Origin: Archangium violaceum | GTDB taxonomy: Bacteria; Myxococcota; Myxococcia; Myxococcales; Myxococcaceae | DNA: 64,000 nucleotides | Direction: 5' to 3' | Assembly: GCF_016887565.1 (NCBI RefSeq) | Contig: NZ_CP069396.1 | Coordinates: 2,259,001 to 2,323,000, forward strand | Shown here: positions 1 to 64,000 of the stretch, piece by piece | How positions within the stretch are numbered: position 1 is the stretch's first letter | How the letters are laid out: every line of letters begins with the position of its first letter | Translations under genes and position numbers: made by a program | Notes under the pieces: generated by a model | Database searches by the model: none | The model's input: only the letters and a program-made list of their open reading frames with translations | What the model was told of the DNA's origin: nothing

Positions 1-2201
1 TCAATGGCAGCCGCGGGTCCGAGGTCGACGGTGCGGATGGTGGCGTTGGGAAGGAGCACGAATGCCAGGTAGCGAAGCTCACCAGGCACTTGGGACTCGG
101 GCGTGCCGGGCTTGGGCACCACCGGGCGGTCCGTGTAGGCGACGAACTCGACGAGGGCGCCGTCTCTGGGGAGTGAGGAGGCGACGCGGTCGACGATTTG
201 CTCGGGGCCGGGGAGAGCGGTGAGGGCACGGAGGGGGGCGGAGTGTCTGGCGATTTGGGTTTCAAGGGCGTCCCCTTGTTCGGTCAGAGATTTAAGGCGC
301 TGCTGGTAGTCAGCGGGGGAGGAGGAACCGGGGCCCTGGTGCGACAGGGTGGCGAGTTGGGTGCGCAGTCCCCGCAGCCGCTCGAAGGTGTTGCGGTCCT
401 CCTCGCCGAGGCCGAAGTAGATGGTGCGGGATGTGTTGGCGGTTTCCTCGATGGAGCGGCCCTTGCGCAGCAGGACGGAGGAAAGGGCCAAGCGCCGCAC
501 GCTGGCATCACCAGGGTGCTTGCGCAGCAGGGAGTAGAGGAAGTCCTCCTCGGAGCGGAGAAGTTGCAGGAAACTCGTCAGACGCGACTCGGAAAGGTCG
601 AGTCCCTCCTGGCGCAGGCGCAACTCGGAGATGCTGAAGGCGCGCGTGAGGAGAGCGACGGACTGGACACGTTGATTCCGGGAGAGGCGGAGTTGGGCGA
701 GGCCTTTGAGCGAGGAGGCGACGTCAGGGTGCTGCTTGCCGATGGCTGTCTCCAGAATGGCGAGCGCGCGCTCATACAGTGGCTCGGCCTGGCTGTACAA
801 ACCCTGATCCCTGTAGAGGTTGGCGAGGTTGTTGAGCGAGGAGGCGACGTCAGGGTGCTGCTTGCCGAGGGCTGTCTCCAGAATGGCGAGCGCGCGCTGA
901 TACAGAGGTTCAGCCCGGCTGTACAAACCCTGATCCCTGTAGAGGTTGGCGAGGTTGTTGAGCGAGGAGGCGACGTCAGGATGCTGCTTGCCGAGGGCCA
1001 CCTCAAAGATGACAATCGCGCGCTCATACAGTGGCTCGGCTTGGCTGTACAAACCCTGCTTTCTGTAGAGGATGGCGAGGTTGTCGAGCGTTTGGGCAAC
1101 GTAAGGGTGCTGCTTGCCGAGGGCCGCTTCTCGGATGGCGAGCGCGCGCTGATACAGAGGTTCAGCCCGGCTGTACAAACCCTGCTCCTCGTAGAGGATG
1201 GCAAGGCTGTCGAGCGAGTCGGCGACGCCAGGGTGCTGCTTGCCAAGGACTGTCTCTCGAATAGCGAGCGCGCGCTCATACAGAGGCTCGGCCCGGTTGT
1301 ACAAACCCTGCTTTGCGTAGAGGATGGCGAGGTTGTTGAGTGAGGAGGCGACGTCAGGGTGCTGCTTGCCGAGAGTCGCCTCGAAAATGGCAAGCGCGCG
1401 CTCCTGTAAAGGCCCGGCCCGGCTGTACAACCCCTGCTCCCTGTAGAGGATGGCGAGATTGTTGAGCGAGGAGGCGACGTAAGGGTGCTGCTTGCCGAGG
1501 GCCGCTTCCCAAATGGCAAGCGCGCGCTCATACAGCGGCTCGGCTCGGCTGTACAACCCCTGGCCACTGTAGAGCATGGCGAGATTGTTGAGTGTTACGG
1601 CGACGGCAGAGTGCTGCTTGCCGAGGGCCGCTTCATTGATGGCGAGCGCGCGCTCCAGCAAAGGCTCGGCCCGGCTGTACAACCCCTGCTCCTTGTAGAG
1701 GCGGGCGAGGCTGTTGAGCGAGGAGGCGACGTCAGGGTGCTGCTTGCCGAGAGACTCTTCTCGAATGGCGAGCGCGCGCTCAAATAGAGGCTCGGCGCGG
1801 CTGTACATACTCTGCATCCCGCAGAGTATGGCGAGGTTGTTGAGCGAGGAGGCGACGTCGGGGTGCTGCGGGCCGAGGATCGCTTCTCGAATGGCGAGTG
1901 CACGCTGAAGGAGCGGCTCTGCACGGGCATGGTTCCCCTGCCTCAGATACAAGTCGCCCAGCAGGCTCAGGCTCGCAGCCACCTCCAGGTGCGAGTCCCC
2001 GAGTACGGCTTCTCTAAGCGTGAGCGCCTGCTCCCCCTTGGTGATTGCCTCAGTGTACTTGCCAGCCTTCTGAAGCTTTGTCGCCTCCTCGAATGCTGTC
2101 CGTGCCTTGGACAGCCGTGGCTCCAGCTGCTCCTCTCCCGCTGCCTTACCCGCAGCACAGTACAGAACGACCACTGTCATCCATCCGAGTATCCGCCACA
2201 T
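1..2201 (-). CDS. TPR-repeat protein with C-terminal CHAT-like region (3' end outside window)
   Basis: About 733 codons are visible; the gene continues beyond base 1. The ATG at 2201 has GGAGAG about 8 bases upstream and opens a hydrophobic segment (MWRILGWMTVVVLYCAAG) that looks like a signal peptide. Residues of about 40 to 500 are consecutive kinesin-light-chain-type TPRs of 42 residues with the theme SSLNNLAILYREQGLYSRAE. After about residue 620 the sequence becomes the start of a CHAT-type region (LPRDGALVEFVAYTDRPV), the caspase-like domain often found behind TPRs. TPRs bind partner proteins, and CHAT domains are predicted cysteine proteases, but the catalytic His/Cys would lie outside the window, so activity is unknown. 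The TPR call is firm and the CHAT call is inferred from the opening motif. Confidence 0.75.
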   Translation of the reverse strand, partial: MWRILGWMTVVVLYCAAGKAAGEEQLEPRLSKARTAFEEATKLQKAGKYTEAITKGEQALTLREAVLGDSHLEVAASLSLLGDLYLRQGNHARAEPLLQRALAIREAILGPQHPDVASSLNNLAILCGMQSMYSRAEPLFERALAIREESLGKQHPDVASSLNSLARLYKEQGLYSRAEPLLERALAINEAALGKQHSAVAVTLNNLAMLYSGQGLYSRAEPLYERALAIWEAALGKQHPYVASSLNNLAILYREQGLYSRAGPLQERALAIFEATLGKQHPDVASSLNNLAILYAKQGLYNRAEPLYERALAIRETVLGKQHPGVADSLDSLAILYEEQGLYSRAEPLYQRALAIREAALGKQHPYVAQTLDNLAILYRKQGLYSQAEPLYERAIVIFEVALGKQHPDVASSLNNLANLYRDQGLYSRAEPLYQRALAILETALGKQHPDVASSLNNLANLYRDQGLYSQAEPLYERALAILETAIGKQHPDVASSLKGLAQLRLSRNQRVQSVALLTRAFSISELRLRQEGLDLSESRLTSFLQLLRSEEDFLYSLLRKHPGDASVRRLALSSVLLRKGRSIEETANTSRTIYFGLGEEDRNTFERLRGLRTQLATLSHQGPGSSSPADYQQRLKSLTEQGDALETQIARHSAPLRALTALPGPEQIVDRVASSLPRDGALVEFVAYTDRPVVPKPGTPESQVPGELRYLAFVLLPNATIRTVDLGPAAAI
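708..1967 (-). repeat. Ten tandem 126-bp units encoding TPRs
   Basis: A shared core beginning gagcgaggaggcgacg recurs (with small differences in some units) at 708, 834, 960, 1086, 1212, 1338, 1464, 1590, 1716 and 1842, a strict 126-base period (42 codons). The units are close to identical in DNA and not only in protein, which points to recent duplication or gene conversion within the TPR gene. Confidence 0.9.
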
Positions 2202-2288
2202 GCTGGCTCTCCGTATTTCAATTCCGGGTCTGTCAAAGCTCGTTTCAACAGCAGGTCCACCCTCCTGGGCCAGAAGGGTGCGCCTGGT

Positions 2289-3350
2289 TCAGTACGCCCG
2301 GTTGCGCAGCAGCGCCGCCCCGGGGCTCACCCCCGCGCGCTGTACCGTGCATCGGTCCCCGTTGCCCAACTCCACTGCCTGACCCGTCTGGAAACGCCCG
2401 GGGCACTCCCGCAGGACCGTCTCGAGCGCGCGCCTGTCCCGGGTGCGAGCCATGCAGGAGGCGCCGTCGGCGGCCCAGGTCGCTTCGAACGAGGCTCGCT
2501 CCGGGTCCCACACGGCCGAGCGCTCCATCGTGGGCGCGAGCACCCCCAGCGTGTCAAACATGTCGATGGGGGTGTCCTGGCGCGTATGGCTCTGGCCATT
2601 GCCGCAGTAGTCCGCGCGAGCCATGCGCGTGCACGCCTGGTGGAGCTCGGCCAGTGAGTGCCCGTCGTGGCTCGCCCATGGCTTGTAGCCCCAGTTGATG
2701 CATTTGGTGATGACGCCATTCTCGCACGCCAGGGTGAACTTGCCCTCCACCCCCTGGTGCGCTCCGCTTGCGTCCCACACCCCGCTCACCGCCAACGCCC
2801 GCGGGTCGGGTATCTGGCTGGTGCCCACGCAGGGGTTCTCCCACCGCTGGGCCCGCGAATTCCACGCCTCAATGCGGTACCACACCAGCTCCGAGTCTGC
2901 TGGCGAGGGCTCCGCGCCGCACACCGCGACCTCCACCGGCTTGCCATCGCTGGACGTGCCCTGGAGCACCGTCCCCACCAGGCTCCGGGATGCCTCGGGC
3001 GAGGCCACCAGCCGCCCTCCCTCCAGCCGCAGCGAGGGCACCTTGGGAGACACCGGCTTCAACGGGGCCAGGTCCACCGAGACGAGCACGCTGCGCCGCT
3101 CGTCGGGCTCATGCCGGTCGCCCCAAACACGCCGGGTACCCCACAGCATGGTGCCTTGGGGCCACACGGCCCGGTTGGATGTACGGTCTTGGCAGCGCCG
3201 TGCGTACCGCTCGGCTTCGGACACCGGGGCCACGGCCAGCCCCGGGCCCGGCTTCTTCTGCGTGGGGGCACTCGGCTCGCCGGCAAACGCGGGCCCGGCG
3301 AGGACAAGGAACAAGCCGCCAAGTACGGACTTCCTCATCACGCTCTTCAT
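2289..3350 (-). CDS. ADYC domain-containing exported protein
   Basis: 353 residues. The ATG at 3350 has GGAGG 7 bases upstream and is followed by a signal peptide (RKSVLGGLFLVLAGPAFAG, cleavage near residue 24). The mature protein is cysteine-rich, with the family hallmark ARADYCGNGQSH near residue 245 and further Cys residues that probably form disulfides. ADYC proteins are named for this motif, are common in myxobacteria, and have no established function. The gene lies 87 bases left of the TPR-CHAT gene start and downstream of the large kinase, all on the same strand. Export is supported by the signal sequence; a role is not predicted. Confidence 0.75.
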   Translation of the reverse strand: MKSVMRKSVLGGLFLVLAGPAFAGEPSAPTQKKPGPGLAVAPVSEAERYARRCQDRTSNRAVWPQGTMLWGTRRVWGDRHEPDERRSVLVSVDLAPLKPVSPKVPSLRLEGGRLVASPEASRSLVGTVLQGTSSDGKPVEVAVCGAEPSPADSELVWYRIEAWNSRAQRWENPCVGTSQIPDPRALAVSGVWDASGAHQGVEGKFTLACENGVITKCINWGYKPWASHDGHSLAELHQACTRMARADYCGNGQSHTRQDTPIDMFDTLGVLAPTMERSAVWDPERASFEATWAADGASCMARTRDRRALETVLRECPGRFQTGQAVELGNGDRCTVQRAGVSPGAALLRNRAY

Positions 3351-3449
3351 GGCATTCCTCCCGTGGGGAGCGCTGGCGGCAGGCCAGTGTCCTCCCTTCT
3401 GTTGGGCTAGACACAGGCACGCGGCGGGCTATGCACGAATTCGTACCTG

Positions 3450-6400
3450 CTACGGCCGAGGGGCGAATGGCGCACAGACGCGCACGCCAATGAGGACGTC
3501 ACGCTGGGTCGGATCGCCCGCCGTGCGGTTGGCGACGCGGGCGCCAAACTGGTCGTAGTACCAGGCGCCTCCACGCAGGACGATGCGGCCGAGGTCCGCC
3601 GTCGCCGGCCTTGTCAGCTCGAACGCGTTGCCCGCCATGTCGAGCAGACCGAAGGGACTCGCCGAGGCCGGATGGGCGCCGACCTCGTCGGGTCCGAAGG
3701 ACCTCCGCCCGTACGTCACATCGATGTTGACGTCGTCGGGCTCCAGTCGGTCGCCATGAGGGTAGGTGCGGCCGTCGGCGCCCCGGGCGGCGCGCTCCCA
3801 TTCGCGCTCACTGCACAGGCGCGCCCCGGGCAGCCGCCCGGACTGGTCGAGCCAGTAGAAGTACCCCTGGAGGTCATCGGCCGAGACGCCAGTCAGGGGC
3901 AGCTTGCGCCAATCCACCGTCTGTCGCTCCTCGCGGCCGGGGTAGCGGATCGGCTCCCCCTCGTGTGCTGTGAGGACGAGGTCGCTGGAGCGGCGGAAGG
4001 AAAAGGTCCAGCCTCCTCCTGGTTGCTGCCGCAGGGTGACGGCGCCGGCGGTGCTGAAATGTGGCTGCTCGAGGACGCGCCGGGCCTCGGCCCCGGGGGG
4101 CAGCGTGTCGAGGTAGTCCAGCCAGTCCTGGAACGTCACCTCCCTGCGCCCGATGAGGTACCCCTCGCCGAAGCAGACGCGGTGCAGCGGCGCGGCGGTC
4201 ATGAAGAGCCGAACCTGCTCCGGGTCGGCGCTGCCCAGCAGGAAGCAGCCGGGAGGAATGTAGACATGGCCCTCGGGCACGGCCTCGGGGAGCACGAGGT
4301 GAAGCCGCTCGCGCCCGCCGCGCGTGAGCAGCAGGGGCAGGTCGACGGGTGCACGGCCAGGACGCGTCACGCGCAGGTGATAGGAGCCCGCGGGGAGCGA
4401 CGCGGGGGAGAGGGGCGTGGGACCGAGCTCGCTGACGGGCTCGCGGCGCAGCACCCCCTGGGCGTCGCTGACGTAGCGCTCGATGGCGACCTTCGCGCCA
4501 GGGGGCTCGGTCACCAGCTCGAGCTCGGCTGGGGCCGACACCCGCTGCCGCCACTGCGCTCCATCCCTGGCATCTTCGATCAGGTGCTCCAGGCGCTGTC
4601 GCAGCTCCTCCTGCGCACCTTGCCGGTGGAAGCTCTCGGCGAGCAGCAGGCGCTCATAGGTGGCCTCCAGAAGCAACTGGCGCGCCTGGCCCTGAGCGCG
4701 CCCGCGCTCAAGCGCCCGCTCCAGGGCGCGGGTGGCGCGAGCATAGGCACCCTCCGCCTGTGTGAGCAGGGCGAGTGTCTCACTCCAACGTTGCTCGGCG
4801 GTGGGCCGGGAGTACTGGGAACCCGGTGCCGCGGCCAGGGGTGAGGAGGCAATGGGCTGTTCGTCGAACTGCGCGAGTGCCTCCTCCCGGCGTGCTTGCA
4901 CCTGCGCCCCGAGGGTACGGCCCATGGCGAGCGCCTCCCGTGCCTCCTGGAGACGCTCGGAGACGAAGCTCACGTCGGCCAGGTACTCCCTCAGGCGGAG
5001 GGCGCCATAGATGACGGCGGGCGCGAGCAGTACCAGCAACAGGACCAGGCGCCGTCCCCAGCGCTGGCGCCTCGCGGCGCGGGAGGAGGCGAGCAGGAAG
5101 GCCCGCTCGCGCCCCCCCAGCGTGGAGGCGTCCAGCGGGTGGGCCTCGTCGAGCTGACGCTGGCCCCACAGCGCCTCCCGGGGACGCGACAGGCGCTCCC
5201 ATTCGGCGCTCGCCGCCTCGATGCGCTGGCGCACCGCGCGGTGGCCGATGTCGTTGTCGAGCCAGTTGCGCAGCGTGCCCCAGCGGGTGAGGAGCGAGTC
5301 GTGGGCGATTTGATACCGGGCCTCGCCCGCCGCGGTGCTCGCGTGCAGCAGCCGGCCCTCGACGAGCACGCGCAGGGCGGCGCTGGTGGCCGCGTCCTCC
5401 GCCGTGCCGAGCTCCCGCTCACCCCGCTCTCCGCGCGTGCCCTCGGCCGTCACCAGCCGCAGCAGCAGCCGCCGTGCCGCCTGCAGCCCGGCCGGATCGA
5501 GGCGCGCGAGCACCCCGTCCGCGTGCCGCGACAGCGCTCCGGCCACCCCGCCCATCTCCTCGAGGGCCGTCCGGGTGATGCGGCCGTGCACCGGATCGTG
5601 CCGCCGCCAGAGCTCGGTGAGCGCGAACTGGAGCAGCGGCAGGCTGCCCGCGCCCTGCGCCGTGGACGAAATGAGTGTCTGGATGAGCTCGTCGGACTCG
5701 AAGACGACGCCCTGGCCACGAGCGGGGCCGACGATGGCCTCGCGCATGCCCTCGGCGCTCAGCGGCCGCAGGATGTAGAGTCCCCGCTCGGCCTCGTCGC
5801 CCAGCCCTGGCAGTGCGCACACGCGTGTGAGGAAGTCGCCGCGCACCGCCAGCAACACGCGCACCCCGGCGGAGGGCAGGGCCAGCTCGCCCAGCAGCAG
5901 GGCGAAGCGCTCCGCCTGCTCGGGCTCGGCCAGGGTGATGAGCTCCTCGAGCTGGTCGATGAACAGCAGGAGCGCGCGCCGGCCCTCGTGCGCCTCGCGC
6001 AGCGCCTGCCCGAAGCCGGTGGGAGTGGAGGAGAATGCCTCGAAGAGCTCGGCCTCCTTGCGACGCAGCAGGGGCGCGAGCGCGGCGGCCAGGGACTGCA
6101 GCGGGCGGCGGCCGGGGCAGAGCGTCACCGTGGTGCACTCGCGGCCCTGGTCCAGCTCGCCGAGGGCCACCCGGGGTAGCACGCCAGCGCGGCACAGCGA
6201 GGACTTGCCCACCCCGGAGTCCCCGGCGACGAGTACCAGGGACTGGCGCTGGAGGCGCTCGAGCAGGGCGCGGATGTCGTCGTCGCGTCCGAAGAAGAGC
6301 GCCCGGTGGTTGGCCTCGAAGGGGGCGAGGCCGCGGTAGGGATTGCCGGTGGCCAGGGGCGCGGACGCGTTGTCCTTCTCCAGCCGCTCCAGCAACTCGC

Positions 6401-7508
6401 AGATCCGTTCGGCCGAGGCGAAGCGCTCGGAGGGGTCGGGCGCCAGGCACTGGTGGATGAGCGCGGCGAAGTCCGGATCCATGCCCTCGGCGAGCCCGGC
6501 CGGTACAGGGGCGTCGTGCGGCTCCTGGGCGGGAGCCCGGCGGCTGAGGCGGGCGAGCAGCTCCTCCTGGGCGCGTGGCAGCCGGTCCGTGCACAGCTCA
6601 TGGAGCACGAGGCCCAGGGAATAGATGTCACTGCGAGGCGTGGCCGAATCGCCGCTCAGGAGCTCGGGGGCCATGTAGCGCGGCGTGCCCGCGAAGAGCG
6701 GTTCGCCCGAGCGCAGCGAGTCGGCGCTACGGTCGAAGCGCTCGGCCAGGCCGAAGTCGAGCAGCTTCACGTCGCTCTGCTCGGTGACGAGGGCGTTGGA
6801 AGGTTTGATGTCGCGGTGCAGCACCCCGTGGCGATGCGCCGCCGCCAGCCCCCGGGCCAGGCCGAGCCCCAGCGTGAGCACCCGCCGCCAGGGCACCGGT
6901 CGGGGCAGCTTCGCCAGGCTCTGACCAACGACATACTCGGAGACGATGTACGCGTGCCCCTCGATTTCACCGACGCGGAAGACGGTGACGACATTGGGAT
7001 GCTGCAGGCGGGCGATGGCGCGGGCCTCGGCCTCGAAGTGCGCGCGGACCTGGGGGGAGGGGTGCTCGGAGGCGATGAACTTCACCGCCACGAGCCGCTC
7101 CAGGGAGGTGTCCTGCGCCAGGTAGACGACGCCCATGCCGCCTCGGCCGATGGGGCGCATGAGGCAGAACTCGTCGAACCGGGAGGGAGGAAACCAGGGA
7201 TTGCTGTCTGGCGGCGCTCCACCGGGCGCGGTGCTGCCGCCCGGATCCGCTCTCTCCATCGTGGAGGTGCTGTCGTCCAGGGGTTGCTTCTTCGCCTCGG
7301 GGGGAACGCCTTGCACCGCCAGGCCGCCGCGCGCGACCGTGGCGAGCAGGGCACGGCAATCATTGCACTGGGCGGCGTGGCGATGGGCGCGCGCCAGCTG
7401 CTCTTCCGGCAGCCGGCCCTCCATCAGCTCCACCATCAGCTCGTCGGTGAGGCAGTCGCCCTTGTCGGGTCCGGCCTTGGGTGAGTCTTTCGGTCTCACG
7501 GAGCTCAT
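3450..7508 (-). CDS. Multidomain Ser/Thr kinase: zinc anti-sigma-like motif, kinase, STAND NTPase, PEGA and FGE-sulfatase domains
   Basis: 1352 residues. Order: (1) residues 19-51 carry Cys19, His44, Cys48 and Cys51 in the H-X3-C-X2-C arrangement of zinc-binding anti-sigma domains. (2) Kinase, about 111-385: GRGGMGVVY, Lys143, GVLHRDIKPSN, LLDFGL and APELL, so all catalytic motifs are intact. (3) nSTAND1-type NTPase, about 395-800: NPYRGLAPFEA, Walker A GDSGVGKSS, Walker B LLLFIDQLEEL. (4) One membrane segment, LVLLLVLLAPAVIYGAL, near 850. (5) A PEGA-like segment (ELVTEPPGAKVAI). (6) C-terminal formylglycine-generating-enzyme/SUMF1-like domain (PLTGVSADDLQGYFYWL, LLDMAGNAFEL, LRGGAWYY). Such domains in kinases often serve as binding modules; the catalytic cysteine pair of true FGE is not evident. 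It is divergent, 85 bases away, from a sigma-like gene, suggesting it senses a signal and controls that factor. No clear ribosome binding site precedes the ATG. Confidence 0.85.
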   Translation of the reverse strand: MSSVRPKDSPKAGPDKGDCLTDELMVELMEGRLPEEQLARAHRHAAQCNDCRALLATVARGGLAVQGVPPEAKKQPLDDSTSTMERADPGGSTAPGGAPPDSNPWFPPSRFDEFCLMRPIGRGGMGVVYLAQDTSLERLVAVKFIASEHPSPQVRAHFEAEARAIARLQHPNVVTVFRVGEIEGHAYIVSEYVVGQSLAKLPRPVPWRRVLTLGLGLARGLAAAHRHGVLHRDIKPSNALVTEQSDVKLLDFGLAERFDRSADSLRSGEPLFAGTPRYMAPELLSGDSATPRSDIYSLGLVLHELCTDRLPRAQEELLARLSRRAPAQEPHDAPVPAGLAEGMDPDFAALIHQCLAPDPSERFASAERICELLERLEKDNASAPLATGNPYRGLAPFEANHRALFFGRDDDIRALLERLQRQSLVLVAGDSGVGKSSLCRAGVLPRVALGELDQGRECTTVTLCPGRRPLQSLAAALAPLLRRKEAELFEAFSSTPTGFGQALREAHEGRRALLLFIDQLEELITLAEPEQAERFALLLGELALPSAGVRVLLAVRGDFLTRVCALPGLGDEAERGLYILRPLSAEGMREAIVGPARGQGVVFESDELIQTLISSTAQGAGSLPLLQFALTELWRRHDPVHGRITRTALEEMGGVAGALSRHADGVLARLDPAGLQAARRLLLRLVTAEGTRGERGERELGTAEDAATSAALRVLVEGRLLHASTAAGEARYQIAHDSLLTRWGTLRNWLDNDIGHRAVRQRIEAASAEWERLSRPREALWGQRQLDEAHPLDASTLGGRERAFLLASSRAARRQRWGRRLVLLLVLLAPAVIYGALRLREYLADVSFVSERLQEAREALAMGRTLGAQVQARREEALAQFDEQPIASSPLAAAPGSQYSRPTAEQRWSETLALLTQAEGAYARATRALERALERGRAQGQARQLLLEATYERLLLAESFHRQGAQEELRQRLEHLIEDARDGAQWRQRVSAPAELELVTEPPGAKVAIERYVSDAQGVLRREPVSELGPTPLSPASLPAGSYHLRVTRPGRAPVDLPLLLTRGGRERLHLVLPEAVPEGHVYIPPGCFLLGSADPEQVRLFMTAAPLHRVCFGEGYLIGRREVTFQDWLDYLDTLPPGAEARRVLEQPHFSTAGAVTLRQQPGGGWTFSFRRSSDLVLTAHEGEPIRYPGREERQTVDWRKLPLTGVSADDLQGYFYWLDQSGRLPGARLCSEREWERAARGADGRTYPHGDRLEPDDVNIDVTYGRRSFGPDEVGAHPASASPFGLLDMAGNAFELTRPATADLGRIVLRGGAWYYDQFGARVANRTAGDPTQRDVLIGVRVCAPFAPRP

Positions 7509-7593
7509 CGACGTGGATTCCGGTGAGGACTCAAGGGTTGTTCAGCGGGACCCGGCTCATGGTGCGGCGAGACGGGATGCTAGGCTGTGGATC

Positions 7594-8514
7594 ATGACAC
7601 AGCCGTCGGAACTGGTCGCCACGTTTCTCGCCCACACGGGAGGGCGCCTCGAGGCATCCGCGGAGGCCGACGCACTGGAGGGCCTGCTGCGCCGCGTGTG
7701 GGAGGATGCCCGCGCCCAGTGGCCAGAGGTGGAGCTGCCCGCCGAGAGGTTCATCCGACACCTGGCCGAGCGGCTGCCGGAGGCGGGTTCCGACGGGCAG
7801 ATCGGGCCTCGGCTCGAACAACTGTCCTTGCCAGAACTCTATCTCGCGTGTGCGTGTGTGCAGGGGATTGCCGAGGCTACCGTGGCCTTTGATAGACACT
7901 ACCTGTCGAGGTTGCCAGGGCTGCTTGGATACTTGAGGCAGCCAGCGGCAATCATCGACGAGGTCTGTCAGCTGACGCGGGTGAAGCTCCTGGTCCACAC
8001 CCCCGAGGGGGCGCCCCGGCTCAATGACTACACGGGCCAGGGTTCGTTGTTGAGCTGGGTGCGAATCACCGCGGTGCGCATTGCCCTCAGGGTGTGTGGC
8101 TTGGACAAGCCCGCGCCTGACGAGGGCGTGGTGGAGGTGCTCGAGTCGCTACCAGCGCCGGGAGATGTGGAGTTGGACCTCATCCGGCGGCGCCATCACG
8201 CCGAGTTCCGCCAGGCTGTCCGCGAGGCTTTCGCCGCGCTGTCGATGGATGAGCGGCACCTGTTGCGGCTCCATGTCGTGGACCAGCTGTCGACGGTCGA
8301 GCTGGGAGCGCTGTTTCGCGTGAACCAGTCCACGGTCTCTCGCTGGTTGAAGAGTGTGCGGCAGACGGTCTTCAACGAGACCCGGCGTCGGCTGCAGGCG
8401 CGGCTGGGGCTTTCCGCGCGAGACTTCCAGAGCTTCCTGGGCGCTCTGGACAGCCAGCTCGAGCTGGGCATCAGCCTGATTTTCGGCGAGGAGGACGCGC
8501 AGGCCCGCAAGTGA
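7594..8514 (+). CDS. Sigma-70 family-like transcription factor paired with divergent kinase
   Basis: 306 residues from the ATG at 7594. In-frame codons extend upstream but run into the divergent kinase gene, so this start is preferred. The middle carries a segment resembling sigma region 2 (TGQGSLLSWVRITAVRIAL), and the C-terminal third is a sigma region-4-like helix-turn-helix: ALSMDERHLLRLHVVDQLST followed by VELGALFRVNQSTVSRWLKS. The long N-terminal half is alpha-helical without a recognised domain. Proteins of this form usually neighbour Ser/Thr kinases in myxobacteria, as here. Promoter targets are unknown; the regulatory link to the kinase is inferred from its anti-sigma-like zinc motif. 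Confidence 0.75.
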   Translation: MTQPSELVATFLAHTGGRLEASAEADALEGLLRRVWEDARAQWPEVELPAERFIRHLAERLPEAGSDGQIGPRLEQLSLPELYLACACVQGIAEATVAFDRHYLSRLPGLLGYLRQPAAIIDEVCQLTRVKLLVHTPEGAPRLNDYTGQGSLLSWVRITAVRIALRVCGLDKPAPDEGVVEVLESLPAPGDVELDLIRRRHHAEFRQAVREAFAALSMDERHLLRLHVVDQLSTVELGALFRVNQSTVSRWLKSVRQTVFNETRRRLQARLGLSARDFQSFLGALDSQLELGISLIFGEEDAQARK

Positions 8515-8611
8515 GCTCCGGCAGGAGAAAGTGTGGTTCACTCGGCGCGGGATGAATGGCATGCGAAGGACTTCACGAGGTCGGAGCGGCGGGATTGGAG
8601 GCGGAGAGGGC

Positions 8612-9715
8612 GTGGTGACCGTGCTCGGTCAGCGCGCGCTCAACCGGGCGTTGCTCGAGCGGCAGCTGTTGCTCCAGCGTGGGAAGCTTTCGATTCCCGC
8701 GGCCATCGAGCATCTGGTGGGCTTGCAGGCCCAGGCGCCGAATCCACCCTACGTGGGCCTCTGGACACGGTTGGAAGGCATCCGGCTCGACGCGCTGACG
8801 CGTTTGATGGAAGACCGGCGTGTGGTGCGATCGGCCCTGATGCGCGGGACGCTGCATCTGGTCACCGCGCGTGACTTCCTGAAGTTGCGCCCGGTGCTGC
8901 AGCCGGTCCTGGAGCGTCTTCACAACGGAGCCTACGGTCGTCGGTTCGAGGGTCTGGATGCCCACGAGGTAGCGGCCGTGGGCCGGGAGTTGCTCGAGGA
9001 ACAGCCGCGCACCAGCGCGGAACTGGGCAAGCTGCTGCGCGCGAGGTGGCCCGGCCGTGATGCGGCTGTGCTCGCCAGCGCTGTCCGCAACCTCCAGCCG
9101 CTCATCCACGTGCCGCCCGCCGGTACCTGGGACTCCCACAAGCCCGCAGCCCTCATTCCGGCGGAGAGCTGGCTGGGCCGCGCTCTCGAGCCCGCGTCCT
9201 CGCTGGATTCACTGATCAAGCGCTATCTGGCCGCGTTCGGTCCGGCCACGGTCCAGGACGTGCAGACCTGGTCTGGCCTGGTGGGTGCGCGCGACGCCAT
9301 GGAGCGGCTGCGGCCGCGACTGCGAACCTTCCGGGACGAGCACGGTCAGGAGTTGTTCGACGTGCCCGACGCCGCACTTCCCGATCCGGACACGGAAGTT
9401 GCGCCCCGCTTCCTTCCCGAGTTCGACAACGTCTTGCTGTCATACGCGGATCGCTCCCGCATCCTCTCGGAGGAGGCTCGTGCGCGGGTCTTCACCAAGA
9501 ATGGTCTGGTGCGGTCCACCATCCTGGTGGACGGCTTCGTCCGCGGAATCTGGCGGATCCACCGCGACCGGGACATCGCGACCCTTCACATCCAGCCTTT
9601 TGAAAGGCTGTCCAAGCAGACCCGTAGCGCTTTGAACGACGAGGGAGCACGGCTGCTCGACTTCGCCGCCAGCGATGCGGAGCGCCACGACGTGCGGTTC
9701 GACCCTTTGGAGTAG
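8612..9715 (+). CDS. Winged-helix DNA-binding protein, AlkZ-like (HTH_42) family
   Basis: 367 residues from GTG 8612; GTG 8615 is equally possible. Both sit 5-8 bases after GGAGAGGG, which is why these starts are preferred over in-frame codons back to 8531. The sequence matches the winged-helix family containing the DNA glycosylases AlkZ and YcaQ: an N-terminal segment HLVGLQAQAPNPPYVGLWTR, RSALMRGTLHLV, and a C-terminal PRFLPEFDNVLLSYADRSR followed by VDGFVRGIWRI. Some members excise bulky or crosslinked bases; many are uncharacterised. It converges with lanB, with 12 bases between stop codons. An association with the RiPP cluster, for example self-protection from a DNA-damaging product, is possible but unsupported. 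Confidence 0.75.
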   Translation: MVTVLGQRALNRALLERQLLLQRGKLSIPAAIEHLVGLQAQAPNPPYVGLWTRLEGIRLDALTRLMEDRRVVRSALMRGTLHLVTARDFLKLRPVLQPVLERLHNGAYGRRFEGLDAHEVAAVGRELLEEQPRTSAELGKLLRARWPGRDAAVLASAVRNLQPLIHVPPAGTWDSHKPAALIPAESWLGRALEPASSLDSLIKRYLAAFGPATVQDVQTWSGLVGARDAMERLRPRLRTFRDEHGQELFDVPDAALPDPDTEVAPRFLPEFDNVLLSYADRSRILSEEARARVFTKNGLVRSTILVDGFVRGIWRIHRDRDIATLHIQPFERLSKQTRSALNDEGARLLDFAASDAERHDVRFDPLE

Positions 9716-9727
9716 GCCGGCCCCGGC

Positions 9728-12700
9728 TCAATCGTTCGACGTCACCATCCGGGCTCCACGGGCCATGCGCGAGGCGTATAGGCGGGAGAGGAAGTCGTAG
9801 AAGACGAGCTCCTCCCGTGTCCCCGCCGCGCGCAGGAGGCGATTCGTCTGCATATGGGCGAAGACGGCCGCCAGCTCGGGAATGCGCACGCCCAGCCGGC
9901 CTGAGCTCTCCGCCTCGTGGAGCGCCGCGGCGATGGGGGCCAGCCGCTCGGAGCGGTGGCGGAGGATGTCCATCGCGGGCGTGAGCGGATGCGATTCGAG
10001 GGGGCCGGGCGCGAAGAGGGGCTCGAGCTCCGCGCGCTCCTGGCGGTAACGGGCGCCGAGCTGGTGCTCCAGTGAGGTCTTGGGACGGAGCTGCTTCCAG
10101 AGGCCCGCTCGAAGGTCTCGGGCCAGCTCGCCGCGTGCGGCCAGGTCGAGCCCGAGCGACTCCCAGAGCGCATCAATGGCTCTCAACGCGAGCCGCCAGC
10201 GCCACGGCGAGCTCACGGCTCCTCCCAGGCTGGAGAGGAGTGCCAGCACCGACTCGCTGTCGATCTGGAAGATTTGCTCGGCGAGGAGGATGCCCGTCTC
10301 GCCGCCGTAGCGCTCCACCTCACGCTGGTAGGTATCGAGCTGCACGCGCCAGATCCGGCCATCGGCGAGCAGCGGCGCGGTGGCCTCGTGGAGCGCGGGC
10401 AGCAGCTCGCCCAGGAGCCGCCGGGGCTCTCCGTGGAAGCGCAGGCGCAGGTGCCACTCGGGGTCCCGGTAGCGGATGAAGAACCAGCCATCGGCCGCGC
10501 CGGAGTCCAGGGTGTTCTCCACCAGTGGCGCCACCACGGTGCGCAGGACGCGGTCCGCGGTGACCGGGCCGCAGGAGAGCTTCACGTAGAGCCACTCCGA
10601 GCCGGGAGGAAACTGGCGCGGGAGGTTGGAGGCGGGAGTCCGGGCTGGAACCGACACCTCACGGGCGGTCCGGGCGGGCTCCTGCGTGCGCACGAACGGA
10701 ATGACGAGCTCGTGGGCGAAGCGCCCTTCCGGCCCCTGGACGGGGAGCGCATCCGGCCCGGGGAACAGCTCGACCAGCCGTGCCTGACGCAGGCCCCTGG
10801 CCCGCTGGGCGAATGCCTCGATGCTCAGGAGATTGTCGAGATCGACGGGAAGGCGCTGGTCGTTCTCCTCGAGTGCGACGTACCGGGGGAGCCGTAGCCG
10901 TTCGCGCAGCGCCTGGACGGCTCGGAAGAGGGGCTCGCCGCTCGTGGAGCCCAACATGTGCAGTGTCTGCTCCGGCAGCCACCAGCGCGCCAGGGAGAGG
11001 ACGAGCCGCCCCGAGACGACCCTCGGGAGGTATGGCGCGCCCTCCAATGGCCCCCAGCGCCAGCGGAGGTTGGCGGCCACCCCCTGCCCCTGCAACGCGC
11101 CCAGGAACCGGTAGACCGGGAGGCCTCGTTTGACGTTGTGCGTGGTGGTGAGACGCGGAAGGACCTCGCGGCCCAGCCTCGCGGAGCGGAGGACCACCCG
11201 ATCTCCGACCACGGACACGAGCAGCTCGCCGAGCGGAATCTGTTGCTCGGGCGGCGCACCGGAGCGGCCGAGGAACGGAATCTCGTGCTCACGCAGCAGG
11301 GGCCGGAGGAGGACGTTGCCCACGTGCCCCTCCGGGAGGTGGGCGAGCTCCGCGTGGAGGGCCTCGGGATGATGGGCTTCCTCGGCCCGGAGCAGCGCCC
11401 GGACGTGGTCGGCCAGGCCCGCATCGGCATGGCAGAAGCGGGCGAGCACGTTGGCTCCCGAGGGTCCGTTCACCGAGTGCACACAGAGCTGGAACTCCCC
11501 GCCATCCAACGCGGCCTCGGAGGCGGCGGCGAGCGTGGCCGCCATGGAGAAGGCCGCGGGCAGCGGCAGCCGCTCCTTCTGCTCCAGTGCCTGGAGGTCC
11601 TCGGGTTCCAACACCAGCGCGGACGCACCCGAGCGCAGGACGTCATGGAGCTTGCGCTGGAGGAAGGTGTGACGCTCCTCCCAGGGCATGGTGGGGCTCG
11701 CGTCCTCCGGGTCCAGCTCCAACCCCGATAGCAGCGGCGCGGCCTCGACGGCTGGGGCCTCTCCATCGTCCGGGAATCCAATGCCGGACTCCGCGTCGAG
11801 CACCTCCAGGAGGGGCACCTCGCGCCGCTCGTAGCGCTCGCGAAAGGCCGTGCGAAAGCGCAGCAGGGCGTCTTCCTGGCGAGGGGAGATGCGGTGCAGG
11901 AGCTCGACGGCCGCGAGCGCCTCCTCGAGGACCCTCGGGCCCAGCCTTGCCTCCCGCACCGGCTTCACCAGGTCCACCTGGAACACGGGCTGCCCGCCCG
12001 TGGGCGCTGGCAGGGCTTCCAGCGGCCTCGTGGCGGCGTGATACCGCGCGGGCGGGACACCGAGCCCTTCCCGGTCGAGGGCTTCCAGTGCCACGCGGGC
12101 CTCTTCGAGGACGGCCGCCGCGTCGATGCCGGATTCGAGCGGTGGTCCGCCCCGGAGCTCTCGCACGAGCGCCAGAGCCGGATCGATGCCAGTCACCGGC
12201 GGCTCGAGGTCTGGCACCAGCACCTGGCTGTCGATGAGCTTGTCGATGAACTGCTCCGCGTCCTCCAGCTCGATGTCGGGATCGTGCGCGGTGAGGGCCT
12301 CGGCGAGCGCGCCGCGAAGCACTCCGTGCCGGGCCTTCTCCAGCGCGAGCTCAAGGTACTCCGAGGGCGTCAGGGAAGTAGCGCGATAGGCGCGCCCCTC
12401 CTGTCCCGATGTGCTCGGGAGCACCTCGGAGAAGCGGAGCTGGCCAGCGGCGCGGTACAGGCTCGAGTTGGGCCGCCAGATGAGGCGCTCCCGCCGTGCT
12501 GGCTCCCGCGCGAATGACTCGGAGAGCACCACGAGCAGGCCCATGTCGAGCCGCGTCCGGCGCTGGTAGTCGGTGAGCCCGGCGAGCGAGAGCCGCGTGT
12601 CGGCTCCCACCCTTCCGCTCGAGCTGCCGCTGAAGAGGCCGAAGGGCGTCGCCCGGGCCGCCATGCGCTGGACGTAGCGCACCAGGGCGCGCTCCACCTG

Positions 12701-12991
12701 GAGGCCGGACCTGCTGTCCGCCGCCTCGCGCCAGCGCGCCAGGTGCGCCTCCAGGCCGGGAGAGGCGACGAAGAGCGCTTCACGCACCTCGGGCCGGTCC
12801 ACGAGTGCCGCGAGCCGCGCGCGCAGCAGGGCCCTGTCCGCGGCCAGTGCATCCCCCAGCCGTCCCGGCTCGGCGAGCGCCCTCACGCCGGAGAGTCCCT
12901 CTCCCCAGCGCACCAGCTCGTCGAAGGGGAGCAGGGGCGTCCGGAGAACGAAGAAGCCCGCGGGCCGGGCGGAAGCGGAGGCGTTCCTCAT
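9728..12991 (-). CDS. lanB: Class I lanthipeptide dehydratase (LanB), full length
   Basis: 1087 residues from ATG 12991. The N-terminal glutamylation domain starts with FFVLRTPLLPFDELVRW and contains the family signature RYVQRMAARATPFGLFSG. The C-terminal elimination domain (SpaB_C/thiopeptide type) starts near residue 800 with WLYVKLSCGPVTADRVL and continues RYRDPEWHLRLRFHG. Such enzymes transfer glutamate from Glu-tRNA to Ser/Thr of a precursor and then eliminate it to give dehydroalanine or dehydrobutyrine. Both domains sit in one chain of typical LanB length, so this is not a split thiopeptide-type dehydratase. The ATG overlaps the lanC stop by 4 bases (ATGA). It is the last gene of the leftward operon. 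Confidence 0.93.
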   Translation of the reverse strand: MRNASASARPAGFFVLRTPLLPFDELVRWGEGLSGVRALAEPGRLGDALAADRALLRARLAALVDRPEVREALFVASPGLEAHLARWREAADSRSGLQVERALVRYVQRMAARATPFGLFSGSSSGRVGADTRLSLAGLTDYQRRTRLDMGLLVVLSESFAREPARRERLIWRPNSSLYRAAGQLRFSEVLPSTSGQEGRAYRATSLTPSEYLELALEKARHGVLRGALAEALTAHDPDIELEDAEQFIDKLIDSQVLVPDLEPPVTGIDPALALVRELRGGPPLESGIDAAAVLEEARVALEALDREGLGVPPARYHAATRPLEALPAPTGGQPVFQVDLVKPVREARLGPRVLEEALAAVELLHRISPRQEDALLRFRTAFRERYERREVPLLEVLDAESGIGFPDDGEAPAVEAAPLLSGLELDPEDASPTMPWEERHTFLQRKLHDVLRSGASALVLEPEDLQALEQKERLPLPAAFSMAATLAAASEAALDGGEFQLCVHSVNGPSGANVLARFCHADAGLADHVRALLRAEEAHHPEALHAELAHLPEGHVGNVLLRPLLREHEIPFLGRSGAPPEQQIPLGELLVSVVGDRVVLRSARLGREVLPRLTTTHNVKRGLPVYRFLGALQGQGVAANLRWRWGPLEGAPYLPRVVSGRLVLSLARWWLPEQTLHMLGSTSGEPLFRAVQALRERLRLPRYVALEENDQRLPVDLDNLLSIEAFAQRARGLRQARLVELFPGPDALPVQGPEGRFAHELVIPFVRTQEPARTAREVSVPARTPASNLPRQFPPGSEWLYVKLSCGPVTADRVLRTVVAPLVENTLDSGAADGWFFIRYRDPEWHLRLRFHGEPRRLLGELLPALHEATAPLLADGRIWRVQLDTYQREVERYGGETGILLAEQIFQIDSESVLALLSSLGGAVSSPWRWRLALRAIDALWESLGLDLAARGELARDLRAGLWKQLRPKTSLEHQLGARYRQERAELEPLFAPGPLESHPLTPAMDILRHRSERLAPIAAALHEAESSGRLGVRIPELAAVFAHMQTNRLLRAAGTREELVFYDFLSRLYASRMARGARMVTSND

Positions 12992-14178
12992 GGAATGTCC
13001 ATCAGCAGCAGCCTGTCCCATTCGGGCTCCAGCGGCGTGACGGCCGAGAGCAGGGCCAGCCCGATGCCCGTGGTCCCCGTCAGCAGGCGCTCTTCCCGCG
13101 GCACCTCGGGTCCGCACAGGTCGAGCGCCCGGTCGAACCAGGCCCACGCCGCATCGAGGAACAAGGCCTCGTCCGTGGCCTGGTACAGGCGGTTGTAGAG
13201 GTGTCCCAATCCGGCCGCGCCATGGCAGAGGAACGCATCGACGACGCCGGTCTTCTCGGGAGCGAGGGTGGCGGCACGGCGGGCTCCCGCGAGCGCCGCT
13301 TCCTCCCAGGAGGACTCCCCCAGGTGGCGCGCGGCCATCAGCAGCGTGACGGCGATGCCGGGGTTCCCGTAGCACCAGGCGCTGCGCGCGGGCTCGCGGG
13401 GCGCTCCAGGTGCGAGGAGGGCCGGAAAGCCACCGGGTGCCTCTTCCTCCGAGAGGCGCCGCGCGAGCAGCCAGCGCACGCACCCTTCCAGCAACTGACG
13501 CCCTTCCTCACCGCCCACGCCGAAGCTCCGCGCCCGCGCCAGGAAGCCGATGACTCCCGGCACCCCATGCGCGACCCCGAGATCCTGACACCCCTCCGGG
13601 TAGCGTGACTGGCGCTCGGGCGCGAGCAGCTGGGGTGGCGTCCGGAAGCTCCATCCCTCTGGCTGGGGCTCGGCGAGTGCACGCAGGTGCTCGAACACCC
13701 GCTGCACCAGGGCGTGCCCCTGGGGACGCCGGTGCCGCTCGAGGCCGTAGACGCCCAGGCCGACGAGGCCGGAGATGAGATCGTACTTCCGCTCCCAGCG
13801 CGGCACGGCGAGCGTCTCCAGCAGCACGCCGTCGATGTTCGCGTTGAGGTCCACCTCCTGGGATTCCCGCCCCCAGGTGTGTTCCACCACCCAGGCCACG
13901 CCGGTGAGCCCCTCGTGGAGCGCCGGGCCCAGGCCGGCCGAGCGGAGCGCGTCGATGGCCTCGTCGAGGCACGCATTCCGCCGCTCCTCGTGGCCCTCGT
14001 CCGGGAAGGCGCGTGCGAGGTAGTGCCACCACAGGGCCTGCTGGCTCCTCACGACGCAGGTGGCGGAGAGAGCGCGGTCCTCGGGCGCCGGGGCGTCGAA
14101 CGCCTCGGCCACGGCCCGGAGAAAGGCCAGGGCCCGCTCAGCCCGCGTGCCCTCGAGGATGGGCGCCCACTGCTTCAC
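12988..14178 (-). CDS. lanC: Lanthipeptide cyclase (LanC)
   Basis: 396 residues from GTG 14178, which overlaps the TGA of the radical SAM gene (GTGA). In-frame codons extend to 14232, but the overlap favours this start. Zinc ligands of the LanC family are visible: Cys269 in SAWCYGNPG and Cys318-His319 in FLCHGAAG, with the conserved AHGVPG (His204) upstream. The repeating GxxG-type helices of the alpha/alpha toroid are present, including LISGLVGLGVYGL and TGTTGIGLALL. LanC activates a cysteine thiol for addition to dehydrated Ser/Thr, forming lanthionine rings. Its length is normal for the family. The ATGA overlap with lanB suggests the two enzymes are made in step. Confidence 0.93.
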   Translation of the reverse strand: MKQWAPILEGTRAERALAFLRAVAEAFDAPAPEDRALSATCVVRSQQALWWHYLARAFPDEGHEERRNACLDEAIDALRSAGLGPALHEGLTGVAWVVEHTWGRESQEVDLNANIDGVLLETLAVPRWERKYDLISGLVGLGVYGLERHRRPQGHALVQRVFEHLRALAEPQPEGWSFRTPPQLLAPERQSRYPEGCQDLGVAHGVPGVIGFLARARSFGVGGEEGRQLLEGCVRWLLARRLSEEEAPGGFPALLAPGAPREPARSAWCYGNPGIAVTLLMAARHLGESSWEEAALAGARRAATLAPEKTGVVDAFLCHGAAGLGHLYNRLYQATDEALFLDAAWAWFDRALDLCGPEVPREERLLTGTTGIGLALLSAVTPLEPEWDRLLLMDIP

Positions 14179-15428
14179 GCCACGGAGCGCTTGGGCTCGG
14201 GCACCGGCCAGGCTTCCCACCCGGCGGGCCATTGCACTCGGTCGTAGGTGAAGTGCAGGTCATCGCCCTCGGGCCAGGGCGCGTCCACCGGCTCCTCCAC
14301 GAGGCGGAGCACTCCATGGTCGAACGGCTGGCCGGGAGCGGGGACGTCGCGCACCACCCGCTCGCGCACCCCGCGCCGCGCCTGCTCGAGCGTGCGGGAG
14401 TGGCAGTACGGGTTGTTGCCGCGCCGGTTGAAGAGGACGCTGGCCATCTGGCTGCATCCGCCCCGGCACACCTCGGCATAGCGGCAGCTTCCGCAGAAGC
14501 CCCACATATGGGCGGCGCCCTCGTCCGTGCCGGCGGTGGTGTTGAAGGTCAGCTCGCGCGACTGGAGGATCTCACTGAGCGGCTGCTTGCGGATGTTGCC
14601 GCCGATGTACTCCGCCGGCAGGGTGGGGCACCCCTTGATGGAGCCGTCGGCGTGGATGCCCAGCACGGAGATGCCGGCCATGCAGCCCGTCCAGATCTGC
14701 CCCGGGCTCTTGGCGAAGATGGCGTCGTCGTACGGCCCGAAGTAGCCGATGTCGTTGGCCGGCTGCACCGAGATGACGCCCTCCGCCTGCGCGCGCAGGG
14801 CCACCCGCGCCAGCGTCCGGTAGAAGGCATCCAGCTCGGCCGGCTGGAGCAGCATCCAGATGTTGTCCCCGCCGTTGCCCATGGCCGAGGTGAGTTGGAT
14901 CTGCCAGCCCTTCACCCCCGCGTCCCGCAGGCGCTCGTAGAGCTGGGGCAGCTCCGGCGCGGACAAGCGGTTCACCTGGGTGTTGGCCGTGTACAGCAGG
15001 CCCGCGTCGCGGAAGTGACGGAAGCTCTGGAAGCAGAAGAAGAACGAGCCGTCCCGGCCGCGGATCCGATCGTGCGTCGCCTGCAACCCATCCACGGAGA
15101 CGGACACCTGGTTGATGCCCGCCTCCTTCATCTTGCGCGCCGTTTCGCGCGAGATGCCGTAACCGCCCGTGGTCATCGAGCAGGTCATCCCATGGGAGGT
15201 GATGGCCTGCGCGATCTGCAACCAATCGGGTCTCAGGAAGGCCTCACCGCCCTCGATGGTCACCTCGGTGATACCGACCTCGGCGAGCTGCCGCGCCAGG
15301 TCCAGCGCTTCGTCCGTCGTCAGCTCGTTCTCCCGTTGGCTCCCCGCTCGCGAACCACAGTGGTTGCAGGCGAGGTTGCACTTGAGGGTCAGCTCCCACA
15401 CTGCATACGCCGTACGACGGCGTCGCAT
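14175..15428 (-). CDS. Radical SAM/SPASM peptide-modifying enzyme
   Basis: 417 residues from ATG 15428; an in-frame TTG at 15473 would add 15 residues, and neither has a strong ribosome binding site. The radical SAM motif CNLACNHC (CX3CX2C) lies about 17 residues from the ATG, followed by EGGEAFLRPDW. The C-terminal SPASM region is rich in cysteine: GCMAGISVLGIHADG, KGCPT, CGSCRYAEVCRGGC and NPYCHSRT, which would hold auxiliary Fe-S clusters. SPASM enzymes modify ribosomal peptides by thioether or carbon-carbon crosslinking, epimerisation or related radical chemistry. It lies between the precursor and lanC in the same operon, so the precursor at 15521-15718 is the likely substrate. The exact reaction cannot be read from the sequence. 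Confidence 0.9.
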   Translation of the reverse strand: MRRRRTAYAVWELTLKCNLACNHCGSRAGSQRENELTTDEALDLARQLAEVGITEVTIEGGEAFLRPDWLQIAQAITSHGMTCSMTTGGYGISRETARKMKEAGINQVSVSVDGLQATHDRIRGRDGSFFFCFQSFRHFRDAGLLYTANTQVNRLSAPELPQLYERLRDAGVKGWQIQLTSAMGNGGDNIWMLLQPAELDAFYRTLARVALRAQAEGVISVQPANDIGYFGPYDDAIFAKSPGQIWTGCMAGISVLGIHADGSIKGCPTLPAEYIGGNIRKQPLSEILQSRELTFNTTAGTDEGAAHMWGFCGSCRYAEVCRGGCSQMASVLFNRRGNNPYCHSRTLEQARRGVRERVVRDVPAPGQPFDHGVLRLVEEPVDAPWPEGDDLHFTYDRVQWPAGWEAWPVPEPKRSVA

Positions 15429-15520
15429 GGGAGTGGGTTCGGGCTGTGAGGCGCTGGTCTCTGGAGGTGCCAAGGTCGTGAAGTGGCGGAGGGCGGTTCA
15501 GGACAGCCCGTACGGAGGGC

Positions 15521-15718
15521 CTACTTGGTAGTGGGCGTCTTGGTGGGCGAGGAGGGGTTGCACTCGAGCTCGGTCGGGGGCAGGCCGTAACGTGCCGCAC
15601 CGCCGCGAACCGTCTCGAGGGACTCCTTGTCCAGGTCCAGCAGCTTGCGGGCGCGCTCCTTCTGACGCTCCACCACCTCGGTCCGCGGGAACACCGGCTT
15701 CTTCTCGGTCTTGTTCAT
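15521..15718 (-). CDS. lanA: Putative lanthipeptide precursor with double-glycine-type leader
   Basis: 65 residues; ATG 15718 with AGGAG about 10 bases upstream. Residues 1-40 are a charged, helical leader containing LLDLDKESLETVRGG, which resembles the LxLxKExL...GG pattern of RiPP leaders, ending at Gly39-Gly40. The 25-residue putative core has Thr49, one cysteine (Cys53), Ser56, Ser57, Thr59, Thr61, Thr63 and Thr64, and is rich in Pro and Lys. LanB could dehydrate the Ser/Thr residues. With a single Cys only one lanthionine-type ring can form, leaving several dehydrated residues or radical SAM modifications. It is first in the operon, 92 bases before the radical SAM start. The call rests on position, leader form and composition; no specific known peptide is recognised. 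Confidence 0.8.
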   Translation of the reverse strand: MNKTEKKPVFPRTEVVERQKERARKLLDLDKESLETVRGGAARYGLPPTELECNPSSPTKTPTTK

Positions 15719-15747
15719 CTGCCGCTCTCCTGTGTGAAAGGGGGATG

Positions 15748-15780
15748 CTCAGCGTACGCGTCGACTTCTCGCTGAGTCAA
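15748..15780 (-). promoter_or_regulatory. Candidate RiPP operon promoter with inverted-repeat operator
   Basis: On the minus strand TTGACT (15780-15775) and TACGCT (15756-15751) are 18 bases apart, a fair match to -35 and a weak match to -10, about 30 bases before the precursor ATG. A perfect 7-base inverted repeat (CTCAGCG at 15748-15754, CGCTGAG at 15770-15776, 15-base spacer) overlaps both elements, as an operator would. It is a sequence match only. Confidence 0.4.
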
Positions 15781-15809
15781 ACCCACCTAATCAGAACTCA
15801 GGGCAAGGC

Positions 15810-15829
15810 GGGGCCCCCCACGAGGCCCC
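15810..15829 (-). terminator. Hairpin after trpA, possible terminator
   Basis: GGGGCC (15810-15815) pairs with GGCCCC (15824-15829) around an 8-base loop, 12 bases beyond the trpA stop. No T-run follows, so termination may be partial and trp transcripts could read into the RiPP genes. Confidence 0.35.
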
Positions 15830-15841
15830 ACCCGGCACGGC

Positions 15842-16633
15842 TCAGCGCTTCAATCCGCGCTTGATGTCAGCGCACACCTGACGGGCCGCGGCGGGCCCAT
15901 CGGCCTGTGCGGCACGGACGATGGCGCTGCCCACCACCACGCCATCGGCGTGGGCGCCCACCACCCGGGCCTGCTCGGCGTTGGAGATGCCGAAGCCGGC
16001 GACCACGGGCACGGGCGACAGGCGCCGCACCAGCTCCAGCCGCTCGGAGAGGTTGGCCGGCAGCTCCGAGCGCATGCCCGTCACGCCCGCCACCGACACG
16101 CAGTAGACGAAGCCCCGCGCGTCCTTCGCGATGGACTCGGCCCGGGTCGGCGACGTGGTGGGAGCGCACAGCGGGATGAGCTCCAACCCTTCCTTGTCGA
16201 AGGCGACGCGGATGCCCGTGCTCTCCTCGGGCGGCAGGTCCGGCAGGATGGTGCCCGACACGCCGCGCTCCCGGGCCAGCTTCGCGTAGCGCTCCTCGCC
16301 CATGGCCATGACGACGTTGACGTACGTCATCACCACCAGCGGCGTCTGGGGGCAGCGCGCGCGCACCGCGGGCACCACCTCGTCCAGCACCCGCTTGAGC
16401 GTGGAGCCCGCCTTCAGGGCCCGCTCGGACGCGCCCTGGATGACGGGACCGTCGGCGATGGGGTCGCTGAACGCCACGCCAATCTCCAGGATGTCCGCGC
16501 CACCCTCCACGCACGCGGCGAACACGTCCACCGAGCCGGGAAGGTCCGGGTCCCCCGCCATGGCGTACGCCACCAGCGCGCCCTCACCGCGGGCCCTGGC
16601 CCGGGCGAACGCTTCCGCGATCTCCCCGCTCAT
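15842..16633 (-). CDS. trpA: Tryptophan synthase alpha subunit
   Basis: 263 residues from ATG 16633, which overlaps the trpB stop (ATGA). It cleaves indole-3-glycerol phosphate to indole and glyceraldehyde 3-phosphate and passes indole to TrpB. Visible features are the catalytic Glu in [20 protein letters not shown], the catalytic Asp in [11 protein letters not shown], the loop around [12 protein letters not shown], and the phosphate-binding VVAGFGISN and GVVVGSAIV. Length is normal (about 265). It is the last gene of the trpDCFBA run. Confidence 0.97.
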
Positions 16634-17838
16634 GCTCCCTCCTGACCGATGGCGGCGGGAATCCCGCGCGCCGCGATGGTGGCCACGTCCTTGTCGCCGC
16701 GGCCCGAGCAGTTGACGACCAGGTGCTTGCCCTTGCCCAGCTCGCGCGCCAGGTCCCCCGCGCGCGCGAAGGCGTGCGAGGACTCCAGCGCGGGCAGGAT
16801 GCCCTCGGTGCGGGACACCAGATAGAAGGCCTTCAGGGCCTCCTCGTCCGTGGCGGTACGCACCTCGAGCCGGCCCGTCTTCGCCAGGTACGCCAGCTCC
16901 GGCCCCACGCCCGGGTAGTCCAGGCCCGCGGAGATGGAGTGCGCCTCGATGATCTGCCCGTTCTCGTCCTGCAGCACCAGCGAGCGCGAGCCGTGCAGCA
17001 CGCCCTCGGTCCCCAGCGTCAGGGACGCGCCGTGCTGGCCCGAGTCCAGGCCGTGGCCACCGGCCTCCACGCCCACCAGCCGCACCTGCTTGTCCTCGAC
17101 GAAGGGGTGGAGCGCTCCAATGGCGTTCGAGCCTCCGCCGATGCACGCGATGACGGCGTCCGGCAGCCTGCCGAAGGCCACCAGCGACTGCGTGCGGATC
17201 TCCCGGCCGATGACGGCCTGGAAGTCGCGGACGATGGTGGGGTAGGGGTGCGGACCGGCCGCGCTGCCGATGACGTAGTAGGTGTCCTCCACCTGCGACA
17301 CCCAGATGCGCATGGCCTCGTTCATCGCGTCCTTGAGGGTGCGCGAGCCCGACTCCACCGGGTGCACCTTGGCCCCCAGGGCCTTCATGCGGAAGACGTT
17401 GAGCGACTGGCGCTCCACATCCACCGCGCCCATGAAGACCTCGCAGGGCAGGCCGAACAGGGCGCACGCGGTGGCGGTGGCCACGCCGTGCTGGCCCGCG
17501 CCCGTCTCCGCGATGATGCGCTTCTTGCCCATCCGCTTGGCCAGCAGCACCTGGCCGATGGTGTTGTTGATTTTGTGGGCGCCCGTGTGCGCGAGGTCCT
17601 CCCGCTTGAGCCACACCTCGGCGCCACGCCACAGCTCGGTGAGCCGGCGCGCGGGCGTCAGCGGCGTCTCGCGCCCGACGTACTCGCGCAGCACCTGCGA
17701 CACCTGCTCGTCGAAGGCTGGATCCTTCCGGGCCTCGGCATACGCCTGCTCCAACTCCAGCAGCGCCGGGACCAGCGTCTCCGGCACATAGCGGCCGCCA
17801 TAACGCCCGAAGCGGCCAGGGGCGGTTTGCGTTTCCAT
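16630..17838 (-). CDS. trpB: Tryptophan synthase beta subunit
   Basis: 402 residues from ATG 17838 ([20 protein letters not shown]). PLP enzyme that condenses indole with serine to give tryptophan. The PLP lysine lies in [15 protein letters not shown], followed by [13 protein letters not shown] and the PLP phosphate loop IGGGSNAIG. This is the TrpB1 type that partners TrpA, and all motifs are intact. It begins 8 bases after trpF and overlaps trpA by 4 bases. Confidence 0.97.
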
Positions 17839-17846
17839 GGTTCGTG

Positions 17847-18482
17847 TCACTCCCAAAGCGCGGTCTTCGCGGCGCGTACGAAGGCACGCACCGCGTCCGC
17901 ATCCTTGATGCCGGGGCTGACTTCCACCCCGCTCGCCACATCCACGCCGTAGGGCCGGGTGGCCCGCACGGCCTCTCTCACATTGTCCGGGTTGAGCCCG
18001 CCGGCCACCAGCACCGGCACGCCCGCGTCCGCGAGCCGTGCCACCAGCGACCAGTCGAACCCCACGCCGCCGCCGCCGTAGCCCGGCGCCGCTCCGTCCA
18101 GCAGCAGCGCCGCCACGTCGCCCGCTCCCACGTAGGTGCGGGCCTTCTCCACGTCCTCGGGGCCGCGCACCCGCATCGCCTTGATGACCGGCACGCCGTA
18201 GCCCGCGCAGGCCTCGGGCGGCTCGTCCCCGTGCAGCTGCACCGCCGTCAGCCCGCACTCGCGCACCCGCGCGCGGATGACGTCCGGTGACTCGTTGACG
18301 AACACGCCCACCACCGAGCCCAGCGCCGGCCGCGTGCGCGCCAGCTCCGCCGCCACCTCCGCCGTCACGTACCGGGGCGAGCGCGGGTAGAAGTTGAGCC
18401 CCAGCGCGTCCGCGCCCTCGGCCCACGCCCGCCGCGCGTCCTCCACGCGGGTGACGCCGCAGATTTTGACCCGAGTGCTCAC
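17847..18482 (-). CDS. trpF: Phosphoribosylanthranilate isomerase
   Basis: 211 residues from GTG 18482, which overlaps the trpC stop (GTGA). Catalyses the Amadori rearrangement of phosphoribosylanthranilate to CdRP. The catalytic Cys is in VKICGVTR and the catalytic Asp in [19 protein letters not shown] and GVDVASGVE are the phosphate-binding segments. It is a separate gene rather than the TrpC-TrpF fusion of enteric bacteria. Confidence 0.96.
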
Positions 18483-19354
18483 GGCGCACCCGCGAGCAGC
18501 CGCGCCAGGGCCCGGCCCGGCTCGGCGTCGCGCAGCAGGGACTCGCCCACCAGCACCGCGTCGGCTCCCGCGGCCCGTGCCGCCGCGAAGTCCTCGCGTG
18601 TCTTGAGGCCGCTCTCCGCCACCAGCGCCTTCGCCCGGCTGCGCAGCGTGGGAATCACCCGGAGCGCCGTGGAGACGTCCGTGCGCAGCGTGGCGAGGTT
18701 CCGGTTGTTGATGCCCACCAGCTCCGCGCCCGCCTTCAGCGCGCGCTCGGCGTGCTCCTGCGTGTGGGCCTCCACCAGCGCCGCCACCCGGCACGCCTTC
18801 GCCGCGGCCACCATCTCCGCCAGCGGCCCGTCCTCCAGCGCGTCCGCGATGAGCAGCACCGCGTCCGCGCCCATGGCCGCGCTCTCCTCCACCTCCTGCG
18901 GGGCCACCAGGAAGTCCTTGCGCAGGACTGGCAACGAGATGGCCGCTCGCACCTGGAGCAGATCGTCGAGGCAGCCCCCGAAGTCCACGTCGTCGGTGAG
19001 CACGCTGATGGCGCTCGCTCCGGCCGCCTCGTACGCCCTCGCCACCGCCACCAGGTCCTGGTGCGGGAAGTTGCCGCCCGAGGGGCTGCGGCGTTTCACC
19101 TCGGCGATGACGTTGACTGGCAGGTCGGGCCGGTGCCGGGTGAGGGCCGCCGCGAAGTCTCGGGACGGCGGACGGGGCGTGTTGGCCACCAGGCGCTTGC
19201 GCGCGGCGAGCTCCCGGCGCTTGCGCGCGAAGATGGCGGCCAGCTTGTCGGACTCGGGGCCCGAGGTACCCTCACCCCGTCCCTCTCCCGGAGGGAGAGG
19301 GGAAGTGGGCGTGTTAGGGGAAGGGGGCGTGCCAGGGGAAGTGGGCTTGCTCAT
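18479..19354 (-). CDS. trpC: Indole-3-glycerol phosphate synthase with repeat-derived N-terminal extension
   Basis: 291 residues from ATG 19354, which overlaps the trpD stop (ATGA). Catalytic features: [43 protein letters not shown] and VAESGL. It closes the indole ring of CdRP to give indole-3-glycerol phosphate. Oddity: residues of about 1-35 form a Thr/Ser/Pro-rich segment ending [11 protein letters not shown], where a 36-base REP-like element (19268-19303) is read in frame. Typical TrpC enzymes start near the following [13 protein letters not shown]. The ATGA overlap marks the ATG as the real start, so the element appears to have been inserted into the gene and kept as coding sequence. 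Confidence 0.95.
19268..19303 (-). repeat. REP-like palindromic repeat inside trpC
   Basis: A 36-base element starting ACCCTCACCCCGTCCCTCTC on the plus strand, with an inner palindrome CCCTCTCCC/GGAGGGAGAGGG. It is identical to 22778-22813 and closely related to the copies at 21974 and 63149-63230. Confidence 0.85.
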
Positions 19355-20367
19355 GTCGTGCCTCCCTTCACCAGGGCCTGCAGTTTTGCCGCCGCCGTGC
19401 CGGAGTCGATGGCCTCCACCGCTTGTTGCACGCCCTCCTTGAGGTTCGTCGCCCGGCCCACCACCACCAGCGCCGCCGCCGCGTTGAGCAGCACCGCCGT
19501 GCGCACCCCGGAGCGCTCTCCGGCCAACAGCGCCTTGAAGCGCCGGGCGTTGTCCTCCACGTCCCCTCCGACGATGGCCTCGGGCGGCACCCGCTCCAGC
19601 CCCGCGTCCTCCGGGGTGAGGGAGAAGCGCCGCACCGAGCCGTCCTCGCGCAGCTCCGCCACGTCCGTGGTCGTGCACGGGGAGATTTCGTCCAGCCCAT
19701 CCTGGCCGTGCACCACCCAGGCCCGCTTGCTGCCCAGCCTGGAGAGGACGCGCGCCGTCTGCTCCAGCCGCTCGCCCGCGAAGGTGCCGAGCAGCTGGTA
19801 GCGCGCCCCCGCCGGGTTGGTCAGCGGACCCAGCAGGTTGAACACCGTGTGCAGGCCGATCTCTCGCCGCGCCGGTGCCACGTGCCGCAGGGCGCTGTGG
19901 TGCGAGGGCGCGAAGAGGAAGCCCACGCCGTGCTCGTCCACGTCACGCGTCACCTGCTCGTGCGTCCGGTCCATGCCCACGCCCAGCGCGGCCAGCACGT
20001 CCGAGCTGCCGCACCGCGAGGACACCGCGCGGTTGCCATGCTTGGCCACCGTCACCCCCGCGCCCGCGGCCACGAAGGCCACGGCCGTGGAGATGTTGAA
20101 GGTGTGCGCCCCATCGCCACCGGTGCCGCAGGTGTCCAGCACCACCTCGGCCCTGGGATGGATGCGCGTGGCGCAGGCCCGCATGGCCTCCGCCGCGCCG
20201 AGGATCTCCTCCTCGGTCTCTCCCTTCATGCGCAACGCGACCGCGAAGGCGCCCACCTGGGCAGGCGTCGCCTCTCCCGCGAGCATCAGGCCCATGATCT
20301 GGACCATCTCCTCGCGAGTCAGATCGCGCCGGCCCACCACCCTGCTCAGCGCTTCCTTGAGCGTCAT
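19351..20367 (-). CDS. trpD: Anthranilate phosphoribosyltransferase
   Basis: 338 residues from ATG 20367. Transfers phosphoribosyl from PRPP to anthranilate. Motifs: DTCGTGGDGAHTFNIS (PRPP/anthranilate site), KHGNRAVSSRCGSSD and NLLGPLTNPAGA. No TrpG glutaminase domain is fused. It is the first complete gene of the leftward trp operon and starts 4 bases after the stop of the 41-codon DAHP synthase fragment. trpE and trpG, usually upstream of trpD, are not in this window. Confidence 0.97.
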   Translation of the reverse strand: MTLKEALSRVVGRRDLTREEMVQIMGLMLAGEATPAQVGAFAVALRMKGETEEEILGAAEAMRACATRIHPRAEVVLDTCGTGGDGAHTFNISTAVAFVAAGAGVTVAKHGNRAVSSRCGSSDVLAALGVGMDRTHEQVTRDVDEHGVGFLFAPSHHSALRHVAPARREIGLHTVFNLLGPLTNPAGARYQLLGTFAGERLEQTARVLSRLGSKRAWVVHGQDGLDEISPCTTTDVAELREDGSVRRFSLTPEDAGLERVPPEAIVGGDVEDNARRFKALLAGERSGVRTAVLLNAAAALVVVGRATNLKEGVQQAVEAIDSGTAAAKLQALVKGGTT

Positions 20368-20371
20368 GTGC

Positions 20372-20497
20372 CTACTCCAAGGTGGCCGTGCGCATCTCGC
20401 CAGGGATCGCGTGCTGTTGCCAGCCGCGACGGCGGATCTCGTCGTTTACACGCTCGATGTCCTGGGCCGTCGCATCCGGTCGCATCACGATCAACAT
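20372..20497 (-). CDS. 41-residue stand-alone N-terminal fragment of DAHP synthase (AroF type)
   Basis: Reading leftward from ATG 20497 the peptide starts MLIVMRPDATAQDIERV and ends AIPGEMRTATLE before TAG at 20372. This matches the small ferredoxin-like regulatory domain at the N-terminus of AroF-type DAHP synthases (pattern MIIVMxPxATxxxIxxV...G...H.I.G..RT), but no catalytic barrel follows: trpD starts 4 bases later. It could be a remnant of a DAHP synthase gene left by rearrangement, a functional stand-alone domain, or a translated leader for trpD. Its only tryptophan codon is single, so classic Trp-codon attenuation is unlikely. GGAG lies about 15 bases before the ATG. Confidence 0.65.
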   Translation of the reverse strand: MLIVMRPDATAQDIERVNDEIRRRGWQQHAIPGEMRTATLE

Positions 20498-20696
20498 GGC
20501 TTGCGGGTCTCCGAAGTATTCCGCCGCCCTGGGTAGAGAAGGCGGTCGGTTCGAGTCACTGATTTTAGTAGAAGAACGCGGGACGTCTTTCAGTGAGAAA
20601 GGTGTCCACTTCTTCCCATATTCCCAGGGAGTCTCGTCGGGTGGTGTCCGGGAATCAAGGTAGGACGGGAATTTTCACTTTTACGGAGGGTGCGCC

Positions 20697-21953
20697 TTGG
20701 CGGGTCCGGAGGTCATCGTGGTGGGGGCGGGGCTGGCCGGGCTGACGTGCGCGAGGGTGCTGCAGCAGGCCAAGGCGAAGGTGCGGGTGCTGGAGGCAAG
20801 CGACGGAGTGGGGGGCCGTGCGCGCACGGACGTGGTGGACGGCTTCCTGCTGGACAGGGGCTTCCAGGTCTTCCTCATGGCCTACCCGGAGCCCCAGCGC
20901 TGGCTGGACTACGAGGCGCTCGACTTCCAGCGCTTCTTCCCAGGAGCGCTGGTGTGGCGCGAGGGGAAGCTGCACCAAGTGGCTGATCCGCTGCGCCGGC
21001 CGCTGCGGGCGGCGGCGCACGCGTTCAACAAGGTGGGCTCGTTCGCCGACAAGTTACACGTTCTCGACTTGCGCCAGCAGTCGCTCGCGGGCTCGGTGGA
21101 GGACGTGTTCCACCGGAGGCAGCGGACGGCGCTGACGTACCTGCGCGACGTGGGGTTCTCCGAGCAGATGGTGGACGCCTTCTTCCGGCCCTTCTTCGGC
21201 GGGGTGTTCCTGGAGAAGGAGCTGAGCACCTCGAGCCGGATGCTGGAGTTCGTCTTCCGGATGTTCGCCACGGGGGCCACGGCGGTGCCGGCGAAGGGAA
21301 TGGGAGCGCTGGCGGAGCAGCTCGCCGCGAAGTTTCCCTTCGGGGTGGTGAAGCTGAACTCGCCGGTGGAGGAGGTGTGGGGCCACCGGGTGAGGCTGGC
21401 GTCGGGGACGGTGGTGGAGGCGGACGCGGTGGTGGTGGCCACGGACGCGCCCGCGGCGGAGGAGCTGCTGCTCGGCATGCCGCCGAGGAAGATGAACGCG
21501 GTGACGTGCCTGTACTTCGCGGCGCCGGAGCCACCGGTGCGAGGCCCCTACCTGGTGCTGAACGGGGAGGGGAGGGGGCCGGTGAACAACCTGGCGGTGA
21601 TGAGTGAGGTGGCGCCCGCGTACGCGCCCGAGGGGCAGGCGCTGGTGTCCGTGTCGGTGCTGGAGACGGCGGAGGACTTGGAGGAACTGGAGAGGCGGGT
21701 GCGCGAGCAGCTCACGGAGTGGTTCGGTGGAGGGGTGGCGGGGTGGAGGCACCTGCGCACGTACGCGATTCCGCACGCGCTGCCGGCGCAACAACCCGAG
21801 CTGCTCGAGGAGCCGCACCGGAGGGTGAGGATGTCACCGGGGCTGTACGCGTGTGGGGACTACCGGGAGAACGGGTCGATCGACGGAGCGATGGTGTCGG
21901 GGAGGCGAGCGGCCGAGGCGCTCTTGAGGGACCGGGACCTGCCGCTGCCATGA
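20697..21953 (+). CDS. FAD-dependent amine oxidase/phytoene-desaturase-like oxidoreductase
   Basis: 418 residues from TTG 20697, preceded by ACGGAGGG at good spacing. The N-terminal Rossmann motif VIVVGAGLAGLTCARVL, the EASDGVGGRARTD segment and the C-terminal YACGDYRENGSIDGAMVSG are typical of FAD-linked amine oxidase, protoporphyrinogen oxidase and carotenoid desaturase families. The substrate is not evident. It is divergent from the trp operon (200 bases apart) and overlaps the CPBP protease gene by 4 bases (ATGA), suggesting an operon. A CrtW-like gene 2.7 kb downstream makes a carotenoid or isoprenoid substrate conceivable but not shown. Confidence 0.85.
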   Translation: MAGPEVIVVGAGLAGLTCARVLQQAKAKVRVLEASDGVGGRARTDVVDGFLLDRGFQVFLMAYPEPQRWLDYEALDFQRFFPGALVWREGKLHQVADPLRRPLRAAAHAFNKVGSFADKLHVLDLRQQSLAGSVEDVFHRRQRTALTYLRDVGFSEQMVDAFFRPFFGGVFLEKELSTSSRMLEFVFRMFATGATAVPAKGMGALAEQLAAKFPFGVVKLNSPVEEVWGHRVRLASGTVVEADAVVVATDAPAAEELLLGMPPRKMNAVTCLYFAAPEPPVRGPYLVLNGEGRGPVNNLAVMSEVAPAYAPEGQALVSVSVLETAEDLEELERRVREQLTEWFGGGVAGWRHLRTYAIPHALPAQQPELLEEPHRRVRMSPGLYACGDYRENGSIDGAMVSGRRAAEALLRDRDLPLP

Positions 21954-22624
21954 GCCCTCCTGTGCGAGCAAATACCCCTCTCCCTCTGGGAGAGGGACGG
22001 GGTGAGGGTAGAAGTCACTGGGGTTGGCTCCTGGCCACCACAGTCGCGATGCTCCTGTGGACCGCGCTGGTGCATGTGCACCCGCCGTACTTCTTCGCCT
22101 GGGCCACGCTCTACTGCGCGGTCTGGAACGCGCTCTCGTGGAAGGCGCTGGGCGAAGAAGGGAGGAAACGTCTCCGCCCGAGGAGCGCGGACCTGCTGTG
22201 GGGCGTGGCGCTCGCGGGGGTGCTGTACGTAGGGGCGCGGGCGGTGCTCTGGGCGCTGTGCGGAGGCTTCTCGAACTTCCTGTGCGAGCCTTTGATGGGC
22301 GTCTACGCGCGCTTCGGAACGGGCTCGGTGGGAGCGGGGCTGGCCCTGGCGCTGGTGATTGCTCCGGCCGAGGAACTGTTCTGGCGAGGCGCGGTGCAGC
22401 AGGCTTTACGGCCGAGGCTCGGGAGGGTGGGGTGCACGGTGGTGGCGGCGGTGCTGTCGAGCCTCGCGCTGCTGGCCTTCCGTGAGCCGCTGCTGGCCCT
22501 CGCGGCGTTCCCCACGTCACTCGCGTGGGGACTGCTCGCCGAGTGGCGCCGCAGCCTCGCGGTCTCGTGGGTGAGTCACTCGTTGTGGGACGTGCTCATC
22601 GTCATCCTGTTGCCGGCCGTGTGA
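21950..22624 (+). CDS. CPBP-family (CAAX protease/Abi-like) intramembrane metalloprotease
   Basis: 224 residues from ATG 21950, which overlaps the upstream stop. Hydrophobic with about six membrane segments. Motif 1 APAEELFWRGAVQQAL (EExxxR) and WVSHSLWDVLIV (HxxxD) match the CPBP glutamic/metalloprotease family, which includes CAAX prenyl endopeptidases and bacteriocin self-immunity proteins. The bacterial substrate is unknown. Residues of about 8-21 (NTPLPLGEGRGEGR) are encoded by a REP-like element at 21974-22009, directly before the first membrane helix (WGWLLATTVAMLLW). Confidence 0.82.
   Translation: MSPPVRANTPLPLGEGRGEGRSHWGWLLATTVAMLLWTALVHVHPPYFFAWATLYCAVWNALSWKALGEEGRKRLRPRSADLLWGVALAGVLYVGARAVLWALCGGFSNFLCEPLMGVYARFGTGSVGAGLALALVIAPAEELFWRGAVQQALRPRLGRVGCTVVAAVLSSLALLAFREPLLALAAFPTSLAWGLLAEWRRSLAVSWVSHSLWDVLIVILLPAV
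21974..22009 (+). repeat. REP-like palindromic repeat inside CPBP protease gene
   Basis: A reverse-oriented copy of the 36-base element, closely matching 19268-19303 and read in frame within the N-terminal coding region of the protease gene. Confidence 0.82.
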
Positions 22625-22777
22625 GACGGACAAGACCGCCGCCAAGCTTCAAGGGCGGAAGCTGCGAGCGTCTCTTGATTCACGAGCAGTGCAAAGGCTT
22701 TCCGACGGATTCGCTAGTCAGTGCCGAGCGTTTCTCGGTCCACTGAGCTCCTTCCGGTCCAACCCGGGATGTTCGAT

Positions 22778-22813
22778 ACCCTCACCCCGTCCCTCTCCCG
22801 GAGGGAGAGGGGA
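22778..22813 (+). repeat. REP-like palindromic repeat, intergenic
   Basis: Identical over 36 bases to 19268-19303. It lies in the 235-base gap between the CPBP protease and the M49-like peptidase; no gene is seen in the rest of that gap. Confidence 0.85.
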
Positions 22814-22859
22814 GTGATGCTCGCTGGCATGCCCGATGGCTTCGGATAAAAAGGCCGCC

Positions 22860-24572
22860 ATGACCCGCAAACTCCTCTCCCTCGCCGCCGCCGCGATGCT
22901 CTTCTCGGGCTCCGCCAGCGCCGCCGAGACCCAGCTGGCCTCCTCCCGTATGCCCACCGCTCCCGAGCTCCAGCGCATGACGGCCCGTTTCGCTCCCGTC
23001 GACATCCAGGCCGACATCTCGAAGCTCCCCGACAACGAGCGCCGCGCCCTCGCGAAGATCGTCCAGGCCGCGAAGATCATGGACCCGCTCTTCCTCCGCC
23101 AGGTCTGGGCCGGCAACGAGACCCTCCTGCTCGACCTCATCGAGGACACCTCGCCGCTCGGCCGTGAGCGTCTCCACGCCTTCCTCCTCAACAAGGGCCC
23201 CTGGTCCCGGCTCGACCACAACGCGCCCTTCCTCCCCGGCGTCCCCGCCAAGCCCGCCGAGGGCAACTTCTACCCGGCCGGCGCCTCCAAGGCCGACATC
23301 GAGGCCTGGGTGAAGTCCCTCCCCGAGACCCAGCAGCGCGAGGCCACCGGTTTCTTCACCACCCTCCGCCGCGACCCCGCCGGCAAGTTCGTCTCCGTCC
23401 CCTACAGCGTCGAGTACCAGGGCGAGCTCGCCCAGGCCGCCCAACTGCTGCGCGAGGCCGCGGAGCTCACCACCCAGCCCACCCTGAAGGCCTTCCTCTC
23501 CAAGCGCGCCGACGGCTTCCTCAGCAACGACTACTACCCGAGCGAGGTGGCCTGGATGGAGCTCGACGCCAGCATCGAGCCCACCGTCGGCCCCTACGAG
23601 GTCTACGAGGACGAGTGGTTCAACTACAAGGCCGCCTTCGAGGCCTTCGTCGGTCTGCGCGACGACGCGGAGACGCAGAAGCTCGCGAAGTTCAGCGGCG
23701 AGCTGCAGGACCTGGAGAACAACCTCCCCATCGACCCGAAGCTGCGCAACCCCAAGCTGGGCGCGCTCGCGCCCATCCGCGTCATCAACAGCATCTTCTC
23801 CTCGGGTGACGCCAACCGCGGCGTGCAGACCGCGGCCTTCAACCTGCCCAATGACGAGCGCGTCGCCGCCGAGAAGGGCACCAAGCGCGTCATGCTCAAG
23901 AACGTCCAGGAGGCCAAGTTCAACCGCGTCCTCGTCCCCATCACCCAGGTGGCCCTCCCCGCCAAGGACCGCAAGGACGTCGCCTTCGATGCCTTCTTCA
24001 CCCACATCCTCATGCACGAGCTGATGCACGGGCTGGGGCCCCACAACATCACCGTGGAGGGCAAGCAGACCACGGTGCGTCAGGCCCTCCAGGCGTCCTC
24101 CAGCGCCATCGAGGAGGCCAAGGCGGACATCTCCGGCCTCTGGGCCCTGCAGCGCCTGGTGGACAAGGGCGTCATCGGCAAGGAGATGGAGCGCACCATG
24201 TACACCACCTTCCTGGCCTCCGCGTTCCGCTCCATCCGCTTCGGTATCAACGAGGCCCACGGCAAGGGCATCGCGCTGCAGCTCAACCACTTCCTCGACA
24301 CTGGCGCCGTGGTGGTGAACAAGGACGGCACCTTCTCCGTGGTGCCGGGGAAGATTCGCGAGTCCGTCACCTCCCTGACGAAGCAGCTCATGGAGCTGCA
24401 GGCCGCCGGCAACCGCGCCGCCGCCGAGTCGCTGCTCGAGAAGATGGGCGTGGTGCGTCCCGAGGTGAAGCGCGTCCTCGACAAGCTGGAGAAGGTCCCC
24501 GTGGACATCGAGCCGCGCTACGTCACCGCCGAGAAGCTCGCGGCCGAGGCCTCCGCGCCGGCGAAGAAGTAA
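22860..24572 (+). CDS. Exported dipeptidyl-peptidase III-like (M49-like) zinc peptidase
   Basis: 570 residues from ATG 22860, chosen because AAGG lies at good spacing and a signal peptide follows at once (KLLSLAAAAMLFSGSASAAE); ATG 22836 would add 8 residues. The zinc site HELMH (His386, Glu387, His390) is followed by EEAKAD (Glu418/Glu419), the HExxH ... EExxAD arrangement of the DPP III-like group. Classic DPP III has HELLGH, with one extra residue. Family members remove dipeptides from peptide N-termini. Given the signal sequence, action in the periplasm or outside the cell is expected. No operon partner is obvious. Confidence 0.75.
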   Translation: MTRKLLSLAAAAMLFSGSASAAETQLASSRMPTAPELQRMTARFAPVDIQADISKLPDNERRALAKIVQAAKIMDPLFLRQVWAGNETLLLDLIEDTSPLGRERLHAFLLNKGPWSRLDHNAPFLPGVPAKPAEGNFYPAGASKADIEAWVKSLPETQQREATGFFTTLRRDPAGKFVSVPYSVEYQGELAQAAQLLREAAELTTQPTLKAFLSKRADGFLSNDYYPSEVAWMELDASIEPTVGPYEVYEDEWFNYKAAFEAFVGLRDDAETQKLAKFSGELQDLENNLPIDPKLRNPKLGALAPIRVINSIFSSGDANRGVQTAAFNLPNDERVAAEKGTKRVMLKNVQEAKFNRVLVPITQVALPAKDRKDVAFDAFFTHILMHELMHGLGPHNITVEGKQTTVRQALQASSSAIEEAKADISGLWALQRLVDKGVIGKEMERTMYTTFLASAFRSIRFGINEAHGKGIALQLNHFLDTGAVVVNKDGTFSVVPGKIRESVTSLTKQLMELQAAGNRAAAESLLEKMGVVRPEVKRVLDKLEKVPVDIEPRYVTAEKLAAEASAPAKK

Positions 24573-24634
24573 TCGTCGTCCGCTCGCCCGCCGCGTGCGT
24601 TTTCCCGTGCGCGGCGGGCCGGGCATGATGAGAG

Positions 24635-25393
24635 ATGAGGCGGATGCGCAGCCACGTTCCTCGAGGTCCCTGGGGTATCCTCATCGCGCTCACCGTGCTC
24701 GGCGCGTGGTTGGGTCATCTCGTCTGGCTGCTGGTAGGGGCCCACCTGTCCCTCGCCTCGCCGCTCACCTGGCTCCACATCGCCCTGCAGGCCTACCTGA
24801 GCACCGGCCTGTTCATCACCGGCCATGACGCCATGCACGGCACGGTGAGCCGCCACCGGTGGGTGAACCAGACCGTGGGCACGGCCGCCTGCTTCCTCTT
24901 CGCCGGGCTCTCCTACCGTCGTCTGGTCGTCAACCACCGCGCCCACCACACCGACCCCACCGGCCCGGACGACCCCGACTTCTCCACCCGGACCCAGTCC
25001 TTCTGGCCGTGGTTCGCCACCTTCATGGTGCGCTACACCACCTGGCCGCAGCTGCTCGTCATGGCGGCCAAGTTCAACCTGTTGCTGTTCCTCGGCGTGG
25101 CCCAGTGGCGCATCCTCGCCTTCTGGGTGGTGCCCGCGCTGCTCGGCACCGTGCAACTCTTCTACTTCGGCACCTTCCTGCCCCACCGGCGGCCCGACAC
25201 CCCGGACATGGCCCCCCACCACGCGCGCTCCCTGCCTCGCAACCACCTGTGGGCCATGCTCTCCTGCTACTTCTTCGGCTACCACTGGGAGCACCACGAA
25301 TCTCCCTCCACTCCCTGGTGGCGCCTGTGGACGATGCGCGATGCCCGGGTCCGCTCCGAGGCGCGTGCTTCCGGGTCGCCCGCCCGGATGTAA
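24635..25393 (+). CDS. crtW: Beta-carotene ketolase (CrtW-type) membrane di-iron oxygenase
   Basis: 252 residues with four or more membrane segments. All histidine clusters of CrtW are present: FITGHDAMHG, NHRAHHTDPTGPDDPDF, FGTFLPHRRP and FGYHWEHHESPSTPWWRLW. These ligate two irons and set the family apart from general fatty-acid desaturases. CrtW oxidises C-4 of a beta-ionone ring to a ketone. No other carotenoid gene is in the window, so the substrate carotenoid cannot be named; 4-keto carotenoids are known in myxobacteria. The next gene, msrP, starts 34 bases downstream. Confidence 0.82.
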   Translation: MRRMRSHVPRGPWGILIALTVLGAWLGHLVWLLVGAHLSLASPLTWLHIALQAYLSTGLFITGHDAMHGTVSRHRWVNQTVGTAACFLFAGLSYRRLVVNHRAHHTDPTGPDDPDFSTRTQSFWPWFATFMVRYTTWPQLLVMAAKFNLLLFLGVAQWRILAFWVVPALLGTVQLFYFGTFLPHRRPDTPDMAPHHARSLPRNHLWAMLSCYFFGYHWEHHESPSTPWWRLWTMRDARVRSEARASGSPARM

Positions 25394-25426
25394 CCGGATT
25401 CCGGCTCGGGCGTTATGGTGGGTATC

Positions 25427-26407
<981 letters not shown>

Positions 26408-26412
26408 CGCCC

Positions 26413-27036
26413 ATGGCCTCGCCCCCGCTCCCCTGGCTCAAGCCCGCCTTCCTCGTGGGCGGCCTCTCCCCGCTGGCCCTCCTGGCGCTCCAGCTCGCGC
26501 GGGACACCCTCGGGGCCAACCCCATCGAGCGCGTGCTCAACCAGACGGGCATGCTCGCCCTCATCCTCCTGGTGGCCTCGCTCGCGTGCACGCCGCTCAA
26601 GGTGGTGGCCGGGTGGACGTGGCCCATGCGCGTGCGCAAGCTGCTCGGCCTGCTGGGCTTCGCCTACGCCGTGCTGCACTTCCTCACCTACGTGGTGGTG
26701 GACCAGGGGCTGGCGCTCGCCACCATCCTCGAGGACATCGCGAAGCGGCCCTTCATCACCGTGGGCTTCCTCGCGCTGGTGCTGCTCGTGCCGCTGGCCG
26801 TCACCAGCACGAACCGCATGGTGCGCCGCCTGGGCTTCCCCGTCTGGCAGCGGCTGCACCGGCTGTCCTACGTGGCGGCCTCCCTGGGCGTGGTGCACTT
26901 CTTCTGGCGCGTGAAGAAGGACCATACCGAGCCCCTCGTGTATGGCGGTGTGCTGGCGCTGCTCTTCGCCATCCGCGTGGCCGAGGCCCTGCGCAAGCGG
27001 CGGGCCCGGTCGGGCGCTCCGGCTTCGGCCATCTGA
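26413..27036 (+). CDS. msrQ: MsrQ haem-binding membrane subunit
   Basis: 207 residues from ATG 26413. Hydrophobic with about six membrane spans. Ferric-reductase-like features: NQTGMLALILLVASLACTPL, RKLLGLLGFAYAVLHFLTYV, WQRLHRLSYVAASLGVVHFF; the histidines in these helices would bind haem b. It passes quinone-pool electrons to MsrP, encoded 5 bases upstream. Confidence 0.94.
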   Translation: MASPPLPWLKPAFLVGGLSPLALLALQLARDTLGANPIERVLNQTGMLALILLVASLACTPLKVVAGWTWPMRVRKLLGLLGFAYAVLHFLTYVVVDQGLALATILEDIAKRPFITVGFLALVLLVPLAVTSTNRMVRRLGFPVWQRLHRLSYVAASLGVVHFFWRVKKDHTEPLVYGGVLALLFAIRVAEALRKRRARSGAPASAI

Positions 27037-27127
27037 GGGGGGAGCGACTCCGGACCCTCCTCCCTTCTAGACTCCGCGTGGGGAGCGAGAAGCCTCGCTC
27101 GATGAGCCCCGTCCGGAGATCGTCTCG

Positions 27128-28321
27128 ATGAGCAACAGGTTCAACCTGCTGGCGCCCGATGTCCGCGCCAACCCGTACCCCGTCTACGCCGAGCTGCGGC
27201 GCAACCGCCACCTGTGCCAGGTGGATCCCGGTGGCATGTGGGCCGTCACCCGGTACGCGGACGTCATGACGGTGATGAAGAACCCCCTGCTCTTCTCCTC
27301 CGAGGGCTTCGGCAGGGCCGTCAAGCCGGCCTGGCTCGGACACAACCCGTTCGCCGACTCGATGATCTGCATGGACCCGCCGAACCACACCCGGCTGCGG
27401 GCCCTCGTCAACCGCGTCTTCGGTGCCCCGGCCCTCGCCCGGTGGGAGCCTCGCGTGCGCTTCTACGCCGAGAAGTTCGCCTCCAGGATTCCCGCCGGGC
27501 GCACGGTGGACGCCGTCGAGTCCTTCACCTCGCTCCTGCCCTCCAGCATCATCGGAGAGCTGCTCGGGCTGGATGCGTCGCTGCGGCCCCGGTTCAGGCG
27601 CTGGACGGACGACCTCACCAGCATCACCGGCACGGCTCCGGACGATCTCGCGAAGCAGGCGCAGGTGCGCGACACGGTGGCGGAGTTCGAGCAGTACGTG
27701 TCCGAGGTGCTGGAGCTGCGGCGCCGCGAGCCGCGTGAGGACCTGGTGAGCGACCTGCTCCGCGCGCGGGTGGAGAGCGAGGCCCTCACCGAGGCGGAGG
27801 TGCACAGCTTCCTCTTCATGCTGCTGGTGGCCGGGTTGGAGACGACGGTCCACCTGTTGAGCCACACGTTGCGGCTGCTGGCGGAGCACCCGGAGGTACT
27901 GGCTCGCGTCCGCGCGAACAGGTCCCTCATCCCCCAGCTCCTCGAGGAGGTGCTGCGCTGCGAGACCCCCGTCCACTCCGTGCCGCGGCACACCACCGCC
28001 GACACGGAGCTGGGCGGTGTCCCGTTGCCCAAGGGCTCCCGCCTCCTCGTGGTGCTGGCCTCCGCCAGCCGGGACGAGGAGCAGTTCCCCAACGGCGAGC
28101 GCTTCGACCCCGAGCGCTCGGGCCAGCACAACCTGTCCTTCGGACACGGCATCCACTTCTGCCTGGGAGCGCAGCTGGCCCGGATGGAGGCACGCCTCGG
28201 CCTGGAGGCGCTGCTCGATCACTTCTCGGGCTTCTCGAAGGACCCGGAGCCCGTCGTGTGGAACCGCTCCATGACGGTCCGCGGTCCCGTGGTGCTGCCC
28301 CTGCGCTTCCACGCCGCCTGA
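27128..28321 (+). CDS. Cytochrome P450
   Basis: 397 residues, the usual length of soluble bacterial P450s. The haem loop FGHGIHFCLGAQLAR has the thiolate Cys345. The I-helix oxygen-activating segment is LLVAGLETT, the K-helix ExxR is EEVLR, and DPPNHTRLRALV is the conserved C-helix region. Redox partners are not encoded nearby and the substrate cannot be read from sequence. It stands alone between msrQ and a convergent response regulator gene, so it may be a tailoring or detoxification enzyme. Confidence 0.93.
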   Translation: MSNRFNLLAPDVRANPYPVYAELRRNRHLCQVDPGGMWAVTRYADVMTVMKNPLLFSSEGFGRAVKPAWLGHNPFADSMICMDPPNHTRLRALVNRVFGAPALARWEPRVRFYAEKFASRIPAGRTVDAVESFTSLLPSSIIGELLGLDASLRPRFRRWTDDLTSITGTAPDDLAKQAQVRDTVAEFEQYVSEVLELRRREPREDLVSDLLRARVESEALTEAEVHSFLFMLLVAGLETTVHLLSHTLRLLAEHPEVLARVRANRSLIPQLLEEVLRCETPVHSVPRHTTADTELGGVPLPKGSRLLVVLASASRDEEQFPNGERFDPERSGQHNLSFGHGIHFCLGAQLARMEARLGLEALLDHFSGFSKDPEPVVWNRSMTVRGPVVLPLRFHAA

Positions 28322-28334
28322 GGTGGACGGGGAG

Positions 28335-28362
28335 CCCGCCTCCTCCGTCGCGGGGAGGCGGG
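28335..28362. terminator. Hairpin between convergent P450 and response regulator genes
   Basis: CCCGCCTCC (28335-28343) pairs perfectly over 9 bases with GGAGGCGGG (28354-28362) in the 51-base convergent gap. Position and symmetry suit a two-way terminator, but no T-run is present. Confidence 0.45.
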
Positions 28363-28372
28363 AGCGGCCCGC

Positions 28373-29032
28373 TCAGCTCTTCTTCGGCGGCGGGAGGATG
28401 GTGTCCACCAGCGTCATCAGCTGGGCGCAGCTCACCGGCTTGCGCACGAAGGCGTTGATGCCCGCCTTCTGGCCCTTGTTGCGCACCTCGGCCGCGTTGG
28501 CGTCGCCCGTCATCATCAGGATGGGAATCTTGGACACCTTCACGTCGCGGTTGGCTCGCACCGCCGCCGCGAAGTCCGCGCCGTTCATCCCATCCATGTG
28601 GAAGTCGGTGAGGATGAGGTCCACCGTCTGCGTCTTCAGCACGTCCAGCGCCGCCTCGGCCGACTCCGCCTCGATGTATTCGAAGGAGCGTGCCATCAGG
28701 TAGATCTTCAGCAGCGTGCGGATGGAGCGGCTGTCATCCACCAGCAGCACGCGCTGCGGCTGCACGTTGGGCGAGGGGCGGGCGAAGGGCCGCGACTCGG
28801 AGGCGCTGGCGGCCGCGAAGGCCTTGGCCGCCTCGGCGTTGAGCGCGCCGAAGGGACGGGGCGTCGTCTCGGCGAGGGGAATGGGCGTATGCGCCGGTGT
28901 CATGGGCGCAACGGGTGGCCGCGCCGCGGCGGTGCTGGACGCAGCGGACGGCCGCGCTGGCTCGGTGGGAGCCGACGGGGTTCGGGGCGATGCGTTCGCC
29001 GCTGCTTCAGGCACAACCGTTGCCGGCTTCAT
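28373..29032 (-). CDS. Single-domain response regulator with Ala/Pro-rich N-terminal extension
   Basis: 219 residues from ATG 29032 (GGGAG 8 bases upstream). Residues of about 1-95 are low-complexity Ala/Pro/Thr/Ser sequence. The receiver domain follows: RVLLVDDSRSIRTLLKIYL, phospho-Asp in ILTDFHMDGMNG, Thr in ILMMTGDAN, Lys in FVRKPVS. No DNA-binding or enzyme output domain is present, so it likely signals through protein contacts, as CheY does. The long disordered N-terminal part is unusual for this family and may act as a tether. Confidence 0.9.
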   Translation of the reverse strand: MKPATVVPEAAANASPRTPSAPTEPARPSAASSTAAARPPVAPMTPAHTPIPLAETTPRPFGALNAEAAKAFAAASASESRPFARPSPNVQPQRVLLVDDSRSIRTLLKIYLMARSFEYIEAESAEAALDVLKTQTVDLILTDFHMDGMNGADFAAAVRANRDVKVSKIPILMMTGDANAAEVRNKGQKAGINAFVRKPVSCAQLMTLVDTILPPPKKS

Positions 29033-29170
29033 TGGAGAGTCTCCCTGCACTGTCCCCCCCCGCGCGCTGTCCGGATTCGACAGCGGGTATGTTGGACGAC
29101 CCACCGCTTGAAGTCAAAGCGGCGCAGGCTTCGAATCAGGAGATTTTCGTTCTGCTGGGATGAGCCGTTT

Positions 29171-30415
29171 TCACGGCACTTCGATCACGAAGGACTGGCT
29201 GCCCACGGAGGGCAGCCCGAGCGCGGGGGCCACGGCCGGGGACAGCTCGTTGGGCACGCGCCACGTCTGCCCGGTGAACTGGACGAGCGTGACGGCGTAG
29301 CGTCCGCGAGGCACCGACTTGAGGGGCACCGGGGGGTGGAGCGGGTCGCGCGCGTCATAGGCCCTGGGGGCCACCACCACCCGGAGTGAAGTCACCGGTA
29401 CTGCGGTCCCCAGGCTCTGGGAGCGCAGGGCGTCCTGGGCCGCGGCGTCCGGCTCCAGCGCCGCGCCGAGCACCACCTGGTCCGGCAGTCCGTCGACCGT
29501 CCCATCGGCCCGGGGGTAGTCCGCGCCCTGGTCATCGAGGACCCCGTTGCGGTCGAGGTCGTTCTCGTCGGCGAGCATCGCCGCGCCGGTGAGGTTCTCG
29601 CCGTCGGCCAGCTTGCGCACCAGCACGCGCGGCCAGAGGTCCGGCTGGCCGTCTTTGTTGGTGTCGTCGGCGACGCTGTTCTTGTCGCTGTCCACGTAGT
29701 GCAGGTGGAAGGCGGCGGGCCGTTGGTCCACCACGCCCTCCTGGAGCGGCAGGGGCTTGAGGTCCAGCCGCTTGGGGCCGAGCGTCGGGTCGAAGCGGGG
29801 CTCGCTCATGACCTGGAAGGCGGGCCGGTCCGTGGGGATACGGGCCAGGTCGCTGAAGCTCACGGTGACGCCGGTGGCGGCCTGGAGGGTGCCGTCCGGG
29901 CCCGCGGCCAGCTCCACCACGCGCGGGTCCTGGGTGGCGGCATCCACCGCGGCGCCGCCCACGTCTCCGGCGTTGGGCTCGCCGGTGACGGTGTACCAGG
30001 GGATGAAGTCCGAGCCATGGCAGGGTTGCGCGCCGGTGCGGCACGTGTCCGCGTCGATGAAGCCGCGCAGCACGTAGCGCCCGGGCCCCACCAGGCTCAG
30101 GGAGAAGGGCGCGGTGAAGGGGCCGGAGCTGGCCGTGTCCGCCATGGCCGGCCCGAAGAGGCGCTCGGCGGGAATGACGGTGAAGGTCAGCGGGCGGCCC
30201 GAGCCCTGGGGCGGAGGCGGGCGGTCGGCGTCGTAGAGCAGGACGATGGCGTTGCCGCGGGCGCGGCTCTGCACCACCACGCTGCCCTCGATGCGCGAGA
30301 GCTGCTGGTTCTGGCGGCGGTCCGCGGTGGGCAGCACGGGCGGGGGCTCGCAGCCGAGGGCGAGCAGGGACGCGAGGGCCAGGCCCGTCAGCGTCTTCTG
30401 GCGGAAGGAGCTCAT
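29171..30415 (-). CDS. Lipoprotein with calcium-binding-like Asp-rich repeats
   Basis: 414 residues from ATG 30415, which overlaps the TonB receptor stop (ATGA). Lipobox LASLLALGC with Cys22. The body contains a beta-rich segment (VGPGRYVLRGFIDADTC) and two Asp/Asn-rich loops (DSDKNSVADDTNKDG and NDLDRNGVLDDQ) resembling type-3 thrombospondin calcium repeats. It is the third gene of the kinase / TonB receptor / lipoprotein operon, so a role as a surface or periplasmic partner of the receptor is plausible. No enzymatic motif is seen. Confidence 0.75.
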   Translation of the reverse strand: MSSFRQKTLTGLALASLLALGCEPPPVLPTADRRQNQQLSRIEGSVVVQSRARGNAIVLLYDADRPPPPQGSGRPLTFTVIPAERLFGPAMADTASSGPFTAPFSLSLVGPGRYVLRGFIDADTCRTGAQPCHGSDFIPWYTVTGEPNAGDVGGAAVDAATQDPRVVELAAGPDGTLQAATGVTVSFSDLARIPTDRPAFQVMSEPRFDPTLGPKRLDLKPLPLQEGVVDQRPAAFHLHYVDSDKNSVADDTNKDGQPDLWPRVLVRKLADGENLTGAAMLADENDLDRNGVLDDQGADYPRADGTVDGLPDQVVLGAALEPDAAAQDALRSQSLGTAVPVTSLRVVVAPRAYDARDPLHPPVPLKSVPRGRYAVTLVQFTGQTWRVPNELSPAVAPALGLPSVGSQSFVIEVP

Positions 30416-32931
30416 GGGGTCACCGTCAGGATGGCGAGCACGCGGCGCTCGACGCGGTTGCCGAAGGGATGCTGGGCGTGCGCGGGGCCCAGGTTGGAGC
30501 CCACCAGCGCCACGGACACCCGGTCCTTCACCGGCGTGTAGCCCACGCGGGCATTGATGATGGCGTGGGCGGGCAGCGGGTTGGCCAGGGCCTCGATGCT
30601 CGTGGGGTCCTGCGCCGCGGGCTCGCGCTCCACCCAGGTGGTGGAGGACGTCCACGCCGCGTCCACGCCCAGCTCCAGTGCCGAGCGCGTGCGGTAGGTG
30701 ACGCCGCCATACAGCTTGAACCGGGGCGCCTGGCTGCAGGGGCCGCACAGGCCCTCCTCGCCCTCGGCCGCCACCTGCTGGAAGGCGGCGCTGGCCTTGA
30801 TGCCCAGACCATCCACCGGGGCCAGCGTCACGCCGGCCTCGGCGCCGCGAGCGGTGTAGACGGCCGCGTCGTTCTGGAAGAAGGAGCGGCCCAGCAGGTA
30901 GGTACCCGTGGCCGCGTCCCAGGACTCGCCCGCCGGCAGCCGCTCCACGGCGGACAGGTCGATGAGGTCCCTCACCGTGTTCTGATAGAGCGCCACGTCC
31001 CAGTCCATGCCGAGCGCGGGGGCCTCGCCGCGGTAGCCCAGCTCGAAGGCCAGGAGCCGCTCCGGCTTGAGCGCCATGTTGCCGCTGGTGAGCGCGCTGG
31101 CGCCGTTGACGCCGGGCAGGGGGATGCGCAGGCCCGTGTAGCTCTCGAGGAACGTGGGCTCGCGGAAGGCCGAGGCGGCGCTGGCGCGGAAGGCGTGCCC
31201 CTCGAGGGGCATGAAGAGGGCGGACACGCGCGGCGAGTGGGCCAGGCCCGGCTTGCCACCGTCGAGCAGCGGGTGCCGGTCCACGCGGTAGGAGGCCAGC
31301 ACGCGGAAGGGCCTGGCGATGCGCCACTCGTCCTGGACGAAGGCCGCGGCGTGGAACTCCTGGCGCAGCGGGCCGAGGTAGTTCCAGGCCACGCGCTTGA
31401 GGCGGCCCTCCACGCCCAGGTTCACCTGGTGCTCCCCCAGCAGCTGGAAGCCCTTGCTGAAGAGCACCTCGCCGTTGAAGAGGTTGGAGGTGACGCGCGT
31501 GGCCAGCGAGCGCTGCCCCTGGGCCTCGTACTGCGGCCCCACGTCCGCCGACATGTGGTTCCAGAAGGCCTTCACCTTGAGCGGGCCCAGGCCCGCGTCC
31601 GCCTTGGTGAAGGCGCTCACCCCATCCAGGTAGTAGTTGCGCAGCAGGCCCAGGGGGTAGGCCTCGGTGTAGAGGCGATTGACGCCGCCGGACAGGCCCA
31701 GCTCGCCACCCGAGGCGAACTGGTAGACGGTGGACAGGGTGCCGCGCGCGCTGCGCAGGGCCAGGTCGGGCTGGGGATCCGTCACGACCATGTCGGGCCG
31801 GCCGTCCGCGAAGTCGCGGCTCCACTTGTCCGCCTGGGAGTAGGCCGCCGAGGCGCGGTAGCGCAGCGCGCCCGTGCCGCCGTGGCTCACGAAGCTGCCG
31901 CCCGCGGCGTTGCCGTTGCCGAGCTGGCCCTGGAAGCGCGCGCGCGGGCCGGTGCCCGGGGCGCGGGTGATGATGTTGACCACGCCCAGCATCGCGTTGG
32001 CGCCGTACAGCGCGCTGCCCGGGCCACGGATGACCTCGATGCGCTCGATGTCCTCCAGCTCCACGGGGATGGCCGACCAGATGGTCATGCCCAGGAAGTC
32101 CTGGTACTCGGTGCGGCCGTCCACCAGCACCAGCACCTTGTTGGCGATGCGCTGGTTGAAGCCGCGCAGCGACAGGTTGGCGCTGCCCTGGCCCATCATC
32201 ATCACTTCCGCGCCCGGCACGCGGCGCAGCAGCTCCGGCAGGGTGGTGGCGCCGGAGAGGCGGATGTCCTCGGCGGTGATGACGGTGGTGGCGTTGGGCG
32301 CCTCCAGCGAGGACTGCGCGCGGCGGCTGGCCGTCACCACGCGCTCCTCGTAGGGCACCGCGCCGTCGTCCTCGTCGGAGGCCGCGACCGCGGAGCCGGT
32401 GCCCTCGGCCCCGGTGGTACCCGGAGCGGCCTGCTGCGAGGCGGGCGCGGCGGGCAGGGACTCGGCGCGGGCGATGGCCTTCTCCAGCCGCTCGACCAGC
32501 ACCGCCAGGGACTTCGCCGCCTCGGAGCCGGGCGGGGGAGGCATGGGGGGCAGCCCGGACTTATTCCCCGGCTCGTCGGACGCCGTCGCCTCGCTGGCGC
32601 GCAGCTTCTCCTCGAGGCTCGCCAGCGCGGACTGCACCGGCGCCGAGTCCGGCGGGTTGGTGGCGAGGTAGCGCCTGTAGAAGTCCACCGCCTCGGGCAC
32701 CCGGCCCGCGTGCTGGTAGGCGCGGGCGATGTTGTAGAGGACGTTGGGGTGGGGCTTGATGGCGTACGCTTCCTGCAACTCGGCGATGCCCTGGTCGTAC
32801 TTCCCCTGGGCGATGAGGCTCATGCCGTTACGGAAATGACGGCGGGCCTCCAGGCGCGCGTCACCGAGGGCAGTCCCCGCGTACAGCACCAGCGCGAGGG
32901 CGCCCGCTCGCTTCAAGGCGGTCGGGTTCAT
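30412..32931 (-). CDS. TonB-dependent outer-membrane receptor with N-terminal TPR domain
   Basis: 839 residues from ATG 32931 (GTG 32934 is an alternative). Signal peptide (KRAGALALVLYAGTALG), then a TPR region at about 26-115 (MSLIAQGKYDQGIAELQEAY, HPNVLYNIARAYQHAGRVPE), a Pro/Ala linker, and a plug domain (VVTASRRAQSSLEAPNATTV, GFNQRIANKVLVLVDGR, IEVIRGPGSALYGANAM) followed by a beta-barrel. Such receptors import large substrates with TonB energy; a periplasmic TPR ahead of the plug is unusual and replaces the usual TonB-box or signalling domain position. The substrate is not evident. It follows the kinase gene by a few bases and overlaps the lipoprotein gene. Confidence 0.9.
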   Translation of the reverse strand: MNPTALKRAGALALVLYAGTALGDARLEARRHFRNGMSLIAQGKYDQGIAELQEAYAIKPHPNVLYNIARAYQHAGRVPEAVDFYRRYLATNPPDSAPVQSALASLEEKLRASEATASDEPGNKSGLPPMPPPPGSEAAKSLAVLVERLEKAIARAESLPAAPASQQAAPGTTGAEGTGSAVAASDEDDGAVPYEERVVTASRRAQSSLEAPNATTVITAEDIRLSGATTLPELLRRVPGAEVMMMGQGSANLSLRGFNQRIANKVLVLVDGRTEYQDFLGMTIWSAIPVELEDIERIEVIRGPGSALYGANAMLGVVNIITRAPGTGPRARFQGQLGNGNAAGGSFVSHGGTGALRYRASAAYSQADKWSRDFADGRPDMVVTDPQPDLALRSARGTLSTVYQFASGGELGLSGGVNRLYTEAYPLGLLRNYYLDGVSAFTKADAGLGPLKVKAFWNHMSADVGPQYEAQGQRSLATRVTSNLFNGEVLFSKGFQLLGEHQVNLGVEGRLKRVAWNYLGPLRQEFHAAAFVQDEWRIARPFRVLASYRVDRHPLLDGGKPGLAHSPRVSALFMPLEGHAFRASAASAFREPTFLESYTGLRIPLPGVNGASALTSGNMALKPERLLAFELGYRGEAPALGMDWDVALYQNTVRDLIDLSAVERLPAGESWDAATGTYLLGRSFFQNDAAVYTARGAEAGVTLAPVDGLGIKASAAFQQVAAEGEEGLCGPCSQAPRFKLYGGVTYRTRSALELGVDAAWTSSTTWVEREPAAQDPTSIEALANPLPAHAIINARVGYTPVKDRVSVALVGSNLGPAHAQHPFGNRVERRVLAILTVTP

Positions 32932-32938
32932 CACAATC

Positions 32939-34570
<1,632 letters not shown>

Positions 34571-34809
34571 GAGCTCCCCCGCGGCCCGCCGGGTGTGGGG
34601 CGGTGCAAGATGTGACTTGTACCGGATGCTAGCACCAGACACGCGTTGTCCGAAAAGTCCGGGGCTGCCGGGATGGCGCGCTGCGGGGCCCGAGAATACG
34701 GCGCGGGCGGAGATACGTCACCTGCCGGACAGGTTCACCTGGGGAGTCCTTGCCTGACGCGCTGCGTCCTACCGGATGGCTCTCACGCGCTTGGAATTGG
34801 TGCACTGCG

Positions 34810-35529
34810 TCAGCGGGCGCGGAGGGCGTCGAGCAGTCCGGCCCGGTCGAGCAGCTCGCGTACACGCTCGGCCAGGGCGACATGCTCGGGGTTGCTCGCG
34901 GTGAATCGTTCGGGGGTGAGGACGATGAGCGTGCCCTTGTCCTCCACCCGCTCGATGTGGACCGGGGCGGGCAGTGGGGGCACCGTGCCCCGGCGGCGCG
35001 AGAGGTAGGTCACCCAGCCGACCAGTGCATCGGGTGGGGGGTCTGGGATGAGGTTACGGTGTTGGTCGGACATGGCGACAGCATCGTCCGGGTCCCAGGC
35101 CACAGCCATGGCACGCACCAGGCCAGTCAGCACGGGCGCTGTCAGCACTCTCTGCGAATTGGGTCCACTCCCGTTGGGCAGGTGGAGCAAGCAGAGATTG
35201 CCGACTTCCTCCGCGTAGCCGCCACACGTGATGTAGAAGCCGCAGGCATCCTGGTCGTTGCTCTCTCCGTTCCAGCCGCTGATGCGGAAGCCGAGATCCT
35301 CGAACGTCCTGTCCTTCCCGCGCCGGAACATCTTCTCCAGCGTGACAGGGTCCAGCTCGATGCGATGTTTGAGTGCTTCCTTTCGTGATCTGCCCTGCTT
35401 GAACCATTGAGCGAAGGTGGGATCGATTGGGGCAAGGGCTTTGAAAAAAGCTTCCGCGCGTCGGCTACACTCTTCTGGGGATTCTTTCCGAAGGCGCCAA
35501 TAGGCGCCTGCATAGTACGTCTCGACCAC
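34810..35529 (-). CDS. Imm52 family immunity protein
   Basis: 239 residues. The start METYYAGAYWRLRKESPEEC (after an initial M-V) and the tail LIVLTPERFTASNPEH follow the Imm52 pattern, a family of immunity proteins common in myxobacteria and paired with Tox-REase-5 and related toxins. No signal peptide, so it should act in the cytoplasm, binding the nuclease toxin. The gene follows the toxin gene by 12 bases on the same strand, the standard toxin-immunity order. The family call comes from recognition of the N-terminal motif. Confidence 0.8.
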   Translation of the reverse strand: MVETYYAGAYWRLRKESPEECSRRAEAFFKALAPIDPTFAQWFKQGRSRKEALKHRIELDPVTLEKMFRRGKDRTFEDLGFRISGWNGESNDQDACGFYITCGGYAEEVGNLCLLHLPNGSGPNSQRVLTAPVLTGLVRAMAVAWDPDDAVAMSDQHRNLIPDPPPDALVGWVTYLSRRRGTVPPLPAPVHIERVEDKGTLIVLTPERFTASNPEHVALAERVRELLDRAGLLDALRAR

Positions 35530-35541
35530 GTATTTTCTCCT

Positions 35542-37053
35542 TTAGGGGAGAGCCGGTGTGTGGATGACGTCAATTCCCTGCACGCTGGCCCTCCTCAAGA
35601 GCAGTCGGATGGCCTCGGCGGCTTTGGTTTCCGCCACGTGCCAGTGGATGGGGATTCCATTGGCGGCTTTTGACTGGCGTTGTACCTGGTCAACCATGCT
35701 GCGGGCTCCCTTGTTGGCAAACCACAATTGGGGAGTCAGATTGCCGAGGAACTTGTTGGCGTAGCCGCGACCTTTGGCCTCCAGCAGCACACCGTTCTTG
35801 TAACCGTCGAAACGCACACCTTTGACGATGTACGACTGGTCCACGGGGTGGCCGGAGATCTGTTCCTGGTAACGCGCCGCGCGCCGGCTCATCGACTCCT
35901 TCACTGGGCTCCACTGTCCAGGGCCTTGGGCCTGCGCGGATGAGCCCGCGCCTTTACCCGGCCCTTGGATCGACTGGTTGGCCATGTGCAGGACGATGGC
36001 GGCACCGGGCCCACCGCCCAGTGCGGTGATGGCTCGCCCCGCTGGAATGGCCGCCCGCTGGAACATCAGTGCGCCATCCGCCGACAGCGACAGCGCGGGC
36101 ATGGAGAGGAATTCCAGGCCTCGGCCTGCCGTGGCAACCGTCCGAGTGGTGCCAGCGGCGGTGCCATAGGTGGCCAGCACGGTGACGGTCAGCCGTGAGA
36201 GTGTGCGGATCTGCTCTCCACGCGTCATCAACTGGAAGCGCTCGAGGTACTCCGGGGAACGGAGGATGAGCGCCGCCACTCCCTGCGGGAGCTGTGAGAG
36301 CGCCGCGAGGCTGTCTCCCGGGTGGAACACCAGCCCGCCCATCGCCAGCACCGTGTCGCGGAAAGCGTCTTCCGCTCCGTCGAGGGTGCGGTTGATGACA
36401 TCCGCGTCGCTGTACACCTCGGCCAGCGGTGGTGCGGTACGGACGGGCTGGAGGTGCTCGTCCACCTTCAGGAAGACACCGCCGCGGCCACTGTAGAAGC
36501 GGCCCACCTCGAAGGGGCCGGCGCTCAATGCGCCTTCCTTCAATACAATCTGCCCCACGCGCTGCTGGGCCTGTCCATTCAGCGCCCAGGCCAGATAGCC
36601 GTCGGGGCGCAAGACCGCCAGACCCGCGAATCGTTCCACGCGTGCCAGCAGGGTGGAGCGCGGCAGTTCCTCCTCTCCCTCCATGACTTCGCGCAGGAGG
36701 TACGAGGCCGCCAGCCGTGGGCCGAAGCGGGCGAGCGTGACAGGACGGGACAGCAGCACATCGTGGAGCTCGGCGGCGTCCTCGGGCGTGAAGTCCGCCT
36801 CTCGCGGAGGCAGCAGGGAGGAATCATTCAACCCCGCCCCAAGGAGCAGCGCTTCGAAGGCATCCAGCTCGACCAGCCGGCCCTGCACCAGCTGGGGTGG
36901 AATCGAGGCCGGGCCCGGGCCACCCCCTCCCGTATCGAGAGGTGCGCCCGTCACGCAGCCCGTCAGCAACACCAGGAGAGTCAGCGCCAGGGCGCTCCTG
37001 TGATGCCGCCATGGATGCCGAGCGGCGCGGGCTTCCGTGGGACGAAGCGACAT
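35542..37053 (-). CDS. Lipoprotein toxin with C-terminal Tox-REase-5 nuclease domain (SitA-like)
   Basis: 503 residues. A signal with Arg-rich start and lipobox LLVLLTGC (Cys33) makes it a lipoprotein. A long helical region without a known domain follows (about 50-385), then a C-terminal restriction-endonuclease-fold toxin from about 395: YQEQISGHPVDQSYIVKGVR, GVLLEAKGRGYANKF (the catalytic E-x-K), QLWFANKGARSMVDQVQRQ. An N-terminal lipoprotein module joined to a variable toxin, with immunity gene next, is the form of the SitA toxins that myxobacteria pass between kin by TraA/B outer-membrane exchange. The match to SitA is by architecture only. The upstream lipoprotein ends 6 bases before this ATG. 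Confidence 0.8.
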   Translation of the reverse strand: MSLRPTEARAARHPWRHHRSALALTLLVLLTGCVTGAPLDTGGGGPGPASIPPQLVQGRLVELDAFEALLLGAGLNDSSLLPPREADFTPEDAAELHDVLLSRPVTLARFGPRLAASYLLREVMEGEEELPRSTLLARVERFAGLAVLRPDGYLAWALNGQAQQRVGQIVLKEGALSAGPFEVGRFYSGRGGVFLKVDEHLQPVRTAPPLAEVYSDADVINRTLDGAEDAFRDTVLAMGGLVFHPGDSLAALSQLPQGVAALILRSPEYLERFQLMTRGEQIRTLSRLTVTVLATYGTAAGTTRTVATAGRGLEFLSMPALSLSADGALMFQRAAIPAGRAITALGGGPGAAIVLHMANQSIQGPGKGAGSSAQAQGPGQWSPVKESMSRRAARYQEQISGHPVDQSYIVKGVRFDGYKNGVLLEAKGRGYANKFLGNLTPQLWFANKGARSMVDQVQRQSKAANGIPIHWHVAETKAAEAIRLLLRRASVQGIDVIHTPALP

Positions 37054-37059
37054 GCCTGC

Positions 37060-38220
37060 CTACCGCTTCTTGCGCGCGAGTGCCTTCTCGCGAGCCGCCT
37101 CCCGGGCCTTCTTGGCCTTCTCGAGCTTGGCCTCGCGAGCCGCCTTGGCCTTCTCGAGCTTGGCTTCGCGAGCCGCCTTGGCCTTCTCGAGCTTGGCTTC
37201 GCGAGCCGCCTTGGCCTTCTCGAGCTTGGCTTCGCGAGCTGCCTTGAGCTTCTCGCGGGCCTCCCTGGCCTTCTCCAGCTTCGCCCGGAGCTTGTCCCGC
37301 TTCACCTGGGCCTTCTCCAGCTTCAACACCACGCGCTGGATGGACTTCTCCTTCATGTCGCACCGGGTGGCGACGGCCTTGATCGCCATCGGCCGGCCCT
37401 GGACCGGGACCGTGCTCCGCGCGAGCTCGGGAACCTCCGTGAGCAGCTTCTCCGCTTCCTCTCCGCAGCGTTGGAAGCGCTCGCGCATGTCCTTGTAGAG
37501 CGACAGCCGGGTGTCCAGGTCCTTCTCCTTCCGGGCCTTCTTCTCCAGCTCGGGCACTTCCTGGCTGCCGGTGAGCGGCCCGGAGATGAAATCAATCACC
37601 CGCTGGGCGATCCGCAACCGCGCCTCCGACTGCTCCAGGCGCCGCTCGGTGTTCCGCGCGGAGGCCGCGTAGTCCGCGTCCTTCGCCTCCAGCTCCTTGC
37701 CCGTCTGCAACTGCTCCCGGGTACGCTTGATGGCCTCGCGCACCGCCGTCACCTGAGCGGCCCCGGCGTCCTTGCCCTCGAGCGCGTCGAGCGACTCGGT
37801 GACCGCGAACATGGCCTCCACGACCGCGTCGCGCTGCTTCTCCACCGCGGCCTCGAGTTCCTTGCGCGCCTTCTCCTCGACGGACCGGTTCGCCCGCTTC
37901 ACCCGCTCCTCGCGCACCCGCGGCACGAACGCCTGGAGCTGCGCGAGCTGCGAGCGGCACATCTCCCCCTCGGGCGAGAGGTCGACATCCGGGTGCGCGA
38001 GCAGCTCCCGGGCCTTGGCCAGCTTGGGCTCGGCGCTCTCAGCGTCCAGGCTGCGCAGCGCCTGCTCCGCCTCGTTGAGCAGCACGGTGGCCTCGTCCGT
38101 CCGACTCTCTCCGTTCTGCTGGCGCTGCTGCTTCGTGCTGTGGCCGCCACAGGCGGTCAGGGACACCACCAGCAGGAGAAGGGTCAGCCAGGTCGCGGAG
38201 GTCGTACGTACGGAAGTCAT
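37060..38220 (-). CDS. Coiled-coil lipoprotein with 11-residue basic repeats, upstream of toxin
   Basis: 386 residues from ATG 38220; in-frame codons extend to 38325, but this start places the lipoprotein signal (LTLLLLVVSLTACGG, Cys24) at the N-terminus. The rest is almost entirely charged alpha-helix rich in Lys, Glu, Ala and Arg. The C-terminal 60 residues contain tandem 11-residue units AAREAKLEKAK, encoded by 33-base DNA repeats, and the tail is strongly basic. It is the first gene of a three-gene operon with the toxin and immunity protein, so it may be an accessory lipoprotein like SitB, which helps SitA transfer. The function is inferred from position only. Confidence 0.75.
   Translation of the reverse strand: MTSVRTTSATWLTLLLLVVSLTACGGHSTKQQRQQNGESRTDEATVLLNEAEQALRSLDAESAEPKLAKARELLAHPDVDLSPEGEMCRSQLAQLQAFVPRVREERVKRANRSVEEKARKELEAAVEKQRDAVVEAMFAVTESLDALEGKDAGAAQVTAVREAIKRTREQLQTGKELEAKDADYAASARNTERRLEQSEARLRIAQRVIDFISGPLTGSQEVPELEKKARKEKDLDTRLSLYKDMRERFQRCGEEAEKLLTEVPELARSTVPVQGRPMAIKAVATRCDMKEKSIQRVVLKLEKAQVKRDKLRAKLEKAREAREKLKAAREAKLEKAKAAREAKLEKAKAAREAKLEKAKAAREAKLEKAKKAREAAREKALARKKR
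37114..37245 (-). repeat. Four tandem 33-bp units in the lipoprotein gene
   Basis: ggccttctcgagcttgg recurs at 37114, 37147, 37180 and 37213. The units are nearly identical and encode the 11-residue Lys/Ala/Glu repeats, so unit number could vary by slippage without breaking the frame. Confidence 0.88.
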
Positions 38221-38323
38221 CGGGCCAGGGGAGAGCATCGTCCGAAGACGCGGCGGAAGGAAGCCCACCCCCGTGTGATTCCACACGCCATTCCAGCGAG
38301 GCCGAAGCCTTACACTGCGCCCC

Positions 38324-39208
38324 ATGACCGACCGCTTGAAGGCCCTGCTCTCCTCCGCGCCGCGCTACCCCCAGCGCATCGTCTGCATGACCGAGGAGAC
38401 GACGGAGACGCTCTACCGCATCGGCGCGGGGGACCTCGTGGTGGGGGTCTCCGGTTTCACCGTCCGGCCTCCCGAGGCGCGCAAGAAGCCGCGCGTCAGC
38501 TCCTTCCTGGACGCCAACTTCGAGCGCATCCTCGAGCTGAAGCCGGACCTGGTGCTGGGCTTCTCGGACCTGCAGGCGGACCTGGGCCGCGAGCTGTGCA
38601 AGCGCGGGGTGCCGGTGGTGCTCTTCAACCAGCGCTCGCTCGCGGAGATATTGCAGACGGTGCGCGTGGTGGGCGCGCTGGTGGGCCGGGCCGAGGCCGC
38701 CGAGAAGCTGGCGGACACCCTGGAGGCCAACCTCGCGCGGCACGCCGAGGCCGCCGAGCGGCTGCCTCGCCGGCCTCGCGTCTTCTTCGAGGAGTGGCAC
38801 GAGCCGCTCATCTCCGGCATCCGCTGGTGCTCGGAGCTGGTGGAGCTGGTGGGCGGCGAGGACGTGTGCCGCGAGTCGCGCGAGCACCAGGGCGCCAAGG
38901 GCCGCATCTTCGACCCGGCCGAGGTGGCCCGGCGCGACCCCGAGGGCGTCATCGCGAGCTGGTGTGGCCGCAAGGCGAAGCGTGACAAGATCGTCACGCG
39001 ACCGGGCTGGGAGCGGGTGAGGGCGGTGGTGGACGACCAGCTCTACGAGGTGAAGAGCTCGTTCATCCTCCAGCCGGGGCCGGCGGCGCTCACGGATGGG
39101 GTGGATCAGCTCGCGTGCATCGTGGCGGCCATCGCCCGGGGAGAGAAGTTGCCGTCCCCCCGTCCCGGAGACCTGCGCGCGGCGCCGCTACCCGTTGGCC
39201 ACGCGTAG
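38324..39208 (+). CDS. BtuF-like cobalamin/siderophore-binding fold protein without signal peptide
   Basis: 294 residues. The sequence RIVCMTEETTETLYRIGAGD, VSSFLDANFERILELKPDLV and EEWHEPLISGIRWCSELVEL matches the BtuF/FecB substrate-binding fold (COG0614). Classic BtuF is periplasmic, but no signal peptide or lipobox is visible here, and no transporter permease or ATPase gene is near. It may be a cytosolic version of the family, of unknown role. Its last 21 bases overlap the end of the convergent response regulator gene. Confidence 0.82.
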   Translation: MTDRLKALLSSAPRYPQRIVCMTEETTETLYRIGAGDLVVGVSGFTVRPPEARKKPRVSSFLDANFERILELKPDLVLGFSDLQADLGRELCKRGVPVVLFNQRSLAEILQTVRVVGALVGRAEAAEKLADTLEANLARHAEAAERLPRRPRVFFEEWHEPLISGIRWCSELVELVGGEDVCRESREHQGAKGRIFDPAEVARRDPEGVIASWCGRKAKRDKIVTRPGWERVRAVVDDQLYEVKSSFILQPGPAALTDGVDQLACIVAAIARGEKLPSPRPGDLRAAPLPVGHA

Positions 39209-39577
39209 CAGGGGAATCGACTCGCTCACCACCCGCAGGAAGTCGTCGATGTCCAGCGGCTTGTGCACCAGCCGGACACCCGCCGGAGGCCGCACCCTCG
39301 GGTGGGCGGTGATCATCACCGCGCCCGTGTCGTGCAGCCGCTGCTCTCGCGCCGCCTGCTCCAGCAGCCACCCGCCGTTCTCGCCAGGCAGCATGTAGTC
39401 GGTGATGACGAGATGGAAGGACTCCGCCCGCAGACGGTCCAGTCCCTCCTCCGCCGAGCCGCTGCCAGCAACCGAATAGCCTTCGCTCTCGAGCAGGTCG
39501 GTCAGGCCCTCGCGGATGTCCTCGTTGTCCTCTATCAGGAGAATCTTCACGTTGCGTCCGGACTCTACGGGGTCCAT
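39188..39577 (-). CDS. Single-domain response regulator
   Basis: 129 residues from ATG 39577; GTG 39550, directly before KILLIEDNED, is a credible alternative start. Receiver motifs: ILLIEDNEDIREGL, phospho-Asp in VITDYMLPGENGG, MITAHPR, Lys in LVHKPLD. No output domain, so it works by protein contact. No histidine kinase is nearby. Convergent overlap of 21 bases with the BtuF-like gene. Confidence 0.9.
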   Translation of the reverse strand: MDPVESGRNVKILLIEDNEDIREGLTDLLESEGYSVAGSGSAEEGLDRLRAESFHLVITDYMLPGENGGWLLEQAAREQRLHDTGAVMITAHPRVRPPAGVRLVHKPLDIDDFLRVVSESIPLLRVANG

Positions 39578-39701
39578 CTCTCGTAAAGACGGGAGTCTCC
39601 CGCTTCCGACCCTGGATGGGAAAGCCCCAGTCTTTCCGATCAGTCAGGAGCTGTTCACTACCGTATTCCCTGGCCCTGGGGGCGTGACAGGATGGGCCCC
39701 C

Positions 39702-41444
39702 GTGTCGCTCGCCTGGCTCGCACTGATCGTCGCCCCCCTGCTGGCGGCCGACCCCGCTCCACCGCCCGTCCAGGGTTACGAGGATGAGCTCGTGCAGTGG
39801 GGTCTGGCCCAACATGGTCACCCGGTCGAGCCCGAGCCCGAGGGCAAGCGTCTGGAGGCGGTGCTGGTGGCCTCCGAGGACGTCGTCGCCTCGAGCGACC
39901 CGTACCCGTTGCTGCTCAACGTGTTCCACGCGCGCACCCGCGAGGAGGTCATCCGGCGCGAGGTGCTCCTGGAGCCGGGGGCGCCCTGGTCCGCGGAGCT
40001 CGCCCTGGAGACGGCGCGCAACCTGCGCAAGCTGGGCATCTTCGCGGTGGTGCGCGTGGTGCCGGTGCGGGGCTCCACTCCGGACGCGGTGTCGCTGCTC
40101 ATCATCACCAAGGACCTGTGGTCGCTGCGGCTCAACCAGGACATCCAGCTGGTGGGCTCGCTGGTGCAGTCGCTGCGCCTGCAGGCCACCGAGCAGAACT
40201 TCCTCGGGCTCAACAAGAAGCTGGCGGTGGACTTCCTGCTGCGCCGCGACTCGGTGAGCCTCGGGCAGACGTATCTGGACCCGCGCCTGGGTGGCAGCCG
40301 CTGGTCCCTCAACGAGTCGGCCGCGCTCATCTTCGGGCGCGAGGGCAGCGGGCTCGAGGGCTCCAAGGGGAGCGTGCTGTTGAACCGGCCCTTCTTCTCC
40401 CTGGACACGCCGTGGAGCTTCCAGACGCAGGTGGTGTGGCGCGTGCAGCCCGTGCGCGTCTTCCGCGGCGCCGACGTGTGGCAGCTGCCGTACCCCGAGG
40501 GCGGCACGGTGCCCTACATCTACGATGCGCGCGAGCTCAGCGGCAACGCACTGTACCTGCGCTCGTGGGGCTCGCGGTACAAGCTGGACGCGGGTGGGGG
40601 AGTGGGCGCGTACCACCGGCGCTATGGGGCTCCCGAGAGCTCCGGGCTCGACGAGGCCCGGCGCACGTGGTTCCAGCAGACGCTCCTGCCTCGCAGCGAG
40701 GACGCCACCTACGTGCTCGGCTACGCGCGCTTCTGGGAGACCCGCTATGAGGTGATGCGCGACGTGGACTCGTATGCGCTCTCCGAGGACTTCCAGGTGG
40801 GGCACTACGTCACCGCCACGGCGCGCTACGCGCCCGCGCTGCTGGCCGATGCGGGGAACTTCGCCGAGCTGGGCCTCACCGCCCGCTACCGTGTCCGCCT
40901 GGGGGATGCGCTCTCCTCGGTGGCCGCCGCCGCGTCCGTCCGCCGGCTCCTCGGAGGAGAAGGGCAGGGGACCTGGGTCAACCGCCGCTGGGCCGTGGAG
41001 GCGCAGCAGGTGTCCCCGAAGGTGCTCGGCGGGCGCTTCGTGGTCCGGGGGCTGCTGGACGTGAACATCGATGACCTGAACGAGCGCGTACTGCTGCTTG
41101 GAGGCGGCAACGGGCTGCGGGGCGCGCTGCCGGAGGCGTACTCGGGCAAGCGCATGGTGCTGGTCAACGTGGAGTACCGCACCCGGCCGCTCATCCTCTA
41201 CACGGTGCACCTGGGCGGCGTGCTGTTCTACGACACGGGCTCGGCGTTCGACCGGCGCCCGAGCTTCGTGCACTCGGTGGGCGTGGGTGTGCGGCTGCTC
41301 TTCCCCCAGTTCAACACCTTCCCGTTCCGGTTCGACTTCGGGTACGTCATCAACGACGACCGGCCCGATTTCGGCGGACGCTTCTCCTTCAGCGGAGGGC
41401 AGGTGACGGAGTTCCGGCCGGGGTTCCTGGATGCTCCCATCTAG
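39702..41444 (+). CDS. BamA/TamA-family outer-membrane beta-barrel protein
   Basis: 580 residues from GTG 39702, chosen because AGGA precedes it and a signal peptide follows (SLAWLALIVAPLLAADP); GTG 39684 and longer in-frame starts are possible. A POTRA-like segment follows at about 80-150 (RREVLLEPGAPWSAELALET, RNLRKLGIFAVVRVVPV), then a beta-barrel with aromatic strand endings (VLLLGGGNGLRGALPEAYSG, YRTRPLILYTVHLGGVLFYD). Only one or two POTRA units are present, fewer than in BamA, so it is probably an accessory insertase or transporter of the Omp85 superfamily. Overlaps the glycosyltransferase gene by 14 bases. Confidence 0.8.
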   Translation: MSLAWLALIVAPLLAADPAPPPVQGYEDELVQWGLAQHGHPVEPEPEGKRLEAVLVASEDVVASSDPYPLLLNVFHARTREEVIRREVLLEPGAPWSAELALETARNLRKLGIFAVVRVVPVRGSTPDAVSLLIITKDLWSLRLNQDIQLVGSLVQSLRLQATEQNFLGLNKKLAVDFLLRRDSVSLGQTYLDPRLGGSRWSLNESAALIFGREGSGLEGSKGSVLLNRPFFSLDTPWSFQTQVVWRVQPVRVFRGADVWQLPYPEGGTVPYIYDARELSGNALYLRSWGSRYKLDAGGGVGAYHRRYGAPESSGLDEARRTWFQQTLLPRSEDATYVLGYARFWETRYEVMRDVDSYALSEDFQVGHYVTATARYAPALLADAGNFAELGLTARYRVRLGDALSSVAAAASVRRLLGGEGQGTWVNRRWAVEAQQVSPKVLGGRFVVRGLLDVNIDDLNERVLLLGGGNGLRGALPEAYSGKRMVLVNVEYRTRPLILYTVHLGGVLFYDTGSAFDRRPSFVHSVGVGVRLLFPQFNTFPFRFDFGYVINDDRPDFGGRFSFSGGQVTEFRPGFLDAPI

Positions 41445-42819
41445 GTTCCTGACCCGGTCCTCGTGGCTCGCCGCGGTGGGGGCGTTCCTCGCGGTCGGAG
41501 TGGCGGCGCTCGCACGCGGCCGGGTGCACCCGGACGAGGTCTTCCAGTTCCTGGAGCCGGCCCATGGGCTGGCCTTCGGGTACAACGTGGTCGCCTGGGA
41601 GTGGGTGGACGGCCTGCGCAACCCGGCGGTGCCCGGGGTGCTGGGGGGACTGCTCGCGCTGTGCGGGGCCGTGGGGCTCGAGCACCCGTGGGCCCTGGCG
41701 GCGGTCGTGTGGTGCGCGTGCGCGGCGGTCCAGGCCCTGGGGACGTGGGCGCTGTTCCGGCTCGTGGAGGAGCGGGACGGTCGCGAGGCGGCGCTGCTGG
41801 CCGCATGCATCCACGTCACCTGGGGCGGATTCCTCCTCTACGCCGCGCGGCCGATCGGGGATGCGCTGAGCGCGGTGCCCCTGCTGGGCGCGCTCCTCTG
41901 GACGCAACGTGCGCGGGACCGGGACGGATGGCGCGAGGGGCTATGGAGCGGCGTGCTGCTGGGCGTGGCCTTCGTCATCCGCTACCCCTCGGCCGTCTTC
42001 GGGGTGCCCCTCGCCGCGAGCCTGTTGGGGGCCCGGCGCTGGCGCTCGCTCGTGGGCTTCTCGGTGGGCGTGGGCGGGGTGCTGTTGGGGCTCGGGGTGC
42101 TCGACTGGCTCACCTGGGGCTCGCCCTGGCACTCCGCCTGGCGCTACTTCCAGTTCAACATCTCCAGCGGTTCCTCGGCGTCCCAGTTCGGCCAGCGGCC
42201 GTGGTGGTGGTACGCGCCCATCCTGGCCGGCATGGCGCCCCTGCTGCTCGTCTGGCACTTCGTGCGCGGGCTGGCCCGGCGAGACGTCGTCGTGGGGGCC
42301 TTCACGTTCTACCTCGTGGTGGTGAGCGCCCTGGGACACAAGGAGGCGCGCTTCCTGGTGCCGCTGCTCCCCCTCTTCGTGGCCATCGCCGCCGGGCCCG
42401 CATCGGGAGATCTCGCCCGGTTGTCGGGCCGGCGCGGAGTGCTGGGGCTGCTTGGGGGCCTGTACGTGCTCTCCTCCGTGGCGGCGGCCACCGTGCTGTT
42501 CCCGGTCGGGCTGCGCGCGGGTGTGCTCGACGCCACCGTCGCCGCGGGCAGGGACCCGTCGCTCACCGGGCTCGTCATCGCCGGTCCCCCCGAGTGGAAC
42601 ACGGGTGGCCGCTTCTACCTGCACCGCGACGTGCCGCTGTTCGTGGGGTACGGGCGTCCCGAGGCCGAGCTCCAGGAGCGGCTCGCGGACGCGCGGTTCT
42701 CCCACGCGCTCGTGGATGGCGGGGCGGTGGGTGAGGACTCGCTGCGCTCGGCGGGCTTCTGCCTCCAGCGCCAGTGGGGCAAGGTGGCGCTCTGGAAGCG
42801 CTGTCTCAGGCGGGACTGA
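41431..42819 (+). CDS. GT22-like (Alg9/PIG-B type) membrane glycosyltransferase
   Basis: 462 residues with about nine to ten membrane segments. HPDEVFQFLEPAHGLAFGYN near the N-terminus and GHKEARFLVPLLPLFVA (the HKExRF signature) are typical of GT22 mannosyltransferases, which use lipid-linked mannose on the outer face of the membrane. The acceptor and sugar in this bacterium are unknown. It starts inside the end of the BamA-like gene, so the two are probably co-translated. Confidence 0.8.
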   Translation: MLPSRFLTRSSWLAAVGAFLAVGVAALARGRVHPDEVFQFLEPAHGLAFGYNVVAWEWVDGLRNPAVPGVLGGLLALCGAVGLEHPWALAAVVWCACAAVQALGTWALFRLVEERDGREAALLAACIHVTWGGFLLYAARPIGDALSAVPLLGALLWTQRARDRDGWREGLWSGVLLGVAFVIRYPSAVFGVPLAASLLGARRWRSLVGFSVGVGGVLLGLGVLDWLTWGSPWHSAWRYFQFNISSGSSASQFGQRPWWWYAPILAGMAPLLLVWHFVRGLARRDVVVGAFTFYLVVVSALGHKEARFLVPLLPLFVAIAAGPASGDLARLSGRRGVLGLLGGLYVLSSVAAATVLFPVGLRAGVLDATVAAGRDPSLTGLVIAGPPEWNTGGRFYLHRDVPLFVGYGRPEAELQERLADARFSHALVDGGAVGEDSLRSAGFCLQRQWGKVALWKRCLRRD

Positions 42820-43213
42820 AGGTGCGGCGGTAGTGGGGCCACGCGTCCCACAGGTAGAGGGAGAAGGGCACCCACCAGATGAAGTCATTGGTGAGGCAGA
42901 GCACCAGCGTCGCCCGGGGCCACTCGCCCTGGAGGATGAGGAGCGCGAGCCCGATCGGTCCCAGCACCTTGCCCAGCAGCCCCACCGCCGCCAGCGCGAA
43001 GCCGTGCTCCGGCCGCCGCGCCACCTCGGCGTAGAGGAGGCCGTAGACTCCGATGACCATGCCCAGGCAGGAGAAGAGGGCGGGCTGGTTCAGCGGCGGC
43101 ATGCCCGCGAAGCGGAAGAGCCACTGCGGATCCACCGCCGCGTAGAGGCCCCAGAAGATGTTGTAGAGGGCCGCGGCGGCGAACACCCCGCGATGCAGTG
43201 CACGCCGTTTCAT
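42806..43213 (-). CDS. Small integral membrane protein
   Basis: 135 residues from ATG 43213, which overlaps the upstream gene stop (ATGA). About four membrane helices (VFAAAALYNIFWGLYAAVDP, LGMVIGVYGLLYAEVARRP, FALAAVGLLGKVLGPIGLAL, FIWWVPFSLYLW). No known enzyme motif. Last gene of the operon headed by a chemoreceptor; it converges with the glycosyltransferase gene and overlaps its end by 14 bases. Confidence 0.75.
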   Translation of the reverse strand: MKRRALHRGVFAAAALYNIFWGLYAAVDPQWLFRFAGMPPLNQPALFSCLGMVIGVYGLLYAEVARRPEHGFALAAVGLLGKVLGPIGLALLILQGEWPRATLVLCLTNDFIWWVPFSLYLWDAWPHYRRTFSPA

Positions 43214-43767
43214 GGTGCCCGGACCTCCTCCACGGGCCACGGCCAGCCTCCCCCCGGAAGCTGGAGCGCGGCGTACAGGTCCCTCAGCCCCGAGCCGAAC
43301 ACGCCCACCGCCATGAGGCCGAGCACGAGGCGCAGCGACTCGGGGATGGGCGCGGGTGCCAGCACCAGGCCCGTGGGCAGGTGCCACCATGCGAGCACCT
43401 CGGGCACGAGGTGGGCGAGCACCGCGCCGTAGAGGATGGCCATCACCGCGTGTGTGCACCGCTCGCCGGGAAAGACGCCCCCGAGCGGCTGGCGCACCCG
43501 GTCCTCGACCACGAAGTCGGCGAGCGTGATGACGATCTCCGTCGCGACGACGAGCGCGAGGACGGCCGCCCAGGCCCCTCGCCACGCCAGCCAGGGCAGG
43601 CTGCCGAAGAGGAGCGCGTAGAGGAAGTCGCGCGCGGCGTGCAGCATCAGCTCGGGGCGGGTGCCCGGGACTCGCGCGGGAAGCCGTGCACGCCACTCGT
43701 GGTAGTAGAGCGTGTCGAACGCCCCCAGCGTGCCCTGGATGGCGAGCAACCACAGCGCGGTGCTCAT
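43210..43767 (-). CDS. Integral membrane protein of unknown function
   Basis: 185 residues from ATG 43767, overlapping the DUF4166 gene stop (ATGA). About five hydrophobic helices. Conserved-looking segments include FDTLYYHEWRARLP and DFVVEDRVRQPLGGVFPGER, the latter with acidic and basic residues between helices. The histidine in YYHEW and the DFLYALLFGSLPWLAW segment suggest a membrane enzyme, but no named family is recognised. Confidence 0.72.
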   Translation of the reverse strand: MSTALWLLAIQGTLGAFDTLYYHEWRARLPARVPGTRPELMLHAARDFLYALLFGSLPWLAWRGAWAAVLALVVATEIVITLADFVVEDRVRQPLGGVFPGERCTHAVMAILYGAVLAHLVPEVLAWWHLPTGLVLAPAPIPESLRLVLGLMAVGVFGSGLRDLYAALQLPGGGWPWPVEEVRAP

Positions 43768-44315
43768 GGGGACTCCTCCTCGGGGATGACGAGGCCCTCG
43801 TACGACAGCAACGCGCCCACCAGGGCCGAGCCGATGCGCACGTGGACGCGCATGCCCGTGGCGGCCTCGACGGTCTCCGCCTCGATGCGCGGGGAGAACA
43901 GCCGGGGGACGGGCAGGCGCCAGGGGCCGAGACAGAGCCAGGCTCCCACCTGTTCGTAGAAGAGGCTCCGACCCTCGGCGCGCAGTCGGAAGACGCACTC
44001 CATGGGGCCGAGCCGCTCCGCGAGCAGGCCCCCGTCCCAGGCGCGCTGCGTGGTGGCGAGCGCATGAGCGCCGAAGGTGCGCTCCCAGCACTGGCCCGCG
44101 CCCTCCCGCCGGACGACGAGGCGGGTGGGCACGTTCTCTCCGGCCGCGGGGAACCGGCACAGCCAGCCGATCAGCGCGCACAGCACGCCCCGGCCCCGGC
44201 GGATGGTGAAGTGTCCGGCGGCGTGTCCCTCGAGGTGCATGCGGCGCAGCAGGGGCGTCAGTGCCTCCCAGTCCGGTCCGAGCAGCTCGGCGTAGAGCGA
44301 CGACTCCCTGCTCAC
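43764..44315 (-). CDS. DUF4166 domain protein
   Basis: 183 residues from GTG 44315 overlapping the chemoreceptor stop (GTGA). The sequence SLYAELLGPDWEALTPLLRR and FYEQVGAWLCLGPWRLPVPR fits DUF4166, often found alone or fused to short-chain dehydrogenase-like proteins, with no known activity. It is the second of four overlapping genes (chemoreceptor, DUF4166, two membrane proteins), an arrangement that suggests joint function at the membrane. Confidence 0.75.
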   Translation of the reverse strand: MSRESSLYAELLGPDWEALTPLLRRMHLEGHAAGHFTIRRGRGVLCALIGWLCRFPAAGENVPTRLVVRREGAGQCWERTFGAHALATTQRAWDGGLLAERLGPMECVFRLRAEGRSLFYEQVGAWLCLGPWRLPVPRLFSPRIEAETVEAATGMRVHVRIGSALVGALLSYEGLVIPEEESP

Positions 44316-46141
44316 GCCGGGGGATCCTGACGCTTGAGCTGGTACCTGCGGGCGATCTCCGTCACCTCCCGGGTGACGGCCTGGAGCGTCTCGGTGGCCT
44401 GCAGCGTCGTGTCCAGACGCTTCATCGTCTCGTCCATCCCGGACGACAGGTGGGCGATGGCGTTGAAGATGTGCGAGATGCCCGTGTTCTGCTGGTTCAC
44501 GGCGCTGGCGATCTGCCGCACGGCCGCGGCGTTCTCCTGGATGATGAGCGACATCTCGCGCAGGTTCTCCCCGGACGAGCGCACCATCTCCAGTCCGCCC
44601 GCGACCTGCAGGGCGCCCTGCTCGCTCATGGAGACCACGTCCCGGATGGCGGTGCCGATGTCCAGCAGGCTCTTGCGGATGAGGGACGTCTCCCGGATGG
44701 ATTGATCGGCCAGCTTGCGGATCTCACTGGCCACCACGGCGAAGCCCGTGCCCTGGTCTCCCGCGTGCGCGGCCTCGATGGAGGCGTTGAGTGCCAGCAG
44801 GTGGGACTGGTCGGCCAGGTCCTTCACCGTGACGGCGATGTTGGCGATCTGCGTGGCGCTCTCGTGCAGCCGCAGCACCTTGCCGCGGATGCCGTCCACG
44901 AAGTCTCCGATGGTGCTCAGCCCCGTCAGGGTCCGCTCCAGGGACTCCTCGCCATAGCGCCCCAGCTGCTCCGCGTGGCCGGCCACGCGCAGCACGGTCT
45001 CGGCCTTGAAGGACGCCAGCTCGGAGGTGGTGCGGATCTCCTCCGACGTGAGCTGGGCCTGCTGGAGCACGGCGGCCTGTTCGGTCAGGTGCTGGCGTTG
45101 CTGGTGGCTCGCCGAGCCGAGCGCCGTGCCCGCCGATAGCAGCAGGCTGGCCGAGGCATGCAGGCGGGTGGGAATCTCCTGGAGCCCCTCCAGGACCTCG
45201 ACCACGCCCGCCGCCAGGTCTCCCATCTCGTCGGTGGAGGCCCACGCGGGGGGGATGGGCTTGCCGTGGGCCAGCGCCTCGATGGCCTCCTGCACCGCCG
45301 TCGCCGCCCGTACCTGCCGGCGCGCCAGCAGCCAGGCGGTGAGCGAGGGCACCAGCAGGATGAAGGCCCCCAGCGTCAGCAGGGGCGGCCCCATCGACGA
45401 GAGCAGGGTGTTGCTGAAGCCCTGGAGCCTCGCGGCGATCAGCTGGGCCTGGTCGTGGGAGAGGGTCGGGTCGGCGAGGATGGCGCGCGTCTCGGAGTCG
45501 CGCAGCTCGAGCGTCTGGAGGACGACCACCAGCCCCGTGAGGACCACGGTGCTCGTGAGGGTGGCGGCGAACGCGTAGGGCAGGTACCAGCGCTGCCGGG
45601 GCCAGAAGGCCCCTCGACCGAGGGCGCGCACCCGCACGCGGTTCTGCTCCTCGACCACGTAGGGCATCAGCATCTTCTCGAGCTTGATGCCCACGGGCAG
45701 GGTGAGGGACTGGGAGAAGGTGGCGGCCACCAGCAGGCCGATTCCCACGTGCATGGGGCTCTTGTGGAACCGAAGCACCAGGGGAATGGTGAAGAGGGCA
45801 CCGCCCACGAGGTAGGCCACCTGCGTCCCCACGAACGAGAGCTTCCAGGGAAGCATCTGCAGGCGGATGAGCCGCTCCTGGGGGGGCTCGCCGGGAAGCG
45901 GGCTGAAGTTCCGGTGGAGCATCACGGACATGCCCGTCCAGGTCAGGAGCACGCCGGCCACCAGGAACGCGGGGGGCAGCAGGTGGAGGATGGCCCAGAG
46001 GATGTCCTGGGTCGACAACCCCAGCGACAACCCGACGAGGTAGGCGGAGATGGGCGCCGAGGGCGCGAGCCACGCCGACACGACGAGGAAGATTCGTCGG
46101 AGCAGGTCAGGGGGGACGGTCTGCGGGGGGGAGCCGTTCAT
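44312..46141 (-). CDS. Methyl-accepting chemotaxis protein with multi-spanning membrane sensor
   Basis: 609 residues from ATG 46141. The N-terminal half holds about six membrane helices (RIFLVVSAWLAPSAPISAYL, ILHLLPPAFLVAGVLLTW, VGTQVAYLVGGALFTIPLVL, GIGLLVAATFSQSLTLPVGI, YAFAATLTSTVVLTGLVVVL, LLTLGAFILLVPSLTAWLLA) in place of the usual large periplasmic domain. A cytoplasmic signalling hairpin follows with the conserved tip LADQSHLLALNASIEAAHAG and GFAVVASEIRKLADQS. It would therefore sense a signal within or at the membrane. No CheA or CheW gene is nearby, so it must use a chemosensory complex encoded elsewhere. Confidence 0.9.
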   Translation of the reverse strand: MNGSPPQTVPPDLLRRIFLVVSAWLAPSAPISAYLVGLSLGLSTQDILWAILHLLPPAFLVAGVLLTWTGMSVMLHRNFSPLPGEPPQERLIRLQMLPWKLSFVGTQVAYLVGGALFTIPLVLRFHKSPMHVGIGLLVAATFSQSLTLPVGIKLEKMLMPYVVEEQNRVRVRALGRGAFWPRQRWYLPYAFAATLTSTVVLTGLVVVLQTLELRDSETRAILADPTLSHDQAQLIAARLQGFSNTLLSSMGPPLLTLGAFILLVPSLTAWLLARRQVRAATAVQEAIEALAHGKPIPPAWASTDEMGDLAAGVVEVLEGLQEIPTRLHASASLLLSAGTALGSASHQQRQHLTEQAAVLQQAQLTSEEIRTTSELASFKAETVLRVAGHAEQLGRYGEESLERTLTGLSTIGDFVDGIRGKVLRLHESATQIANIAVTVKDLADQSHLLALNASIEAAHAGDQGTGFAVVASEIRKLADQSIRETSLIRKSLLDIGTAIRDVVSMSEQGALQVAGGLEMVRSSGENLREMSLIIQENAAAVRQIASAVNQQNTGISHIFNAIAHLSSGMDETMKRLDTTLQATETLQAVTREVTEIARRYQLKRQDPPA

Positions 46142-46250
46142 GAGGCGGGGCCATTCTCCCAGGAGGGAGACGTGGCGGGGGGATGGAGACGCGGAGCAGG
46201 GCCTGCCTGGATGCTCCTCGGGTAACCGGATGCTAGCAGGGAAGTCGGGA

Positions 46251-47018
46251 TTAAGGCGGATCTGTCCCCAGCAACTCCCGGAAGAGCACCTCCGCCACGT
46301 CCCGGAACAGCTCTCCAGAGGCCAGCAGCCCGCCACAGTGGTGCGGCTCCCTGGCCAGCGTCAGGGCGACGCACCTGCCCAGCACCGCCTCCCAGAAGGA
46401 CTCCGAGTCCGGTGGCAGGAGGTACTCACGGATGACACCTCGGGGCCAGGGCAGCACCGTCGTCGGGTCCGCGTCGCTCAGGCTGGTGAAGCAGTCCAGG
46501 TCCACGTCCAGCAGCACCCGCTCGGCCGCCTCCAGCACCTCGCGCACCGCGTCTCCAGGGGCGGGCGCGTTGAAGGCCTCCGCCGCCCGGTCCACCGTGG
46601 GCACCACCACCAGCCGGTGCGAGCGCCCGCGCGTGTCCACGTAGATGTCTCCGGCGTAGGTCCCCCGGGGCCGTCCCCGTGCAATCACCAGGGCGTCCCC
46701 CACCAGTCCGGCCTCCATCGCCGCCAGCACGTGGTCGTAGTTGCGCACGTCCAGGGCCCACCGCGCGTGCTCGTCCAGGGCCCTCAGCCCCGCGGAGCGA
46801 TCCGGTACCGCCCTGGGCGCCATCGGCATCACCAGGTCCAGGTGCCGGTCCAGCGTCACCAGCAGCGCCGCCGGTCCGTCCTCCCCGAGCGCGCAGGCCC
46901 ACGCGGGCAGTGCCAGCCGGTGCGGGTCGAAGACGTACGCATCCGTCGGCCCCCGGCCGCCGCCGAGTGCCAGCCGGATGACTCCCGCCAGACGCAGGTG
47001 CCGCTGTGAATCGTCCAT
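46251..47018 (-). CDS. UPF0489 (arginase-fold-like) family protein
   Basis: 255 residues from ATG 47018; ATG 47048 would add 10 residues, and neither has a clear ribosome binding site. Acidic and histidine motifs suited to a metal site are seen in LLVTLDRHLDLVMP, LLDVDLDCFTSLSDADPTTV and LAREPHHCGG. The pattern fits UPF0489, a family related to ureohydrolases and including enzymes that convert arginine to ornithine in peptides. No peptide substrate gene lies beside it, so a general ureohydrolase role is as likely. Divergent from the S9 peptidase. Confidence 0.65.
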   Translation of the reverse strand: MDDSQRHLRLAGVIRLALGGGRGPTDAYVFDPHRLALPAWACALGEDGPAALLVTLDRHLDLVMPMAPRAVPDRSAGLRALDEHARWALDVRNYDHVLAAMEAGLVGDALVIARGRPRGTYAGDIYVDTRGRSHRLVVVPTVDRAAEAFNAPAPGDAVREVLEAAERVLLDVDLDCFTSLSDADPTTVLPWPRGVIREYLLPPDSESFWEAVLGRCVALTLAREPHHCGGLLASGELFRDVAEVLFRELLGTDPP

Positions 47019-47135
47019 GACAGGGGAATAACCGTTCTCGCGCGGCATTTCGCGGGCCGCGCGCCGCCAGAGTGTAGGCTGCGCGCGCTTTCCAGCTCAA
47101 AGGAGGGAGCGCCCCCTTCCGGGCGCCAGCCTCGC

Positions 47136-49349
47136 ATGCGCATCCTGCTCGCCGCCGCGCTCCTGTTCGTGGGCGCTTCCGCTCTTGCCCAGCAGCCCCC
47201 CGCCAAGACCATGACCGCTTCGCAAGACACCTTCCTCAAGGACTTCGCCGAGACGCGCCGCTTCATGAGCGGACGTCCCGTCAACCCCCGCATCACCCCG
47301 GACGAGAAGACGGTCCTCTTCCTGCGCGGCCAGCCCCGCGCGCCCGTCCAGACGCTCTTCGCCTTCGACGTGGCCTCCGGTGAGACGAAGGAGCTGCTCA
47401 CCCCCGAGGCCATCCTCAAGGGCGGCGAGGAGACGCTCACCGCCGAGGAGAAGGCCCGCCGCGAGCGCATGCGCGTGAGCTCCCGGGGCTTCACCTCCTA
47501 TCAGCTCTCCGAGGACGGCGAGCGCATCCTCGTGTCGCTCTCCGGCAAGCTCTACGTCGTGGAGCGCTCCACCGGGAAGTCCCTGGCGCTGAACACGGGC
47601 GCGGGCGTCATCGACCCGCGCTTCTCCCTGGACGGCAAGCAGGTGGCGTACGTGCGGGACCACGACGTCTTCCGCATCGACCTGGCCACCAACAAGGAGC
47701 ACCGCGTCACCAGCGGAGGCACCGCGAAGAAGACGCACGGCCTGGCCGAGTTCGTCGCCCAGGAGGAGATGAGCCGCTTCTCCGGCTGGTGGTGGAGCCC
47801 GGACGCGAAGCTCATCGCCTACACGGAGTCCGACACCTCGGGTGTGGAGAACCTCTCCATCGTCGACGTGATGCACCCCGAGCGCGGCGCGGAGGACTAC
47901 GCCTACCCGCGGCCGGGCAAGAACAACGCGAAGGTGCGCCTGGGCATCACCCCCGTCACCGGCGGGAAGACGGTCTGGGTGCAGTGGGACGCCGAGCAGT
48001 ACCCCTACCTGGCCACGGTGGACTGGCCGAAGGCGGGGTCCCTCACCGTCCTCGTGCAGAACCGCACGCAGACGGAGCAGAAGCTGCTCGCGGTGGACAC
48101 GGCCACCGGCAAGACGCGTGAGCTGCTCACCGAGAAGGACGAGGCCTGGATCGATCTGGAGCAGACCTTCCCCAAGTGGCTCGAGAGTGGCCAGGGCTTC
48201 CTCTGGTACACCGAGCGCAACGGCGGCCCCGAGGTGGAACTGCGCAACGCGGACGGGAGCCTCGCGCGCTCGCTGGTGAAGCCGGAGGCGGGCTTTCGCG
48301 GCCTCGCCCGCTACTCGGAGAAGGACGGCACGCTCTACTTCGTTGGCGGCCCCAACCCCTCGGAGAGCTACCTGTGGCGCGTGAAGGACGGCGGCGCCCC
48401 CGAGGTGGTGCGCCCCGGCACCACCGGTCCGGCCGTGGAGACCGGCAGCGTGTCCAAGTCCGGCGGCCTCGCCGTCGTCACGCACGCGAGCCCCACCTCC
48501 ATGCCGCGCACCTACGTGGCGCGCGCGGACGGCACCCGCGTGGGCGAGCTGCCCTCCGTGGCCGTGGAGCCCGGCTTCACCCCCGTCGTCGAGTACCGCG
48601 AGGTGGGTCCGCTGAAGTTCCAGTCCTCGCTGGTGCGCCCGCGCAACATGAAGCCCGGCCAGAAGCTGCCCGTCATCGTCGAGGTGTACGCCGGCCCCAC
48701 CGTCACCGTCGTCCACAAGAGCATGGCCCCCCACCTGCTGTCGCAGTGGATGGCGGACCAGGGCTTCCTCATCGCCCGCTTCGATGGCCGGGGCACTCCG
48801 CTGCGCGGCTCGAAGTGGCAGCGCGCCGTGCACCTCGACTTCTCCGGCGTGACGCTGGAGGACCAGGTCGCCGCCGTCCAGGCGCTCGCCGCCCAGGTGC
48901 CCGAGGTGGACCTTCAGCGCGTGGGCATCGAGGGCTGGAGCTTCGGCGGCTACATGTCCGCGCTCGCCGCCCTCAAGCGTCCGGACTTCTTCAAGGCCGC
49001 CGTGGCCGGCGCTCCCGTGGTGGACTGGCTCGACTACGACACCCACTACACCGAGCGCTACCTGGGCCTGCCCCAGCAGCACCCCGAGGCCTACGAGAAG
49101 AGCTCGCTGCTCACCCACGCGCGTGACACGAGCAAGGGCATCTCCCCGCTGCTCCTCATGCACGGCACCGCGGACGACAACGTCTACTTCTTCCATACGC
49201 TCAAGCTGTCCGATGCCCTCTTCCGCGCCGGCAAGCCGCACCAGCTGCTGCCCCTCAGCGGCCTCACGCACATGGTGCCGGATCCGCTCGTCACCCAGCG
49301 CCAGTACGAGTGGGTGATGAACCACTTCAAGCAGCACCTGGCGAAGTAG
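47136..49349 (+). CDS. S9 family prolyl oligopeptidase/dipeptidyl peptidase IV-type peptidase
   Basis: 737 residues with signal peptide (ILLAAALLFVGASALAQ). An N-terminal beta-propeller (DPP4N type; SGWWWSPDAKLIAYTESD) precedes an alpha/beta-hydrolase catalytic domain: Ser in GIEGWSFGGYMSALAA, Asp in MHGTADDNVYF, His in LSGLTHMVPD. The Glu-Glu pair of DPP IV substrate recognition is suggested by VAQEEMSRFSG. Such exported enzymes remove dipeptides ending in Pro or Ala from peptides, fitting a predatory protein-degrading life. Single gene, followed by a strong terminator. Confidence 0.93.
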   Translation: MRILLAAALLFVGASALAQQPPAKTMTASQDTFLKDFAETRRFMSGRPVNPRITPDEKTVLFLRGQPRAPVQTLFAFDVASGETKELLTPEAILKGGEETLTAEEKARRERMRVSSRGFTSYQLSEDGERILVSLSGKLYVVERSTGKSLALNTGAGVIDPRFSLDGKQVAYVRDHDVFRIDLATNKEHRVTSGGTAKKTHGLAEFVAQEEMSRFSGWWWSPDAKLIAYTESDTSGVENLSIVDVMHPERGAEDYAYPRPGKNNAKVRLGITPVTGGKTVWVQWDAEQYPYLATVDWPKAGSLTVLVQNRTQTEQKLLAVDTATGKTRELLTEKDEAWIDLEQTFPKWLESGQGFLWYTERNGGPEVELRNADGSLARSLVKPEAGFRGLARYSEKDGTLYFVGGPNPSESYLWRVKDGGAPEVVRPGTTGPAVETGSVSKSGGLAVVTHASPTSMPRTYVARADGTRVGELPSVAVEPGFTPVVEYREVGPLKFQSSLVRPRNMKPGQKLPVIVEVYAGPTVTVVHKSMAPHLLSQWMADQGFLIARFDGRGTPLRGSKWQRAVHLDFSGVTLEDQVAAVQALAAQVPEVDLQRVGIEGWSFGGYMSALAALKRPDFFKAAVAGAPVVDWLDYDTHYTERYLGLPQQHPEAYEKSSLLTHARDTSKGISPLLLMHGTADDNVYFFHTLKLSDALFRAGKPHQLLPLSGLTHMVPDPLVTQRQYEWVMNHFKQHLAK

Positions 49350-49378
49350 CGCCCGCGGGCGCGCCGCCCCGCAAAGAG

Positions 49379-49415
49379 AAAGGCCCGGCTCTCCTCGTGG
49401 GGGCCGGGCCTTTTT
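49379..49415. terminator. Bidirectional intrinsic terminator between S9 peptidase and cold-shock gene
   Basis: AAAGGCCCGGC (49379-49389) pairs with GCCGGGCCTTT (49403-49413) over 11 bases, followed by further T residues, with an A-rich run on the other side. Position between convergent genes supports a two-way terminator. Confidence 0.85.
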
Positions 49416-49453
49416 CCGAGGCCACTACTTGTACGGAGTGGCTCGGGGCGACA

Positions 49454-49657
49454 TCAAACCGCGCGAACGTTCTGCGCCTGCAGTCCCTTCGGGCCGCGGG
49501 CCAGCTCGAACTCAACCTTCTGCCCCTCGGCGAGGGTCCGGAACCCGTCCATGTTGATGGCGGTGTGGTGGCAGAACACGTCCTCGCCACCGCCGTCCTG
49601 CACGATGAATCCGAAGCCCTTCGCGTCGTTGAACCACTTCACGGTACCAGTTGCCAT
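49454..49657 (-). CDS. CspA-family cold-shock protein
   Basis: 67 residues from ATG 49657 with AAGGAAG upstream. Full cold-shock domain: [20 protein letters not shown] (RNP1 KGFGFI) and DVFCHHTAI (RNP2 region). Binds single-stranded RNA or DNA and acts as an RNA chaperone. Length is normal. The 143 bases upstream, before the sucB end, probably hold its promoter and leader; no clear element was identified. Confidence 0.97.
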
Positions 49658-49800
49658 GGTGCTTCCTTGTCAGGAGCGGACCGAGGCCCGCTCGATCTCC
49701 CGTCCCCCGTCCGTCGGGTGACAAGTGAAGTTGTAGGCGGGCAGCCGAGCGCCTGTCCAGCGGCCGCCCTGTTTTCCTGCTTGGTCAGTTTATCCAGATT

Positions 49801-51007
49801 TCAAATTTCCAGCAGGAGTCGAGTCGGGTCCTCGATGCACTCCTTGACGCGCACCAGGAACTGCACGGCCTCGCGGCCGTCGATGAGGCGGTGGTCGTAG
49901 GAGAGGGCCAGGTACATGATGGGCCGGATGACGACCTGGCCGTTGCGGGCCACGGGGCGCTCCACGATGTTGTGCATCCCCAGGATGCCCGTCTGGGGCG
50001 GGTTGAGGATGGGGGTGGAGAGCATCGAGCCGAAGATGCCGCCGTTGGAGATGGTGAAGGTGCCGCCCTGCAGCTCCGCGAGCGTCAGCTTGTCGTTGCG
50101 AGCGCGCGTGCCGTAGTCGCCGATCTTCTTCTCCAGGTCGGCCAGCGACAGGGTGTCCGCGTCACGCACGACGGGGACCACGAGGCCGCGCGAGCCGCTC
50201 ACCGCCACGCCGATGTCGTAGTAGTGCTTGAAGATGACGTCGTCGCCGTCGATCTCCGCGTTGACCTGGGGGAAGGCCTTGAGGGCCTCGACGGCCGCGC
50301 GCACGAAGAAGCTCATGAAGCCCAGCTTGATGCCGTGCTTGGCCTGGAACTTCTCGTTGTACTGCTTGCGCAGGTCCATCACCGCGCCCATGTCCACCTC
50401 GTTGAAGGTGGTGAGGATGGCGGCGGTGGACTGGGCCTGGATGAGGCGCTCGGCCACGCGGCGGCGCAGCGGCGTCATCTTCACGCGCTCCTCGCGGTCG
50501 GCGCGGGCGCGCGGACCGGAGGGGGCGGGAGCGGGCGCCGGAGCGCGCTGGGCGGGAGCCTCGGCCGGGCGGTTGAGCTGACCGAGCACGTCCTCCTTGG
50601 TGATGCGGCCGCCGGTGCCGGAGCCCTTGAGCTGGGCCACGTCCACCTTGTTCTCCTCGGCGATCTTCCGGGCGGTGGGCGTCATGCGGGCATCGGACGA
50701 GGCCGCGGGAGCCGCGGCGGCGGCGGGCGCCGGAGCGGCGGCGGGAGCCGGGGTCTGCGGGGCGGTGGCGGTGGCGCCAGCGCCGGCCTCGATGGTGCCC
50801 AGCACGTCGCCCACGCGCACCTTGTCGCCCTCGTTGAAGGCGATGGTGGCGATGGAGCCGGCGGCGGGAGCGGGCACGTCGATGGTGACCTTGTCGGTCT
50901 CCAGGACGACGAGGGGCTCGTCGGCGGAGACCGCCTCGCCCTTCTTCTTGTTCCACTTCCCGACGACGGCTTCAGTGATGGACTCGCCCAGGGGCGGGAC
51001 TTTCAAT

Positions 51008-51018
<11 letters not shown>
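49801..51018 (-). CDS. sucB: Dihydrolipoamide succinyltransferase, E2 of 2-oxoglutarate dehydrogenase
   Basis: 405 residues from ATG 51018. The lipoyl domain has the lipoyl-lysine in [12 protein letters not shown] (about residue 43). An Ala/Pro linker leads to the peripheral-subunit-binding segment ([20 protein letters not shown]), then the catalytic core with [18 protein letters not shown], where His and Asp are catalytic. It transfers succinyl groups to CoA in the TCA cycle. The start overlaps the sucA end by 11 bases. E3 (lpd) is not in the window. Confidence 0.97.
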
Positions 51019-53896
<2,878 letters not shown>

Positions 53897-54147
53897 GGCG
53901 TGCTGTCTTTTACTGGAAGGCCGCCCCGTTGGGGGGTTTTCGGCACGATTTGTTGATCAGGGGAGCATTGTCCGCCGCCCCATGCTCGCCGGGACGAGCA
54001 GCAGGATTGATGCGCCACGTGAGCGCAACTTCACCCCTGTCTCTTCCCGGGCGGATGGAGGATCCGGGCTTCTTCCTGGCTTACCCGGGCCTCCGGGAGT
54101 GATAAACCGCCCGGACTTCCTCTCTACTCATCCAGAAAGGCCTTCGC

Positions 54148-54984
54148 ATGCTGCTGCAGGGCAAGAAGCTCCTCATTACCGGAGTGCTCACCCCCCAGTC
54201 GCTCGCCTACGGTATCGCCGAGCACGCGCTGGAGCAGGGGGCGGACATCATCCTCACCGGGTTCGGCCGGGCGCGCTCCCTCACGGAGCGCAGCGCCAAG
54301 CGCCTCAAGGCGGGTACCGAAGTGCTGGAGCTGGATGTTTCCAACCCCGCCCACTTTCCCGCCCTCACCGAGGCGCTGCGCCAGCGCTGGGGCCGGGTGG
54401 ACGGCGTGCTGCACTCCATCGCCTACGCCCCCGAGGACGCGCTCGGCGGCAACTTCCTCAACACCCCCTGGGAGAGTGTGCAGACGGCGTTCCGCATCTC
54501 GGCGTTCTCCCTCAAGGAGCTGGCCGTGGCGGCCCTGCCGCTGATGACCCAGGGCGGCTCCATCGTCACGCTGGACTTCGACAACCGCGTGGCCTGGCCC
54601 ATCTACGACTGGATGGGGGTGTGCAAGGCGGCCCTGGAGGCCACCGTGCGCTACCTGGCGCGCGACCTGGGCCCCAAGGGCATCCGGGTCAATGCCCTGG
54701 CCGCCGGCCCGCTGGCCACCGTGGCCGCCAAGGGCATTCCGGGCTTCAAGGCCCTCGAGAAGGGGTGGGGCACCCAGGCCCCCCTGGGCTGGGATGCGCG
54801 CACCAGCCATGACATGGTGGCCCGCACCGCATGTGCGCTCCTCTCCGACTGGCTGCCCTCCACCACGGGCGAAATGGTTCACGTGGACGGTGGTTATCAC
54901 GCCATCGGGGCGCCCCCGGTCAGCCCGGACCCCGAGGAGAAGGAAGGTGGCGGCGAGTCCGGCTCCCCCGGCTCGGCTGGTTGA
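54148..54984 (+). CDS. fabI: Enoyl-ACP reductase (NADH), FabI/InhA type
   Basis: 278 residues. Short-chain dehydrogenase fold: cofactor-binding ITGVLTPQSLAYGIAEHAL, HSIAYAPEDALGG, and the catalytic Tyr-x6-Lys in YDWMGVCKAALEA. The segment LDFDNRVAWPIYDWM resembles the actinobacterial InhA type. Reduces enoyl-ACP in the last step of fatty-acid elongation. The last 20 or so residues are a low-complexity Pro/Glu/Gly/Ser tail not expected in the fold. Single gene. Confidence 0.93.
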   Translation: MLLQGKKLLITGVLTPQSLAYGIAEHALEQGADIILTGFGRARSLTERSAKRLKAGTEVLELDVSNPAHFPALTEALRQRWGRVDGVLHSIAYAPEDALGGNFLNTPWESVQTAFRISAFSLKELAVAALPLMTQGGSIVTLDFDNRVAWPIYDWMGVCKAALEATVRYLARDLGPKGIRVNALAAGPLATVAAKGIPGFKALEKGWGTQAPLGWDARTSHDMVARTACALLSDWLPSTTGEMVHVDGGYHAIGAPPVSPDPEEKEGGGESGSPGSAG

Positions 54985-55039
54985 CCGCCTCCCGGTGGGA
55001 CGAGCTCGCTTTTCCCTCTGAAGCCCGAGTTTTGATGCC

Positions 55040-55063
55040 CCCCGCTTTTGCTGAATGGCGGGG
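55040..55063 (+). terminator. Weak hairpin after fabI
   Basis: CCCCGC (55040-55045) pairs with GCGGGG (55058-55063) about 55 bases beyond the fabI stop. No T-run follows, so it is only a candidate terminator. Confidence 0.3.
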
Positions 55064-55130
55064 TCACGCTACAGTCTGATCGTTTCCTTCAACCAGGTCC
55101 CGATCTTCGGGCCCCGGTAGGAGCCTGGGT

Positions 55131-55508
55131 TTGAGCGCCAACATCCTCCTCGTGGATGACAGCCCGACCGTACGCAACATCCTCAAGATCTACCTCATGA
55201 ACCTGAAGATGGGGTTCGTCGAGGCGGAGGATGCGACGCGGGCATTGCAGCTGCTCCGGCTGGTACCGGTGAAGCTGGTCATCGCGGATATCAACATGCC
55301 CGGCATGGACGGCATCACCTTCGTCAAGCAGGTGCGCCAGAGCCCCCTGGCTCAGGTGCGCGACGTCCCCGTCATCCTCCTCACGGGGGAACGGGGCGGC
55401 GACCTGCGCCAGCGAGGCGTCGAAGCCGGTGCCAATGCCTTCATCAACAAGCCCGTCTCGCATCACGATCTGACAGAGACCGTGCGCAAGTTCCTGGCCC
55501 AGAACTGA
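55131..55508 (+). CDS. cheY: CheY-like response regulator
   Basis: 125 residues from TTG 55131; GGAG about 10 bases upstream supports this start. Receiver motifs: ILLVDDSPTVRNILKIYL, phospho-Asp in VIADINMPGMDG, LLTGERG, Lys in FINKPVS. First gene of a same-strand run of seven chemosensory genes to 63041, so likely the output regulator phosphorylated by the CheA encoded at 58134-60317. Gap to the next gene is 10 bases. Confidence 0.93.
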   Translation: MSANILLVDDSPTVRNILKIYLMNLKMGFVEAEDATRALQLLRLVPVKLVIADINMPGMDGITFVKQVRQSPLAQVRDVPVILLTGERGGDLRQRGVEAGANAFINKPVSHHDLTETVRKFLAQN

Positions 55509-55518
55509 GAGTCGAGTC

Positions 55519-56385
55519 GTGAGCCTCCCGTCCCTGCTCCTCGTCGACGACAGTGATGCCATCCTCGCGCTCGAACGCGCCATCCTCTCCGGCCATTACG
55601 CGCTGAACACCGCGAGCAATGGCAAGGAGGCGCTCGAGAAGGTGGGGCTGGTGCAGCCCGCCGCCATCCTGTTGGACCTCTCCATGCCGGAGATGGACGG
55701 CGATGAGGTCCTCCGCCGTCTGAAGGCGAACCCGGTCACCTCGCCCATCCCCGTCATCATCATCTCCTCGGAGGCGGCGCGGGCGGAGGCGTGCCTGGCG
55801 CTGGGCGCGGAGCTCTTCCTGGCCAAGCCCTTCCGCGCCGACGAGCTGTTGAGCGCGGTGGAGAACGCGCTGGCCAACGCGCGGCGCCGCGCCCGGGCCG
55901 GTTCCATGGCCCTGCTGCGGCTGACGGTGGGCGGGTTGGAGTTCGCCATCCCCCTGGATGCCGTGCGCCAGGTCATCCTCCAGCCCGCCACGCGCCCGCT
56001 ACCGCTGGGGCCCGCGTACATGTCCGAGTTCTTCGAGCTCCGGGGCCAGCCGGTGTGCGTGCTGGACCTGGCGCGCCGGCTGGACGTGGATCACCGCGAG
56101 ACCGTCGAGGAGCGCAAGCTGGTCATCCTGGAGCTCAACGGCGTGCAGCTGGCGCTGAGCGTGGACGCCGTGCAGGACCCCGAGGAGTACCAGTCCTCGG
56201 ACATCGAGCGGGCCGAGCGCGTGGGCGGTTCCGGACACGGGCAGCTGAGGGATACCCTGGTGGGCATGCTGCGCGCCGGTGAGCGCTCGGTGCCCATCTT
56301 CGAGCCGGGCGCCTTCGCCACGCAGGAGCTGCTGCGCGAGGCGCTCGAGGTGCTGCGCCCGGCGGAGGTGGAGCGCAGCGCATGA
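55519..56385 (+). CDS. Receiver-CheW fusion (CheV-like, reversed order)
   Basis: 288 residues. An N-terminal receiver at about 1-120 (LLLVDDSDAILALERAIL, phospho-Asp in ILLDLSMPEMDGDE, LFLAKPFRADEL) is joined to a C-terminal CheW domain at about 128-285 (LRLTVGGLEFAIPLDAVRQV, FFELRGQPVCVLDLARRL, VAALSVDAVQD-type coupling segment). CheV has CheW first and receiver second; here the order is reversed. It may couple receptors to CheA in a phosphorylation-dependent way. The start has no strong ribosome binding site; the stop overlaps the CheR start (ATGA). Confidence 0.9.
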   Translation: MSLPSLLLVDDSDAILALERAILSGHYALNTASNGKEALEKVGLVQPAAILLDLSMPEMDGDEVLRRLKANPVTSPIPVIIISSEAARAEACLALGAELFLAKPFRADELLSAVENALANARRRARAGSMALLRLTVGGLEFAIPLDAVRQVILQPATRPLPLGPAYMSEFFELRGQPVCVLDLARRLDVDHRETVEERKLVILELNGVQLALSVDAVQDPEEYQSSDIERAERVGGSGHGQLRDTLVGMLRAGERSVPIFEPGAFATQELLREALEVLRPAEVERSA

Positions 56386-57599
56386 GTACGGGGGTGGAGC
56401 CGCAGCAGGTTCTCGCGCGGGCGCGTGAGGTCGTCTCGTCGTGCACGGGTTTCCGTGACACGGCCATCTCGCCCTCGGCGGTGGATCGCGTCGTGCGCGC
56501 GGAGCTGGCGCGAGGCCGGAGCGCGTCGGACCTGCTGGCGGAGCTGCAGCGTTCCGGCACGGCCCTGGAGCGGGCGTTGCTGGATGCGGTGCTGGTGGGG
56601 GAGACGTACTTCTTCCGTCACCCGGAGCAGTTCCGTTTCCTCGCCGCCGAGGCGGTGCCCGCGGCGTTGCGCCGGGGTAGTCCCGTGCTGCGCGGGTGGA
56701 GCGCGGGCTGTGCCTCGGGCGAGGAGGCCTACTCCATCGCCGCGTGTCTGCAGGGGACGGCGCCCCAGGGCGTGCGCGTGGAGGTGCTCGGCACGGACCT
56801 GCACGAGGGCCGCCTGGAGTACGCGCGCCGGGGCGTGTATGGCTCCTGGTCCCGCCGCGAGGCCGGGCCGCTGCTCTATCCCCTCTATCAGGACGCCGCC
56901 GAGGGCCGGGTGAGCATCCTCGACTCCGTGCGCGCCGTCACCCGCTTCGCCCAGACGAACCTGCTGGAGCCCCTGCCAGAGGTGCACGGCAGCTTCGACG
57001 TCATCTTCTGCCGCAACGTGCTGACGTACTTCTCGCCGGACGCGGTGCTGGTGGCGCTGGGCCACCTGGCGCGCGCGCTCGTGCCGGGCGGCTACCTGCT
57101 GCTGGGCACGGTGGAGGTGGATCATCCTCCGGCGGGGCTGGTGCGCGTGGGGGCTCCGGAGCTGCAGGCCTTCCGCCGCCCGCACCCGCGGGAAGTGACG
57201 CCGCCGCCCCGGGCCGCCGTGGTCCGCGAGCCCGAGCTGCCTCGGCCAGCGCCCGTCCGTGCCATCACCCTGCCGCCACCGCCTCCACCCGCTCCCTCGC
57301 CCGTGCGCCTCCATCTGGAAGCGCTCCAGCGTATCGAGGGAGGCGACGAGGCCGGCGCCGCCACCGTCCTGGAGAAGCTGCTGCAACAGTTCAAGGACTA
57401 CCTGCCCGGCATGCTGGAGCTTGCCCTGCTGCGCGAGCGCGCGGGGTCACGCGAGGCAGCCTTCGCTCTCATGCACACCGTGCGCGACAACGCCGCCCGG
57501 CTTCCGCCGGATCTGATCATCGAGGGGCCCGAGCCGCTACCGGCCCGCTTCTATAGGGCGTCCGCCGACGCCTTCCTCACGCTGGGAGCCATCGAATGA
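56382..57599 (+). CDS. cheR: CheR chemoreceptor methyltransferase with C-terminal helical extension
   Basis: 405 residues. CheR N-terminal helical domain, then the SAM-binding core: GETYFFRHPEQFRFLA, GWSAGCASGEEAYSIA, VEVLGTDLHEGRLEYA and FDVIFCRNVLTYF. A Pro-rich linker (residues of about 265-305) leads to a TPR-like helical tail (LHLEALQRIEGGDEAGAATV, PGMLELALLRERAGSREAAF), as in the CheR-TPR subgroup. It methylates glutamates of chemoreceptors. Coupled by 4-base overlaps to the genes on both sides. Confidence 0.93.
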   Translation: MSTGVEPQQVLARAREVVSSCTGFRDTAISPSAVDRVVRAELARGRSASDLLAELQRSGTALERALLDAVLVGETYFFRHPEQFRFLAAEAVPAALRRGSPVLRGWSAGCASGEEAYSIAACLQGTAPQGVRVEVLGTDLHEGRLEYARRGVYGSWSRREAGPLLYPLYQDAAEGRVSILDSVRAVTRFAQTNLLEPLPEVHGSFDVIFCRNVLTYFSPDAVLVALGHLARALVPGGYLLLGTVEVDHPPAGLVRVGAPELQAFRRPHPREVTPPPRAAVVREPELPRPAPVRAITLPPPPPPAPSPVRLHLEALQRIEGGDEAGAATVLEKLLQQFKDYLPGMLELALLRERAGSREAAFALMHTVRDNAARLPPDLIIEGPEPLPARFYRASADAFLTLGAIE

Positions 57600-58144
57600 C
57601 ATCCTCCACCCCCCGAGGCCCCGAGGAAGTCCAGGATCAAGAGGTCAAAGCCCTCCTGGAGGAGCGCGCGACGCGCCTGCGTGGACGCGCCGATGGCACC
57701 GCCGACGAGACGGTGCTCATGGTGGCCGAGTTCCCCCTGGGCGAGGAGCGGTACGCCATTCCGCTGGAGTCCCTGCGCGCGGCGCTGCCGCTGCGCCTGG
57801 TGACGCCGGTGCCCCTGTCCATGCCGCACGTCATCGGCGTGCTGCGCTACCAGGGCCAGGTGCTCGCCGCGCTCAGCCTCGCGGCGCTCATGGGCGGCCA
57901 CGGCTGGCGGCAGGATCCCGCCGTGCTGCTCGTGCTGGACCGCGGTGACGGGGAGCTGTGCGCCCTGGACTGCGAAGCCATTCCGCGCCCGCTCAGCCTG
58001 CCCACCGCGGCGGTGGAGGCGGCGCGCACGCAGGCGGAGGGTGCCGTGGTCGAGGTCCCTCTGAAGAACAACCGTCAGATCATCCACCTCATCGACCTGC
58101 CGCGCCTCTTCGCGCGCGGCGCCGGGGCTCGCAATGCCGGTTGA
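57596..58144 (+). CDS. cheW: CheW coupling protein
   Basis: 182 residues. An acidic N-terminal extension of about 40 residues precedes a CheW domain (VAEFPLGEERYAIPLESLRA, VIGVLRYQGQVLAALSLAAL, DLPRLFARG). Links chemoreceptors to CheA. The start overlaps the CheR stop (ATGA) and its end overlaps cheA by 11 bases. Confidence 0.92.
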   Translation: MTSSTPRGPEEVQDQEVKALLEERATRLRGRADGTADETVLMVAEFPLGEERYAIPLESLRAALPLRLVTPVPLSMPHVIGVLRYQGQVLAALSLAALMGGHGWRQDPAVLLVLDRGDGELCALDCEAIPRPLSLPTAAVEAARTQAEGAVVEVPLKNNRQIIHLIDLPRLFARGAGARNAG

Positions 58145-60317
58145 CCCCATGCTGCAGAGCCTCGTGGCGGGCTTCTCGTCCGAGGCGCAGGAAGTCTGTC
58201 AGAAGGTCACCCTGGACCTGCTCGAGTTGGAGCGGGAGGGGATCGACAACGAGGCGCTGAGCAAGGTGTACACCCGCCTGGCGCGGCACCTTCACACCCT
58301 GAAGGGCAGTGCGGCCAGCCTCGGGTTGCAGGACCTGAGCTCCATCGCCCACAAGCTGGAGGATGCCCTCGCGCCGCTGCGCAAGGACATCCAGCCCATG
58401 CCGCGGTCCATGGTGGACATGCTGCTGCACGGGTTGGACCTCTTCCTGCTGCGCGCGCAGGCGCACGCGGACGGGCGCGGAGACGCGCTGCCGGATCCGA
58501 CGGACGCCCTGGCCCAGCTCGTGGCGGAGGCGCCACCCCCGGAGGCGGCCGCCGGCAGGGTCGCCGCCGAGGTCGAGGCCGAGTCGGAGCAGGCGCCGGC
58601 GAAGGCCGCCCCCGCGAGGGCCGCCCCCGCCCCGGCCGCGGCGGCCCCCGCGTTGTCCATGGCGGACGACTCCGAGTCGATCGACGCCGGCTGGCGCGTG
58701 GCCGCGCACCAGGTGACGGCGCTGATGCGCGAGGTGGAGCGCCTGCGCGAGTTCCGCATGCGCCTGGAGGACCGCCTCCGGGACATCTCCAAGGCCGTGG
58801 AGCTGCTGGCCGTGCGCGAGCTGATGGCCCCGACGGCCCGGGCGCGCGCGGTGCTGGCGGCGGTGACGGCCGGCGTGCGCTCGGACGGCCACGAGGCCAC
58901 CGACATCGTCGACAGCCTGGAGGAGGGCCTCAAGTCCATCACCACGCGTCCGGTGCGCACCATCCTCGAGCCGCTGCAGCGCATGGTGCGTGACCTGTCG
59001 CGCCAGCTGGGCAAGCAGGCCCGGCTCTCCGTGGTGGGCGCCGAGGTGTCGCTGGATCGCCGCCTGCTGGAGAAGCTCAAGGGCGCCATGGTGCACCTGC
59101 TGCGCAACGCGGTGGACCACGGCATCGAGATGCCGGACGAGCGTGAGCGCGCCGGCAAGCACCACGAGGGTGCCCTCACGCTGCGCGTGGAGCAGCAGGG
59201 CAACATCCTCATGATGGAGCTGAGCGACGACGGGCGCGGCATCGACGTGCTGGTGGTGCGTGCGTCGGCCGAGCGCAAGGGGCTCATCACCTCCGACGAG
59301 GGCGCGCGGATGCACGAGGCGCAGATCCGCGACCTCATCTTCCGCCCCGGCTTCAGCACCCGCGTGGATGTCACCGACACCTCGGGCCGCGGCGTGGGCC
59401 TGGACGCGGTGCGCTCCGCGGTGGAGTCCATGCAGGGCCGCATCGAGGTGGTGAGCACCAAGGGCTCGGGCACGCGCTTCATGCTCACCGTCCCGGTGGA
59501 GCTGGGCAGCTCGCCCGTGCTCACGGTGCGCACCATCGACACCGCGGTGGGCCTGCCCATGCTGGCGGTGGAGTCCACCCAGCTCGCCTCCCAGGACAAC
59601 CTGCGCATCGGCCGCCTGAGGACGCAGCTGGACTACAACGGGCAGCTCGTGCCGGTGGTGGACCTGGGCGCCCGCCTGGGCCTGCGCGCCTCGGCGCCTC
59701 CGTCCGAGGGTCAGCCGCTCATCATCGTCCAGAGTGGTGGCAAGCGCATGGCGCTCGCGGTGGACGCGGTGGTGGGTGATCGCGACCTCGTCATCCGCCC
59801 GCTGCCCGCCGAGGTGCGCGACGTGCCCGCCTACCAGGGCGCGGCCATCCTCAGCCGCGGCGAGCTGCTGCTCATCCTTCGCCCGGGTTGGGTGGTGAGC
59901 GAGAGCACCCCGCAGGCGGTCGCCATGCCGCAGAGCCGCCGGGCCCTCGTGGTGGACGACTCACTCACGGCTCGCGCGCTCCATCGTGCCATGCTGGAAG
60001 CGGGTGGTTTCACCGTGCACCTGGCAGCCAGTGGCGCTCGTGCCATGGAGCGGTTGCAGACGGAGAGTTACGACGTGATCATTTGTGACCTCGAGATGGA
60101 GGAGATGAACGGGACCGAGCTCATCGCGACGTTGCGTGGGCAGCCGGACACCAAGGACATCCCCGTCATCCTCGTCTCGGCCAACGACAGCGCGGGCGCA
60201 AGAGCGCGCGGGCTGTCCGCGGGTGCCGACGGGTTCCTCAGCAAGCGTGAGTGCGCCGCGGGCCGTCTGCTCGCCGAGGTGCTCGACGTGATGAGCCGGA
60301 GGGGGGCCCGGGCATGA
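58134..60317 (+). CDS. cheA: Hybrid CheA histidine kinase with C-terminal receiver
   Basis: 727 residues. HPt domain with phospho-His54 in LHTLKGSAASLGL; Ala/Pro linker near 140-180; dimerisation helices (VTALMREVERLREFRMRLED); ATPase boxes N (LLRNAVDHGIEMPDE), G1 (ELSDDGRGID) and G2 (SGRGVGLDAV); a CheW-like domain near 460-590; and a C-terminal receiver (ALVVDDSLTARALHRAML, phospho-Asp in IICDLEMEEMNG). The added receiver could act as a phosphate sink. It overlaps cheW and cheB. No P2 domain is evident. Confidence 0.95.
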   Translation: MPVDPMLQSLVAGFSSEAQEVCQKVTLDLLELEREGIDNEALSKVYTRLARHLHTLKGSAASLGLQDLSSIAHKLEDALAPLRKDIQPMPRSMVDMLLHGLDLFLLRAQAHADGRGDALPDPTDALAQLVAEAPPPEAAAGRVAAEVEAESEQAPAKAAPARAAPAPAAAAPALSMADDSESIDAGWRVAAHQVTALMREVERLREFRMRLEDRLRDISKAVELLAVRELMAPTARARAVLAAVTAGVRSDGHEATDIVDSLEEGLKSITTRPVRTILEPLQRMVRDLSRQLGKQARLSVVGAEVSLDRRLLEKLKGAMVHLLRNAVDHGIEMPDERERAGKHHEGALTLRVEQQGNILMMELSDDGRGIDVLVVRASAERKGLITSDEGARMHEAQIRDLIFRPGFSTRVDVTDTSGRGVGLDAVRSAVESMQGRIEVVSTKGSGTRFMLTVPVELGSSPVLTVRTIDTAVGLPMLAVESTQLASQDNLRIGRLRTQLDYNGQLVPVVDLGARLGLRASAPPSEGQPLIIVQSGGKRMALAVDAVVGDRDLVIRPLPAEVRDVPAYQGAAILSRGELLLILRPGWVVSESTPQAVAMPQSRRALVVDDSLTARALHRAMLEAGGFTVHLAASGARAMERLQTESYDVIICDLEMEEMNGTELIATLRGQPDTKDIPVILVSANDSAGARARGLSAGADGFLSKRECAAGRLLAEVLDVMSRRGARA

Positions 60318-61384
60318 GTGGCGGGAAGGATCCCATCCGCGTGTTGGTGGTGGACGACTCGCCCACCATGGCGGACGCAGTCAGCGCGCTGCTGACGGAC
60401 GATCCCCGCATCGAGGTGGTCGGTCGGGCCAACACCGGCAGCCGGGCGGTGACGCTGGCGCGCCTGTTGCGCCCGGACGTCATCACCATGGACTTGCTGA
60501 TGCCGGACCTGGACGGCCCGGCGGCCATCGCGGCCATTATGGCCGAGGCGCCGGCGCGCATCCTGGTGGTGAGCGCCGTGGCGGATCAGCGCAACCTGGA
60601 GGTGTGCTTCCAGGCGATGAGCGCGGGCGCGCTGGAGCTCATCGGCAAGCCCTCCGTCACCAGTGGCGAGGAGCTGCGCCGCTGGGGCCGGCAACTGGCC
60701 GAGTCGGTGTGCCTCATGGCGGAGGTGCCCGTCATCTCCCGCCGGATGCGCATCGCCTCCCCGCCGCCGCCGGTGATGGGCGCCCGGGTGGACATCTTCG
60801 GGCTGGCGGCCTCCACTGGTGGCCCGCCCGCGCTGTCCGAGGTGCTCTCGCGCCTGCCGGCGGACCTGCCCGTGCCCATCGTCATCGCCCAGCACATCAC
60901 CGAGGGCTTCACCCCGGGCATGGTGCGCTGGCTGTCGCAGGTGACGCCCCTCAAGGTGGTCATCGGCCGCGAGGGCGAGCGGCTGGAGCCGGGCCGGGTG
61001 TACTTCCCGCTGGACGGGCATGACCTGACGGTGGAGGGCAACGGGGTGGTGCGGCTGACGCGCACGCGCGGCGGACCGTGCCCCTCGGGAGACCTGCTGC
61101 TGGCCTCTCTGGCTCGCACCTATGGGAGCCGCGCCGGTGGTGGCGTGCTCACCGGCATGGGCGAGGATGGGGCGCGGGGCCTGCTGGACATCCGCAAGGC
61201 CGGCGGCGTCACCTTCGCCCAGGACGAGGCGTCCTCCGTCGTCTTCGGCATGCCCCGAGTGGCCATCGAGCTGAAGGCCGCGGACCGGGGAGTGCCCCTG
61301 TCCGCCATGCCGGACATCATCCGCATGAGCTGCCGTCGTGGCCCCATGACTGGCCGTCCCCCCGGTCCGGAGGGTGTGTCTTGA
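60314..61384 (+). CDS. cheB: CheB chemoreceptor methylesterase
   Basis: 356 residues from ATG 60314 overlapping the cheA stop (ATGA). N-terminal receiver (VLVVDDSPTMADAVSALL, phospho-Asp in ITMDLLMPDLDG) and C-terminal methylesterase with the catalytic triad Ser167 (LAASTGGPPAL), His194 (IAQHITEGF) and Asp285 (MGEDGARG). Phosphorylated CheB removes methyl groups from receptors and opposes CheR for adaptation. Length is normal. Confidence 0.96.
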   Translation: MSGGKDPIRVLVVDDSPTMADAVSALLTDDPRIEVVGRANTGSRAVTLARLLRPDVITMDLLMPDLDGPAAIAAIMAEAPARILVVSAVADQRNLEVCFQAMSAGALELIGKPSVTSGEELRRWGRQLAESVCLMAEVPVISRRMRIASPPPPVMGARVDIFGLAASTGGPPALSEVLSRLPADLPVPIVIAQHITEGFTPGMVRWLSQVTPLKVVIGREGERLEPGRVYFPLDGHDLTVEGNGVVRLTRTRGGPCPSGDLLLASLARTYGSRAGGGVLTGMGEDGARGLLDIRKAGGVTFAQDEASSVVFGMPRVAIELKAADRGVPLSAMPDIIRMSCRRGPMTGRPPGPEGVS

Positions 61385-61442
61385 GTCTTCCTGTTCGCCG
61401 GCTCCTGGTGCCGGCTTCGATCTTCTCCGCTGAGGAGCTTCC

Positions 61443-63041
61443 GTGAGCGCCAACGCCACCTCCAAGCAGTCACTGGGCATCGGACCCAAATTCATCCTCA
61501 TCACGGCGGTCGTCAGCGTCGCCGTGGCCGCCGTGCTCACCGTGGTCGCCGCCCAGCGGCTGCGGAGCAACCTGGTGGACACCACCGTGAGCGAGGGCAA
61601 GGCGATCGTCATCGGCTTCTCGGCGGCCGCCGAGCGGGCCTCGGCGGACGGCGCCACCTCGCTCGAGCCGCTGCTGCGCGCGTTCCAGGATGCCGGCAAC
61701 GTGCGCTACGTGTACGTGGTGGACAGCGCCAACAATGTCCTCGCCCACTCCTTCCCCGGCGAGTTCCCCCAGGTGCTGCTGAGCACCAACAGCCTGCAGG
61801 CCGGGGAGCTCACCAATGGCCAGCGCGTGAAGGTGGCTGACTCGGTGGAGGTGGTGCTCGAGAACGGCAAGCAGAAGGTCATCGACCTGGCCGCGCCCCT
61901 GTCCGGTGGCGTGCGCGGCGTGGTCCACGTGGGCATGAAGTACGAGGCCGTCAACGGACAGGTGGGCTGGCTGCTGCTCAACATGTCGGTGCTGGGCCTG
62001 CTCCTCGTCGGCGCCGGTGTGGCGGGCGCGTCCATCATGAGCCGCTCCGTGGTGGGCCCGCTGCGCGAGCTCACCGACCTGGCCGCCCACATCGTCGAGT
62101 CTGGCGATCTCACCCGCCCCATCCAGGTGAAGGGCAGTGACGAGGTGAGCCAGCTGGCTCGCTCCTTCGCGCAGATGGTGGATCGGCTGCGCGGGGTGAC
62201 GCAGAACCTCCAGCAGGCCGCCGAGGCCCTCAACGGCGCCACCGAGCAGCTCAACAACTCCGCCGCCGACCAGTCGCAGACCGTGTCCCGTCAGGCCTCC
62301 GCCCTTCAGGAGACGCAGGTCACCGCCCAGGAGATCCGCCAGACGAGTCTCCTGGCCGCCCAGAAGGCCGACTCGGTGCTCTCCGTGGCCGAGCGCGCCG
62401 ACGAGCTGAGCCGCGCCGGCGAGGCCGCCCTGGAGCAGACGCTCGTGGGCCTCAACGACATCCGCACCCAGGTGCAGGAGATCGCCCAGAAGATCCTCGA
62501 GCTGGGCGAGCGCACGGTGCAGATCGGCAGCATCACCCAGACGGTGAAGGACCTGGCCGACCAGTCCAACATGCTCGCGCTCAACGCCGCCATCGAGGCC
62601 GTTCGCTCGGGCGAGCACGGCAAGGGCTTCGGCGTGGTGGCTCGCGAAATCCGCGCCCTGGCCGACCAGTCCATCGAGTCCACGGACCGCGTGCGCGAGC
62701 TGCTGGACGATATCGGCAACTCGGTCGCCATGGCCGTGCGCATCACCGAGCGCGGCTCGCAGCGCATGGAGGCCGGCCTCGAGCAGGTCCGCACCTACGG
62801 CAAGAACCTGCGCGAGCTGTCCTCCATCATCCAGGACAACGCCGCCGCCGTCCGGCAGATCGCCGCCGCCGTGGGCCAGCAGAACGTCGGCATCAACCAG
62901 ATCACCACCGCCGTGAGCGACCTGTCCAAGATGATGGACGAGACCGTCTCCCGTATCGGCGCCACCGGTGAGGCCGCCACCACGCTGCAGATCATCGCCG
63001 ACCAGCTCAGCAGCGCGGTGAAGACCTACCGCGTGCAGTAG
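61443..63041 (+). CDS. Methyl-accepting chemotaxis protein
   Basis: 532 residues from GTG 61443; no strong ribosome binding site beyond GAGGAG about 6 bases upstream. Two membrane helices (FILITAVVSVAVAAVLTVVA and LLLNMSVLGLLLVGAGVAGA) flank a periplasmic sensor of about 140 residues (RYVYVVDSANNVLAHSFPGE; single-Cache-like). A HAMP domain follows, then the signalling hairpin with tip LADQSNMLALNAAIEAVRSG. The cognate receptor of this operon, last of seven genes, 58 bases after cheB. Confidence 0.94.
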   Translation: MSANATSKQSLGIGPKFILITAVVSVAVAAVLTVVAAQRLRSNLVDTTVSEGKAIVIGFSAAAERASADGATSLEPLLRAFQDAGNVRYVYVVDSANNVLAHSFPGEFPQVLLSTNSLQAGELTNGQRVKVADSVEVVLENGKQKVIDLAAPLSGGVRGVVHVGMKYEAVNGQVGWLLLNMSVLGLLLVGAGVAGASIMSRSVVGPLRELTDLAAHIVESGDLTRPIQVKGSDEVSQLARSFAQMVDRLRGVTQNLQQAAEALNGATEQLNNSAADQSQTVSRQASALQETQVTAQEIRQTSLLAAQKADSVLSVAERADELSRAGEAALEQTLVGLNDIRTQVQEIAQKILELGERTVQIGSITQTVKDLADQSNMLALNAAIEAVRSGEHGKGFGVVAREIRALADQSIESTDRVRELLDDIGNSVAMAVRITERGSQRMEAGLEQVRTYGKNLRELSSIIQDNAAAVRQIAAAVGQQNVGINQITTAVSDLSKMMDETVSRIGATGEAATTLQIIADQLSSAVKTYRVQ

Positions 63042-63062
63042 CCAGCGACTCTGGGAAGGACG

Positions 63063-63099
63063 AAGGGCCAGGAGAGGGGAGACCCTCGACCTGGCCCTT
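63063..63099 (+). terminator. Terminator hairpin after the chemosensory operon
   Basis: AAGGGCCAGG (63063-63072) pairs over 10 bases with CCTGGCCCTT (63090-63099), followed by the T-rich GTCGTTTCT, 22 bases after the last gene. Confidence 0.7.
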
Positions 63100-63148
63100 G
63101 TCGTTTCTGGGGGGCGCTGTGGCCGGGTTTGAACCCGGGGGGCGACTT

Positions 63149-63230
63149 ACCCTCACCCCGACCCTCTCCCAGGGGGAGAGGGACTAACCTGGTGCTCCCT
63201 CTCCCTCTGGGAGAGGGCTGGGGTGAGGGT
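63149..63230. repeat. Inverted pair of REP-like repeats (REPIN-like)
   Basis: Two copies of about 35 bases, at 63149-63183 and 63196-63230, lie in opposite orientation with a 12-base spacer and differ at only three positions. They could fold into a long hairpin between the convergent che operon and clpA. This is the usual REP doublet form. Confidence 0.85.
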
Positions 63231-63239
63231 CTGCTGTTT

Positions 63240-64000
63240 CTACGCCGCCGGAGCCGGCTGCGGCGCCGGGAGCGTCTTGAGCTTCAGGCCTTCTCCCTCC
63301 ACGTCGAAGCGCGCCACGCCGCCATCCTTCAGCTCGCCGAAGAGCAGTGCCTCGGCCAGCGGCTTCTTGAGCGTGTTGTCCACCAGCCGCGCCATGGGCC
63401 GCGCGCCGAAGGCCGGGTCGTACCCGTTCTCCGCCAGCCACGCCCGCGCCGCCGGCGTCAGCTCCAGCTTCACCCGCTTCTCGTCCAGCATCTTCTGGAG
63501 CAGGCCCACTTCCTTGTCCACCACCTTGAGGATGACCTCGGGCGGCAGACCGGAGAAGAGCACCCACCCGTCCAGCCGGTTGCGGAACTCGGGCGTGAAG
63601 GTGTTCTCGATCGCCTTCTTCGCGCGCAGGGCGTCCGCCGGCGCCTGCTTGTCGCCGAAGCCGATGGACTTGGTGCTCATCTCCCGCGCACCCGCGTTGG
63701 TCGTGAGGATGAGGATGATGTTGCGGAAGTCCGCCTTGCGGCCGTTGTTGTCCGTCAACGTCGCGTGGTCCATCACCTGGAGCAGGATGTTGAAGAGGTC
63801 CGGGTGGGCCTTTTCAATCTCGTCCAGCACCAGCACCGCGTAGGGGTGCTTGCGGATGGCGTCCGTGAGCAGACCGCCCTGGTCGAAGCCCACGTAGCCC
63901 GGAGGCGCGCCGATGAGCCGGCTCACCGTGTGCTTCTCCGAGTACTCGCTCATGTCGAAGCGCAGGAACTCCACGCCCAGCACCGAGGCGAGCTGCTTGG
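63240..64000 (-). CDS. clpA: ATP-dependent Clp protease ATPase subunit ClpA (C-terminal part)
   Basis: About 253 codons are visible; the gene continues past base 64000. The segment EFLRFDMSEYSEKHTVSRLI, IGAPPGYVGFDQGGLLTDAI, Walker B VLVLDEIEKAHPD, sensor ILTTNAGAREM, and the C-terminal ClpA domain with FGARPMARLVDNTLKKPLA match the second AAA+ module of ClpA, which unfolds proteins for ClpP. FTPEFRNRLDGWVLF is typical of ClpA rather than ClpB. Confidence 0.93.
   Translation of the reverse strand, partial: KQLASVLGVEFLRFDMSEYSEKHTVSRLIGAPPGYVGFDQGGLLTDAIRKHPYAVLVLDEIEKAHPDLFNILLQVMDHATLTDNNGRKADFRNIILILTTNAGAREMSTKSIGFGDKQAPADALRAKKAIENTFTPEFRNRLDGWVLFSGLPPEVILKVVDKEVGLLQKMLDEKRVKLELTPAARAWLAENGYDPAFGARPMARLVDNTLKKPLAEALLFGELKDGGVARFDVEGEGLKLKTLPAPQPAPAA

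Follow-up and report, generated by a model that had tools for sequence, protein, structure and literature searches.

Organisation of the cluster

The window, i.e. the 64,000-nucleotide stretch of Archangium violaceum DNA analysed here, lies within a single 13.2-Mb contig and carries on its minus strand four genes, which encode a short precursor peptide, a radical SAM/SPASM enzyme, a LanC cyclase and a LanB dehydratase. The features of the cluster are as follows:

15785–15845, minus strand: hairpin between trpA and the precursor gene (-33.2 kcal/mol)
15521–15718, minus strand: precursor gene (ORF), 65 residues; leader to Gly40, core AARYGLPPTELECNPSSPTKTPTTK
15683–15691, minus strand: FPR motif of the leader, which recurs in related precursors (as LPR in two of them); may form a docking helix for the splicease
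15608–15646, minus strand: leader box KLLDLDKESLETV, candidate site for LanB docking; similar to KKLxLNKETLRNL, the class I lanthipeptide leader box of related bacteria
15599–15604, minus strand: Gly-Gly, likely leader cleavage site
15584–15592, minus strand: Arg43-Tyr44-Gly45, predicted tyramine-excision site
15560–15574, minus strand: Thr49-Glu-Leu-Glu-Cys53, most likely methyllanthionine ring
14175–15428, minus strand: radical SAM/SPASM splicease, PlpX relative, 417 residues (stop at 14175, likely ATG at 15428)
12988–14178, minus strand: LanC cyclase, GTG start, 396 residues (Pfam LANC_like PF05147, E 9e-34)
9728–12991, minus strand: LanB dehydratase, glutamylation and elimination domains, 1087 residues (PF04738, E 3e-160; PF14028, E 9e-63)

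Examination of the reading frames and their Pfam domains showed that the four genes are intact, as described in the initial annotation, and also conserved in a sister species. Moreover, the coordinates confirm that the SPASM and LanC genes, and likewise the LanC and LanB genes, overlap by 4 bases, so that the three enzyme genes form one unit. The part of the precursor that follows Gly-Gly indeed contains one Cys and seven Ser/Thr residues and, again as had been reported, Pfam analysis of the nine flanking ORFs (3450–20367) revealed no transporter, protease or immunity gene. The same nine ORFs place trp genes upstream of the cluster and an AlkZ-like protein and a STAND-kinase protein downstream. 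Near the cluster, positions 3450–7508 of the minus strand encode a protein of 1352 residues that combines domains of the protein kinase, STAND NTPase and sulfatase-modifying-factor types. Trimming of the leader in trans is possible, since the genome has, at other places, six Peptidase_C39 matches that exceed the cut-off.

The hairpin 3′ of trpA lacks a T-run, has a z-score of -2.34 (2 of 200 shuffles were as good) and is kept in the sister species. The four other congeners, which lack the cluster, all carry trpA, and in each the homology extends no further than the stop codon of that gene. The suggestion that the cluster is linked to trpA by read-through is thus not well supported, and read-through as the main promoter was rejected on account of the stable hairpin and of the congeners that have trpA without the cluster. 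Scans called neither a terminator nor a promoter on the cluster strand between trpA and the precursor gene, and found no sigma-70 promoter upstream of the latter.

In the sister species (G005) the cluster is syntenic and matches at 93.5% over window positions 9724–17000. Comparison of the two species gave dN/dS values of 0.04 for the splicease, 0.23 for LanC and 0.21 for LanB, with no broken frame, and a decayed cluster was therefore rejected, as these values show purifying selection. The synteny, the low dN/dS and the unbroken frames together demonstrate that this conserved unit is more than a chance arrangement.

The radical SAM enzyme is related to PlpX

Both the Radical_SAM and SPASM domains of Pfam score over their cut-offs in the window enzyme. 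Among NCBIfam models TIGR04103 fits it best, at 620 bits and thus below the cut-off of 725, and many SPASM enzymes with different chemistry also score in that scan; TIGR04103 we take to correspond to InterPro IPR026482. A review (PMC11002830) assigns PlpX, which excises tyramine from Xaa-Tyr-Gly, to IPR026482.

As a direct test of the relation to PlpX, the PlpA2 tag IRPLYGLPI, as printed in PMC10533398, was used as a DNA pattern on cyanobacterial genomes. The tag was absent from all 291 genomes of a first draw and present in one of the 388 genomes of a second. At this locus (L200) there are genes for a Nif11-type precursor with the C-terminal sequence FPIRPLYGLPI, for a second precursor with an AVAAMYGVVFP core and for a radical SAM enzyme, as well as an epimerase-sized gene; on the tag and core matches we read the radical SAM enzyme as PlpX from Pleurocapsa sp. 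PCC 7319. The L200 enzyme scores 824 bits against TIGR04103, and its alignment with the window enzyme, over 413 residues, gives 58% identity, with all ten cluster-type Cys residues in common. The enzyme had initially been described as a SPASM radical enzyme, and a SPASM protein in the unit it is; rather than an unspecified maturase, it is a PlpX relative, and its predicted target site, Arg-Tyr-Gly, lies in the precursor. The initial annotation was to be refuted if the SPASM gene belonged to another pathway, and on this point the answer is divided: the gene does stem from a different known pathway, from which the precursor stems as well. Assignment as a sactipeptide or ranthipeptide enzyme was considered and rejected, because the cores of most relatives lack Cys.

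The precursor and its leader

The core of the window precursor begins AARYGLPP, with a single Arg-Tyr-Gly-Leu-Pro site right after Gly-Gly. It belongs to a family of short precursors with 13 significant members in 8 of the 96 genomes of the bacterial family, and all 13 precursors were read; among viral contigs, 29 pattern matches to precursor relatives yielded none that was confirmed. Over residues 1–57 the precursor is 93% identical to that of the sister species. The leader and RYGLPPTELE, including Arg43-Tyr44-Gly45, are nearly fixed between the two, and the tail varies, ECNPSSPTKTPTTK against ELCFPTGK. Thr49 and the single Cys are both kept, the latter as Cys54 in the sister species.

A core Cys is present in both precursors that lie beside LanB and LanC and in none of the other 11 family members. 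The leaders show the same division. With a score matrix built from 11 class I boxes of LanB loci, both hybrid leaders scored 11.6, the 11 related leaders without LanB scored at most 7.8, and 3 of 2599 control ORFs reached 11.6 or more. Similarly, a box like KKLVLNKETLRNL occurs in class I leaders at 12 of 20 LanB loci (15 of 1796 small ORFs) but at 1 of 31 splicease loci, where the one match among 2599 small ORFs lies on the opposite strand. The pattern was chosen after the sequences had been seen and, because the two hybrids are close relatives, their shared Cys and leader-box match count as one event; for both reasons the leader-box evidence is support and not proof. FxLD and LxLD are given as lanthipeptide leader motifs in a survey of recognition elements (PMC12710340).

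At L177 (9013–9192, plus strand) a short spliceotide precursor with SAEYGLPPP was observed. The 19 kb fetched contain no match to the splicease, and other spliceases of that genome may act on this precursor.

Candidate docking elements for the splicease were also sought. A structurally conserved helix is reportedly described for tyramine splicing in a 2024 paper. All six cyanobacterial enzymes have beside them a small LPRxxW protein, which we take to be the PlpY candidate, and in eight myxobacterial loci the same motif lies inside the precursor. No PlpY-like gene was seen beside the window enzyme; the leaders of the window family carry FPR at a position like that of LPRxxW, and might contain a PlpY equivalent in cis. 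A PlpY-helix profile did not recover the short leaders, that of the window included; when the profile was built solely on helices of cyanobacteria, L059 (E 0.005) and L181 (E 0.14) were the only ones to stand out. Downstream of the radical SAM gene in L056, L059 and L060 there is a conserved protein of ∼90–100 residues (..LSNWGYPP..VPW.N..YL.DG..); these proteins of ∼90 residues had been considered as PlpY-like and were dropped in favour of the short LPRxxW protein.

LanB and LanC

LanB comprises the Pfam domains Lant_dehydr_N and Lant_dehydr_C and was aligned with solved LanB chains (5ehk, 9g04 and NisB) through the motifs RxxxRxTPFGLF, HLRLRF and EVERYGG. Its final His aligns to NisB His961, but within a stretch that scored -2.9 bits; the residue numbers and roles of the aligned positions, including His961, are those we assume for the reference proteins. 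LanC was aligned with NisC through the AHG, RxAWCYG (WCYG) and CHG motifs, the latter two of which presumably provide the Cys-Cys-His zinc site. Both enzymes thus keep alignable catalytic residues and, to judge from these alignments, look active.

The same genome contains a separate class I cluster (L117, 4839–9500) with LanC, a LanB that is 51% identical and a precursor ending in YTRTCTRACD; this second cluster is also found in the sister species (L118).

Related splicease loci and the origin of the hybrid

Related loci were defined by a radical SAM enzyme at least 54% identical to that of the window, which gave 26 loci, six from genome contigs and 20 from searched genomes, three of them on contigs shorter than 4 kb. 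In 24 of the 26 a precursor with XYG lies nearby; the remaining two, L053 (10539–10811, minus strand) and L178 (8630–8941, plus strand), have RYA at the same place beside an intact splicease and so offer a natural test of the need for Gly.

LanC and LanB occur together, by tblastn, at only one of the 26 related loci, that of the sister species, and at one of all 49 loci tested. The LanC and LanB of the sister species are 92% identical to those of the window. LanB itself is found at E 1e-60 or better in 46 of 145 genomes of the order, the nearest apart from the sister species at 54%, and none of 20 fetched LanB loci had a splicease match within the stretch fetched. In a quick tree the two hybrid enzymes group with the ten short-precursor enzymes (support 100) as a branch of their own (99), surrounded by enzymes without LanB or LanC nearby. 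On this distribution we regard the SPASM/precursor pair as the older, widespread part and LanC-LanB as an addition. A search for the same gene order elsewhere had been proposed on the expectation of a conserved core Cys and conserved spacing to Ser/Thr: the order was found in the sister species with Cys and Thr49 kept, but the spacing differs, from Thr49 to Cys53 in one species and to Cys54 in the other.

Proposed pathway and product

The reading that we consider likely is that of a spliceotide pathway that recruited a class I LanC-LanB pair, with a product that would carry an Arg ketoamide and one methyllanthionine ring and plausibly inhibit trypsin-like proteases. In this scheme the leader would guide two systems, a PlpX-type splicease and, via a class I-type box, LanB and LanC. 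The splicease would remove tyramine at Arg43-Tyr44-Gly45, an excision that corresponds to -135 Da, LanB would dehydrate core Ser/Thr residues and LanC would link Cys53 with Dhb49; the single methyllanthionine ring so formed would lie C-terminal to the ketoamide. Remaining Ser/Thr may persist as dehydro residues, and an unlinked peptidase would cut after Gly-Gly. Arg ketoamides, as in the cyclotheonamides, bind trypsin-like proteases at the Ser of the active site. Such serine proteases are probably what the product inhibits, with the Arg ketoamide as warhead and, plausibly, the thioether ring as a brace. A review (PMC10373908) states that β-residues confer potent protease inhibition on spliceotides, and there ketoamides are described as protease inhibitors. 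The genes, their homology, the conservation of motifs, purifying selection and the fact that Cys and the leader box occur where LanB/LanC do are supported directly, and from these we infer each chemical step and the order of steps, the ring, the cleavage and the activity.

The initial annotation had proposed a hybrid product class. A hybrid is still the best reading of a unit that holds LanB, LanC, a SPASM enzyme and a one-Cys precursor, with the revision that the SPASM enzyme is a PlpX relative. On balance we also favour the view that this constitutes a natural peptide class, in which one precursor with a two-part leader would both be backbone-spliced to an Arg ketoamide and acquire a lanthionine ring. 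Its members would be ring-braced, gene-encoded ketoamide protease inhibitors, and the class would have arisen by addition of a LanC-LanB cassette to a precursor/splicease pair, the precursor gaining Cys and a class I box.

Alternatively, the splicease could act on the window precursor while LanB and LanC serve other precursors in trans, their adjacency being due to chance. The same genome does hold other LanB genes, one of them with LanC and its own Cys-rich precursor, and related splicease/precursor pairs do without LanB/LanC. However, Cys and the class I leader box are found only in the two precursors that stand beside LanB/LanC, the frames of all three enzymes overlap, and both species have retained the set, which makes this explanation unlikely. 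We hold it to be slightly less probable still that LanB dehydrates the core and that no ring is formed, or that the ring is formed to another Ser/Thr; the product would then be a dehydro-spliceotide. Seven Ser/Thr residues face a single Cys, and the ring from Thr49 would differ in size between the species (to Cys53 or Cys54); against this, LanC is intact, with its aligned motifs kept and a dN/dS of 0.23, and the single Cys is kept in both species though the tail around it is not.

The remaining alternative concerns the SPASM enzyme, which might perform another radical modification, such as a thioether to an α-carbon, an epimerization or a cross-link. Its TIGR04103 score is below the cut-off, and SPASM enzymes of differing chemistry score in the same scan. 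Sactionine-type substrates require Cys, however, which 11 of the 13 related precursors lack, and the 58% identity to PlpX extends over nearly the whole length of an enzyme whose substrate contains RYGLP. We consider such other chemistry very improbable, and retain a spliceotide pathway with recruited LanC-LanB as the preferred reading.

Comparison with known systems

The Pleurocapsa spliceotides (PlpX/PlpY/PlpA) share with the window a PlpX-type enzyme (58%) and an XYG site followed by Leu-Pro. Unlike them, the window has a short leader that is not of the Nif11 type, no separate PlpY was seen, there is one site only, the core contains Cys, and LanC and LanB lie in the same unit. Myxobacterial class I lanthipeptides have in common with it the LanC-LanB pair (nearest other LanB 54%, with a LanC of 41% at that locus) and the leader box LxLxKE(S/T)L, but all 20 fetched loci are without a splicease match, and the precursors seen have no XYG-type core comparable to that of the window. 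The same-family loci of splicease and short precursor resemble the window in leader type, YGLPP core and splicease clade; they differ in having no Cys and no LanB/LanC, and the residue before Tyr is Arg, Lys, Asp, Glu or Ile. Landornamide-type and further peptides, made by a lanthionine synthetase and a radical epimerase, also combine lanthionine with a radical enzyme, though the radical reaction is a different one. The cyclotheonamides carry an Arg ketoamide warhead like that of the proposed product, and are not known to be ribosomal.

No splicease-LanB/LanC hybrid is described in the literature searched, a scope outside which the main spliceotide surveys (Scott 2022; Richter 2024) fall, and no paper matched a search for spliceases in myxobacteria. 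The hybrid is likely, though not established, to be new to the literature. If the proposal is correct, one 65-residue substrate is shared by two of the least similar peptide-modifying machines, namely a splicease that acts on the backbone and a lanthionine synthetase. Cyclic ketoamide protease inhibitors could then be encoded by genes, with a single codon setting the side-chain of the warhead, and the cluster would represent a peptide pathway caught in the act of acquiring a second machine, the relatives without LanB/LanC being its starting state.

More distant splicease-like loci

Nineteen more distant loci (at most 52% identity) were mixed in character: L061, L062 and L063 have clear XYG proteins, several others have candidate short ORFs, and in some no XYG precursor was seen. 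The Pseudoalteromonas loci L041–L043 (51%), which fall outside the 26, have one YG-containing short ORF, in L041. Upstream of the radical SAM gene in L064, L071, L075, L077, L078 and L079 are short frames with ACYGAPA, ALYGIPCT, QPVYGIPCT or AAYGVPPC, so that in these splicease-like loci the candidate XYG sites adjoin Cys. In L061, L062 and L063, where the radical SAM enzymes are related to TIGR03913/TIGR04103, the gene upstream encodes a protein of ∼160–200 residues with two XYG sites (RPMYGVF or RPLYGVF, and AMYGVV), which raises the possibility that larger proteins are spliced.
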